Below are positions 1-64,000 of a DNA stretch of 64,000 bases, piece by piece. The notes beneath the pieces were generated by a model. It ran no database searches. It was not told where the DNA came from and saw only the letters and a list, made by a program, of their open reading frames with translations. Numbering within the stretch: the stretch's first letter is position 1; the number at the start of each line of letters is the position of its first letter. This DNA is from Obelidium mucronatum (Eukaryota; Chytridiomycota; Chytridiomycetes; Chytridiales; Chytriomycetaceae). The stretch covers positions 124,001 to 188,000 of the forward strand of contig JAIVFH010000042.1 in the NCBI GenBank assembly GCA_025765595.1, read 5' to 3'. The position numbers and the translations under genes are program-made.

Positions 1-505
1 ACTACAGGAAATGATAAAAAAGAACAGACTCATACCAATCCTCGAAAAGAACAATGTCCTCAAAGGAAGAAACTGTTCAGTTCTTCCCGGTGAATCCACT
101 GACCCAATCCTACACTGTGTCAAAGCAATCATTGACCACTGCATTGAAACCAAAAAGGAATGCTACATCCTACTAAATGACATCAAAAAGGCTTTTGACT
201 CAGTCAGCCCAAGAGCAGTGATGAGAAGCCACCGAAGAATCAAAATTCCATACTGCTACTCAGCCTGGAAATACAACACGCAACAAAGACTCACCGCAAG
301 AATAAGAACGGCCATGGGAGAAACCGAGACCATCAAAATTGGCACAATGATTCAACAGGGATCGGTCTTAGCACCAATCGAATGGAGAATCTTTTGGGAC
401 ACAATACTATGTGTAATTGACCAAGAAACCAAGGGAGTGACCCTGTCAGCAAACATCAAAACCAAATATAATGGAAAAAGATGGGACACAAAACACCTAT
501 CCTTT
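1..505 (+). mobile_element. Non-LTR (LINE) reverse transcriptase fragment
   Basis: The open frame at 11-514 encodes a piece of a LINE-type reverse transcriptase. The fingers/palm motif around 'DIKKAFDSV' holds the first catalytic Asp, and it is followed by 'QGSVLAP', the conserved motif before the third palm strand. The YxDD catalytic box that should follow is missing: the LINE similarity stops near base 505, where an unrelated minus-strand gene ends. The left end is cut by the window, so the original 5' extent is unknown. No endonuclease domain or poly(A) tail is visible. What I see is a dead, 3'-truncated copy. That it once mobilised by target-primed reverse transcription follows from the family. 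Confidence 0.8.
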
Positions 506-1324
506 TTAGCTTAGATTGTATGGTCTATTGGCTGCTGGTGGACGTCTTCCGGGAGTTCTGGAAGGAGTGCTTGCATTGTTTTTTGGTGGTAGTCTCAATG
601 GAGTGTTTGTTGCTTTTGAGGAGCTTTCTGGCCCTTTAACGTAACAGTAATGTAAGTTTGATAGCAGGGTAAAGGATAAAGCAATACTTACAGTAGGTGC
701 GACAAAAACGAATCCAATCGATGTCATCATGAGCGCCAAAATCAAATGGCTTTGGCATTGGTTCTGATCCAATTTGCTTCATGAGAAAGTCGCAGAAACC
801 CTCGGCGTGCTCTGATGTCAACAAAGACCGACAGAAAATACTTCCAACCAAGAACAGGGTGTGTTCAGTTGGAGGGCGGAAGACTCCATCAGTTCGATTG
901 AGAACTTCACAAGGAAACAAGAAGGATGCGGGAATTTGCTTCTTCTCAAGAGTTGTCACGCCAAGGTAGTATCCGGCTGAAAGAGAGAAAGAAATAAAGT
1001 TAGTCTCTATACTTCCAATAAAATAAAAGCATTGGAAGATCCAATGCCTTCCAATCAAATAAAAGCATTGGAATATCCAATAAAAAAAAAGATTGGAACT
1101 TCACCAGGTTCGCCAAAAAAAAACTTTTGGTAAATTGCTGGACTGCGAATCACACCTGGGATGCCAAGACCGTTAGCAATGACACCAGCTTTAGACTCAA
1201 GAAGCCGAAGAATGTCAGCCAAGTTTCTTGGAGTCCGAGAAGATGCATCGCCAGAGAGAAATCTTGCAAGACTAACAGTGGCAGTTTGAGCAGACGTTTC
1301 AGAGTCCCAATTAGCACTGAGCAT
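506..1324 (-). CDS. Unrecognised three-exon protein, about 210 aa
   Basis: Three minus-strand exons join in frame: 1324-1105, 976-692 and 633-506, with donors GTGAAG and GTAAGT and acceptors TTTCAG and TTAAAG. The junctions keep one frame and end in TAA exactly at the LINE boundary. The middle exon is rich in aromatic and acidic residues (for example 'DFGAHDDIDWIRF') and the tail is basic and Pro/Ser/Arg-rich. I recognise no domain. The first intron holds two copies of a 36-bp palindromic repeat. The start Met at 1324 lies just after an in-frame stop, so an upstream exon is possible. It may be a host orphan or cargo of a mobile element. The exon structure is better supported than the role. 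Confidence 0.5.
1012..1083. repeat. Tandem 36-bp palindromic repeat (CTTCCAAT...ATTGGAAG)
   Basis: Two direct copies with a 36-bp period start at 1012 and 1048. Each contains an inverted repeat CTTCCAAT / ATTGGAA(G) around an 11-bp A-rich loop. They lie inside an intron of the minus-strand gene at 506-1324. Related palindromes occur at 2058, 2896 and 5824. Confidence 0.8.
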
Positions 1325-1484
1325 TTAAGAGGTAGGGATGTTCTGAGGGGTAGGTAGGTAAGTTTGAGGGGGCAGGGAGGTTGCCTTTATACCTTTTTCC
1401 CACCTGGCCAAGCAGTGTGATTTGAATATCCAAGCAACGTGAATTAAGGCCTCCAAGCAATTTGGAGAATCCAATTTTTTCGAA

Positions 1485-2181
1485 ATGGAGCCAAGTGCGC
1501 ACACAGACAACAACACCGCAGCAGCCAACTCACCGTCGGCTTCACAGGAGACAAGAAGCGGCCGCGCTATTAGTAATGGCAATATCGAGGATGTACAACC
1601 TGGGCTGCGGTAAGGACAGACACCGAGGGAGCATTTTGGTCTAAATTTTGCTCTCGCTAACTTAACACTGATCCTAAGAAAACGCACCAGAGATGAGTGT
1701 GAGCCTTCAGACGACAAGGCAGCACCCACCTTTGGACCGCCAACAACTATAGCCTCGGCCATTTCTGCAGGATCGGTCATCCTCGGCAAGCGCACCGAAT
1801 TCCTGTCCATAGACCGTGAAGCATTTACCCAAGACCCAAACAAGTCTGCAACAAGCTTGTTGGAGACCCTCTTGCAATCGCGTATAAGTGTGGAGATTGA
1901 CGAGCGTCTGAGAATGGCAGCTGCATTTAAGGCAGTTCTACTAAATGTGATAAGCGAAGCAGCAACGTTCGGTGACTGCCTGAGCCAAGTAGCTCAAGCA
2001 CAAGGACAGAACTGCTTTTATATTTCTCAAGCATTCAACAGGTTTGTAAATTTTTCTCTTCCAATAATTTTATTTTATTGGAAGGGATTTTATTTTATTG
2101 GAAGGGACTGAGGTGCGCCGTACCGTCGCTAGGACCTTTTTAGCTACCCAATTTAATGAATATGTATTGAATTTAATTTAA
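1485..2181 (+). CDS. Unrecognised three-exon protein, about 178 aa
   Basis: Exons 1485-1609, 1679-2041 and 2133-2181 join in frame. The first intron is GTAAGG...CCTAAG and the second GTTTGT...GCTAG. The third exon is the least certain; without it the frame runs to a stop at 2111. The N-terminus is Ser/Asn/Ala-rich and likely disordered, followed by a basic patch 'RKRTRDE' and a helical segment of about 100 residues. No known domain is apparent. The stop codon TAA (2179-2181) shares its last base with an AATAAA signal at 2181-2186, which supports the third exon. A CTTCCAAT palindrome lies in the second intron. The neighbours are element-like, so this may be element cargo. Confidence 0.5.
2058..2106. 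repeat. CCAAT/ATTGG palindrome with duplicated right arm
   Basis: CTTCCAAT at 2058-2065 pairs with ATTGGAAG at 2077-2084. The right arm, with its T-rich spacer, is repeated once more 20 bp on (ending near 2106). It sits in the putative last intron of the 1485-2181 gene. Confidence 0.7.
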
Positions 2182-3402
2182 ATAAAGCAATATAAAGAAG
2201 CAAGGGTGTTATAATCAAAGAAAATGATCAAATTGACAGGTTGGCATATGCAGGAATGCATAACAGTCGAATTAAATGCATCATTATCGTAATTTTCTGC
2301 CTCACAAGTGTGAAAAAATTCAGAGGTTGGCCGTAACAGCAGGTCTGTTGGTGCCACTGTTTGGGAATAAATCAAAGTACAAAGTCCCTTGCAACCAAGA
2401 CGAAAATGCTAGACATCCAGGATCATCTTCTTTACCAAACATAAACTATTGGAAAAGAATATCATCCAATAATAAGTAGGTATTGGAAGAGTAGAAACAA
2501 TACCTTTATGAGAAAAGCAACCCAGTTGAACCTCTCTCAGAATTGTCTCCTCCCACTCTCCACAAAGTGGTCTCCATAAAATCCATTGATAACATTGGGC
2601 AATTTATGATAAAACAGATGACACGCATATGTTTCAAAGTGTAATTTTGCTAAAAGGCAAGCCAAAAAGTGGAGCTGTTGCATTTTGACCATCTGCTCGT
2701 GCACACCTACATTTCTGTAGTAGTGAGTGCTGCAATTGAAGTCTGTAGAAGGTTTTTGTACCCTTTTCAGGTACATCATAGAGCTTTTAAAAAGTTGGAT
2801 GGAAAGAAAGATAGCGTTATGTGGAAGAGGGTTTCAGGATATCCCCCTTCAATTTCATGTTTAGCATTAGAGTGCATTTACCTTGTTAAGTTGTTCATCC
2901 AATAATTTTGCATCATTGGATGGATGTATGGTCCCTCCTAATAAAGCGGGAGAAATGCTGCTGAGGAAATCCCAATGCCGTAACACTCATTTAGCCACTC
3001 AAAACCAATAGAATAATAAAAAAACTGCATTTGAATAATGAAAGGAAGTCCATTTACCTTTGTGGGTGAGCCCCATGGGAAATCAGGCTAAAGGATTGCA
3101 TTATCCATCTCCCTTGGCTTTAACATCTCAGATTAAAATGTGATTAGTGTATTTTGATGGAGACATATGGGGGCTGGATACATATTGGGGCCTGCTTTTC
3201 TGTTTGCATTTGTAAAGTAGTTATTATTGTTCGTTCTGCACCAAATCGAACTCTGGTTCAGAAAAAACTCGCACCGGCTCGATTTTTCCACCACCACCCA
3301 AAAACCCGAACTGGCCTGTCCCGCCTTTTATACCACGTTTGAGCCAACTCCAACACAACCAATCGTCACCCAGAGCTGTCTCGAGCGAATTGCTATTGGA
3401 TC
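2182..3402. other. Intergenic, no supported gene
   Basis: This AT-rich stretch has only short frames without splice-consistent extensions or recognisable motifs. It contains one perfect 8-bp inverted repeat (2896-2922) and several ATTGGA/TCCAAT half-sites around 2450-2500. Confidence 0.6.
2896..2922. repeat. CATCCAAT...ATTGGATG palindrome
   Basis: Perfect 8-bp arms at 2896-2903 and 2915-2922 flank an 11-base loop. Arm length and loop size match the palindromes at 1012 and 1048, although the outer bases differ. Confidence 0.65.
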
Positions 3403-4359
3403 ATGGACCAAGAAGGCCTCCGTCGTCTGACCTTTGTGCCGAAATTAAAGGATTTCAACAACCAAACAAGCGTCGCTCAAGTCCTAGCATTCACAATTGA
3501 AGTGAATTCAATAGAAGACTTCAAAACCAAACTCTTTGAAGTTGTTTCTCCAAGACTCAAGCGACAAGTTGTTGTTGATAATACCCAAAATCCAGTGAAA
3601 TACACTTGGCATGAGACACAAGTCCCTACTGTTAACGATTTGAATGAATTCCTCCAGTTTTTGGTGGCCAAAGGTCATGCATAAAAACGTTTGAATGATC
3701 TGACCTTCCAAGATTTGGGCCATTGGACCGAAACACGTCGAGCAAGCATTGAAAATCCAATGGAGCTACACATATCTGTGTATTCTGTGGCAATCGTCAG
3801 CAGCACTCAATTCAAAGAGTTGAAAACAGCACTTCTTGTCCCCCAGGCTCAAAACAGGGCTGGTGCTGACGCTGAAGTTGCTATTGTTGCAATGATTGAA
3901 CGATTGCAGCAACGGTACAGACAGGTGTACACTTCGCAGGCGATCAACTGGCGTATTTGGGCCAATTATGTGCTTGCTGGACCCCCTCATGAGCAAGATA
4001 TTTGTTTTGATGCTGGCCCTCCCGGACACCTGATCCACCTGTTTGCCGCTGCTGGCGTTGATGAAGGTCAATTGCGTCGGCAGATTGTTCAATCCAACAG
4101 AGTTGCCATTGGCGAGAACGAAAGAATGCGGGAGTGGTTTCGAAACCTTCGTCAAAGGGTCGGAATTCTGATTCAAACTGCGCAGGCATTGGAGGGTGAA
4201 TTGAATGCAATTCAGGATGAGCTTGAGATTCGAGGCAACATGCTCAGGGACATGGAGACTTCAATTCAACCAGTGGTTCAGCCTCATGCTTTGCAGCTTC
4301 TTGCAAATGTCAGCCAACAAGAAGACATAGATCATGCACCACCTGCAGGAGGAATGTGA
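3403..4359 (+). pseudogene. Transposon-associated ORF with one in-frame TAA
   Basis: One reading frame runs from ATG 3403 to TGA 4359 and is broken only by TAA at 3682-3684. The two halves (93 and about 224 codons) share a frame and composition, so they look like one ancestral protein of about 317 residues. The C-terminal third has heptad-like Leu/Ile spacing and probably forms a coiled coil ('LRQRVGILIQTAQALEGEL' region). No catalytic motif is visible. The gene converges on the transposase at 4501-5456 with only 141 bp between the stops, which suggests a two-gene element. An AATAAA lies 11 bp after the TGA. The break may be real decay, readthrough or a sequencing error. Confidence 0.5.
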
Positions 4360-4500
4360 TTGCTTTAATTCAATAAAATACTTTCTTTTATTCATCTTCT
4401 TCAAAACCAAACTGTGCAATGTCTTGATTGAGGGGAGGCCCAGGATTAAAACCAAACGAAGTGTAACCACACTTCCTGAATAGCCCCTCACAATCATACT

Positions 4501-5456
4501 TCACAAATTCTTGCAATACTGTCGAAATACAATTGGGAGATCCTGCTTCAAACCCTCTGCATATCGCAATTGCATTCGCGTCTTCACCATTGCAAAGAAG
4601 AATTCAATGGGGTTGAAGAACGGACAGTATGCAGGCAAAAAAAAACAACAATTCCAAGATCACGGAGGAAGTTCACAAGATTGCTGTCACAGTGGATTTT
4701 TGCCCCATCCAGAATCCACACAGAATTTGCTCCAGGATACTGATACACTTGTTGATTATTTGTTGCAAAATCCTTGCAGCATTGGGCGAATTTGATCCTA
4801 TCAAATGTCCCTTCAGTCATGAACGTATCCAGCAAGCCAAAGAGTCCAATAAAGCATAAAAGCGACACCCGAGGCTGACGACCAAACTCCCCACGAAAAA
4901 CAAGCTTCTCACCCTTCATGCTGTAGCCATGAGTTCGCAGCATATCTCGGTTGTCAAAAGATACTTCATCAAGAAATACAAGCTGCAATAGAAGCCACGG
5001 AAATTTCGAGAGCTCCTCTGCAAACCGTGCTATGTCCGCAATACTGGCTTGCATGGCTCGTCGCTCCAAAACCTTCCAGGTCAATCCGGCTTCAGCCAAA
5101 ATGGTGCAGACCAAGGTGCGACTGATTGTTGTTTGAAAGTGCATCTCGAATTTGTACTTTGCTTCGGCCAGAAACAACGTTGGGGTTTCCTTGTAGAGAT
5201 CCACCAGCCATTGACGTTTTTCAGCTCCGAACTTCTTTCGAGAGAGCTCTGATTGCTTGCGAGAGACACTGCCGTTCGACTCAAAATTCGCAATCCATGT
5301 GCTGATGACTGATTTTGACTTTCCAAAGTACCTGGCAAGCGTCGTACGGTTGATATTGTGAAAGAAATGCATATAAAAGCAATAAAGCTTGACATCCTCA
5401 GATGCATGCTTGTGCTTTATAACATGAAGGATGCGAGTGGCATTCATTTGGGGCAA
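4501..5456 (-). pseudogene. IS630/Tc1-mariner-type DDE transposase, frameshifted
   Basis: The minus strand encodes an N-terminal helix-turn-helix ('TTLARYFGKSKSVISTW') and then a DDE domain. The first Asp lies in 'VFLDEVSFDNRD' and the second in 'VWILDGAKIH'. The frame shifts in a T9 run near 4631-4640. In the other frame the expected third motif follows ('FFNPIEFFF' with the catalytic Glu), and it closes at TGA 4503-4501. All three catalytic residues therefore survive across a one-base shift. The full product would be about 317 residues, normal for the family. Two TTTCCCGCC sites and a CCAAT box lie just upstream. Whether the shift is decay, slippage or sequencing error cannot be decided here. 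Confidence 0.85.
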
Positions 5457-5536
5457 CGGAAAAATTGAACAGAAAAATTAAGCCAGAATTTGATTTTGGC
5501 CAAAACGCACAATAAATTTTGATGGGTTTTTTTATT

Positions 5537-5560
5537 GGCGGGAAACTGCTTGGCGGGAAA
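5537..5560 (-). promoter_or_regulatory. Duplicated E2F-type sites (TTTCCCGCC) upstream of the transposase
   Basis: On the minus strand TTTCCCGCC occurs twice with a 15-bp period (5545-5537 and 5560-5552), and the copy nearer the gene is followed by CCAATAAA. The pair lies 80-105 bp upstream of the transposase ATG at 5456. TTTCCCGCC is the classical E2F/DP consensus. Regulation by E2F is inference. Confidence 0.5.
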
Positions 5561-5823
5561 TTGCTTGGACAGTTTTCCCATTTTTTAAACTACTCCAGAG
5601 ACGTATCCACCCCCTTCCTCCCAATCTCTCCTCTCCAAACTGAATGATATGGAATGTCTGGGAAGAAGCATCAAAATGGCACAGCCACATGTTTGGAGGA
5701 GCCCTTTGACAATGCCTTGCATCCCAAACAGTCACATCACAGGGCTGGCATTATAAGCCTACATGCCTGAATGTTTGTGGCTTCTTTTACAGTTATGTAT
5801 ATTTGTTTCAGGCAAGATATTTG

Positions 5824-5846
5824 TCCAATATTTCAGTTTTATTGGA
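5824..5846. repeat. TCCAAT...ATTGGA palindrome at a start codon
   Basis: TCCAAT (5824-5829) and ATTGGA (5841-5846) flank an 11-base loop. The last base is the A of the likely start codon of the next gene. Confidence 0.55.
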
Positions 5847-6413
5847 TGGCCGCCACTTCTAACAAAAATTTTACGTACACAGATGAACTTCCTTGCTCTA
5901 ACACCGCCTCTGCATGTTTCACTTTTGAAATTGCCTCGCATCTTCGGCAGGCATTGTCGCTTTTGGAAGACCGGTTGCCAAGTTATTTTCAGCCAAGGCC
6001 AGGCTCTTCCTTCAAAAGCCTCCAAGCTCGATTGCTATTTGCAGAGTCTTTCCTCTACTCAGACAAGAACGCAAGCATGAGTTTGTGTTGGCTATTGGAG
6101 TTCTATGGTGCTTTTCTTGAAATCTTTATCGCATTAGGTTCGTGTAGCTCCCCCCCTTCTTCCTAAATTCTGGATACATACTGAACAAGGGTTTTTAGGT
6201 ATTGATTTTGGCAGTGTGGAGACGCATTGGTCTGTTTGGACTTCCTTGTGTTGCGACTTTCTGCCTCGCCGTCAGGCTTTGCCAGATAATCCAGCTGAGA
6301 CTGCGCCAGTTTTGGGTGTTGCGTCTGTTCAAGAGGTTTCTATTGGTCCGAATCTTCCAGCTGCTCTTGGACCTGCATCCCCTTCACAGCTGGTTGCTGT
6401 TCCCCTTGAGTGA
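5846..6413 (+). CDS. Unrecognised two-exon protein, 168 aa
   Basis: Exons 5846-6137 and 6199-6413 join in frame (donor GTTCGT, acceptor TTTTTAG) and end at TGA. The first exon encodes a helical, Leu/Phe-rich segment. The second continues with a Trp/Cys-containing stretch ('ETHWSVWTSLCCDF') and a Pro/Ala/Val-rich tail. I recognise no family. The frame stays open upstream to an ATG at 5771, so the start is not certain; I chose 5846 because the segment before it reads like leader. Its surroundings suggest element cargo or an orphan gene. Confidence 0.45.
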
Positions 6414-8279
6414 TGAGGAAGTGGGGAAAGTCGGTATTGGAGTGCCGATATCAATCGATGTGTGGTGAATGGAAGAAGTTTGCTTGAGTGAAGAAGAAGA
6501 GTTTGCTAGAGTTTGTGCAGGTATTATTAATATATAATAAAGGAACAAGACACAGCGTTCGCTTCCCGACACACAGAACAGACTAGAAACACGATGACGA
6601 TGTATCGGCCTCCACGCCCTGATTCTCTTTGCTGGAGCAGTTTCCGTCTCCTTTCTTCTGCTTGGAGCCACCACTGAAACACTCTCTGGAGCACCCACGC
6701 TTTTCGAATCAAGCGGCTCCATAGACAGTGCCTTTGAAAGATCCAGCATCTTCTTCAGGATTCCCTTGCGAAACCCAAGGCGATCCCCACGAGGGAGAGA
6801 TACTGTCCAAAAGAAGGCCGATGATGTTGTTAGAAGCCGGGTGTTCGTTGGGTGACAAAGAAAGGGACCAAAACCAATTCACCAGTTGAGTATCCACTTC
6901 TTTAATCGTTCTTCTCTGTCGTCTGATTTTTCTTTAAACAGCACAAATATCGCTACATACTTATCGACATGGGGGAATAATTATCAAGAACCTATTTGTT
7001 TCGCATTGCAACCCAAGCCACGGGAAATCAAGGCAACTCTCAAATTAGAGGCATAAATTCCTCCGCGGTTTCCTTGAAGCGACGAATCAGCAACAACCAC
7101 CGGGCATCATTATCGGTAGTTCTGCAGCCAACAACGGCTCTGCTCGAAACACCAGCCCGAAAACGGACGCTGATTGAATCCGACCCCCGAAGGAGACGAA
7201 GTAATGAACGACAAGACTCAATCATGATGCGAGGAAAGCCCGAGACAACTATCGCCCCATTGTTCCTTTGGGAGTTTGTTGTGCCTGTAGTTGTGCGATC
7301 AGAGGGAGCAGCGGAGCTCGTCAAAAAAAACGCGTTTGTTGGAAAATAGTTCCGATTGGGTGTTAATCAAGAAGGACGCTGAGGTGCACCCTCACTGTTT
7401 ATTCCAACCACAACTATCCAACAGGGTACAGCCAGCCACTCATGGACCAACCAAACGAATTAAATCCTCCATAAAGTCTACAAGGGCTTTGAATGGGGCG
7501 GGAACGGGAGCACCTACAACATTATTGGTTTAGTCAGTTGGATGTGACTGGATATATTTGGAGGTCGCATCCGACTATTTGAGTGTTGTTCGCACGTCAA
7601 TAAGTGTTTGAAGAAATGTGCGTAGGAGCAGCCATTTAAGATGGTGGTGTCGAGCTGACTCAAGAAGGGCGATCCCAGAAGGGAAACACGGAAGTATGAG
7701 CGGAGGCTCTATACGAACATTGATGGAATCTCTGAGATCTTGTAGAAGCAGTGGGGGAAATCCAGGCAAAGACAACTGGCGGTCAAAACGGACACTCAAC
7801 GCAATTCGGCAGCTAAGAGCGGATTTCGTAAACGGGCTAAGAAGTTACTTAAACGATTAAAAGCTCTGTAGAGAGGAATAGTCATGATTTTCTTCTTTTT
7901 TTTTCGACAGCACTTTGAAAACCGATAATCCAATTTACCCCTCTCAAGCGCGTCGCAAATAGACTTATTCACATTTTCATAACTCGAATATTTAATTATG
8001 TTATGTTTATTTTCTTTGAGACACAAAACGTAGACAAATCCGAGCAAGTAAGCCGTGTGCTCATGTAAGAGCCCAAAAAAAAAACTACGCGCCGTCCAAA
8101 GATAGAGCGAGTACATTCTACAGAAATATCGGAAACACGGTGTTAATAATCGCGCCAGCATTGAGAACAAATAAAGAGGCGAACGAAACAAAAAAAAGCC
8201 GGAGACTGGAGAGTGGATGGACTCAAAGGCCCTCCACCCAGACATGTAATCTTTGCAAAGACAAAGCCCCATTGCCAGA
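6414..8279. other. No supported gene; short unlinked frames
   Basis: Several frames of 60-120 codons occur on both strands (for example minus 7324-7040 and 7799-7575), but none has recognisable motifs or convincing splice partners. The two minus frames share a loose pattern ('SVRF', later 'WLLLRxF') that could mark a decayed repeat. Confidence 0.4.
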
Positions 8280-8469
8280 GAGGGGAGACTTCTCCCTCAG
8301 GAGAAGTCCCCTCCCGGTGCGCCGATGCGCACTATTCCACAGTCTGCCGCCAAAACAACTGGGCACAGATAGATATCTCCAGGAGATTCCTCTGTGCAGA
8401 TGTCGTAATCTCTGATTCAGAGCCCCGACACCAGAGGAGGGGGGCTTGCTGTAAAGAAAGTCCCTCCCC
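8280..8469. other. Array of five consecutive hairpins (candidate structured RNA or element)
   Basis: Five adjacent stem-loops can be read directly. The first pairs 8280-8295 with 8300-8313 (GGGGA.ACTTCTCC type, CTCA loop). The second pairs 8317-8322 with 8327-8332 (GTGCGC/GCGCAC). The third is nested: 8363-8369 with 8391-8397 and 8375-8380 with 8382-8387. The fourth is nested: 8401-8405 with 8426-8430 and 8410-8414 with 8418-8422. The fifth pairs 8436-8447 with 8458-8469. Little sequence is left unpaired. I could not match it to 5S rRNA, SRP, RNase P/MRP or U snRNAs by eye. Pairing is symmetric, so the strand is unknown. Confidence 0.6.
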
Positions 8470-8733
8470 TGCGCACACTATCCCCGTCAAACGCTATCCA
8501 ATAGTCCCGGCGCCGATAACCCGCAGTATCGAGGGTGTGTATGTGGTGACTTATCTTTGATGTGGCTGTCTTTGTTTGGAGCTGTCTGTTTGGAGCTGTC
8601 GTTGTTTGGAGGGTTGTTTTCTGGTGACATTTCAAACCTGTTTATCCTTCAAGCGAGAAACACTGAAAATTTTCACTTTCTCCTCGACCAATCAAAACGC
8701 GCGGCAGAATAATTCCCACCATTTTTTCACTAC

Positions 8734-8827
8734 ACCAATAAAACCCTCAATTCAGTAATGGCCTTTAGTAAGGGCTCCGACCCAGAGCGTCGGTTCTCAC
8801 ATTACTGAACCTAGTGATTTTATTGGT
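8734..8827. repeat. 94-bp imperfect inverted repeat (MITE- or hairpin-like)
   Basis: Three arm pairs are nested in order: ACCAATAAAA (8734-8743) with TTTTATTGGT (8818-8827), TTCAGTAATG (8751-8760) with CATTACTGAA (8800-8809), and CCGAC (8777-8781) with GTCGG (8789-8793). ACTAC occurs just outside both ends (8729-8733 and 8830-8834) and could be a target-site duplication. An A17 run follows at about 8851. Confidence 0.7.
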
Positions 8828-9139
8828 AAACTACAAACTATCCTTTATTCAAAAAAAAAAAAAAAAATACCAAAAGAGAAATAAAGTTTGGGCTGCCGTT
8901 CAGTGCAGGCCGCCAACGCTCCCAAGGACTTCCTTCTCGCGAATATCTCTCCGGTCGAACTCGTATCTATCCTTCTGACAGGGGGAGCGTAAAATTCCAG
9001 CCATTATTGCTCGGTTGAACCCCAAAGGCACTCCTTACACTGTAATATGTAAAACGGTTTGTAATCGCTCTCCCCAAATGCCCAACTTATATAAACTTTA
9101 CCAAAACCACCATCAACCCAACCAACCAGCAACCAGCCA

Positions 9140-11148
9140 ATGGACGCCATCCACACTCACGGGTCCGCGGGAATGTTGCCGCCGGTTTCAGTGTATTCGT
9201 TCGTGCACGGCGTCAGTGTTCAGCCTGCGTTCCAGCCGGCGCTTGGCCTTCAGGACCAGAATTCGTTCGAGGAAGCTGCCTGGGCCGGACTGCTTTCACA
9301 GAGACTGAATCAGATGGAGGAACTGACGGCTATGGACAATATTATTCTCTCGTTTCTGGTGAGAACCAACCTCATGTTCTATTTATAATTCCACCTGCTT
9401 TGATCATTCCCCCAGTTGAACCTCCTGCGCTTTGTTATTCCAGGCCTTCAATACTTCATACTCTGTTACTCTCTCGAAGAAGACAGACTTGTTTGCCGAT
9501 GCCTCGGACTGGCTGCACATTGACGGGAAACCGGTCTCTCCTTCCACACTCCCCTCCATCTATGAAGGCTACGTCACTGGATACCCCGATTCAAGCTCAG
9601 CTCGCATGATTATGCATCATCACGAGTCTGGAAACACTGTATTTGAAGGGTCATTTACAACCCCTTCGGATGGGTTATACAACCTGAAGTCAGTACAAAC
9701 TTATCGCAACAGCAAACGCCCAATCGATGTAGAAATTGCGAGTGCAATGTCACGAGGAGATATTGCAAGAGACTCGCGCATGATTTTGTTTCACGATAGT
9801 GGAGTCGAGCCACCGTTTTTTGCTCCAAAACGGAGGCGCCAAGCCAGACAGCTTAGCAAAGGAACTGATTGTGGAATCAAACCAACTCACTCTCATTATC
9901 AATCTGTAATGGATGCACGAGCTCAAAAAGTGGATGGTGCTGAGGATCTTGTCCTCAGCAGTAAGTTACACAGCCGAGACCAGTCACCAGTTCGTCGAGC
10001 TGGTACTGGTGTTGCTGGATGTCGTGGAACAAAGCAATTTGTTTTTATGGGAGCAGCTGCTGATTGTAACTATGTGAGTCCGATTGTTGTTGTTCTGATT
10101 TTCGTGTTCAACAACAAAATTATTGAAAAAAAAGCTTGGCATTTTTTAATTATTGCTTTTCAAAAGGTATCTGCTGCGGGTGGTACCTCTCAAGCACTCG
10201 CAAATATTCTCAGTGATTTTAATCAAGCTAGTGCAGTATATGAAGCCTCATTTCAAGTTGGGCTTGCTATCATCAAAGTCAATCTACAAACAGCATGTTC
10301 CACAGCCACTGCTGCTGTGAACGGCGCAAGTATGGGATGGAACCAAGCCTGTGTCAGTGGATACAGTATCAACGATCGTCTCAGCGACTTTTCTCAGTGG
10401 CGTGGTGCCAAAGATGGCAGATCTCTCGATAACGCCGGCCTCTGGCATTTAATGACTGGTTGTACTACAGCTGTTTCCGGAGAAGCTGTTGGTATCGCGT
10501 GGTTACAAACCCTGTGCCAGCAACGCTCGAATCTTCAGTCAGATGGTGGCGGCGGATCCGATTACGTCTCTGGAACAGCTGTTAGTTCTATTGTTCCTGT
10601 GGAATGGAAGGTTGTTGCCCATGAAGTTGGACACAACTTTGGGGCTATTCATGACTGTACAAGTGGTTCGTGCCCTCAAAGTGCTGGCAGTAGTCTTTGT
10701 TGTCCGTGTCCATCAACTTGTGATTGTAATGGGCAGTATTTGATGCAGTTGAGTCTCCTGTTTTTATTTATTTTTTCTTGGCATTGTTTAACACACCTCA
10801 AAACAGCCCAACCGATAATGCTGTCACCTCACAGTTTTCGGATTGTTCAAAAACAGCCATCTGTCAAACATTGCAAGATCCAAATAGGTATGACTGTCTT
10901 CAGCCACCAAATGCACTTCAAGCACTCACGTCAAACATTTGCGGCAACGGGGTAAAAGAGGTAATAAATGCGACTTTCGAGTTACGAAATCTAAACCCAT
11001 GTCTCTCGTAAGGCTGGTGAAGAATGCGATTGTGGAGGTCCTGATTGTGGAACTACCGATCCATGCTGCAATGGGGCAACTTGTAAGCTTACATCAGGTT
11101 CTGTTTGCGATGATTTGAATGACGATTGTTGTACAAAATGTCAATTTA

Positions 11149-11224
<76 letters not shown>

Positions 11225-12188
11225 CTGTGTACCTAAAAATTCGCTCTGGATTTCCCCCCTTTTTTTTCTTTAGACACAAGGTGCTGTCTGTCGACCTTCC
11301 ACTGGCGTTTGTGACTATGCTGAAGTTTGTGACGGAAAGTCTGGATCATGTCCAACAAATTTGTTTGCTCCCAATGGACAAACTTGCACCAGCGGGCTTG
11401 CAGGGGTCACTGGTACGACATGTGCCAATGGAGTTTGCACCAGTCGTAATGAGCAGTGTACCACGAATTCACATGGGTTGAAGACTACCGGTGTTTGTAA
11501 ATGTGAGTTTGACGTTTTTATATTCATTGTGTTTGCTGAAAAAAAAGAAGTACCTGGAAGTGAGACGCAATGTCAACTGCTATGTGCGACTGCAAATGGA
11601 CAGTGTTACATTCTTGCTGGTAGCATGATTGATGGTACACCTTGTGGATATGCGGGTAATTGCAACAAGGGAACTTGCGAAGAATCGAGCTGGTTCGGAA
11701 AGTTTGTCGACTTGTTTTTACAGAATTTGCAAATCAGTGTTCCAATAGTATGTATTTATTTTTTATTTGATTCCTTTCTTGTGCTGAGAAATTTTATTAT
11801 TTAGGCTGTTGGTGTCGGGCTTCTTCTTCTAGGTGCCCTGTGGTCAATGTGTGGTTGTTGTTACCGTCAATACAAGTACGGCAGCACTGGAACTCGTCGG
11901 CGAACACACAGACCAAGTCCACGAGCTCTTCCAGTATCGCCTGTTGTCGTTCAAGATATACCCCTTGAGCAATACCCGCCTTATCAGCAGCAACAACAGT
12001 CCAGTAATAATGCACAACGTCACACCCCATCATATCATCAACAGAGTTACGCTGTAGGCCCAAGTGAAGCTGTTGGTTCGCACAATTCGTTTTTGCCCAG
12101 CGAAAGCGGACGGGCTAGACAGCAGCAACAGCATCCTTCTTCTCAAAGTAATTGGGTGGATGCTTCAAAGTATAATGGAGACTTTTAA
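9140..12188 (+). CDS. ADAM-type membrane-anchored metalloprotease with disintegrin domain
   Basis: Eight exons (9140-9358, 9444-10073, 10167-10747, 10807-10960, 11013-11150, 11274-11502, 11551-11747, 11805-12188) give about 843 residues in one frame. An N-terminal prodomain-like part precedes a reprolysin (M12B) domain with the zinc motif '[12 protein letters not shown]' (His-Glu-x-x-His...His-Asp) and a Met-turn at 'QYLM'. The Cys-rich disintegrin domain follows ('AGEECDCG', 'CCTKCQF', '[16 protein letters not shown]'), then a cysteine-rich region, one membrane segment ('[12 protein letters not shown]') and a Gln/Pro/Ser-rich cytoplasmic tail. Such proteins cut or shed surface proteins. The exon 5 donor lies in a (GT)36 tract. 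No clear signal peptide is seen at this Met, so a first exon may lie upstream. Confidence 0.9.
11151..11222 (+). repeat. (GT)36 microsatellite forming the intron 5' splice site
   Basis: An uninterrupted 72-bp GT tract starts at the first intron base after exon 5 of the ADAM gene (CAATTTAAG|GTGTGTG). Any GT unit could act as the donor G-T dinucleotide. Confidence 0.95.
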
Positions 12189-12384
12189 ATCTTCTGTGTC
12201 GAATTTTTCGTATTTTCCCCTCCTCTTATTACGTATGTATCCTTCCAGTTTTTTATGAATCATGAATATGAATAAACTTTCTTGTAACACCGATAAATGA
12301 ATGTTGAATAATTTGGCTTTGGTTGGTCATTCAACAAGGGAGTTTAATAACAAATAAAACAAAATGCCATTATAGTGTTATGTT

Positions 12385-13976
12385 TCACAACTCTTGAATA
12401 AGAGTACGTTTGGAATCGACTTCTTTCTGCATTCGTTGCAACACTTGTTCACGAGCAGCATCAACAGAACCAGGATCCACTTCATGTATAGCGTCATTCA
12501 TGTCCAGCGCTTGCTTCTCAAAAGTACATCTTGCCGTTTGTTCACGAAGAATACCAAAAGTTGCGTCATTAGCACTGCCCGCAAAACAAGTATAAAACAA
12601 AATCTTTCGTGAAATACGAAGATTTAGATTCCTTTCCTCCTTGTTCTTTTTCTTGTCAGACTTTTCGTTGCTGTTATTATTGAATAACGAGTGTAAATGT
12701 GATAGCGCGGAAACAGTTTTTTTCTGTGATGACAACAACTGGCTCAAGTCGTTCAAAAGGAGGGTCAAGACTTGTTTTGCGGGGGCTATTGAAGTTTTTG
12801 TGGCTGGATCCAACAGTACATTGTTCATCTGTGGCCCGGGCAGGTCAGTGTATTACATTACACCAACATTCGCAACTCAACTCGAATAACACGATCCCAA
12901 ACACCAAAAACAGCAGACTCTACTCCATCATATCCAAAAGATGTATTTCCGCCATCTTTGAGTAAGAGAGACAGCTCACACAAAAATGAACGCGCCTCAT
13001 TGTCACAATAATCATTCTCTGCTGTTGCATCATCCGAGTGCCCCCATTCGCCGTTGAAATGACGCCATACTATCGAATAAACGCACAACAGTTCGACTAG
13101 ATTGAATGGAAGCGACGGGTGCGGTTGTGCTGTTGTCAATTTTGAGAATGGAGCCAAGTCTGCGATTACTGGAGGCTGTTTTGCTATTCCTCTGGTAGCA
13201 GTAGAGGAATTGTCTATTACTTGCTGAGTATCCAAATCTTGAATAAAAGACGATCCATCAGAATCCGGTGATGAGGTCAACCACCACGGTTCGGCGATTG
13301 CATTCTGCAATGTTTCTGATGAAAGGATATCTCCGCTTTCCAGTTGAGATTCGAATGATTCCAATTGCGAGTCAGATAAGAGAGCCATCAGTTCTTCTGT
13401 TGTCATAGAATCTGGGGGAGTTTTTTTTTTTTTGGTCATTGGAACTACGCACAGCACCAAAAGTTTGAAGCTACCTATATCCAGCTCCCCCAATTTCTCT
13501 TGCAAAGCATCCAGATCGTCTTCTACCGCATCGTCATCTATATCATCCATCTCCTCACGACTCAACTCGTGTGGTTGAGACAGCACACCCAATTCTCCTC
13601 GCTCAAACCTCCTCAATAGATGCTGCATCTTCCGCTTCATATTTTCGTCCGATTTATCTCTACCTGCACCTTCCATTCCAGTGTAGTATCGAGCTGCTGC
13701 TGACTCACCAGCCTTCTTTGCTTCCATTTCCTGCTGTATGTTGTCCTTGTAGAATGACTCACTGCATTGCGAATGTGTTTGGTGTTTGTAGCAGGCAAGT
13801 GAGCAGTATTGGAGGAAGCATTTGGGGCAAGTGTATTTGAAGGGAGCTGTGGTGCAACTAATGCGTTTTTTTTTTTGGTTAGAAGAGGGGATTCAACGGC
13901 CTTTTGTTTGTTACATTGCACAGTTGACTTGAGCTCGTATGCTGTCTTCCAGCACTGTATGTTCAATGTTGGGCAT
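12385..13976 (-). CDS. ZNHIT2: ZNHIT2-like HIT-type zinc-finger protein
   Basis: Exons 13976-13915, 13857-13475, 13411-12864 and 12828-12385 join in frame to 478 residues. The N-terminus carries a zf-HIT: 'CAIC' (split by intron 1), 'YTCPKC', 'YCSLACY' and 'HQTHSQC', the treble-clef Cys/His set. The acidic middle and helical C-terminus match the ZNHIT2 layout, and the human protein is about 400 residues. ZNHIT2 is a partner of the R2TP/RUVBL machinery in U5 snRNP assembly. The gene converges on the ADAM gene with about 195 bp between the stops. Another zf-HIT paralogue (snoRNP factor BCD1/ZNHIT6) is the main alternative, but the length and tail favour ZNHIT2. Confidence 0.8.
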
Positions 13977-14024
13977 TTATTCAGTTTTTTTTTTGATTTT
14001 TTTGTTTCACGAAGAAATCAATAC

Positions 14025-15047
14025 ATGGCTGCTTCTGTTGCCGCTGCTGCTCCGACGGTAACACTTGACATGGCGATCGAACGCTTGCAGACTTTTTATG
14101 GCATCGATGATATCAATGGCGTGCCAGTGAAAGAGGAGATGTCAAACTGGACAAATCACAACAAGTTTGGTTTCTTGACGGGTGTCCTTACCCACCACAG
14201 CGTCTACATTGAAGAAATTTACTCCCTGGTTGGTTCTGCCTCATTTCCGCACCCTGGGTCCAAAGAAGAAACTGACTATCTCCATCTTCTGTATGACCGC
14301 TGCATCAGGCCATTCAAACAACACGGTCGAAACGCAAGTAATAACTCGTCTCCTCATCCGTCCGAACCATCTTCTATTAGCGGCTCGTCGTCAGATTTAC
14401 TGAATCTGAAACACGCCGATTTTAAGGCTGCTCTTCAAGCAAGGGACAAAATATGCCTGTTCTGCTGGGGTAGAATTCAACTTCAAGCTTCCCATCTAAT
14501 TGCTGAAAAAAGTTCTATTGCTCGTATTACTGCCCAAATTCTCTCAAGTGCTGGGCTTGAATCAGTTTACCAAGTCCAGAACGGTGTTTTATTATGCAAG
14601 AATTGCCATGGCGAGTTTGATGCACTGAGACGTTATATTGATGTCAATGATGATAACCACTTGATTGCAAAAGTTGTAAATCTCACCAATGACCCGAACG
14701 ATGCCGATGTAAGAAGTGACTTAAAAGGATTCAAAGGATACCGGGATTCTCAACTCGAATTTATGTCTGATGTCAGGGAAGTGATTAATGCAAGTGGTGA
14801 AATGCCAATCTACAGTGTTCAAACGGACCTTGCTCTCTCACCAAACCGAATGGCACTTCAGTTCCATAAAACCGCTTGCTTAATTTGGAGGATGGCGGGA
14901 GGTGCTGATGTGGATGATGCGGATGATGACATGGATGAAGATGGTGGTGATGCTGATGTTGGTGTGCTTGTGGTGGAGAAATTGAGAAGCATTCAAGCAT
15001 GGAGAGAACAAGCCACTTCTGCTGGAACTTTGAACGAGAATGAATAA
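14025..15047 (+). CDS. HNH-type nuclease domain protein, 340 aa
   Basis: This is an intronless frame. The centre holds 'CLFCW', then 'ASHLI' and 'LLCKNCHGEFD', which fits an HNH_2-type fold with CxxC pairs and the His preceding the catalytic strand. The N-terminal part is helical and followed by a Ser/Asn/Pro linker. The C-terminus is a low-complexity Asp/Gly/Val stretch and a basic helix. Single-exon HNH proteins of this kind often occur as lineage-expanded families; whether this one cuts DNA is unknown. The stop TAA (15045-15047) lies inside an AATAAA signal (15043-15048). The start was taken at the first Met after the T-rich leader, because upstream sequence in frame reads as UTR. Confidence 0.7.
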   Translation: MAASVAAAAPTVTLDMAIERLQTFYGIDDINGVPVKEEMSNWTNHNKFGFLTGVLTHHSVYIEEIYSLVGSASFPHPGSKEETDYLHLLYDRCIRPFKQHGRNASNNSSPHPSEPSSISGSSSDLLNLKHADFKAALQARDKICLFCWGRIQLQASHLIAEKSSIARITAQILSSAGLESVYQVQNGVLLCKNCHGEFDALRRYIDVNDDNHLIAKVVNLTNDPNDADVRSDLKGFKGYRDSQLEFMSDVREVINASGEMPIYSVQTDLALSPNRMALQFHKTACLIWRMAGGADVDDADDDMDEDGGDADVGVLVVEKLRSIQAWREQATSAGTLNENE

Positions 15048-15163
15048 AATTGCATTTCATAAAATAGAAACCCTTTGCAGATCTGGGCAGAGATTGTCAT
15101 CTTTGGACGCCATACAGAAAAATACATCCACAGCCTCAGCTCATCTTACCAATATAATTCAAA

Positions 15164-15647
15164 ATGAGTCTGATCGCTTTTGACTCTGACTTTGTCGAGC
15201 GCGGCAGTCTGGAATCTGATGAAGTTGACGATGTGACCGAGTCGATGGAGATCAAGAAGCAGCTCATCAAGAGCATGATGCTGAGCTTGATAGCGGGAAA
15301 CAGTCGAAATGGTGATAGTTAGTGCGACTTCTCGTGTAACCGACACTGACTGGGCCACCTCCAGCGCCAGGTCAACGTGCTGATTTTCTCCAAAGAACTC
15401 TCCATGGTTGCAACGAAACTCCACACTCACAGCCGTAACCGAATGGCAATGCCACGCCTTGACGCGTGCCAACTTTCTAAAGATATTTGACAAGTTCCCA
15501 GAGTTGGCGGAGAAGTTGATTCGTCATTATGAGGAACGGATGGCATTGGGGGATGACTTGATGGTTGAGTGTCATTCTTACCAGTTTAATGATAATCTGG
15601 TGTTGTTGGAGGAAACGGAGGGGAGTGGTGGTGGTGAGAATGCTTGA
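15164..15647 (+). CDS. Possible cyclic-nucleotide-binding-domain fragment
   Basis: An acidic 5' frame begins at ATG 15164 and can be read to a donor near 15310. A second exon, 15396-15647, encodes a segment like the C-terminal half of a CNB domain ('LTAVTEWQCHALTRANF' then 'KIFDKFPELAEKL'). The N-terminal half of such a domain, with the phosphate-binding cassette, is not found. The exon 1 donor leaves phase 1 while exon 2 needs phase 0, so the join is not solved. It may be a remnant, or a gene with an exon I missed. Confidence 0.3.
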
Positions 15648-15687
15648 TGAAAAGTATACATAATTAGATATTAATAAGCAAATCAAT

Positions 15688-17524
15688 CTATTTCGATGTG
15701 AACGGATAAGGCGTCGGATCGGAATCCCGAGTAACAGCCATAAATTTGTAAATCTCGCCCATCGCATTCACTCCCGACGGTCCCACCAGTCGCTCATAAG
15801 CCCCCGCCAGATCTTTCCGTTTCGCAGCATCTGCCACCTTCAACAAAACTTGCAACCGTTGCACGATTCCCATGGATCTCAAGAAATCTCCTTGTGTCAT
15901 TATTTCACTGGATTTTACGCCTTCAAAAAAGAATTGAAGAAAAAAAAACATAAGAAAAAAAAAACACAACAAATGGGGAAATTTTTTTTTTTACCAGAAT
16001 CAAGAAACGCTTTGGTCAGAAAAGAAAAGTCAACATCGGCGGTAAGGTCAGAGTCACCTGGTTTCGAAAGTGAAGAAACAAACTTGTGGTTTTGTATTCC
16101 CTACAAAACCAAAAAAAAAGGGATTAACTCTTCCAGAAACCACATCAAATTACAAAGAAACACAAGAAAAAAAAACAAACTCATTTATACCCTCATCGTA
16201 TCGGCCATAATCAAATTCTTTCCATAATCTGCAATCAAGGCAAACCCACCATCGCGCTTGATTCTCTCTCCAATCTTGTGAGCATAGGTGTAAGAATCAG
16301 GAGACACTTCAATGCGGCTTCCTTCCTTGAATCGAAGGTACCGTTCATCCTTCAACAAAGTTACAGACGCTTTTGTGGAACCAGGAGATAGAATGAACCG
16401 GAAGTTGTGTGGACTGGACGAAAAAAAAAAAATTAGTTTCTTTTTTTACAAGACAGAAACTTTCAAAAAGAAACACACTACCTTGATGGTGATTCATCCA
16501 AATCAACCATCACTTCTCTCCATCCATCGGGAGCCATCTTATTTCGAGTGTTAAAAAAGTATAAAAACGAGGCAGAGTGCAAACAGAATATACCGCCTTC
16601 GGCGGTGGATTACTACTCACTTGAAATTGATAGACCGGCATTGCATCGAAAAACTCGTGTGCAACAAGTAGGATGGGAATCCCTGTTTGATACGAGTCAG
16701 GGCCACAAAATAAAAGTCTCAGACATTTTTCTTATCACCTTGTTCGACTGACTCTAATGCATCATGCCAGTGTATCTGAAATCCTTCTTTCCGTTCTGGT
16801 TCCGGCTTATTATCACTGGATGTATCAGAACCCCTCAAATCGCCACCACTTTCATCCTCATCGGATCCCGTCAACAGTTTTGATTGAACGCGACGCAAAA
16901 ACGGACTCGCTTCCACCATATTGACGGATCCAATTGCACTCGTAAAGTCTTTGAATTGCGTGACAGTTCTCAAGATATCACTCATGAGGGTTCCGCGTCC
17001 AGGTCCCAATTCGACAATATTGAATTTCGAAGGAGATCCCATTTGCTGCCATTGTGCTACAAGCCATACTCCAATAAGCTGGGGGGGTTATATTTTTTTT
17101 TTTCAGCTTCTTTTCTTTATCGTGTTTTTTTTTTTTTTTTTGCGAAAAACAGCACAAAAAATCGCACCTCGCCAAACATTTGACTGATTTCTGGAGACGT
17201 TGTAAAGTCTCCTTTGGTTCCAAATACGTCTTGTTTCATGTAGTAGCCGCCCATTGGATGTGTCAGGGCTTGACGCATGTACTGGGCTGTTGAGATAGGG
17301 CCTGTGATCTGAGGGATGCCAAGAGCAAGAAAGATTGAGATTGCGATCAATGTCGGGTTGGCAGGTTGGTTCAAAGGGAAAAGAAAGCACAAAACCCGAA
17401 TGGTCTCGGCCAGGTGTCGCGATAGGTCGGAAAGCGGCTCTTTGGTGAGCAGCTTTCCCTTGACGACCAGCGGAGACGCAGACAGCAAGCGGGGGGCGCA
17501 GTGCAGCAGGCGGTGTCCCAGCAT
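15688..17524 (-). CDS. NDUFAF7: NDUFAF7/MidA mitochondrial protein arginine methyltransferase
   Basis: Eight exons join in frame to 429 residues: 17524-17396, 17308-17168, 17078-16739, 16682-16621, 16537-16482, 16413-16191, 16100-15995 and 15920-15688. The N-terminus is Arg/Leu/Ser-rich, as for a mitochondrial presequence. Landmarks of the family follow: 'GDFTTSPEISQMFGE', the SAM-binding 'IVELGPGRGTLMSDI', 'AHEFFDAMPV', 'GWREVMVDLD' and 'DLTADVDFSFL'. In animals NDUFAF7 dimethylates Arg of NDUFS2 early in complex I assembly, so this organism probably has a conventional complex I. Human length is 441. Intron 4 contains a GCC-GAA-GGC mini-hairpin. The gene is divergent from RPT4. Confidence 0.95.
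16592..16606 (-). repeat. GNA-loop mini-hairpin in NDUFAF7 intron 4
   Basis: On the sense (minus) strand the 15-mer ACCGCCGAAGGCGGT forms six base pairs closed by C-G around a GAA triloop. Confidence 0.85.
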
Positions 17525-17774
17525 TGAATGCGAAATAATTAATAAATCGAAAGAAAACAAACAAATAAATAAAACAAATAAAATGTGAGCATGCGCGTTC
17601 ACTCGCCCCGCGCCAGCGCCGCCCGCCGCCACGCGCCTGCGCCGCGCCGCCGCCGCAGCCAGCGCCGCACTGCGCAAAAAGCGCCGCCTGCGTATTCGCC
17701 GGTGTGCCGCGGCCGCCGACAAAGACGGCGACGACAACGAAGACGAAAGAACGCTAACGCTTTGCTCTTCGCAG
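17525..17774. promoter_or_regulatory. Shared divergent promoter of NDUFAF7 and RPT4
   Basis: The two start codons are 250 bp apart and face away from each other. Next to NDUFAF7 the interval is AT-rich; towards RPT4 it is strongly GC- and CpG-rich (about 17590-17740, GCGCC/GCCGC runs). No TATA box is obvious. Shared regulation is inferred from geometry. Confidence 0.55.
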
Positions 17775-19674
<1,900 letters not shown>

Positions 19675-19859
19675 AAGAAGAAGTGCAGAAGAAACTAAGT
19701 AATCCCCAGTTTTCTGTTTTGTTTTTGGGATTTTTGAATCGAAGCAAAATATTATAAAATTGAGTGTTTGGACTTTTTTTGTTTACACTTTTTGAGGTTG
19801 GGTGGAGTGGCGCGTAAAAACACGACATAAAAAGAACACAAACAGTCTGCACAAAACAA

Positions 19860-20309
19860 ATGACATCTTTCTCCCTCACTGACATGTTTCGTTCTCTCCC
19901 GCAACAGCAAGAGTCCAACTTGGCAACCGACTCTTTGATGACGACTCTCGACTCCAACAGCAACAGCTTCCCAGTCGCTCTCGATGTACTCGAAACTGCT
20001 GATAATTTTTTAATTCTTTACGATATGCCTGGTTTTGATAAAAGCCAAGTCAGTATCACTCTTGCCGGGCAAGTTTTGACTGTTTCTGGTGAACGCAGCG
20101 ACCGCGATCGTTGTTACATTGAAGAAGCCGATATCACGAACCGTATCGCTATTGAGCGTGGATACGGCACGTTCATGAGAACAGTGACGTTGCCTTCGTT
20201 GGTGGATTCGTGTGAAGTCTGTGCGTTTTTGGCGGAGGGTGTTTTGCAAGTGCATGTCGGGAAAGTGACGCCAGAGAGTTTGAAGGGAAAGAGTATCAAG
20301 ATCAACTAG
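19860..20309 (+). CDS. Small heat-shock protein (HSP20/alpha-crystallin)
   Basis: The single exon encodes 149 residues. After a short Ser/Gln-rich N-terminus comes an alpha-crystallin domain: 'LDVLETADNFLILYDMPGF' begins the sandwich, 'LTVSGERSD' is the middle strand pair, and 'MRTVTLPSLVD' with 'GVLQVHVGK' forms the C-terminal strands. A short tail ends in a basic 'SIKIN', with an I-x-I motif that docks between subunits in this family. It is an ATP-independent holdase. Promoter heat-shock elements are not clear. The gene lies 185 bp after RPT4 on the same strand. Confidence 0.92.
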   Translation: MTSFSLTDMFRSLPQQQESNLATDSLMTTLDSNSNSFPVALDVLETADNFLILYDMPGFDKSQVSITLAGQVLTVSGERSDRDRCYIEEADITNRIAIERGYGTFMRTVTLPSLVDSCEVCAFLAEGVLQVHVGKVTPESLKGKSIKIN

Positions 20310-20522
20310 TGATGGTTTTTTTTTTTTTTTTGTTGTTGTTTTTTTTTTTTTTTCAGTGTGACGAAAGCACAAATGAGGCTGAGGCTTGCCCGGAGGGGAG
20401 AGATGCAGAGAACAGCACCAACAATTTTTACCCAATTGACTGCAAATTTTTTGAGCTGTTCAATTCTAATCACACCACACACACAACAAAAAAAAGGAGA
20501 AGCAAAAAAAAAAAAAATCCAA

Positions 20523-21881
20523 ATGGCAACAGCAGCGGCAAACGTCGACGATCTCCTGAAGGAACTTGAGCAGTCGATGGAGTCGTACCAGCTGTCGCGC
20601 ACCAAGTCGCAGCGGGGCCGGGCGCGCAGCCGGCAGTCGACAGCGGCGGCAGCGGCAGCGGGCGGACCGGGGCTGCCGGGCCAGAGTCCGCGCCAGCAGC
20701 CGGCGCAGATGGCGATGGCGCGCCAGCCGTCGCAGGCGCCGTCCATCCAGCGGCTGCCGTCGCAGCAACCGCATGCGCAGGCCAGCTACCAGCCTCAGGT
20801 GCAGCAAGTGCCTCAGCAGCAGCAGCAGCAGCAGCAGTACGGGGGGCCCAGTGCCGACGACGAGGTATGGTATCAGACCCAATTAGCAGGAAGCGATCAT
20901 GATGATCATGGCCACTCAATTGACCACTGCCACCCCCCCGCAACAGATCTCGCGCCTGAGAGAAGAACTGGCCCGTGCACACATTGAGCTCGAGCGCCAA
21001 AAGAGCATCACAGCCTCGCAGCTCCCCCGCCAAAACTCAGACTTTTCTGGAAACGTCTTCTCAGCTGCTTCGTCAGCACCCGTCCCGCCTCCAAAGTTCG
21101 AATCGGCCGCTTCGACGTACTCGGCGGACTCCAACACTACTTCGGCTGCGACCAAGTCAGCAAAGTCCCGTGCCGTGAGCAGTAAGACGGCCGCCAAGTC
21201 CGCGTATGGTTGGACTGGAAAATGCAGCGTGAGACAACCTGGTAGAATTTGCGATGCCATTCTTGATGAGGCTTGTAACTTGGACTATGAACCTGTACCA
21301 TACTCTATTTGTGCTTCTATTGCAAACCAAGTGAAGGAATATGTAAGTGTGCCCCCCCATTACTAAATGTTTTTGTTTCATCATCTTTTCAACTAAAGCC
21401 ATCATAAAAGTACTATGAAAAAACCAACAAGGGTCAAGGAGCAAGCCAAGCCATCATGTCCATCATGTACATGATCAACCTTGAAGACCCGGAACTAGTC
21501 CGTCGTGGAATGGAAGTCCTTGAAATCATGTACCACCTCTGCGGCCCCATCTTTTGGCAAAACGTTAACCTCAATCTCGACTTTTTTGTCTTTTTCCTCG
21601 AGACCAGAAAGCACTTGACTGAACCAGAAAAAGACAATGTCAAGTATTTGGCTGGTATCTTTGCCGGATGGTATTTGATTGATGCCAACAAGAGGGATTT
21701 GGAAGATGCGGGACACATGGCGGACCCCACTATCCGAATTAAGCAATTTTTTGAAGGCCTTTTGCGAGCTGGGTATGAGTTTCCCCAAGGCTCCTTGGAT
21801 GCGCTTCCGAGAGACAAGCTGGCAGCCATCACATCATCGTGGTCTCGCGGTCCGTTTTCTTTTTCCAAGTTCAAAAAGTAG
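20523..21881 (+). CDS. VHS/ENTH-like domain protein with polyQ N-terminus
   Basis: Exons 20523-20864, 20947-21342 and 21411-21881 join in frame, about 400 residues. A further 39-bp intron (21562-21600, GTTAAC...CTCGAG) is possible: removing it keeps the frame and improves the domain. The first exon is Ala/Gln/Pro-rich with a poly-Gln run; the second starts with a coiled-coil helix and a Ser-rich linker. From 'ICDAILDEACNL' on, the helices fit a VHS/ENTH superhelix ('VRRGMEVLEIMYHLCGPIFW', compare the VHS 'LLDYLVKNCG' helix). Such domains act in clathrin-linked sorting at endosomes or Golgi. The C-terminal GAT and ear domains of GGA are absent. The family call is by pattern only. Confidence 0.5.
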
Positions 21882-21986
21882 TGAGGGGCGGGTGTGTGTG
21901 CAAATGCAGAAAAAAAAATTGTGTAGAAAAACAGCCTGATTAAAAAAAATCGGATTAAATTTGTTCTTTGAATTGACCAATTAACC

Positions 21987-22679
21987 ATGGACTGGTTCAC
22001 TATCATCTGTGAGTAACAGTTCCCTTTGTTGATCAAGGTGTGGTCGTCTTACTCGTCTTTGACAGTTGTGGTGTTTTTTGTATTCATGTTTGGTTTTGTC
22101 TGTTGCGGTAAAAGCGATCACACACCGCAGAGGGATTTCAGAGAAGGCGATGATCCAAGAAACGGTTTAATTCGCAAGCCTGATCCAGACGCTGTCTGCG
22201 TCTATCCGACCCCGCCGGCTCCCAAGGAACCGGAAGTTGTGCCAACCCCACAAGGGAACGCCGGAAGCAGCCGGAGAGCCATCGATAACATGTTCGGACG
22301 TCCAATTGGCATTGCTTTTGCTCAGCAAAGAGTCAGTAATTCCGTTGTAAAAGCTGCTGCGACTGCCGTGGGTGTGGCTCCTTCTTATCAGCAGCAAAAC
22401 CCATCGGCGCCGCAGAGAGTCTTTGTTCAGCAAAACCGTCCTCAGGTTGCGCAGCACACTGCAATTCAATTGCAGAACATGCACCAGCACCAGTATCAGC
22501 AGCCTCAGCAGCAGCACCAGTACCAGCAGCCTCACCAGTACCAACAGCCTCAGCCACAACACCAGTACCAGCAGCCTCAGCAGCATCAACAGTACCAGCA
22601 GCAGCAGCAGTATCAGCAGCAGGGAAATGTAAATAATGGTGTTCCTGCAAGAAATCCTTATGTGGTTCGGCAGTATTGA
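21987..22679 (+). CDS. One-pass membrane protein with Gln/Tyr/His-rich tail
   Basis: A 22-nt first exon (21987-22008) splices to 22066-22679 (donor GTGAGT, acceptor TTTGACAG), giving 211 residues. The join creates a continuous hydrophobic N-terminus (about residues 4-21, 'FTIIFVVFFVFMFGFVCC'), best read as a signal anchor. A Pro-rich middle is followed by about 60 residues of repeated 'QYQQPQ' with His, a prion-like low-complexity tail. No catalytic domain is present. Using the second exon alone would replace the neat hydrophobic start, so I favour the spliced start. Function unknown; it could be a surface or scaffold protein. Confidence 0.6.
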
Positions 22680-22992
22680 AAAGGAACAAGTGCTTCTCTA
22701 TGGACTCACTGTTCTCACATTTTACTCTATCTCTCTATCCTTTTTCAAAAAAATATGAATAAAAACTATGCGTTTGTGTGTGTTTTAGAAAGTGTTTTAT
22801 TTTACACCACCAAATAGCTCCAAATAGTTATTGTGTTTCTATACCTTTGGAATGATAAATACTTTCAATGTTGTAAAAAGGAACGGTATTAGTTTCATTC
22901 CAAAAAGCAATATCATTACAGCACGTTTTTCCGAAATGATAAAGATAAGAGGTTTTGGGGAGGAAAAGGGCGAAAAAATTAAATACGAAAAA

Positions 22993-24463
22993 ATGACCAG
23001 CACTCTTGACCACTTGAAGAAGTATGTGATTTGACCCTTGCCTATCCCTCTGCGATCCAAGAGTTTTCCATCTGATCATGAAGAATTGAAAGCGCTCTGT
23101 GTTCTTCTGCTGGCTTTTTTGTTGATCTTGCTGTCAGGGGTTTTATTTTGCTCACACTTATTTTTCATTAGATACACCACTGTTGTCGCTGACACAGGAG
23201 ACTTTGAATGTAAGGCATCATTCTCCAAATATTGCTGTTTTTTTTCTGAAAACGCATTCGCTTAAACTTCCTGAAATCCAGCTATTGCCAACTTCAAACC
23301 CCAAGATGCCACAACCAACCCATCCTTGATCCTCGCTGCCGCCCAAAAGCCACAATACGCCAAGCTTATTGACAATGCTGTGGAATGGGCCAGAAACAAG
23401 TCAACGTGCGTTGTTTTTTTTAATTGAAGGGACAACCTTTTGTTTTGGCTGCTCATGCGTTTTTTCTCACTCAGTGACAAGGAGGAGCAACTCCAATGGG
23501 CTCTTGACAAGCTCGTACGTTTTGGCTTTTCTTATCGTTTTTTTACTTGCTGTTAATAATTGAGTGTTACTTGTGTCTCTAACGGAAATTCTCTTATTCC
23601 TGCAGTTGGTCAACTTTGGTTCTGAAATCCTCAAGATTGTTCCAGGTCGTGTTTCCACTGAAGTCGACGCCAGGTCAGTTTTTGAAAGACTCCGGAGGTT
23701 TCAACTAAACAGGTATTCAAAATTTGCCTTAAAAGACTCTCTTTCGACAAGGATGCCACCATTGAAAAGGCCAAGCGTATCATTGCTCTCTACGACGAAG
23801 CCGGTGTTTCCAAGGAACGTGTTTTGATCAAGATTGCTGCCACCTGGGAAGGTATCCAAGCTGCCAAGGAACTCGAGGCCAACTTTGGAATCCACACCAA
23901 CTTGACTCTTCTCTTTGGTTTCGCTCAAGCCGTTGCTTGTGCTGAAGCTCAAGTCACCCTCATTTCTCCATTCGTTGGACGTATTTTGGATTGGTACAAG
24001 AAGAGCACTGGTAACACTTACAGCCAGACTGAAGACCCAGGTGTCATTTCCGTGCAAAACATTTACAACTACTACAAAAAGTACGGATACAAGACCATTG
24101 TTATGGGAGCCTCTTTCCGTAACACTGGAGAAATTGAAGAGTTGACTGGATGTGACTACTTGACTATTTCCCCAGCTCTTTTGGACAGCCTTCAGAAGGA
24201 CTCCAAGGTCTTGGAGCCAAGATTGGAGGTTGCCAAGGCCCAGGCTTTGGATATCCCAAGACACACTTACGATGAGAAGTCTTTCAGATGGGCCATGAAC
24301 CAGGATGCTATGGCTACTGAGAAGCTCTCTGAAGGGTGGGTTTTTATTTTTTTTATTAATTTTCAAAACGGGAAACTGATGGCTAAACGTTTCTCACAGA
24401 ATCCGCAACTTTGCTGCTGACAACGGAAAGCTCGAAGCTGCCATCAAGGCCAAGCTTGCTTAA
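22993..24463 (+). CDS. TAL1: Transaldolase
   Basis: Seven exons (22993-23021, 23172-23209, 23282-23405, 23475-23514, 23606-23673, 23736-24335, 24400-24463) join in frame to 320 residues. The enzyme moves dihydroxyacetone units between sugar phosphates in the non-oxidative pentose phosphate pathway, in the cytosol. Family markers are '[12 protein letters not shown]', '[10 protein letters not shown]' with the early Asp, '[11 protein letters not shown]', the Schiff-base Lys region '[11 protein letters not shown]' and '[11 protein letters not shown]'. Near the end 'DEKSFRW' and 'KLSEGIRNFAAD' match the class. All catalytic residues are in place. The first five exons are very short and the sixth carries most of the barrel. 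Confidence 0.97.
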
Positions 24464-24581
24464 AATTTCTTCATTTGCTCTCCAAAGAATTTTACATGAT
24501 ATGATCTTTTTTGTTTTGTTTTGTTTTTGTGCACTGGTTGAAGAAAAAAGTTCGAAAGTAAAAAAGCAACAGCTTAAAAAA

Positions 24582-26201
24582 ATGCAACGCCACAAGGTCT
24601 GGGATCTGATGGCAAAGGTTGGACACGCCTCGTGTCCTTGCCATTCGCCTCTTGTGGCTGCTCGTTTTCCATCAATCTCGCTGCCGCATGCAAAGGGATG
24701 CGAACAGGGCAGGTCTGCTGTATCCACTCCACTCAACACAGACTATGCTTTTGAGGTATTCCCAACAACCAACCCACGTTAGAAAAGTCAAAAAAGAAAA
24801 TCAAAATAGATGGCTGCATCTTCAATCCGTTATGGATCAGGAGCCACCAGTGAAGTTGGCATGGACTTTCGAAACTTGCGGTCCCAAAAAGGTATTATTG
24901 TACTTTCATGAAAACCCAGAGGGTTCGCGCGGGAATCTAACCAAAAATATATATTCTAGTGGCTGTATTCACTGACCCAAATATTGCCACACTTTTCCCC
25001 TTTCGAACGGTAGTGGAGTCACTTACTAAACACAAAGTGCCACACATTGTATATGATCGCGTATGCGTGGAGCCAACGGACGTCTCTTTTAAAGATGCAA
25101 TTGATTTCGTTAAACAGCATCAACCAGACGCGTTTGTTGCTGTGGGTGGGGGATCCACGATTGATACGGCCAAAGGAGCAAATTTGTACCTGTCTCATCC
25201 AAACAATGAATTCCTGGATTTTGTGAATGCGCCTATTGGAAAGGGGCTTCCTGTTCGCGAAAAGTTGCGCCCATTGATTGCTATTCCCACAACTGCAGGT
25301 TTGATGATGATCAAGAAACAAAAACCCTTTACAAATGAACAAATTACCAGGAACTGGATCCGAAACCACAGGCGTCGCCATTTTTGATTACACACCCAAA
25401 AACTTCAAGACAGGAATCGCAAACCGCGCCTTGAAACCACTTCTTGGAATCATTGACCCACTCAACACAAGAACGGCGTCACCCAATGTCCGAGTCGCCA
25501 GCGGCCTCGACGTTCTCTGCCACGCTCTGGAATCATACACTGCGATTCCTTACAACCAACGGCAACCCCGCCCCAAAGACCCGATTGAACGGCCTGCATA
25601 CTAAGGCTCCAACCCCATCAGCGACATTTGGTCCCTGAAGGCCTTGAAAATGTGTATCGACAACCTGCCTAGAAGCTACAAGGATCCTACGGATTTTCAT
25701 GCGCAGGAGCAAATGATTCTTGCCGCAACTTTTGCTGGCATCGGGTTTGGGAATGCGGGTGTCCACCTGTGCCATGGAATGTCGTATCCAATCTCTGGGT
25801 TGAATAAGGCGTATTTGCATCCTGGGTATGCTGGGGTTTTGGGTGTTGGGCGCAAGATTGTTCCGCACGGGATTTCGGTGGCTGTAACCAGTCCAGCTGT
25901 TTTTGAGTTTACTGCTCCCGCGTGTCCTGAACGGCATTTGGAGGTTGCTGCCATGTTTGGTGAAGATGTTTCGAGAGTAAAGAAAGAGGATGCGGGCAAA
26001 GTATTGAGTGACGCCCTGAGAAAGTTTCTGTTTGAGTTGGACGTGCCAAATGGGATTCAGGCTTTTGGTTTTCAAAAGTCGCAAGTGAGGGATCTCGTGG
26101 TCGGCACACTGCCGCAACATCGAGTGACCAAGCTGGCCCCTGCGGAAGCGACCGAGGAGGTTCTTGAAAGGTTGTTTGAGAATTCTTTCACGATCTATTG
26201 A
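24582..26201 (+). CDS. ADHFE1: Hydroxyacid-oxoacid transhydrogenase (ADHFE1-like), with an in-frame TAA
   Basis: Exons 24582-24755, 24810-24891, 24960-25298 and 25351-26201 join in frame to 481 codons. This iron-dependent type III alcohol dehydrogenase interconverts gamma-hydroxybutyrate and 2-oxoglutarate in mitochondria. Visible markers are the Arg/His-rich leader, 'DYAFEMAASSIRYG', the NAD-binding 'AVGGGSTIDTAKG', 'PTTAGTGSETTG' and the metal-site region 'GFGNAGVHLCHGMSYPI'. At 25602-25604 the frame reads TAA where relatives have Gln ('RPAY[Q]GSNPISDIW'). Everything after it is well conserved to the natural TGA. This may be a recent null allele, programmed readthrough or a C-to-T error. 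Premature stopping would remove the metal-binding half. Confidence 0.93.
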
Positions 26202-26378
26202 AATACGCAAAAAAGAACAAAAAACAAAAAACTTGAACTGCGATTTCGATGACAGCATGACGTTTATTGATATCTTTTGAACTGTTTTTCTGGGGGGCTG
26301 GTTTGACAATCCCTTGTTTTTCAAAAAAAAAAAAACACAGAATCATTATTATAATATTCAGAAACACGACGTAAACAA

Positions 26379-27330
26379 ATGGCAGATATCAAGGAGCCAC
26401 TCTATTGCGCTGAACAGATCAAGATTCCCGCTGATCTTCCCGACATCTTGAAGAACTACACCAAACACATTATCAGAACTCAACCCACCGACATCATGAC
26501 ATCCTCCGCCGAGTAAATATCTCTACTGATCAACCTTGTTAGGAACAAGCGCGGTTCACTGATTTGAAAATACACTGCCTAAACAGATATTTTACGAGAC
26601 TTGCCAAACAAAGAACGCAAATGGGAAAGAAACTGACAAACCATCAACTCGAGGCGTTTTACATCAAGGCAAAGTCCAAAAAAAAATACTATCGATAGAT
26701 CTTGACGCTGATATACGTCAACCGGTATTTTTAAAATACAGGTGTCAAAACTGGATCGTGATGTCCTGACAAGAAAAGAGATTGAGGACGCTTGCAACCA
26801 CGCCTCGGTGTCTCCAATCCAAGTCACAGATATCATCACGTATGCGTGATTTATTTCTTTCATATTTGTCTGATTCCAATTAAAACTAACACAAACCGAA
26901 ACAGACTTGGAAACTGGACGGGAGAAAAAATCCCATGGTTAAAGTTCTGGGCGCTGTTGGTCGCTTCTGCATCAGGAGTAAGCATCTTCTTTCGAAGTGG
27001 GCGAGAGTGACTGGCCAATTCAACATCTTATTTGATCATTTTATCTCTTCCTTACACAGACATTTATTGGAACTGTTGAATCAGTCTGCCATCTTTTATC
27101 AGACAATGGAATGCTCCCCAGCGCACCCTTGATTGAAATCATGACATTTATGGCCGAACGCGATCCAACGCAAGAACAAAGTCGTATCCAGAACTTGATC
27201 AAGACAATCCAGTCTTCTGGGTAAGCAGCGTTGCTGATTTCTTTGTGTGAAAATATGTTTAAAAAACCAAAACAGACCGTCTGTGAACGCTGACAATGTG
27301 ATGGTCCAAGTTCGAAAAGAAGCCAAATAG
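26379..27330 (+). CDS. ROPN1L: Ropporin-1-like / radial-spoke RSP11-type protein
   Basis: Six exons (26379-26512, 26587-26668, 26742-26839, 26905-26977, 27060-27220, 27276-27330) join in frame to 200 residues. The N-terminus is an RIIa (dimerisation/docking) domain: 'IPADLPDILKNYTKHIIRTQP' leads into 'AEYFTRLAKQR'. The rest follows ropporin ('KIPWLKFWALL' pattern). In cilia such proteins dock on AKAP-like radial-spoke partners, so the gene implies a motile flagellum at some life stage. Intron 2 appears to be GC-AG (AAG|GCAAAG), because a GC donor keeps phase 0 and no GT donor does. Human ROPN1L is 230 residues. Confidence 0.88.
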
Positions 27331-29149
27331 ACGCATTTCTTTTCTTTTCTTTTCTTCTTTTGGTAAATTGTTTCTTTTTGCGAGAATAAAAAACGAAGTT
27401 GGAAAAGTTTTGAAACAGACCTCATTGAATCAGCTTCTCGACAGCTATTTATTTAAATTGGCATTGCATCTATCCTTTCTATCATATCATCATTCACCTA
27501 GTTGCTTACACGTATCAATGTTCAAATATCCAGAAGACAAAACCAAAAAGCATTGTTTTGTGCTGCACTACAAACAACAGTTAACTATTCTAATGGTCAT
27601 GATTTTTTTTTTTTCAATAATGGAACGCGGTCATGAGTGCAAGGACTCCAGGAGTTGTTTTTGTTTCATAAATCCAAATCATGTATCTACAAGGGGGCAA
27701 ACCTTTGAGAACTCTCACTTGCAAGAACCTTTTTGGCTTTTGATTAAAATGATTTTTATTCAACTAAACCCCCCCCACACACAATTCTCTGTGAGAATCC
27801 TCTAATGGGCAGCCGCAGATATTCCCAGGATTTTTAGTGAAATGCGAGAAAAACGTGTTTTCATTTATGAAGACCAAAAAACGTGTGTGATTCAATTTGA
27901 AAAACATAGAATTTCTAGTTTCTCCCAATTTTAACTGGGCGGCCAGATATTCCCAGGATTTTTAGTGAAATGCGAGAAAAAACGTGTTTTCATTTATGAA
28001 GACCAAAAAATGGTGAATATCAAGAAAGGTTGATTGAGTGAATCCTGGAAATAGTGTTTAGCAAGGCTGTGGTTCAAAAGAACGTTGTAATAAAACTCAT
28101 AGTTTGCTTTATTTTGTATTTATCCATGTTAATCTGTAGTCAAGTTGGTGCCTTGATTCGACTTGTTCAGTGTTGGTCTTGAATTTCAGCCAAATTAATT
28201 TGCGAATCGAGGGGGAGGGCCACAATTTTTTTTTTTTGGGTGTGAGATTTGGATGATTTTGTTGATTTTGAAGGATTTTGGGATTCTTGAAAAATCATCT
28301 GAATTCTTCATTATTTCTTGTTTTATCTGCTGAAAAAGTGTGGGAAAAGCGTGATTTGATTCAAAATGGGTGAAATGCCTTAGAATATCTGCTGCCAAAC
28401 GAGGATTTGGGTGATATGGAGGATTCGAAAGGATTTTTTTTATTTCTTCGAAAATCTTGCAAAATCTCGAATATCTGCGGCCGTCCAATAAAATTTTGAA
28501 TTTTTGACGCCACCGCTGCGGCAAGTGACAAATTAACTCAACTTTGAATAGTATGAGAATTGTTCACTTAATGTTAGTGGGGAATAATAGTGTGAATTAT
28601 GCTAGTGTGAATAGTCACTTGTGTTTATTTCAATGTGGTCGTTTCGGTCAAAAAGTTCAACATGGTTGGATTTTTTCTTCATAATGAAACGACACATCAC
28701 CAACAGCAAACTGACCGACTTCTTCTTGGCTGTGCCTGGGCCAACCTACGCCACCCCCTCCGCCTCCTCCAATCCACTGTAATCATCATCATCATCAGCA
28801 ACATCTCATCGTATTAAGAAGGCGAAAACAGGAAAGGGTAAAAAAAATAAAATAGATAGTAAGGCTTGATGAGCATAACAAATTCGAGTGGGCCTCCATT
28901 CTTGAAACAAATTCAGAATCCAAGCAGGAGTATAAGATGGTAGCTCAATCTTTTCAATTAGATCCAATGTCTTGCGTACAAGAATTTTGTGAAATATTGT
29001 CAATATTAATGTACCATCCAAATCCTCATGGTGTGGATGTTATCTGTGTAGGATCCTATTTGCAACCAATCTTTCCAGATTCCATCAGCAAGTTGACAAA
29101 TGTCCATTACTTGTATCAGCGATCTGCTGGCTTTCCATGTAAAGTTATT
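27331..29149. other. Gene-poor AT-rich interval
   Basis: No frame here has domain motifs or splice support. A 109-codon minus frame (28524-28195) is Phe/Lys/Ile-rich and composed of T-rich repeats, so I do not call it. The interval holds the direct repeat at 27816-28010. Confidence 0.5.
27816..28010. repeat. Direct repeat, about 66 bp, 128-bp period
   Basis: The segment starting CAGATATTCCCAGGA at 27816 recurs at 27944 with near identity through 'GAAGACCAAAAAA'. The bases before each copy (TGGGCAGC / TGGGCGGC) are also similar, so a unit of about 128 bp was duplicated. Confidence 0.8.
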
Positions 29150-29430
29150 AGGGTGCAGTTTGCGACATGGACTCGGTTCCAGTAGAAGTATAGCTAAACA
29201 CCTGGCCGCGACCGTCTGAGTTCATGGCGGCAACAACATTGCTATAATTTCCAGTCAAAGTGCTCCAAGAATATTTATCTGAGTTGGTCCACTGAGAAGG
29301 AACTGAGTTTTTGTGAATGTCAAAGAATCTTCGGCAGAAAACTATGAAACAAGAACAGATTCTTACTAAATCCGGTTAAATTGTTTCCCTTCAAGTTCAA
29401 GTAATAAAATGGTCCAAGAGAGCTCCAGGA
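29150..29430 (-). pseudogene. Relic of a lectin-propeller/LRR gene
   Basis: Read on the minus strand, about 29430-29365 gives an LRR-like 'YYLNLKGNNLTGF', and 29285-29160 gives 'LTGNYSNVVAAMNSDGR' followed by 'VFSYTS'. Both match the LRR-to-propeller junction of the large gene at 56913-64000, in the same order and with an intron-like gap between. Nothing of the rest of the propeller remains recognisable. This is a small diverged copy about 28 kb from the living gene. Confidence 0.75.
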
Positions 29431-29863
29431 GTCGGGAATATTGCTTCTCCAAAGACGCAATTGTCATGTCGTAAACTTCCTTAAATAAATTATCCATTCC
29501 GAGCCCTTGAGAACGCTGAGCAGCATCACTTTAACTCACTCTACAATAACATTTCTGTTCACAGATTTTACACGTTTTAAAGACTGCTTTCCACTAAAAC
29601 AATTGCACGTTATTTTCAAGAGCCTGAATACCGCATCTGCGTCAATGGCGCAAGCGTGAGTTGATGAAGCTGTGAGCATTTCCAAAGTTTCCCACATCAC
29701 ACTCCAGCAAGGTAGAGTCCGAATTAAGAGACAAGATATTAAATCCTATCAAGTTTTCTGCAGTTCGTTGAGCGAGTTCTTACCTTCGGACCGCGTTGAT
29801 ACCAAAACGCCGGAGTTTATTCCAGATTGTTTGGATGTGGATCCAAAGACTAATGGTGATAAT

Positions 29864-30029
29864 ATCGCCGAAGGCGGTGAATTTTATTTTTTTCCATGCC
29901 TCCAAAGGCGGCGAAGCAGACACCGCCGTAGGCGATGAACCATGCCGCTGCCGTAGGCAATGAACCATACCGCCGAAGGTGGTGAAGTTCTTAAGACTTT
30001 TCTATGCCGCCAAAGGCGGCAAAGTCTTA
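29864..30029 (+). repeat. Cluster of GNA-loop mini-hairpins
   Basis: At least six palindromes occur in 166 bp: 29864-29878 (GAA loop), 29898-29912 (AAA), 29922-29936 (GTA), 29949-29959 (GTA), 29969-29983 (GAA) and 30006-30020 (AAA). The last is extended by TAAGACTTT (29992-30000) pairing with AAAGTCTTA (30021-30029). Stems vary between copies but usually stay paired, sometimes through G-T. Confidence 0.85.
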
Positions 30030-30114
30030 TCGCCGATTCATCAGATTCAGATGGCTGTTTTGTTTCTCCTGCTTCTGGGCCAATTTAAGAGTCAGAGTTA
30101 ATTCTTAGCACAAA

Positions 30115-30320
30115 ATGAAAAGACCCTCGCCAGCTTGCCCCTCTTATTTCAAGCACCCGGCACCAGAATATGAATCAGGCGATTCGGACTTTGACGAACA
30201 AGGACTGGACATGATGTATGGGAAATTGCGGCGGCAGGCTGATGTTATAGCACCAGCGGCCAACAAGACGACAAAGAAACAAAAACCAAAACAGAAACAG
30301 CATACAGTCCTCCTCCTCCT

Positions 30321-30360
<40 letters not shown>

Positions 30361-30600
30361 CTACAACTACAACAACAACTACAACTACAACTGCAACTAC
30401 TACAACAACAACAACTACAACAACAACAACAACTACAACAACTACAACAACCAGCGAGGGCAACTGGTCAGGCCTTGATGGACGGCTACCAAGCCGCTCT
30501 CAAGGCTGGCCTTGAGCTTGCAGCTTCCACCCGCATCAACAATGCGGCAAACAAAAGAATTACCGAGCTTGAACTTAGTATTAAGGAAACTGCACTGTGA
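30115..30600 (+). CDS. Poly-Gln low-complexity protein, 161 aa
   Basis: The intronless frame starts at an ATG after a short leader. Residues 1-60 are polar with an acidic patch and a Lys/Gln-rich stretch. A run of about 55 Gln/Leu residues (CAA-rich with CTA) comes next, then an Ala/Leu helical C-terminus ending in 'ELELSIKETAL'. No domain is recognised. The Gln tract is encoded by CAACAA repeats, so length may vary between strains. Coding status rests on the non-repetitive flanks remaining open. It lies in a transposon-rich interval and could be element cargo. Confidence 0.4.
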
Positions 30601-31949
30601 ACTCCAGGTTTTTCAGTGCAGTTTGCTAGAGCTCAAACTTTCGTTTCTGATGTAATTTTTTTAAGCTTGCTTGCTTCAATAACATTAATGAGTTCAATAG
30701 AGTTTGAATGCCCGAAGTGCATGGGAGAACGAATCCATCGCAGAGGAGCTCCACTTGAAAGAGATTATAAGAGAGCCCCAAGCCGACGCAGTAATTGCCC
30801 CCAAAAATCAATTTCACATCCTTCGGTTTAAGGACCGAGAGCTCCAGCTGGTGGCCAAAGATTCCTATACCCTGAGATACATCTACCAATATTTTTTCCT
30901 TTTCCTGTTTTGATTACAGTTCTTATTCACCTATCATTTATTGTTTGAATATAGAGTTTTGTAAAGAATCTGAAATATTATATTGTATGTAGAGGTGCAT
31001 AGAGTCAAAAATTTATTCTCCCAGAAATAACCCCCAGCCGGGACAACAACAGCAAAGACAAGTCAGCCTCCTCAACTACCAAGCTACAATCATCAATGCT
31101 AGTATTAAGGTGATGTCATCATCCCAACCTGCCCTTCTTGTCCCTTGGTTGACTTGTTATGTTGGGCAATTGGATGCTTGGCTCTGTTGGAATTCGATGC
31201 CATGCCGTGCCTCACCCGCTTGGTCATGACCGTCGAATATGAGATGCACCGGCTGCCACCCTGGATTTTATTTGGGGTGGTTTGTTAGGTGTAGCAATGC
31301 TTGGCAGCTCTGTTGTATTGGACACCCTTGCGCTCCTTTTCCGAAATGCCACAAAATGACCATATTGTAATCACTTTCTTTTTTTCATAGGTTTCTTCCG
31401 TCATTATCCCTCCAGTGCAAGAAAAGTCGACATGTGGCCACTTTATCAAATTCAACCAATGGATTACAAATTGATTAACCTACACCACTTTGTTAACAGG
31501 TGCCAAATTCAAAAGCTTATATCGCAACTTACAGTGAACTAAATATCCACCAACCAATTGGCTCATGGGCGAATGGACGCAGAAGCCTCTGCGACCCCTC
31601 TCCCGTCTCTCTGCTAGGATATAACTGATCAAAACACATTTTTATTAGATATATAGAGGAGGGTGTTGTGAATCCATTGATTGATTGTGTCCTTTCTGCT
31701 GTAAAACCTGAAAATGGTATTCCTGTTGTAAATCCAATGATTCCATTTCATTGGTACCATGAAGAGTTAAGAAGCAGGCGCCAGCAATCTGGCATGAAAC
31801 TCAACGAAAAGCTCTGCAACCCATGCCGCGACGCCTGCTCACCAACTTTGTCTTCATTGACTTTGACTGCGAACATAGCCCAGCTGCTGTCGCCGCCGCG
31901 TGCTTTGGTGGCCACCAAAGGTTCTTGCTGTCTTGCCACCAATTGTTGG
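30601..31949. other. No supported gene
   Basis: Frames are short and mutually incompatible. Nothing resembling a conserved protein or RNA was seen. The right part approaches the decayed transposase and may be its 3' end. Confidence 0.45.
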
Positions 31950-32971
31950 TGTTTCTGTAGCCACCTTCAAAAACGGAAAGAGTGGAGGGCAACTGGTTAT
32001 CTTGTTGGATGCCTTTTCTGACTGTGCCTTCTATTTGGCTGCACAATGGTATGTAATTTAAATTGTTTAACTTGAGAATGATAGAAAAGCTGATCTCGGC
32101 ACTGCTCCTTGTCTTGCCGTTATTTTGGCTGGTATCATTTCCACTTGTCTTGGATTACAGCCCGCAACAGGAGTTACTCTTTCTGGAGTTTTTCGCTCAC
32201 ACTGCTTCTGCCTCCTCTGGCGCCCTTAACGCTGTTCCTCTCCGTTTCCCATCATTTTTTGCTGGACAAGTCGCCATCGAATGTGAACTTGACAGCAAGA
32301 GAAAAGAGGCTGTAACAAAGGGAATATAGCTGGCCATAGGACCACGTTCACTTTGGTGGACATTTGGGCGGTTAATGGATGTGCTCACAAGAAAGGAACC
32401 CTGGGAGCTTTCGTTTTCGAGTTTGATGCGCATTTCATCGACATTGACAAGATTTCCCATGCTGTAGCCATTCTCGTCCATCGTCCATCCAATCCTTGAA
32501 CAGTTTTACCCAGACTTTAACCTCAATTTCTGTAGCTGGTTTGATGCTGGAGGATGTTAGAGCTTTGACGGCTTGTTGGGTAATTCGCTTTTGGTGGCGT
32601 CCCAAGACACCATTTAGCCATCCGTTTGGATTCCAATCTCCTGGTCCGCAGATTTCAAGGTACTTTTGGCGTGCTAATTGCAAAAAATCTACTTGGCGCA
32701 ATGGGCTGTGGGACAAGGATTGGGCCTCCAAAAAGGCGACAAACACAAGCTCATCATGGTCTGAGAACAATTGCTTGCCGTGGACTCAATCAGGATGCTT
32801 GTCAATTTGCTGATAGATTCCGCGTGCAGCCTCAGTGGTAATACCATGGTTGGCAGCAACTTGCTTGGCAGCTTTTGACTGATTCATCAAGGCACTGATT
32901 TCTTGAAAAACTTGGAAAGCTGTGTCTTGGTCATGACGAGAGCTACTGGATTTCGATCGCTTTCTTCTCAT
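31950..32971 (-). pseudogene. Decayed pogo/Tigger-like DDE transposase
   Basis: The minus strand gives an N-terminal HTH segment at 32971-32786 ('AAKQVAANHGITTEAARGIYQQI'), a second DNA-binding-like helical block at 32770-32435 ('RITQQAVKALTSSSI'), and then in a shifted frame 'LVNVDEMRIKLENE', which resembles the first-Asp motif of DDE_1 transposases. After another frame change a piece reads 'ERVTPVAGCNPRQ', like the strand after that motif. At least three frame changes separate the pieces, so the copy is dead. The later Asp and Glu motifs were not located. The left boundary is approximate. Confidence 0.55.
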
Positions 32972-33059
32972 TATTTGTTAGCTATGATGATTTTATTGTG
33001 GTGCTGTGGTGACGTGGGTTGGAAATCATTTTTTTGGGTTGGAAAAAAAGGATCACTGA

Positions 33060-33613
33060 ATGCCCCAGCCTCAAAAGAGACAGGCGGCTCAGCGTCCTGA
33101 AGCAGGAGTAGAGCTCCTGTTCAATGAAGCTAAGGATGTAGGGCCCGAGGCATCTGTCTCGGCAAGCAAACAGCGCGGACGTCGAGTAAGGTCTGCACCC
33201 TATCTATGCTCAATACTGCAAGTATTAATGACTGACATTTGAAGGATGGGGCAATGGGTCAAAAGTCATGTTCAACCTGTAATTCCTGCTATCAAAAACA
33301 GAAGCTATGTTGTTGTGCACATGGGGAGACACCAGCAGCAGAAGTGGCATCAATTTGGAAGCATGCAGAAGTTGTGCTGCTGTTTTTTGAACATGAGCTG
33401 GTTGGGAACACTCTGAATCACAAGAACATCCGAATTGAGGAGCATACGTTGGAGGACTATTATCAGACAATCAGAAACTTTTGCTTCTCTTATTAGTATG
33501 CTTTTATTGTGTTTGCACTGTTTGATACTCTGGGGAATTTACTCTTCCATTTGACAGAAAGTTGGCTGAACCTGAAGGAGATGGGCACAGCAATAGCTAC
33601 CCAGATTGTGTGA
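33060..33613 (+). CDS. Small Cys-rich protein divergent from the pogo remnant
   Basis: Exons 33060-33185, 33245-33495 and 33562-33613 join in frame to 142 residues (donors GTAAGG and GTATGC; acceptors TGAAG and GAAAG, the last weak). The middle contains 'CSTCNSCYQKQKLCCC', a dense cysteine cluster that could bind zinc. The first exon is Gln/Arg/Ala-rich. The start is 89 bp from the start of the transposase remnant and faces away from it, so this may be a second gene of the same element. No known family is recognised. Confidence 0.4.
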
Positions 33614-33629
33614 ACGTCCAGAAGTCAGG

Positions 33630-35680
33630 GATGTTTAATTTTTCTGTTTGGTATTGCACAGACCACTGGGGTTGCCAGAAAACCCAATTGTCAATTTCTG
33701 TTCGTCATTCAGATCTGCAATAGTCCAGACAGACTGTACCACAACAAATTTAACAAGTGGTATGTAAAAGTAAGATGTTGGAAAATGCTTAATGTCCACA
33801 ATTGATGCTTGTTGATCATCTAAACAGTTTGTTCTTCCCAAATTTAATGAAGAGAAAAAAAGATGTTCATGATCTGATTTCAAAGCACAATCCAAGTGTT
33901 CTGTGGAGGTTTAAGGAGAATGGAACATACTTCAATACATTGGATCTGGAATTCTAAACATGACCATGAACTTCCAAGTACACTACTTATAGTGGGAACT
34001 TTAGGGGGAGCAATAGCATGCTGACATTTCCTGACCTCAATTTCAGCATTCCTTTGAGTTTTTGAACAATTGGAAGCCAGATCCATCCTGGGACAATCAT
34101 TCCATTTTTTGCTTGGAATTCAACCATTGGGTAAATATTCAACCAGGGTTGACTGGAGTTTTTGATGAGCGGTTTGTGCCACAATTTAAAAGGAAAAGAT
34201 GGTGCCAATAATGTTACACCAGAGCAGCCCAACAAAAGAAAGAAATTAACTGTTTTTTTTTTTGGTTTATGTTAATTTATTTTATTGACTAAAAATTGTG
34301 CTGAGGCAGTACTGAAGAACTGCATAGATTTACTGGTTATCTGGAGTGTGGTATTCCTCTAGCCAAAATTTTAGATGTATGAGTTCCTGTGGTCATGTTC
34401 CACACTGTCGCACTCTCTTGATCCCAACGGCAACAGGAACTGTCCCCCCAGCAGTCATGAAATATATCTGCATGACCATTCTCATTTTCGCGCATCACCT
34501 CACATGCTTGAGTTCCCAGTGAGTATGTTGCAATACCCCAGTGATTCTGTGAAACAGGAGTCAATGGTAATAGTTTCACCTTGTCCTTGGAAAGAGCAAT
34601 GGCAACCAATCCAATCATTGTCCAGTTCTGGAAGAAGACAAATTTGTCTTTGGTCACTTGGCAGGTTGGGCTTTTGGGTGTATCAAGCTTCAGTGTCCTC
34701 CGGAGGCTGGGATCCTGACTTAATTCTTGCAGCCCACATCCACCCTTTCAGAGCCACCTCACGCCAATTACCATCATGAGAAGTGGTTACAAAGTTGATG
34801 AAAGATAGGCTTTAGGAAGAGCTGCATAAAATGCAAACACTGATTCAAATTGATTGTAGCACTTTGCTTTACTTCCAGATGTTTGTCAAGGCCTTGGGCT
34901 AAAAGACATGTAATAATGAAAATATAATGTCAAAAAACCCTTTCCTCTGACAGATAGAGATCCCCAAGAGGCAATCTGAGGAGTGACCCCAGACATGCTG
35001 ATGCTGTGAAAATGGAATTGCCAAAAAATTACCACAGTCGCCGGAGCAGAAAAATTGTGTATTTCAGCAATATAGGAACCGAGTCTGAGTTTGTCTCTGT
35101 TTGTCAACTATTATTGTGTTTTCTGAGTGCAGAACTCCGCCTCACCCTTGATACAAACGTGTCCCATCCCAATCATGAGGAGCCAGTCTAGAGAAAGCTG
35201 CACTTTCATACATTTCCTGGCTCTTTGAACTGCTGCGGCAAGCTCAGGATTTTGGAAGACCATCCAAACCAAAACCTGAAGAGACCTCGCATAAATTGAG
35301 ATTCCAGGTCTCACATCTCAGCTGTGTGGCTTTATTGCTCCAATCTTTTGCCTCCATGTCAATACAGTATTTAAACTTGGTATGTAAATGTCAAGGACTC
35401 TAAAGATGACCCAAAGACCCTTCATCTTTTCAATGCTCATTTGTCGTCTGCATCCCAATAGAAGGATGAACAATGCAGCAAGCACTTTTGATTTGAATGG
35501 TTTAAAGTTATTGTCAAATCCCTGATCATCATCAGATTCATAACCGTCTGATTCATCACTGTTTGAATCTTCACGGTAGCTTTAATTGTCTGTTTTTTCT
35601 TCATCATTGTCATTGCTTTCCATGTCTCTTCCTGTGCTCTTGCCAGCACTGTCAGCACCATTACCTTCACCATCCCAAAC
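33630..35680 (-). pseudogene. Fragmented transposase, CACTA/tnp2-like (tentative)
   Basis: A series of minus frames follow each other in order: an Asp/Ser/Glu-rich piece (about 35680-35520), 'FKSKVLAALFILLLGCRRQ' (about 35500), 'LQVLVWMVFQNPELAAAV' (35280-35220), 'ENGHADIFHDCW' (34480-34440) and 'IYPMVEFQAKNGMIVPGWI' (34130-34075). The last resembles the tnp2 stretch around 'RFK.EN.I.VGIIPGP', and the acidic lead with helical repeats also fits. No catalytic motif is intact and frames change many times. Other large fungal transposase families remain possible. Confidence 0.35.
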
Positions 35681-35699
35681 CAGGAGATCCAGTTATTTC

Positions 35700-38136
35700 C
35701 AATTCATCATTATTGAAATCCCCAAATCCTGTATTGCAGGATACACTAGGATTGGTTGTGATTGGATGAGTTGGATCAGTTGCATTTGTGGTGACAATCC
35801 CATCTGCTGATTCCTAATCTAAGTCCATGTCATTTCCCATTATGCACCTGATTGATGCATGTCACATATATACTCTTACGGCTGAGTACTTTTCCACAGT
35901 TTTGGCATTGCCATTCATGTTTTATTTCTAATGTGTGTTCTGTTCATGTGTTAGAAGCACCCGCCAGCCACAATGAACTGTCAGACGGAATCCTTTTGTT
36001 TTTTTCCTGACAGAAGACCTGCAGATGTTCCTGCAGCACACCTACAAAATGTTCTGGGAGTTTTCTGTAGGGACACATTCTCTACGCATTCTCTTGCATG
36101 ATCTGGAGAAATGCTGTTGGAACTTGGCTTTAGAACGCCAACAGCAGGGTGGACACTGCCTTTTGCTGCAAAACATTTGACTTAACTACAGGAGAATGAG
36201 TCAAAGCCATAGACCATGATCTTGCAAAAAAAAAAAAACTGGCCACTGATATTTTTGGCGTGAAAGTTCCCATTGATGAATGCAGCATAGGATGATGCCT
36301 TGGCCTGGATACCAAATGGAAAGACAATTCTCAGGGGTGCACATCTTCACCTTCAACATAAATAGCAGCTTGGAAACCTGTTGAAATGAAAAAAATTAAT
36401 TTAATGATATTCAATGATAGTACAATACTGAACCAGGCCACAGAGTTTGTCAAGGCTCACATAGAAGAACAAGTCAAGCTCCTTGAGGGGTACCAAATCC
36501 AAGCAAGCTCTGATGGAAAGTGCATGCAGTTCATATGATGTAAACCTGTGGGTTGTTGGTTTCACACTTTTGGAGTAGACAACAGCTGACGATTTCCTAG
36601 CTGATAAGAATGAAGATGGTGTAACAGATTTTTTGGGTGTAGATGCCAGAGAGGAGCTGTGCAACAAGAGCAACTGTAGATGGAGGTGCTTTAGGTTCAA
36701 AGTCATCTCCTTGCTTTCTCTAAGAAAAAGAAAGTTGTCTTGTTAGATTATCAAGCCGAAAAAAGACAGTCACTTTTGCAGCAGAGGTTGAGGTTTTGCG
36801 TGCAAACAACATTGAATGAGGGAGGGAAAAAAAAGTAGGAGAGATTTTATATTTTTTTGTCAAGATGTGACAATTCAAACTGTTCAACCTCCAACAATTG
36901 AAAGGGCAGTTGCAGATACATGAGGAGACTGATGGAATGGACAGAAGTGTGTGGATTGACTGTTTGGGGAAGATTTTAAATCAGAGATAAGAGGAAAAGA
37001 GCACGCAAAAGTTGGATTGTGTTTTGTTTTATGTAATTGCCATTTTGGAAAGTCAATTGCCAATCGTGTTGAAGGAATCCAATGAAAATCCAAGTTCAAG
37101 TTCTTGTCATTCATGGAAATAGCAATTTCAAATTTGAGCAATCACTTTTTGTTGCCCTTCCTGGGTTTCTTGGCACTCTTTTGCCAGAGTCTTTATCGCA
37201 GCCACACTTGCCGTTTGTCTTTTGAGCTCTGGTTCTCTTGGCAGGGGCAATGCCTGTTCATGAAACCCTCCACCCAACATCTTTCCCCATACTCGGTAGT
37301 ATGTGATCCCTCCTTTTCCTCTGCCATATCGGTTGTAATTCTATACCATAATTGGCTATGGTGCTCTCTTGGCATTTGCAGACCATGCTGCGTCACAGGT
37401 CAACATGAGGAACCACCCAAAAAGGCAATCCACTTGAATCAGGGTACCTGCCATTCCACTCAGTTGCACAATGAGAGGGCAACACATTAAGCAGCAGCCC
37501 CCCCCTGAAATGGACTGGCTCCCGGTTTTGATAGAGCGAGTAAGGGGTCATTCACACCTTGATTTGATGGGACAAGACGCTGACGTCATCTAAAAAAAAA
37601 TAAAAATAAAAAGAAGCATTTAATGTAAACCCAAAACCAGTTATACTTTTTTTTTTAATACACATTACCAAGGATTACCAGAAAGTGACAGAGGGACCTT
37701 TGGGCGTAACAATAATTATAGTATCTTCAGGATGCTCCTTAAGTGCCATTCAAAATTGATCAGATGGCGTTGGGTGGTTATTGAAGGAAAAAAAATGAGG
37801 AGATCTTGGATAAGTTGTTGCTTTAATCAGAGTGTGGTGTGGGGAGGAGGGGTTTGATGTGAAAGAGGGAGGGAAATTTTTTTCGATTTTGATGTTGATA
37901 TCTGAGGAGAAGAAGAAGCTTATTTTTCATTTAAAATATACATTATTGTTGCTTTTAATTCAATTCTTAAGTATAATTGTATTTTCAGGGGCTTTGGTGA
38001 AAAAAAAAATAAAATAAAAAAATAAATAAAAAAAATTGTTGAGTTCATTCCGATGCAACCAAAAACAAACAAGTTGATCCAAAAATAGAAAGCAATTGTT
38101 TTTCTTTTCTTTGTTAAACAAGAAACGACAACAACA
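35700..38136. other. Gene-poor interval, decayed sequence
   Basis: Only short frames without shared motifs are present. A minus frame at 36706-36401 and one at 37141-36884 lack any sign of selection that I can see. The last 250 bp before 38137 are very A/T-rich and probably hold the tropomodulin-like gene's promoter. Confidence 0.45.
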
Positions 38137-39066
38137 ATGAGCAGCAATCCAGACGAACAACAAGTAAAAGCAGCGGCGGCTGCAGTCGCAGCTGGGGAGG
38201 GCGACGCGGTCGTTGTTGAGGAGGCCGTTGTGGCGGAAGCCGTTGAAGGCGTTGAAGCACTGAAAGTGGATGAAGCACTGAAAGTGGATGAAGCCGTTAA
38301 CAAAGCGCAAGCACCGACGCCGAAGGAAGTGTCGAAGCGCAACACGATCGCGTCGCTGCCGTCGTTTGTCGCGCGCGCGTCGACGGCGTCCTCGGCGTCG
38401 GGGCCATCGCGCCGCGCGTCGCTGGTGCCGCTGTCGCGCCGCGCCGCCGACGGGCCGCCGGTGGCGCCTGGCGCGGTGACGGCCGCCGTGCGCGCGACGA
38501 ATCCGATCCTCGACGAGCTGCTGCACGCGCTGCAGCTGCTGGCGGCGAACGACCCCGCGCTGACGCAGCTCGACCTGAAGGACTGCCCCGTCTTCTCGCT
38601 CGACCACGGCTCCGCGCTGGCCGACGCCCTGAGGGACAACACACACCTGACTACCCTGAATCTGTGCAACGCCCGCGTCCACACTCGCACCGCCTGCGAG
38701 CTGGCCGCCGTGCTGAGAGTCAATTCTACGCTGCAGGTCCTGAATCTCGAATCAAACGCGATTGCGCCATTGGGGGTGTGTGTTTACTACTGTTGACTTC
38801 TCCTTATTCACTCTCCGTACTCTTAGATCAAACTCTTGGCAGAGTCCCTCGCTTTCAATACCGGTCTCATTGACGTGCGCTTGACCAACCAGAAACAAGC
38901 CGCCGGTATCGATGCCGAACAAACGTTTGCAAAGGCCCTTGTAAAGAACGAGAAAATTATCAAGCTTAGTCTTCAATTCAGAGACGCTGCTTCTAGAAAT
39001 GCTGTCGATCGCGCAATCATGAGAAACAAGGACACTGCTCGTAAATTGCGTTTAGCTCAACAATAA
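38137..39066 (+). CDS. Tropomodulin-like leucine-rich repeat protein
   Basis: Exons 38137-38775 and 38827-39066 (intron GTGTGT...CTCTTAG) give 292 residues. After about 115 residues of Ala/Val/Glu- and Ser-rich disorder comes a compact LRR block: 'LDELLHALQLLAANDPALTQL', 'ALADALRDNTHLTTLNL', 'ELAAVLRVNSTLQVLNLESN' and 'ALVKNEKIIKLSLQF', ending in 'NKDTARKLRLAQQ'. Repeat spacing, the 'VNSTLQVLNLESNAI' line and the basic last helix match the C-terminal domain of tropomodulin/leiomodin, which caps actin pointed ends. The N-terminal tropomyosin-binding part is not recognisable. Exon 1 is strikingly GC-rich, unlike exon 2. Confidence 0.7.
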
Positions 39067-39273
39067 TCTTTTTTTTTTTTTTTTTGGTTTTTTTTTCCAT
39101 CATTTTTTTTCTTTTCCTTTCTTTCCTTTTTTCCCCCCTTTTTCTTTTCCTTTGCGTTTTTGTTTTGTCTAGTCACATTGTATCGTGGGAATAAAATACT
39201 GTTTTGTCTTTGTTTACTTCTTTGATCGATTTATATTATTTATTATTTTATATGAATTATTTTTAATTAATAA

Positions 39274-40761
39274 ATGACTTGTCCCTGCGGAAACAGCGAC
39301 GAAAGGTTCGGAACTATTCAAAGATTGCCTCAAAGCCCTTCTTACTCCCCCAAAAAAAAACACACAGCTCTCTCTTGCCACTGTTGGTGTGCCACAGATG
39401 CTCCCAAAGATACCATCAGAGTATGTAAAACAGCAAACAAAAACAACAAAACATCAACATCAAACAACAACAACACAAAAATAACCTCGAAATAATATAT
39501 ATACGATACCAGAATGCGTTCCGAATCTGAAAAACTTTGCATCCTTGCTTCTGGGTGACCCTTTCTTTCACTTTGAATGCAACAAGTGCAACGAAGGACA
39601 CCACTTCCTCGTCCAAAAGATATCCACAACAATGTAAAAAAAAAGAGGACTTTTATTATTTATTTTATTATTTGTTTTGTTTTTGTTGTTTTTGTTTTGT
39701 TTCTCACATTACACACAAACACACACACACTCTTTTTTTTTTTATAGTCGCGAACGCCTTCAACTCGTAATCTTCAACCTGATCCAATCCAACGCAGGCC
39801 ACAAACTAACCGACGGATCCATGGTATTTGCAAAAAGCGTCATTTACGATGCACTGGAAAAGAATTGGTTTTATTTAACGGGACATGCGGGGATCGCTGG
39901 AGAACGGGGGTCCATCATGACAACGTTGAGTCAACAGTTGACAAAGAGAGGTATGTCTCGTAGTAGTAGTAGTTAGTGTAGTAGTAGTAGTAGTAGTGTT
40001 TTTTTTTAACCCCCCTTTTTTTTGATCTGTAAAAAAAAACATTTTTAGTGGAAGGACTCATGTCTTTACCTGAACACCCGCTCCCCATGTGCGTGTTTGA
40101 TGGAAACATCAAGAAGGGAAATGTGACGCGGTTGGCAGTGTTTGATGTGGCTGAAGATGGAAGTATTCAGAATGCGAATACGACGGCTGTGGAGGGGGCT
40201 GCTGGATTCGGGACGGATCTTTATTATGAGTTGTCGGGGGCTGCTGCTGCTGCTGCTGCTTCTGGTAGTGGTGGTGGTGGTGGTGGTAGTAATAGTGGTG
40301 GTGCGGGGGGTGCTGCTGGTGGTACTGCTACGAGTGCCAGCGGTGGTGGTGGTAAAAAGAGAAAACTGCCGGGCGACGCTGCGGCTAGTGCAGCCGCAGG
40401 AGGAGTAGGTGGATTAGAAAGTACACCCAAAGTAGTTGAGTATTCCCCCCTTTTTTTTTTGCCCCCCTCCCAATTTGTTAAATCTCATTACTATGGCCAG
40501 GCGAAACAGAAATCAAAGAGCAATGGAGCGAAAGCGCGAACTGCAGTACCTCAACAACAACAACAGCAGCAACCCTTAGCACCGCCGCCGCCTGTTCCAT
40601 CGTCGAATGCGTCGGCAGCAGACTTGCTTGCTTATATCCAAGTCCTGAATTCCCATTACAGTCAGCAGATTGCGGAACTTTCACAACAAGAGAATTTGGA
40701 AAGCGGTGCTGCTGCTGCTGCTGCTGCTGGAACAAACAAGATTGATGATTTATTTCGTTGA
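39274..40761 (+). CDS. PHD-finger protein resembling Polycomb-like (PHF1/MTF2) factors
   Basis: Exons 39274-39305, 39368-39420, 39513-39633, 39748-39950 and 40049-40761 join in frame to 373 residues. Only this splicing restores a full C4HC3 PHD finger: 'CPCGN', 'VCHRCSQRYHQKC', 'FECNKCNEG'. The next segment ('RERLQLVIFNLIQSN...ALEKNWFYL') resembles the winged-helix extension that follows PHD2 in Polycomb-like proteins. The rest is low complexity (Ala, Gly, Gln). Polycomb-like proteins help PRC2 find chromatin; that role here is inference. An intron at about 40429-40500 may remove part of exon 5, and a downstream coiled-coil frame (40790-41065) may belong to the gene. Confidence 0.55.
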
Positions 40762-41221
40762 GTAATTTTTTTTTTTTTAGATTTTTTTTTTGGCGGCAAC
40801 TAAGAATACGAGAATAGTTCATGCAACAACAACACCGGCATGGAAGATTATAGGTGACCACCCGCTGACGCAAGCGGCAGCGTTGGAGGAGGCATTGAGG
40901 GAACGGGATGAAGCAATGCAGCTTGCAGAGATGGGGCGTGATTTGCTTGAACAGAGTACAAGAACTATTTTGGAGTTGAAGAAGCGTGTGGCAGAGTTGA
41001 CGGCGATGACAACGACGACGACGACGATGACGACGCAGGCGGCGGCGGCGGAGGATACTATTTAAGGATGGCCTCCCCATTCCAAAAGAAAAACTCTCAT
41101 TAAATATTCCAAAACTTCAAATGACTACCCTTTCCAATTCATGGAAACAAAAGGAAAAGGAGTCGTTGGGCCACATTTTTTTTATTGAAATCTTGAACGA
41201 AAGAAATAGAAAAATCAAAGA

Positions 41222-42757
41222 ATGAGCAGCAGACACGAGCACTACGAAGCAGCGCCGCTGCTCGAAACGGCGCACCCGTCGCGGGCGACCAAGAACCCGC
41301 TGCCGCCGCGCAGGCCGCCGCACGTGGCGCCGTCGCACTCGCGACGCTTCAACGACGGCTGGGCGGCGGTCCTCTTTGGCGCCACGCTCGCAGCGTTCGG
41401 CGTCCTCGGCGGCGTCGCGTGGCAGCAGGTCCAACAAGCAGCGCCACGACGAGACGTGTCGCCCGCCGCCGACGTGTCGCCCGCTGCCGCGCTGCGCTTC
41501 TTTGCGCTCGCGTTCGCCGCCGCCACGGCGTTCGCTGCCGCGTACCTGGCGCTGCTCGTGCGCATCCCGCGCACACTCATTGCCGCGTGCTACGTCGCGC
41601 CGATCGCACTCCTCGCCGCCGCCGCCGCCACGGCCTTTGCCGCCGGCGGCCTGGCTGCCGCCGCCGCGCCGCTGCTGCTGCTCGCCGTGTCCGTGTGGGC
41701 GTACGCCGTCATCCGCCCGTTCCTGGCGCTGACGGCCGTCGTGCTTGCGACCGCCTCCAAGATCATCCAGCGCTTCCCCGGGACCGTGGTGGTGGCGGCG
41801 GCGGGCGGCCTTGTGTGGTTTGTGTTTACGTGTGTCTGGGCGGTGGTTGGTGCGGGCGTTTTGAAGTGGTTGGAAGTCAAGGGAAATAAGGACGACACAA
41901 CGGATGTTGAGAATGTGGTGATGGTGTTTTTGTGTTTTGTCTACTTTTGGGTGACGCAAGTGATTCTGGATGTTGGTCATGCCACCACGTGTGGGACGGT
42001 GGCTGCCTACTTTTTCACGGGTGTTGAAGTGCAAGATGAAGGGGACGAGGAGGCGGGGCAAGTCCATGTAGTCATTCCTTCTACAAACGTGACGGGGCAA
42101 TCCTTGTACAGAACCCTGACTTGCGCGTTTGGAACAGTCTGTTTCGGGTCCCTGTTGAGTGCCCTCATTCAAACGTTGAAGGCAATGGCACGCAAGAACC
42201 ACGAAAGTTTGAGGAATTCGGATAATGGCGATGGAGGCGGCAATTTCTTTGCGGTCCTTGTGTCGGCGTGTCTCTTGTCTATTATTTCAATCTTTGGTGA
42301 AGTCTTGGACATGTTCAACAAGTACACGTTGACTGAGGTGGCTATTTATGGGAAGGGGTATTGTGATGCGGGGAAGGATACGTGGAACTTGTTCAAGATG
42401 AAGGGGATTGATGTCATCATCAACAACTGTGCTGTTTCGAAAGTTGTTGCTATGGGTGGGTTCATGTGTGTGTTGTTTACAGGAATGTTGGGTGCCATGT
42501 CGGCGTGGCTCTTGTTGCCCATGGATGATGATGCGAAATTGTATTTGGTGTTGGGTACGATTTTGTTTGTGGTTACTGGTGTGGTTGTTTTTGGGTTTGT
42601 GGGGAGAGTTGTGGATTCGGCGGCGGCTGCAATGTATGTTTGTCTTGCGGAGGATCCAGCCACGATTCAGTTGTTGCAGCCGGACCTGTTTGCGGCTATT
42701 GAGGATGTGTATCCAGAAGTTACATGGGGTATGCAATCGATTGCGTACAATGCATAA
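41222..42757 (+). CDS. PNS1: Choline-transporter-like protein (PNS1/SLC44 family)
   Basis: The single exon encodes 511 residues with about ten predicted membrane segments, starting at 'AAVLFGATLAAFGVLGGVAW'. The C-terminal half carries the family signature region ('CGTVAAYFF' after 'GHATTCG', then 'SLYRTLTCAFGTVCFGSLL'). SLC44/CTL members sit in plasma or organelle membranes and handle choline or ethanolamine; yeast PNS1 has no proven substrate. Base composition changes sharply near 41830: the first 600 bp are packed with GCC/GCG codons and the remainder is balanced. A (TG)n tract starts about 20 bp after the stop. Confidence 0.9.
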   Translation: MSSRHEHYEAAPLLETAHPSRATKNPLPPRRPPHVAPSHSRRFNDGWAAVLFGATLAAFGVLGGVAWQQVQQAAPRRDVSPAADVSPAAALRFFALAFAAATAFAAAYLALLVRIPRTLIAACYVAPIALLAAAAATAFAAGGLAAAAAPLLLLAVSVWAYAVIRPFLALTAVVLATASKIIQRFPGTVVVAAAGGLVWFVFTCVWAVVGAGVLKWLEVKGNKDDTTDVENVVMVFLCFVYFWVTQVILDVGHATTCGTVAAYFFTGVEVQDEGDEEAGQVHVVIPSTNVTGQSLYRTLTCAFGTVCFGSLLSALIQTLKAMARKNHESLRNSDNGDGGGNFFAVLVSACLLSIISIFGEVLDMFNKYTLTEVAIYGKGYCDAGKDTWNLFKMKGIDVIINNCAVSKVVAMGGFMCVLFTGMLGAMSAWLLLPMDDDAKLYLVLGTILFVVTGVVVFGFVGRVVDSAAAAMYVCLAEDPATIQLLQPDLFAAIEDVYPEVTWGMQSIAYNA

Positions 42758-42776
42758 CAGAATTAATGAGTACCTT

Positions 42777-42778
<2 letters not shown>

Positions 42779-42829
<51 letters not shown>
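42779..42829 (+). repeat. (TG)n microsatellite in the PNS1 3' UTR
   Basis: About 25 uninterrupted TG units begin 22 bp after the stop codon of the transporter gene and run into a T8 tract. Confidence 0.95.
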
Positions 42830-42830
<1 letters not shown>

Positions 42831-42897
42831 GTTTTTTTTTCATGTGTTAAATAATAAAAAAGTCATTTTCATTTTATTACATTTGATTTCTAAAAAG

Positions 42898-43765
42898 ATG
42901 ACCAAATCATTTGTAGTGTTTTGTGACTTTGACGGGTACCTCTGTTTGCACACTTTTAAACGCCCTACTGAGGATCGCTCTCTTTCTTTTTTTTTTATCA
43001 ATACTCATTCAATCAAATATCAACTAGGACAATCACTACAAAGGACACTGGAAACGTCATCATTGATGCCTGTATTGGCACAGAAGAACGCCAGCGCTTG
43101 GACGACCTGATCCTCAACGGCACCAGCTCATTCGTGGATGCAAACAACACAATGTGGAGGGGAGTCACATTCAAGACGTTTGAGGAAGCGATTGCCGTGT
43201 GTCAAGAGAACAATGTGAGAGAGAACGAGAGTTTTTAAGTTTATTTATTTACAAAAAATAATTAACATATATACTGTACTTATAGGTAACTCACGACCCT
43301 GGGTTCAACCGTTTCCACTCGATTTTGAACCGCCACAATGTATCTCTCAAAGTCGTATCCGCGGGACTCTTCCCCATCGTTCAACTATACCTCAAAGAAT
43401 ACAGCAACATTGAAATTTTCGCAAACACATGCACGATTGCGACTGACAAGGAGGAGGGAAAACCGTGCTGGACAATTAATTACGTGGACGATAGTCCTTC
43501 TGGACACGACAAGGGAGCGCCGATCCGAAAACTCAAGAGCGAGTACAAGAGTGCGGGATTGAGTGATGAATCGAGACCCAAGATTTTGTTTATTGGAGAC
43601 GGGGTGTCGGATTTGACTGCGGCGAGAGACGCGGATTTTGTGTTTGCTAAGCGTGGGAAGGATTTGGAGACGTATTGTAAGAGGGAGGGGATTGAAGGGG
43701 TGCTAGTGTGGGATGACTTTCATTTTATTTGTGATTGGTTGGAGAAGTGGTTGGCTGAGGAGTGA
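42898..43765 (+). CDS. HAD-superfamily phosphatase (MtnX/phosphoserine-phosphatase-like)
   Basis: Exons 42898-42935, 43028-43214 and 43286-43765 join in frame to 234 residues. Splicing rebuilds the HAD motif I 'FCDFDGTITTKDTG', with the nucleophilic Asp and the general-acid Asp. Motif II is in 'LKVVSAGLFPIV' and motif IV in 'ILFIGDGVSDLTAA'. The helical cap fits the C1-type cap of phosphoserine-phosphatase-like enzymes such as MtnX of the methionine salvage pathway and fungal relatives of unknown substrate. The reaction class is secure; the substrate is not. Confidence 0.85.
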
Positions 43766-43797
43766 GTGTGGAGTGAATGTGAAACCACTGTGAAACG

Positions 43798-43798
<1 letters not shown>

Positions 43799-43847
<49 letters not shown>

Positions 43848-43863
43848 AAAAAGAAAGAAAAAG
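43799..43863 (+). repeat. Long A-tract abutting a start codon
   Basis: About 60 of 65 bases are A, with only a few G interruptions, ending three bases before the ATG at 43864. It probably forms the 5' UTR or core promoter of the JmjC gene. Confidence 0.8.
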
Positions 43864-45925
43864 ATGACAGTACGACGACCCGCCAAGAAGGCGCGGCTGC
43901 TCTCTGGGTTCTGCACGCTGCGGTCGCATCCGTACGGCGTGCAGCCGCTGGGAAACGCGCTGTTCGACAGCGGCGGCGGCGCGGCGCAGCGGCCGGCGGC
44001 GGACCGCGGCGCCGGGCTCGGACGGCTCGCAGCGCTCGACGACGCGGCGCTGCTCGGGTTGTTTCTCGCGGCGCCGCACGTGCTCGACGACGGCAGCGTG
44101 CTGCGGCTGCAGCGCTGCTCGCGCGCGCTGTACGTGCTGTGCGGCGTCGACGACGTGTGGCGCGTGCGGACGCTGGCGCGCTTCGGCGGCGCCTTTGGCG
44201 CGTTCGCGGACTCGTGGAAGAACACGTACAAGGCGCGGCTGCACGCAGAGCGGCGGCCGCAGCCCGGCGAATGCGCGCCCGACGTGCCGCTGAAAGTCGG
44301 CTACTACTCGGACTACCTGTTTAGCGCCTGGCGCTGCTCGTCCATTCCGCTCGACGTCCTGTGTCGCGCGGATGCCCCAGAGAACATTGATCGGCGGAGC
44401 GGTCTGTCGGTGCAAGAGTTTGTCGACGAGTAAGTAAGAGACGATGACCCCAACGTGACTCATCTCCTTTTCACTCAAACAGATACGATGCGCCTGGAAA
44501 ACCAGTCATTCTCACTGATGTTGTCACAAAGTGGCCTGCTTTTGGTAAATGGAACATGGATTACCTTGAAAAGACGGTTGGCGATGTCGAGTTTCGTGCA
44601 GAGTCGGTCGATTTACAATTCAAAACATATGCCGCCTATGCAAGAACCTGCAACGAAAACGGGGGCTCATTCGAAGAAGCGCCTCTATACCTCTTTGACA
44701 AGTATTTTGGCCGACGAACAAAACTCGATCAAGATTTCAGCGTCCCACCATACTTTTCCCAAGACTTGTTTCACTTGCTCGGACACAATGAGCGTCCAGA
44801 CTATCGATGGATAATCATTGGTCCTGCTCGATCCGGCAGCACGTTTCATTTAGACCCCAATTCTACTTCGGCTTGGAATGCCGTTGTCACTGGTGCTAAA
44901 AAATGGCTTTTATTTCCTCCCAATTGTGTCCCACCTGGTGTCTTTCCTTCGGCGGATGGTTCAGAAGTGACGACTCCCATTTCTTTGGCTGAATGGTTTC
45001 TCAATCATTATGATGAAATCAAGTCTTGGCCAGTGAAACCTATTGAGTGTATTTGTCGTGCTGGGGAAGTTTTGTATGTTCCTCGAGGTGTGTTGCTACT
45101 TGCTCCTTCACTGCTGAACTTTACTGCCGAAGGCAGTGTCCTCACTGTCGAAGGCAGTGTGCGTTTGTTTTTCTTTTCTTTGTTTCTTTCTTTCTTTCTT
45201 TTTTTTCTTCCTTCACTGCCGCAGGCAGTGTCTTTACTGCCGAAGGCAGTTTTTCTTTTTCTTGTTCACTGCCGTAGGCAGTGTCTTTGCCGCCGGTCTT
45301 CACTGCCGAAGGCAGTTTCCGGCAGTATGCTTTTGTTTTTCTTTCTTTCTTTCTTCCTTTTTTTCCTTCCTTCACTGCCGCAGGCAGTTTTTTTTTTTCT
45401 CTTTTCGTATCCACCAAAGAACCTGTCATAGGTGCTTTTGTTATACTCTATATATTCCTAACAAGGCACTTTCTTAAGGGTGGTGGCACTGTGTAATGAA
45501 CTTGGAAGAGTCTATTGCAATTACTCAAAACTTTGTCAACGACTGCAACTTGACAGAGGTAACAATCTATTTTACAAACACTTGATAAGAAAAAAAAGGT
45601 TCCTAAAAACCCTTTCTTTTGTGTGGCTGGACAGGTTTTGCGGTTCATTCGGGAAAAACCGGACCAAGTCAGCGGATATGGATCGGGTGAAAAAGCCTGT
45701 TCCTTGGCGAATACCCTTTACTCAAGATTTTCTGCGGCTTTACAAGAAACGCATCCTCATGTTGTTCAACAGGAAATTGCAACCAGTCGCAGTGCTGCCA
45801 AGATGTTAAAGGCAGGGAGCACCAAGGCCCCTGCAACCAACAGCATTTCAAGCCTATTCGCCCCCAGTACCGAGGATGAATCTTCATCTTCTGCCTCATC
45901 TTCTTCTTTTCGTTTCTCGTTTTGA
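43864..45925 (+). CDS. F-box-like plus JmjC (JMJD6-related) oxygenase
   Basis: Exons 43864-44429, 44483-45087, 45479-45558 and 45635-45925 join in frame to 513 residues. The GC-rich exon 1 encodes an F-box-like stretch ('LAALDDAALLGLFLAAPHVL ... WRVRTLARF'). The JmjC domain follows: iron ligands His and Asp in 'TFHLDPNSTSAWN', the distal His in 'GGWWHCVMNL' (made by splicing exons 2 and 3), and 'IAITQNFV', all characteristic of the JMJD6 group. These are Fe(II)/2-oxoglutarate oxygenases acting on protein Lys or Arg. The tail is Ser-rich. The 391-bp third-from-last boundary intron (45088-45478) is filled with mini-hairpins. An SCF link is inferred. Confidence 0.85.
45123..45388 (+). repeat. 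Seven GNA-loop mini-hairpins in the JmjC intron
   Basis: Seven 15-bp palindromes of the form ACTGYCGNAGGCAGT occur at 45123 (GAA), 45144 (GAA, one stem mismatch), 45215 (GCA), 45236 (GAA), 45268 (GTA), 45302 (GAA) and 45374 (GCA). T/C-rich spacers separate them, and a larger unit (TTCTTTC tract, CTTCCTTC, hairpin) is repeated. Confidence 0.95.
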
Positions 45926-46310
45926 GTTCCGAGTTTATTTTTATTTTGAGTTTTCCAAACCGGATGAATCTTATCGCTTGGTCCTTATCACTGTTTTTTT
46001 TTTGTTGGTCTGAATTTTTTCCACTTGTTCCCACTTCTCAAAAACGTGCCAAAAAAATAGGTACAGACAACAACAAAGCAGCAAGCTACCGCTGCTCCCC
46101 CACCTTCTATAACTACTTGCGAATCAAGTATTACTTTAGCAAACCCCTCTTTCGTTGCTTGTCATGGGGCGCGCAACAACAGTCCAAGCGTCAACAATCA
46201 CAGCGAGCTTATCTAAACGTCATCACTTTCTCTACAACAACAAAAAAAACAGCATTGAGCAAGAACCACTTTAGCAACTTTTTTTCAAAACACATATCTG
46301 CAACAAAATA
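45926..46310. other. Intergenic, pyruvate kinase upstream region
   Basis: No gene is seen in these 385 bp. The part next to the ATG is rich in CAACAA and AAA runs, as expected of a 5' leader. No clear TATA box. Confidence 0.5.
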
Positions 46311-48136
46311 ATGTCAGCTCAAGACCAATCTTACCTCTCTTACGGTCAGTTTTTATCTTTTATTTTTGGTTTCTTTATCAGAGGGATACTAAAATGCTTT
46401 GACCCTGTCGTAAATAACCAGAACACCGCCCAGTTCAAATCAAATCCAAGATCATTTGCACAATTGGTAGCGTAGCACCCTATTTTTTTTTTTTTTGGGA
46501 AAGAAACACTGGCCAGAATCGAATTTTTAATAACTCTTCTCTCTCTCATTTTTTATAGGACCAAAGACTCAATCCGTTGAGCAATTGGGAAAACTGATCG
46601 AAGCTGGTTTGAATGTCGCTCGTTTGAACTTTTCCCACGGAAGCCACGAGGTTGGTTTTTTTTTTTTGTGGGTGAAGCAAAACCAAATATTTCTCACACA
46701 CAAACCACACAAAAAAAAAAAAAAAAAAAAAACTTAGTACCACGCTCAAACGATCGCAAACGTCCGTACATATGTCAAGAACTCAAAGAACCCACGCACC
46801 GTTGCCATCCTGTTGGACACGAAAGGACCAGAAATCCGTACCGGAAAACTTGTTGGTGGAAAGGACATCAAGTTGACTGCCGGTTCCACGTTTACATTCC
46901 ACAATGACTCTACCAAACTGGGTGACGAAACTCAAGCTTACACCACGTACTTGGAACTTGCCGAGACTGTCAGTGTTGGAGACCGTATCCTTGTGGACGA
47001 TGGTCTTATTGGAACTGAAGTGATTGAAGTCAGAAAGGAGACGAGCGAGGTGGTTGTTCGTATTGAGAATGATGGGTTTATCGGTGAGAACAAGGGTGTG
47101 AACTTGCCGGGTGTGTCTGTGAAGCTTCCAGCTATTACTGAGAGAGATGCGTCTGATATTCAGTTTGGTGTTGAGCAAGGAGTTGACTTTATTGCTGCTT
47201 CTTTTATTCGTAAGGCTGCCGATGTTCTTGAGATTCGTCGTTTGATCAAGAACACCAACATCAAGATTATCTCAAAGATTGAATCTCAAGAGGGGTTGGA
47301 TAACTTTGATGAGATTTTGGAAGTTTCGGATGGTATCATGGTTGCTCGTGGGGATCTTGGTGTGGAAGTCCCAGTTGAGACTGGTAAGAACCATTTTGAC
47401 AATAGTTTTTTTGCCAAGCGTACCAACGTTCTTGTTTTTTTTTCTCTTCCCAACAGTTGCCCGGTATCAAAAGATGATGATCCGCAAGTGTAACGCTGCC
47501 GGAAAGCCAGTCGTAACTGCCACCCAAATGCTTGAATCCATGATTGTCAACCCCCGCCCAACCCGCGCCGAAGCCACCGACGTTGCCAACGCTGTCTTGG
47601 ACGGATCCGACTGTGTCATGCTTTCCGGAGAAACCGCCAAAGGCGCCTTCCCGATCCTGGCTGTCGAAATGATGTCCAAGATTTGCAGAGAAGCCGAAGC
47701 CGATATCAACTACTCTGAATTGTACCCACAACTGCGTCGTCAACTCGTTTTGCCCATTAGCGTTTCTGAGGCGGTTGCTTCCAGTGCTGTCAAGACTTCG
47801 TGGGATGTTCACGCTGCTTTGATTATTGTTTTGACTCAGACTGGAAACACTGCCCAGGCTATTTGTAAATACCGTCCAATTGCTCCTGTTCTTGCTGTTA
47901 CGGCTTCGGACCAGGTGGCTCGTCAATGCAATGTTTTGAGAGGAATTTACCCCTTTGTTGTGGACAGTATGGAGGGTACTGAGAATGTTATCCACAGAGC
48001 TATGCTATGGGGTGTCAAGATGGGTATGGCCAAGAAGGGAGACCCTGTTGTGGTTACCTCTGGAGTTATTGAGTCTGTAGCGGGAAGCACAAACATTATG
48101 CGTGTTCTCAAGTGTGTTGGATTTGAAAGAGATTAA
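46311..48136 (+). CDS. PYK1: Pyruvate kinase
   Basis: Five exons (46311-46344, 46422-46466, 46559-46650, 46738-47383, 47457-48136) join in frame to 498 residues, the usual length. The 45-nt second exon is needed: it supplies '[11 protein letters not shown]', the first barrel strand, and splices exactly to '[12 protein letters not shown]'. Other marks are '[15 protein letters not shown]', '[14 protein letters not shown]' (here [13 protein letters not shown]), the catalytic Lys in '[10 protein letters not shown]', '[11 protein letters not shown]' and 'TATQMLESM'. The C-terminal domain follows to '[10 protein letters not shown]'. It makes ATP and pyruvate from phosphoenolpyruvate in the last step of glycolysis. 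Allosteric control cannot be judged here. Confidence 0.97.
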
Positions 48137-48336
48137 AAAAAAATCCTTTTCGTTTCTTGTTTTTTTTTTTTTACTTGTTATACATTGGTTTGGTTTTATA
48201 AAAAGCATCAATAAACTCTCAGAGAAGGTGAAAAGAGTTACTTTACTTTTGTGCAAAGCAAAGTATCTCCTGATTGAAATGGATAGAATTGGGGGTAATT
48301 TCCTTCTGTTGAAGAATTGTCTAGAAATTCCTGAAA

Positions 48337-51300
48337 ATGGATTCTAAAAAGCGCAAGAAGTTTGTATTCAATCAATAAGCTGCCAGACAGTATTTCGCAG
48401 GCAGCTAAATCACACCGCTTTTAGAGAGGCGGAGAAAGTCGGCGCGGCAGTGAACAAGATTATTGGTGATGCTGTTGACAACAGAGACAAGAACATTCTG
48501 ATCACAGACGCCCAGCATCGCAGCACAGCAAAGCCAACCATAATTAAACCGATAAAGCTACCTACATCTGTCGCCAAAGATATTTTAAAAGCAGGTCCGA
48601 GTCAGCAACCAGCTCCAGCCAGACTCTCGACTTCCACAAGTTCGGAACTCGTGTCCATCAGACAATCAAACATATCTCTACGCTCTGCAGCCTCAAACTC
48701 GATTAAGGAGCTTGAGAAGTTGAGAAGTTCGCGCCAGAAAAATTTCGGTCAGAGGTTTGTGTTTGGATGAAAAGACAAGAAACAATAATCACCCTACTAA
48801 ACAACACTCAAATGCAGCAGCACAACAAAAAATTCACATGTACCTAAAATATCTCGTTTATTTGGCGATCGAGCCAACTCTCCTGCTTTGGACATGTCCG
48901 GCAAATCAACACACAAAAGTTTACCAAAGACAAAGGAACAAGACATGATGAGCATCGAATTTTATAGCTATGCCGATCTCATGGCTTCCACGAGTTCTAT
49001 AGAGAACTCTTTTGATATTCCGGATCAAGTTCCATCTTCCAATATTGAAACACGGCCACTGAGAAGTCCCAAAAGCCCGAAATCCGCCCGCAAAACGCGA
49101 CCGCCATCCAGGATTGTTTTTGACGCCAATGATATTCTGTCTAAAGAATCGAAAGGGTTTCATTCCGGTTCTGGAAAAGATGCATCTGTTGAAGATGTTG
49201 AAATTGAAATTGACGAATTTAATCAACAACAACCTCATCATCATAATCATCAACGCCAATCAATAAATTCGGCATTCAAGCGGCCAATTTCTTCGGGATT
49301 TTCTCATGCATCAACTGGGCGCCTTGCAAACAGGAAAGCCACAGCTGCAGCTGGCGCTGGAGCAATGAAGGAGCATCATTCAAAAACGATAGATTCAAAA
49401 TCAGACTACTTGGTTTGCCAAAAAATGGAATCAGACCCGAAAGGCCCGGCCGTCTACACCACCACTACAGTAAATTCGCGACAACAGAGTGCCACAAAAC
49501 AACACCACCACCACCAACAACTAGTTCCACCAAAGGCGCTTCAAAAACAAACAAGCTCGACAGGAGCGTCTTTGATGGAATCACAAGATACTACAACTGA
49601 AAACAATGATCATGATTCCAGGTTTGCTTTTTTTTTTTTTGATTGCTTTCATCTTTTTATGATATGTTAACCTGGCTTGCTTTATTTGTGCAGTTGGTTT
49701 GGGGATGACAACAATGCATCCGCTCACGATCAATTAGAGAGCGAATACGAAAATAACCAAGATTTTGCCATTAAAGAGGAAGATGAAGAGTTGGAAATGG
49801 GCGATTCCACACACAGTCAACAGTATTTGCAGACCACAAACGAAGCTCAAGAAGAAGAGTTGAACGAAAAAGATGAAGATGAAATCGAGGATGACGAGGA
49901 TTTCGAGTACGGTGATGGCGGATACGGAACGGGCGAACAACAACAATATGAAGAAGATGTCGCTCCAATACCCGCTGAACCTGAGCACGAACCCGATCCA
50001 GTTATTCAAAAGATTGAAGACGTTGACGATATTTTGAAAAAGTATGATTTGATATGGCGTGCGCGAGCAAAAATGCTTCGAAATGAGCCACCGACACCTG
50101 CCGAATCCGAATCTGTACTCTCTCGGGAAGATGAGCCACAACAAGAAAACCAAATTTCTGGTTAGTTTGTTTTTATTCACTGAAAACCATGCTTGAAAAA
50201 TCTGAAAAAAATTGTTTTAAAGCAGATTCCTTCGAATCTGTTCAAAGTGCGACAAACCAAAGAAAAGCGTCAGGCTCATCGAAAAGATCCGGAGCTTCCA
50301 CAGCTTCATCAAAAACTCGAAAAAGCACCGTTTCTTTTAAAGAATCTAATGGCTCGGGTCCTTCGTCCGCAGGTACAACGAACAAGAGTCGCCCCCAAAG
50401 CACAATCAGACGAGATTCGGAAATTATGCCCAATGAAGCCTCCAAAAGAAGCTCCGTCATTGATTCCGAACTTCCGAATGATACTCCTCAAGATGACATC
50501 ATGGATACTCTATCATCTGGTACAAGAAGTGAGTTGTTCAATAGAGTTTAGACTAACTTGCATTTTTATTTTTTCATCTCAGATGGCTCCGAAAACTTTG
50601 GCCGCAAAAGTATGGTTATCACTTCCTTGAATCGATTATCAGAAAACAAAAAGCGCAAGTCAGTATTTGAATCATCTAGATCGTCAGTACAACGAGACAC
50701 CAGACGAAAATCGAGTGTTGATGCAGAGGATATTCAGATACCAGGGGCTACTATTGACACCAATGATATTATTGAAACCCCAGAAAATGCACCCGAACTG
50801 GCGTTCCCTCCTTTTGCACAGCTTAATGTCCCTGACGGTTATGCACACTCATTTACTCGACCGCCAACCGAGTTGCCTCCACGCAGCACAAAATTGACAC
50901 AAGTTCCCATCTTGGGTGGGTCCCAGCCGCTTATTCTCGAAGATTGGTATCTCGACGACAATGGTTATACCAATGAGCTGAAGAAAAACGCCACATGGGA
51001 GCAAATCGTGGAATCCAGAGGACCTCCAGTTCCGATTGTTCCTCCCAAAACTCCGATTCCTGGATTGAGGCCACATCCAGTGCATCATCATTCTCACCAT
51101 CCAGAATATTCAAACGAAGGGTCCCAAAAGCAAAACGCTTTTTGTTGTAGTCCACACACCCCAACTCGATATGCTGAAGTTGTTGATGCAGAAAACTCCA
51201 TCAAGCAACGTAATCGTCCTCAATATGTTGTTCCATCCACAATTTTTGGCGCATCTTCATTGTCAACACAGGATCAAGCTGATTTAAACAACTCATTGAG

Positions 51301-54300
51301 AATAGACCACCAATCGCCCACACAAGACGCCATCGGAGGACCTAATGTTGAGCTTCAAATTAAAGGAAAATCGCTTCATATTGTACCACTCAATATTGGA
51401 TCGGTTTCGGTTGGATTGGGTCTTGCGTGGTCTCCTGCACCGCCAAAATTAAGTCTGCCATTGAAAGTATACCAACATTTGCACTCAGTTCCGGAAACTC
51501 CACGTGGTACATCGAGACAGGTATTTTTTCTTAACGTTGTTATAAAAAACCTAACAGAAAAAAAACTTTTTTCAGTCAAAAACCACAGAATCTGTATTAC
51601 TTGAAAATCCGACGCAGCCAATTCCTGCTGCACCCACCAACTTTTTGGCTTCTAAATCTTCCTCCATTATTGAAGATGCAGAAGAATGTGATTCAGACAA
51701 TGGACTTTCCTATTCTGAAATGACGGAGGGTGATTTGCAGCAAAATGCTGCGTCTCGGATGAAGCCCGTTCGAATCCGCGCAAAAACGCCACTCACAGAT
51801 ATTCCATACGAAGAACCATCACTTGAAACCATGCTTGTGAATGAGGAAGAATGGGTGCAGACTGATTCTGTCCTTGTCCCGACGATAGAGCCAACCAATC
51901 AAACTGATGAAATCACAAAAGACTTTGGATTTATTGTACCAGAAGCTATCGCCGAAGAAGAGAAAGAAATCGTTGCTGAAAAGGATGAGATGGTCGAGTT
52001 TGAAAGCATACAACCCGAGGAGACTGTAGCTCCACTGAAAACTGTTGCACCTGCACCACCAGATTCTAAGCCAGAAACTCAAGCGTCTAGTACCAAAGCA
52101 GATTCAGTTAGTATCGCGCCAGCTCAAGCGAAAGTAAAAGTGCGCCAGCATTCATCAGACACTGAGACCTCAAAGAAAACTGAACCCGTGCCAGCTGGAA
52201 GAAAACGATCGCAATCCCATCAGCCGATTGCGAAACCCGTCAGAAAGCGGTTGGCACCTCTGCCACCTCTTCCAAAAAAGAAAACCAAAAAAGTAGCTCG
52301 CGTTGCAAGCACATCGTCTATATCGTCTGCTGGTTCTACAATGCTGCTAAATGGAATGGAATCAACTCAAAGTCTTCAGATACATACATTGAGTAGCTCT
52401 ACTATTGGCATATCCCGCGCCACATCAGAAAACCCTATATCCTTTTACAAGAAACGCAGGCTTTCTCAGTCAAACCAAAGCGTCTCCACAACTCTCTCCT
52501 ACAATAGCATTGATAGGTCTGAAAGCTATATCGATGCGTCAACTTCAAGTTTTATGAGGAGCATCGCAAATAGCACATTCTCAATCAGTGGAAAAAAGGA
52601 CATATCATCCCACCCGACACAAGCAAAGGAGAAATCTTTTTACGCTGAAGCCGTCGGTCCAAATTGGTATGAATTGATTCACAATACTGAGAAGCGAATG
52701 CGATTGTATTCGCCAAGTGAAAGATCAAAGTATCCCACGTTCACTGATGCAGGACCTCCTGAAGAACTGAGTGCCCTTGAAGGCGATGTATACGTTGATC
52801 CCTTAACAGAAATAGAAAAAGTTACTTCACTGATACTTTCGAGTAACCTGCCTATTCCTGCATTTCTCCGTCGTCGAGGAATTCTGCTTGGTCGAGTGGG
52901 GCGTTATGATGAAGCAATGAGTGATTTAATGAGAGCACTTCAATTTGGTGAAGTTTGTGATTTTCTTAGATTTTCATTGACTGTTGTATTTCATATCAGA
53001 CCCGTTTCATTCAGATGCATTATGGCATCGGCATCAGCTTTATTTGAGATTAGGAGACACTGATAGGGCCCTCAAAGACTTGGATGGCATTACAGACACA
53101 AATAAGTCACACTATGGTGCATTTCTGGCAAAGGCTCGCATATATGAGGAATTAACAGCTGAAGAACGGAATTCGGGACTGCCATTGGAGCTTCCAACAT
53201 TAGGTAAGGATATCAGTTAATCACTACTGGTCATTCCTAAATTCAGAATCAGGTCTTATCAAGCTGGCTATTGTCAATTTTTCCCAGCTCATCAGACTCA
53301 AGCCGGAAGATGCAGAAGGTTATTACCATCGAGCATGCTTGTTTGAGGCAGAGAACGTAAGTCGCCCATGGCTCTGTAATCCATTTCGTTCTGATCGGTT
53401 TTGATAGGAAATGGTTTATGCCAACGAGGATTTTCGAATGGTTCGTCAATTGGACCCCACAAACGAGCATGCTATCCATAATCTGGCTGTATATAGCTTT
53501 CAAAGACAGCTTTGGGACGATGGAATCCAAGCATTCACGAAACTGATAAAATTAAATCCTGAAAACGGACAAGCCTACCTTTATCGAGGGCGTGCAAATG
53601 CTTATTTGGCCAAATGGGATGAGGCTTTGCGAGACTTGACTTTGGCTATCCAGTTGGCACCAGACCGGGCAGATGTATTCTTTTATCGCGGATGCTTACT
53701 GCGTGACAGAAACAAACGCAAAGCGATTGAAGACTTGAGTGTGTCTGTGCTGTTGGATGATGGTCCAACTAATTCCGAGGCGTTCTTTCAACGAGGTTTG
53801 ACTTGAGAAGTCAAATGTACATCTAAGTAATTAAAATTAATAGCGATGCTTTATTACAAACTGAAAAAGTACGAGCTCGCAGTGATTGACTATTTGACTG
53901 TTGTTGAATTGGACTCTTCGAAAGCGTTGGCGTGGTTAAACTTAGGAATCTTATATATGAGATTCTTTAATGACTATTTTAAAGCTCTTGATTGTTTTGA
54001 CAAAGCCATTCTTCACGGTTCGCTATCCTTTGTCGAGTAGACTTACTTATTGAATGTGATCTTTTCTAGATCCCATTCAAATCAAGGCGTTTCTCTGTCG
54101 CGGAGATTTACTTCAAATACTTCACAGTGAATTCAGTGATGAGTTTGCCGACATGATTGGAACTCCAGACAAAAAGCGGAGAACCAAAGCTAATGCGGTC
54201 ACGGTCAATTACTTGGATAGAGCAATTCGAGACTATTCAAAAGCCATGCATCTTTGTCCCAGTGATTATTTATTGTATCTGTATCGAGGAAAGCTTTTGC

Positions 54301-56778
54301 TGAAGCAGGGGTGAGAATTCTTCTTTATCAGCAGCAAATTTCTAAATCCAATAACAGCCGTATGAAAGATGCTACTTATGATTTTTATTCTGCATTTGAG
54401 CTAAATCCTGGAATAGCCAAAACATTTATGCAGGTAAGGAACGCATCAGCCGTAGCTCGCGTTTAAATCCATCTATAGCGGGCTTTGGTTTTGTCATTCC
54501 AACGCAAATACCCTCAAATTATAGACGAGTTCCATGAAAGAGTGAAGCGAGAACGGATTGAAGATCCTTCTCTTTATGTATTAGTAGCCAAAGCTCGAAT
54601 TAAAGTGGGAGACAATGAGGGTTGGCGATGAAACGAGATATGCTTATTGCTAATATAAACCCCAGGTGCCATACGAGATTTAGCAAAGGCGCTTGAATTC
54701 AGCAGAATTAAGGATCCTCAAATTTATCTCCAGAAAGGAATATGTTTCGAAAACATCAAAGATTATGTAAATGCCTCATCAGAATTTACAAAGTGTATCG
54801 CATTGGATGCCAATTTTGCAAAGGTGAATGAGTGTAATTGAAAGATCAAGAGTTTGACACATATTGGCAGGCGTACTATCATCGGGGCGTTTGCAAACTC
54901 CACGAAGGAAATTCAAAAGGAGCTGCGGATTTAGATATGGTAAATTAAATCGAACACATCTTTCACAAATGTCTCAAACACAATTCAGGCAATCAAACTG
55001 GATCCCAAATATTTTGATGCTTACCTTTCGAGAGGATCATATAATCAATCGAAGGGACAGTATGCTGAAGGAATCGAGGATTGCAATTCTGCCCTCAAAC
55101 TAGAACCAACCAGTATAAGAGGTAAATACAATGAAAACAAAGAATTATAATAACTCTATCGCAGCTCATTTGCTTCGTGGTGCTTGCAATTGCAAAATTC
55201 ATCAATATGGCCTTGCCATATCTGATTTCACAAGAGCAATACACCTTGATAAAGTATTATTATCCACGCAATCTGATATATTCTAACCTCCGAGACTAGA
55301 CGTGCAACGCAGCGTTTTACAATCGAGCAGTGACCTACCAGTTATTGGAAGACTATAAAAATGCAATTAAAGACTATAGCATAGTTCTTCTTCTTTGCGA
55401 TGATTCTGTAAGTAGAACTTTCAGCGTAATTAAAATTAACTTGAAGGTAGAATGCATACCGAAATAGAGGCTTAATATACTGGAAGCAGGGAGATGCAGA
55501 AAACGCGTTGCTTGATTTATATGCCGCTCGAGATAATTTTCCAGGAGATGCCCGTTTGCATGGTCTATTGGCATTGTGTTTGCAAAAAGTTGGACGTACT
55601 GATGAATCCTTGGAAGCATTCACATCTGTGAGAGAACAAAATAGGATGACAAATATTGTGCTGACTTAATTATTAGTCCATTCGAGTAAATCAAACCCTG
55701 ATTGAAGCATATTTAGGGCGAGGAAATGTTTACTCATCTATTGGTGCATGTGAAGCTGCAAAGTAAGGGCCTGACGTGATCAGAACCATCAGTACTGACA
55801 TTCTGAGTAGAAGGGACTATGCGAGGGTCATTCACATGTATCCTACTTGCACTGAAGCCTATGTAAACATGGCTTACACTCTGCAAATGGAAGGTCGCTA
55901 TCAAAAGGCAAGACACTCTGTTGGGATAAGATGCACATAAGCTAACACTCACAATAAGGCTTGGGACCTGTTTGCAAGAGCAATTGCAGTCTCGCCTGGA
56001 TGTACACCTGCTTTGGAAGGGCGAGCTGTTATAAACTTCATAATGAGAAATTATTTTGGTGCTTTGATGGATATATCCAAGGCAATTGTGAGTGACGTCG
56101 AAGTTTCCTGCACGGACTGAATCAAAACCTTTTAGGAAATCACACCAAATAATGCGGAATACCTGACAAATAGAGCTGTTATATATGCCGCATTGAATGA
56201 CAGGGTCAAATCGTTGAATGATAACAAACTTGCCATTCAACTTGATCCCCACTATGCGTTGGCTTATTTTAACATTGCGAATCTGTATTTTTCTCAGTCA
56301 AGATGGGAGGCGGCACTTTTGTACTATAATAAGGCTCTAGAAATCGACCCAGATGACGATGCTGCAATCTTAAATAGAGGAATCACGAAGGCTCAATTGA
56401 ATGGTTAGCCTTATTTTCATTGAATGCCAGCTTTAAAAATGAAGTCCACATCAAACAGACACAAATGGCGCACTAGATGATCTCCATATGGCTGAAATTA
56501 TGAATCCTCAATCTGTTGAGGTGTTCTTCAACAGAGCACAACTGTTCCAGAAACTTGGAAAGTTCGATCAAGCTGATCATGATTATTCCATGGTTTTGAA
56601 GCTGTCACCTCATGACGATGTGGCGTATAAACATCGTGGCACAGTGTATGTAACCGGATTTATTATCTGCTCGGTTTAACATTTCGAATTCTTCTTTTTC
56701 AGGAGAGGCAAACAAGGAAGGATATTGGATTCTATGTTGGATTATGCTTGCGATATTATCAATGACGCCACTATTTAA
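48337..56778 (+). CDS. Very large TPR protein, TTC6-like
   Basis: The gene spans 8.4 kb with many small introns. Checked early exons are 48337-48359, 48401-48754, 48818-49621 and 49694-50160, then from 50226 on; the last ends at TAA 56776-56778. The first half is a disordered, Ser/Gln/Glu-rich region with acidic stretches. From about 52800 a long array of TPRs begins (for example 'ILLGRVGRYDEAMSDLMRAL', 'AYLYRGRANAYLAKWDEAL', 'AWLNLGILYMRFFNDYFKAL', 'AYFNIANLYFSQSRWEAALLYY'). Layout and repeat order resemble animal TTC6, so a flagellar role is possible but inferred. The stop shares its last A with AATAAA at 56778. Some internal exon edges beyond 53000 were not individually verified. Confidence 0.7.
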
Positions 56779-56912
56779 ATAAAACCAACGTCTTCATCCC
56801 AAATATTTCAACAAAAGAGGGTTATAGAGTGCGAGGTTTTTATTGAACGAAACAAACTTATCGCATTCTCAAAGAAAGGAGAAATTTAAAAAAGAAAAAG
56901 GAAAAATACTTT

Positions 56913-59900
56913 CTATCTTCTACTGACGGCAGCTGCAACACTTTGAGAGCATTTTTGGTTTGTTTGGCCACTTAAACAGTTTTGGTTAACAAGGCTAAAA
57001 AAAAAAAGAAAGACAAAATTAATGAACTGTAACAATAGGAAAAAAAACGCCGAAAAAAGAACGCTTCTTCATACATTGCTGACTGGGTTGTGTGATGAAT
57101 ATTGCTGGTTCCATTCACTCCAAACAATTGCCAAAGGCCGTCACTTCGAAAAACTACACTGAATGAGCTCAGAGATTTTCCCATGATTGTCGTCGCGTTT
57201 GACCACACGTTATTGCTTTGTCTCGTCATATACTTGAGTTCATTTGACGTAGTGGTCAAGAAAACGTATAGAACGTTATTTGGCGACAGAATCGGCTGAA
57301 ACTGCTTAACGTAGTAAGAAAGCGTCTGAAACTTGGTGCCATAGTACAAGGCGTTGTTTTTTGAATAAATGAAGGGAACTACAGAGCCGTTGCCATCCTT
57401 AATCAGAGTGACACTGCTCAGATCACCCCAGCTATTGATAACCGTCCAATTCGAGGTCCAACCATAAGTCGAGTTTTGAACAGTTTTGAATAATCCATAC
57501 AAGGAACAGACCCATACTTCCAAAAGGTTGTCACCATTTCTTGCAGCCGACACTTGAAAAACATGGTTGCCGCCAGTCATGGAATTGGTCATTCCACTCC
57601 AGGCAGTAAAGTTATTCCCATTGATGACGGTTTGCGCGAGCGAATCAACTTTTCTGGTGTCGATTGTTCCTCCAATACCGAAAAGTTCCAAGCGGTTTTG
57701 ATAGTTAAGTGTTGCAACTATGGAGCGCTTCCAACCAGCGGCCGATGCACCTAAACCGCCCACTGGAGATTCAACAAATGTCAGATTGTTGGGACTGCCT
57801 TGTGCATGGTGATACACGGTGCCTCCATACAGTCCCAACCACCCCACACTCTCATTGCGTACAGAAAAGACATCAATGCGTCCATTATCGCTATATGCCA
57901 CAATCAACTCAGAAATATTGGTTTTCCCAAATGTATATGTTCCATTTGTAGTCCAATTGAAGCTATTCGCGGAAAGTTGACTCAAAGTATTGATGTTGTT
58001 TGCAGTGTAGGCAAACACTTGCAATCTACCGTCCGCGTTTTTGGCAGCAGCCACGTTGCTGAAAAGTCCAGTAAGTGAAGACCACACAAAGTTATCCTTT
58101 TGGCCTTGCCAGCTTGGCGGAACTATTATCATGTGGAGCAGAGTTACGTTAGCATGATTGAATGAATACGACAAAAATAAAATAAATAATAAAAAGAAAA
58201 GAAAAAAAAGAGAACGGAATAAAAAAATTCAATAAATGAATAAAACTAAGAGGACAACAGAATTGCACTGTACCTGTGCCAGTCAAGTTATTGTTCTGCA
58301 AATTCAAGTAGCTCAGCGATCCCAACACAGACCAAGAGCTTGGAATGGATCCGTTGAAAGTATTGTTGCTCAGATCCCTGAAAGCACGATATGCCGTCAA
58401 CAAGGTCAATTCATGAATAAAAAATGGAAGCTTACAAATATGTCAAGCGATTCAACAACGAAAGATCCGCAGGCAACGCTCCAGTGAGATTTTTGGCGGG
58501 CAGTATGCTTTGGAGGGGAATCAGCGAATCATGTCCACAAAATAACACAGCAAGTTCTTACATGGCGACACAGTTTCCATCTGCATTCAGTTTAATCAAC
58601 CCACTGCTGTTTCCAGCGGCGCAGTTTGTAGCCAGTGTACCCAGTCTGGACGAAAGAGCTGGGAATGAAGCCAGCAAAAGGCGGCAGTCGGTGTTGGCAT
58701 CTACCAAACTGAAATCAAAAATAAAATAATTATAAAAAAAATTAAAAAGAAGATGGGTTATTTCGGATCTTAAAAGAGTGAGAAACAAGCGCGATCAATC
58801 ATACATTTTGGACTGACTAGTGTAATTGATTGTTCCAGTTCCATTCAAACCGAACAACTGCCAAAGATCATCGTTACGGAAAACAACACTGAAGCTGGTG
58901 ACAGGACTTCCAATAACAACTGCAGCCGACCACACGTAATTGTCACGTGTCATATACTGGACAACTTTGGAAGTAGTGGTCATGAACAAGTAAAGCCTGG
59001 TGTAGGCAGTATTGTAGATGGGTTGCATAGTAAGAATATTCGTAGCCAGCTGCTCACACGCCGTGCCGTAGTGCAGCGTATTCGAAGATGAAATGGTAAA
59101 GGGAATGACAGTTCCATTGGCATCCTTGATGACCTTGACTTGCCATAAATCCACCCGGGCATTGGCAGTTGTCCAGCCACTGTACAGCGTAATACTAGTA
59201 GACACCGAATATCTCAACCCAGTTGTTCCAACACTCCATACTTCAATCGGACCATTACCACTGATAGCAGCCGAGACTTGGCGGATGGTTCCTGTGAGCT
59301 CGGTGTTGCTGACTGGGACAAAATCACTCCACACATTCCCGTTCGGAACCATATTACGCAACCAAAAAATATTTTGATTACCAACAACTGCATAGACCAA
59401 AGTATTTCCAGACGGGCCGAGGATTATGCATAGTGTAGACGATTGTACCAAAGCGCTCTTGAACCCACCAAGTGGAATATCGGCAGTGAAAGAGAGACCA
59501 TTGCTCGTGGCAGACTGAGAATAGTGATATACTGTACCATAGTTTGGTGCTGTTCGGTTGTACAGAGTGAAGACTTCAATTCTACCAGTAGACGACTGGC
59601 CAAGTGCAATTTGGGTGAGGTTCTGTTGGAGGCCGAAGGAGTAGGAACCATTTGTGGTCCATGAATAGTTGTTTGCAGTGAGTTGATACATTGTATCAAC
59701 CCCGCTGGATGTGTAGGAAAAGACTTGGAGACGACCATCAGCATTGGTGGCAGCAACAACGTTGCTGTAAGATCCTGTGAGAGAGCCCCAGGCAAAGCTA
59801 CTTGGAGCTGTCCAGTTCAAGGGGGCTACGATTATAACAAAGGATAGTCAAGTTAGTGGGAATGGCGTATCGATTGCTTTGTGAAGCCAACCTGAACCAG

Positions 59901-62900
59901 ACAAATTATTCCCCTTCAAATTCAAGTAGCTGAATGTTTTGAAATTTGACCAAGATGGTGGAATAGGGCCAGTATATGTGTTGTTACTCAAGTCCCTTGA
60001 TAATAATTGTCAATAAAAAAAAATCATATTCGTTTCCACTCGAGTAGACTCACAAGTACGTCAAACGAGAAAATACACTCAAGTCAGGAAGAGTTCCGTT
60101 AAGTTTTTTTGCCGGCAACGATCTACAAATTTACATGTCAATTAATAAAGTTTACACACTCTCTTTGTCATGGGGAACACACAAAGCTACACAATTTCCG
60201 CTTGTATCAAACTGCACTGCGCCATTTCCTGCTGAACAATTTGATGCTATGCTACCAAATGCAGAAACTAGCGATGGGAATATTTGATGAAGTTTCGCGC
60301 AGTCTGGTAGCCCTGGAGAAACAGTCGAAGCTGATGTAGATGTGGCGGTCATCTGAACCACAGCCGACGGTGGCTGGCTCGTAATAGGTGACAACGGAGG
60401 GGTGTTTGATCTTGACGAACTTTGAAGTGGCAAATTTGTACCAACACTTCTGGGTGATGTCATCCCTGTTTGTGTCGCTGCAGGTGAAACTGGGCTGACC
60501 ACATTTGTTGGCCTACTGCTGCTATTTCCATTTAAAACACCAGAAGGACTTCCCAATGGAACGGTTGTTGGCCTTGCTCCTGAAGGCGAAACACCGGAAG
60601 GACTTCCCAATGGAACGGTTGTTGGCCTTGCTCCTGAAGGCGAAACACCAGAAGAACTTCCCAATGAAACTGTTGTTGGTCGGGATCCTGATGGCGAAAC
60701 ACCGGAAGGACTTCCCAATGGAACGGTTGTTGGCCTTGCTCCTGAAGGCGAAACACCGGACGGACTTTCCAAAGGAATGGTTGTTTGCCTGGCTCCTGAC
60801 GTAATTCCGGCCACCGACGATGCAGGTCTTATATTAGATACCCAGGTCGTAGTTACCCCTTGTTGGCCACACTTTTGGTTGGGTGGGCCACTCAAGCAGT
60901 TTTGGTCAACAAGTCTGAAAATCCAAAAAAAAAAAAAAAAAAAATAAAATAAAATAAAAGGAAGACAAAGTTAATAAGCTGTAAAAATCGGAAACAAGAA
61001 CGCTTCTTCATACATTGCCGACTGGGTTGTGTGATGAATATTGCTGGTTCCATTCACTCCAAACAATTGCCAAAGGCCATCACTTCGAAAAACTACACTG
61101 AATGAGCTCAGAGATTTTCCCATGATTGTCGTCGCGTTTGACCACACGTTATTGCTTTGTCTCGTCATATACTTGAGTTCATTTGACGTAGTGGTCAAGA
61201 AAACGTATAGAACGTTATTTGGCGACAGAATCGGCTGAAACTGCTTAACGTAGTAAGAAAGCGTCTGAAACTTGGTGCCATAGTACAAGGCGTTGTTTTT
61301 TGAATAAATGAAGGGAACTACAGAGCCGTTGCCATCCTTAATCAGAGTGACACTGCTCAGATCACCCCAGCTATTGATAACCGTCCAATTCGAGGTCCAA
61401 CCATAAGTCGAGTTTTGAACAGTTTTGAATAATCCATACAAGGAACAGACCCATACTTCCAAAAGGTTGTCACCATTTCTTGCAGCCGACACTTGAAAAA
61501 CATGGTTCCCACCAGTCATGGAATTGGTCATTCCACTCCAGGCAGTAAAGTTATTCCCATTGATGACGGTTTGCGCAAGCGAATCAACTTTTCTGGTGTC
61601 GATTGTTCCTCCAATACCGAAAAGTTCCAAGCGGTTTTGATAGTTAAGTGTTGCAACTATGGCGCGCTTCCAACCAGCGGCCGATGCACCTAAACCGCCC
61701 ACTGGAGATTCAACAAATGTCAGATTGTTGGGGCTGCCTTGTGCATGGTGATACACGGTGCCTCCATACAGTCCCAACCACCCCACACTCTCATTGCGTA
61801 CAGAAAAGACATCAATGCGTCCATTATCGCTATATGCCACAATCAACTCAGAGATGTTGGTTTTCCCAAATGTATATGTTCCATTTGTAGTCCAATTGAA
61901 GCTATTCGCGGAAAGTTGACTCAGAGTATTGATATTGTTTGCAGTGTAGGCAAACACTTGCAATCTACCGTCCGCGTTTTTGGCAGCAGCCACGTTGCTG
62001 AAGAGTCCAGTAAGTGAAGACCACGCAAAGTTATCCTTTTGGCCTTGCCAGCTTGGCGGAACTATTATCATGTGGGGCAGAGTTACGTCAGCATGATTGA
62101 ATGAATCCGACAAAAATAAAATAAATAATTAAAAAAAAAAGAAAAAAAAGAGCATAACAAAAAAATAAATAAGAAATGGAAAGAAAAAATAAAAAACATT
62201 AAATAAATGAATAAAAACAAGAGGACAACAGAATTGCACTGTACCTGCGCCAGTCAAGTTATTGTTTTGCAAATTCAAGTAGCTTAGCGATCCCAACACA
62301 GACCAAGAGCTTGGAATGGATCCGTTGAAAGTATTGTTGCTCAGATCCCTGAAAGCACAATATACCGTCAACAAGGTCAATTCATGAATTAAAAAATGGA
62401 AGCTTACAAATATGTCAAGCGATTCAACAACGAAAGATCCGCGGGCAACGCTCCAGTGAGATTTTTGGCGGGCAGTATGCTTTGGCGGGGAATCAGCGAA
62501 TCATATCCATCACCAAAAAAACAAAAAAGCAAGTTCTTACATGGCGATACAGTTTCCATCTGCATTCAGTTTAATCAACCCACTGCTGTTTCCAGCTGCG
62601 CAGTTTGTAGCCAGTGTACCCAGTCTGGACGAAAGAGCTGGGAATGAAGCCAGCAAAAGGCGGCAGTCGGTGTTGGCATCCACCAAACTGAAATAAAAAT
62701 GGAAATAAAATATTAATAATAAAAATAATAAACGAAGATGGGTTATTTCGGATCTTAAAAGAGAGAGTAAACAAGCGCGATCAATCTTACATTTTGGACT
62801 GACTAGTGTAATTAATTGTTCCAGTTCCATCCAAATCAAACAACTGCCAAAGATCATCGTTACGGAAAACAACACTGAAGCTGGTGACAGGACTTCCAAT

Positions 62901-64000
62901 AACAACTGCAGCCGACCACACGTAATTGTCACGTGTCATATACTGGACAACTTTGGAAGTAGTGGTCATGAACAAGTAAAGCCTGGTGTAGGCAGTATTG
63001 TAGATGGGTTGCATAGTAAGAATATTCGTGGCCAGCTGCTCACACGCCGTGCCGTAGTGCAGCGTATTCGAAGATGAAATGGTAAATGGAATGACAGTTC
63101 CATTGGCATCCTTGATGACCTTGACTTGCCATAAATCCACGCGGGCATTGGCAGTTGTCCAGCCGCTGTACAGCGTAATACTAGTAGACACCGAATATCT
63201 CAAACCAGTTGTTCCAACACTCCATACTTCAATCGGACCATTACCACTTATTGCAGCCGAGACTTGGCGGATGGTTCCTGTGAGCTCGGTGTTGCTGACT
63301 GGGACAAAATCACTCCACACATTCCCGTTTGGAACCATATTACGCAACCAAAAAATATTTTGATTACCAACAACTGCATAGACCAAAGTATTTCCAGACG
63401 GGCCGGGGATTATGCATAGTGTAGACGATTGTACCAAAGCGCTCTTGAACCCACCAAGTGGAATATCGGCAGTGAAAGAGAGACCATTGCTCGTGGCAGA
63501 CTGAGAATAGTGATATACTGTACCATAGTTTGGTGCTGTTCTGTTGTACAGAGTGAAGACTTCAATTCTACCAGTAGACGACTGGCCAAGTGCGATTTGA
63601 GTGAGGTTCTGTTGGAGGCCGAAGGAGTAGGAACCATTTGTAGTCCATGAATAGTTGTTTGCAGTGAGTTGATACATTGTATCAACTCCGCTGGATGTGT
63701 AGGAAAAGACTTGGAGACGACCATCAGCATTGGTGGCAGCAACAACGTTGCTGTAAGATCCTGTGAGAGAGCCCCAGACAAAGCTACTTGGAGCTGTCCA
63801 GTTCAGTGGAGCTTTTATTTCATGGAAAATTGTTTAGTTCATTTTTTGTTTTTTGTTTTTTTGGGACACGGAATTGTCAATTTTGTGTGAGGCATGGGGG
63901 AAAAAAAGCCAAACCTGAACCAGTCAGATTATTTCCTTTTAGATTCAAGTAACTAAATGTTTTGAAGCTTGTCCACGATGGTGGAATGGATCCAGTGTAC
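56913..64000 (-). CDS. Giant LRR plus PLL-like beta-propeller surface protein (5' end off window)
   Basis: One minus-strand gene, open at 64000 and ending at TAG 56915-56913. Exons: 64000-63915, 63811-62791, 62687-62541, 62479-62408, 62348-62245, 62061-61014, 60914-60183, 60122-60054, 59995-59892, 59825-58805, 58708-58562, 58507-58436, 58377-58274, 58122-57075 and 56994-56913. All junctions keep one frame. The order repeats: a Cys-containing LRR cap ('DANTDCRLLL', 'NCAAGNSSGL'), two plant-type LRRs ('DLSNNTFNGSIPSSW', 'YLNLQNNNLTG'), then a roughly 340-residue propeller with 'SNVVAATNADGRLQVF' blades, as in Photorhabdus-type lectins (PLL). Two propeller types alternate, with a Ser/Pro/Gly linker in between. 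Many N-x-S/T sites suggest secretion. Sugar binding is inferred. Confidence 0.8.
56950..64000. repeat. Tandem segmental duplication inside the LRR-propeller gene
   Basis: The segment from about 60880 to 64000 repeats 56950-60010 with near identity, including introns. Homologous exon starts are offset by 3939 bp (62061/58122), 3972 bp (62479/58507) and 3986 bp (63811/59825). The differences come from intron indels and the 0.7-kb linker present only in the left-hand joint (60914-60183). Confidence 0.95.
60546..60815 (-). repeat. 54-bp coding minisatellite in the linker
   Basis: Five units start at 60546, 60600, 60654, 60708 and 60762. Each encodes 18 residues of the type 'GARPTTVPLGSPSGVSPS' on the minus strand, a Ser/Thr/Pro-rich stalk that is probably O-glycosylated. 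Confidence 0.9.

Follow-up and report, generated by a model that had tools for sequence, protein, structure and literature searches.

Why should one intron of a chytrid gene hold seven copies of a short palindrome, all with the same kind of apex? The locus lies within the window, i.e., the whole stretch of 64,000 nucleotides that was analyzed, and the copies are all contained in a single intron, as follows.

45088..45478, + strand: intron of a cupin-8/JmjC gene, host to all seven copies; 391 nt, GT...AAG; placed by its splice junctions, the Pfam match of the upstream exon and the spliced relative P0001
45123..45137, + strand: hairpin 1, ACTGCC-GAA-GGCAGT
45144..45158, + strand: hairpin 2, ACTGTC-GAA-GGCAGT, with one T.G pair
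45215..45229, + strand: hairpin 3, loop GCA
45236..45250, + strand: hairpin 4, loop GAA
45268..45282, + strand: hairpin 5, loop GTA
45302..45316, + strand: hairpin 6, loop GAA
45374..45388, + strand: hairpin 7, loop GCA

An initial sequence-only reading had reported seven copies of ACTG(C/T)CGNAGGCAGT in one intron, and these were recovered as seven exact 15-mers on the + strand (45123-45388). Its description of a constant C-GNA-G apex with a varying middle base was likewise borne out, the middle bases being A, A, C, A, T, A and C. With at most one mismatch allowed, the 15-mer has seven matches in the window, compared with 0.02 expected from 100 shuffles; the seven 15-mers are not of chance origin.

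The assignment of the gene and its intron is based on several observations. The upstream exon matches the cupin-8/JmjC family in Pfam, and the exon ends flanking the 391-nt intron read ..YVPRG and WWHC.., while protein P0001 of Chytriomyces sp. MP71 is continuous over the junction (VPRGWWHC). The best match of the JmjC-gene protein is from Chytriomyces sp. MP71 (77% identity, 92% of the query covered). For a pyruvate kinase exon elsewhere in the window, the named matches include the chytrids Irineochytrium and Kappamyces, so that the sequence matches mark the organism as chytrid-like.

Occurrence of the hairpins in the assembly

Pattern searches of the assembly (48.3 Mb, 694 contigs) were compared with searches using the reversed patterns; they were preferred to the covariance model suggested at the outset, which was considered too short to yield informative E-values across the genome. 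The pattern ACTGYCGNAGGCAGT was found at 46 + 57 = 103 sites (control, 0 + 2), and the main form ACCGCC-GNA-GGCGGT, searched as ACCGCCGNAGGCGGT, in 1,170 + 969 = 2,139 exact copies (control, 0). A further pattern, TTCGCCGNAGGCGAA, occurred at 48 sites (control, 0), and the bare core, GCCGNAGGC, at 5,514 sites versus 1,090 for its control. A frequency no higher than chance, one of two outcomes that the sequence-only reading had named as fatal to its proposal, is excluded; as to the other, no known transposon came to light in the searches made. The ACTG stems amount to ∼5% of the frequency of the ACCG stems, and the hairpins of the JmjC intron are a minority branch of the larger ACCGCC-GNA-GGCGGT family. 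The earlier description was therefore right about the seven copies but incomplete, in that it mistook a minority stem for the whole family and overlooked the strand rule described below.

Twenty arbitrary 10-kb stretches (200 kb) contained two GCCGNAGGC cores, one of which (locus L041) forms a good hairpin; the hairpin copies are therefore clustered. A rough extrapolation from the window and this 200-kb sample suggests several hundred hairpin loci in the genome. Five array loci (10,430 bases) gave no match in Rfam at the gathering score. A search of the assembly for COX1 found nothing, and mitochondrial DNA seems to be absent from it.

Three other sites of the window carry related hairpins, two of them in introns with Pfam-matching exons on both sides:

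16538..16620, - strand: intron of a Methyltransf_28 gene, 83 nt, with a single sense hairpin, ACCGCC-GAA-GGCGGT, at 16592-16606
18438..18599, + strand: intron of a proteasomal ATPase gene, 162 nt, with a single imperfect sense hairpin, ACCACC-GCA-GGCGGT, at 18479-18493
29864..29983, + strand: four related hairpins, most of them imperfect, at 29864, 29922, 29947 and 29969, lying upstream of an ORF on the + strand and not within a placed intron

In array loci such as L174, L171 and L002, the spacing from hairpin to hairpin is often 19-22 or 42-44 bases. These distances approximate two or four helical turns and may represent either phasing or the mere duplication of units. One of the longest arrays, L012, is accompanied by an ORF (2-637, + strand) that matches HNH_2, and a window ORF at 13803-15047 (+ strand) looks similar.

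The apex loop

Throughout the assembly, GNA occupies 2,139 of the 2,343 three-base loops of ACCGCC/GGCGGT stems, any N being accepted within a closing C-G pair. The ACTGCC stems number 109 sites with any loop, up to 99 of which are GNA (the 103 sites above minus at least four with ACTGTC). A perfect 6-bp stem carrying a 3-nt loop was counted 184 times with GNA and 56 times with another loop across array regions plus window (125 kb); the 109 such stems in 264 kb of window and sample predict ∼52, compared with the 56 non-GNA stems found. The array loci (47 kb) contained 149 perfect stems with 3-nt loops, and 10, 25 and 9 with loops of 4, 5 and 6 nt, versus ∼17, 14 and 12 expected when scaled from the 264-kb sample, such that the 5-nt class is mildly raised. 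In a set of 262 hairpins that form five or six of the six pairs and were preselected for the C-GNA-G apex, the middle base was A in 184, T in 64, C in 10 and G in 4.

GNA with any N, a closing C-G pair and at least two G-C pairs is, in the available text of PMC4686876, the stability rule of DNA mini-hairpins of the d(GCGAAGC) type, and the chytrid hairpins share all three properties. The known examples have been studied as oligonucleotides or as parts of aptamers, unlike the nuclear repeat family seen here. To our knowledge, no nuclear repeat family built on such mini-hairpins has been described.

Extent and covariation of the stem

For 148 distinct sites, picked by the 9-nt core only, Watson-Crick pairing at positions 4, 5 and 6 reaches 93%, 81% and 74%, compared with 65%, 57% and 57% expected for independent arms, while pairing at positions 7 to 10 is at or below expectation. 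The stem is exactly 6 bp.

Covariation of the stem, which the sequence-only reading had proposed as a check, was found in the outer three pairs: 111 distinct 21-mers (at most eight per locus, from 19 loci) contain 59 two-sided changed cells, versus 15.5 ± 3.2 in 500 shuffles. The outer three pairs include four, four and two standard pair types, respectively, and 93.7% of the cells are paired in register, compared with at most 52% in slid versions. The inner three pairs are constant because the sites were chosen by those pairs. In the assembly, the arm combination ACC..GGT occurs 2,139 times, ACT..AGT up to 99 times, ACT..GGT 49 times and ACC..AGT 31 times; by our arithmetic, independent arms would yield only ∼8 of the double changes. 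A double change of precisely the ACC..GGT/ACT..AGT type is all that separates two units of the Nic96 intron whose spacers are identical. The hairpins are less variable than the spacers in six of seven sets of array units, the 34-bp set of Avl9 being reversed; units of an array share ancestry, such that changes in stems and spacers are not all independent events. The one-sided T.G intermediates outnumber C.A (49 versus 31 sites, p 0.057), and the difference is larger after sites were collapsed by hand into loci (48 versus 25, p 0.0095).

Intron placement and the sense strand

Introns were placed by GT/AG junctions, the coding signal of the flanks and Pfam matches, and the search that seeded the loci was blind to strand. 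Pfam matches were obtained on both flanks for glycine decarboxylase P, Avl9 and the window's two genes for a proteasomal ATPase and a methyltransferase, and on one flank for Nic96, an Arf-like GTPase, NDUFB8, a PPR protein, an ankyrin protein and the JmjC gene. Several other introns were placed by coding signal and junctions alone, and a number of their exons have no Pfam match. The list comprises 23 introns, one of which (L171b) has no qualifying hairpin (at least 5 of 6 pairs), thus leaving 22 that were scored. In five of the latter (GDC-P, both of C28b, C44 and C50) the acceptor was not placed, and a fixed stretch after the donor, of up to 1,200 nt (90 nt for C44), was scored. The donor position of C22 is off by one or more bases (its intron starts with GGTG).

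In all 22 introns the GNA strand is wholly or mainly the mRNA-sense strand, with 189 sense and 7 antisense hairpins in the scored segments. With introns taken as units, a two-sided sign test gives 4.8e-7 by our arithmetic; a value computed per hairpin would count array units as independent events and is set aside. Genic orientation had been put forward for examination at the outset, and the sense-strand rule is the principal new finding. A second Avl9 array, not included in the 22, is also in the sense orientation.

The first stem starts 9-46 nt past the 5′ splice site in 19 of the 22 introns, and the last stem ends 46-166 nt ahead of the 3′ splice site in the 17 introns with both ends placed. 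The single-hairpin introns among these 17 measure 83-162 nt (n=4), and the introns with multiple hairpins 153-1,805 nt (n=13).

Several loci depart from this pattern. Locus L173 has eight sense and two antisense hairpins; at L011, which adjoins a - strand ankyrin gene, an array on the + strand and a hairpin on the - strand are in opposite orientations. The hairpins of L172 lie directly past the end of the KTI12 gene, in the same sense as KTI12 but with no placed intron. In all, four clusters are outside introns or lack placement; 22 introns versus these four give the impression that the family is confined to introns.

A probable folded strand of sense polarity

A palindrome normally conceals its strand. 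Here the apex reveals it, by reading GNA on one strand and TNC on the other, and in the placed introns the GNA strand follows transcription. Sense-strand GNA (not TNC), together with the covarying arms, points to the importance of a single strand that is folded and has sense polarity, and there are two candidates for it, the pre-mRNA and the non-template DNA. The original proposal of selection on a single-stranded DNA structure survives in part, while the hairpin-mediated spread, replication pause or landing site that it named as examples are conjectural: since the GNA loop is kept with any N, the stem covaries and copy numbers are far above the controls, the folded single strand is the likely unit. 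The covariation, for its part, could stem from hairpin-templated repair instead of selection.

The explanation that we favor, at somewhat less than an even chance, is that the 15-nt mini-hairpins form a nuclear family residing largely in introns, a repeat that is either selfish or tolerated and whose sense strand is folded, probably as non-template DNA. The non-template (sense) strand would be exposed by transcription, and the GNA mini-hairpin would close on it. The folded structure may then be recognized or copied, thereby seeding new hairpins in the same orientation, and arrays would subsequently grow by local tandem duplication. With the 5′ splice site and the final 46-166 nt left clear, introns would tolerate such growth. 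The single hairpins in four introns are as expected of array seeds. Counted on the other side are the lack of any observed movement, empty site or linked transposase, the opposite clusters of L011, the antisense hairpins of L173, the extra-intronic position of L172 and the reversed Avl9 set. We infer, rather than observe, the preference for DNA over RNA, the dependence on transcription, the movement between genes and a selfish as opposed to a host-useful nature. DNA is preferred because acceptance of any N in GNA is the published DNA mini-hairpin rule (PMC4686876, in the text available); this choice rests on the literature, since DNA and RNA energy parameter sets score most of the 64 loops alike and did not distinguish between them.

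A bolder version, which we consider doubtful, would see in the family a mobile element of the nucleus, ∼15-20 nt long, whose multiplication proceeds through a sense-strand hairpin of transcribed genes and thereby produces sense arrays in several hundred introns. It would be a eukaryotic counterpart of hairpin-recognized prokaryotic elements, in which transcription picks the strand. If the strand rule holds genome-wide, the family would offer a natural test of whether repeats arise and introns grow through single-stranded structure of the non-template DNA or through structure in the pre-mRNA, and a type of DNA mini-hairpin so far familiar chiefly to oligonucleotide chemists would be linked to genome evolution.

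The other candidate strand, the pre-mRNA, leads to an account that we regard as rather unlikely, in which the hairpin works as RNA: C-GNA-G would be read by a protein or snRNP, or folded arrays would shorten long introns and hold their splice sites near each other, and selection would keep the sense fold. Location in introns, sense orientation and the free zones at both splice sites all agree with it. The excess of T.G over C.A also fits folding of the sense strand, but fits transcription-linked C-to-T mutation equally well. Moreover, plain compaction needs neither GNA nor a particular strand, because an antisense hairpin folds too, and the any-N loop is that of the DNA rule cited above.

Mutation alone appears more improbable still. 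According to this scenario, template switching perfects the palindromes, tandem duplication builds the arrays, and antisense copies, with their A-rich spacers in the transcript, are selected out. The paired double change between the Nic96 units with a common spacer is in its favor, as is the high T content of the spacers, read along the sense strand, in a majority of 16 introns. It leaves unexplained, however, why hundreds of loci that differ in their spacers all have the GNA apex. Arrays outside genes should, moreover, be numerous and randomly oriented under this scenario, which the four unclear clusters, set against the 22 introns, appear not to bear out.

A very improbable alternative is that introners or MITEs, carrying whole introns, brought the arrays along as passengers, although introners are intronic and are known in fungi (PMC9860276, in the portion available). 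The first 12 nt of the array introns differ by eye, and their 3′ ends resemble one another little more than shuffled sequences do: over the final 60 nt, 16 of these introns have a mean identity of 0.338 in an ungapped comparison, versus 0.288 when shuffled. A double-stranded palindromic site for a dimeric regulator would account for a perfect palindrome with a 3-bp center, but it provides no reason why the sense strand should read GNA and not TNC or why the arms should change jointly, and is scarcely credible.

Comparison with known systems

The DNA mini-hairpin reading finds its closest working analogue in the target hairpins of diversity-generating retroelements (DGR), which, in the part of PMC3240598 available, form a DNA hairpin or cruciform that acts as DNA and whose stem sequence is free, while the sense strand keeps a constant loop (GRNA). 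The chytrid family likewise combines a free stem with a sense-fixed loop. The DGR targets differ in their four-base loop, their single hairpin each, their phage or bacterial hosts and their associated reverse transcriptase.

Short hairpin repeats in introns and spacers are likewise present as palindromes in green-algal organelles (Volvox, Haematococcus), as described in the available text of PMC2670323 and PMC7235400. The Volvox palindromes occur in both orientations (PMC2670323, same text), are mostly organellar, have TAAA or TTTA loops and measure ∼50 nt. By contrast, the chytrid hairpins are on nuclear contigs, are predominantly in one sense orientation, bear GNA loops and measure 15 nt.

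Introners, introner-like elements and stwintrons are repeats confined to introns, some with symmetrical ends (PMC8469720, PMC9860276 and PMC7789003, in the portions available). In introners the whole intron is the repeat; the array introns, on the other hand, appear unlike one another, and only their internal hairpins are common.

The promoters of the phage N4 virion RNA polymerase are small DNA hairpins with three-base loops that are used single-stranded. These are phage promoters, whereas the chytrid family has no link to a polymerase. No description of the chytrid hairpins was found in the literature covered, which was partial and mostly excluded subscription papers, and papers containing the motif letters were unrelated, as judged from title and abstract opening.

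No bacterial or viral source appeared among 239 listed loci matched by two neighboring hairpins, 185 of which contained either no or one perfect 6-bp C-GNA-G hairpin. A search of the translated Avl9 array against proteins gave as its sole match an Avl9-domain protein of Sistotremastrum, probably via the Avl9 exon in the query.

Three loci from outside the chytrid were noted as well. A Ruminococcus sp. MAG (L224, JAJBTZ010000062.1) has 13 perfect 6-bp C-GNA-G stems in 8 kb (∼262-520 and 5688-5945), with many stem sequences, versus nine other three-base-loop stems; this is perhaps an unrelated family with the same apex. The sequence IMGVR_UViG_3300042453_004886 (L372, ∼1503-4222, - strand) contains 11 such stems, all on one strand and some extending to 17 bp, versus seven others, and these hairpins may resemble single-strand hairpin promoters. 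A prokaryote contig (L263, ∼1096-1555) carries five copies of CCCGCC-GAA-GGCGGG on one strand.

Other features of the window

Several further features of the window were noted. An ORF at 4584-5477 (- strand) resembles a DDE transposase by eye and is considered a candidate. Two near-identical sets of ORFs on the - strand, at 56972-59847 and 60971-63833, indicate a gene pair that has seemingly been duplicated. Finally, a tandem repeat of 54 bp in 4.9 copies lies within an ORF at 60535-60799.
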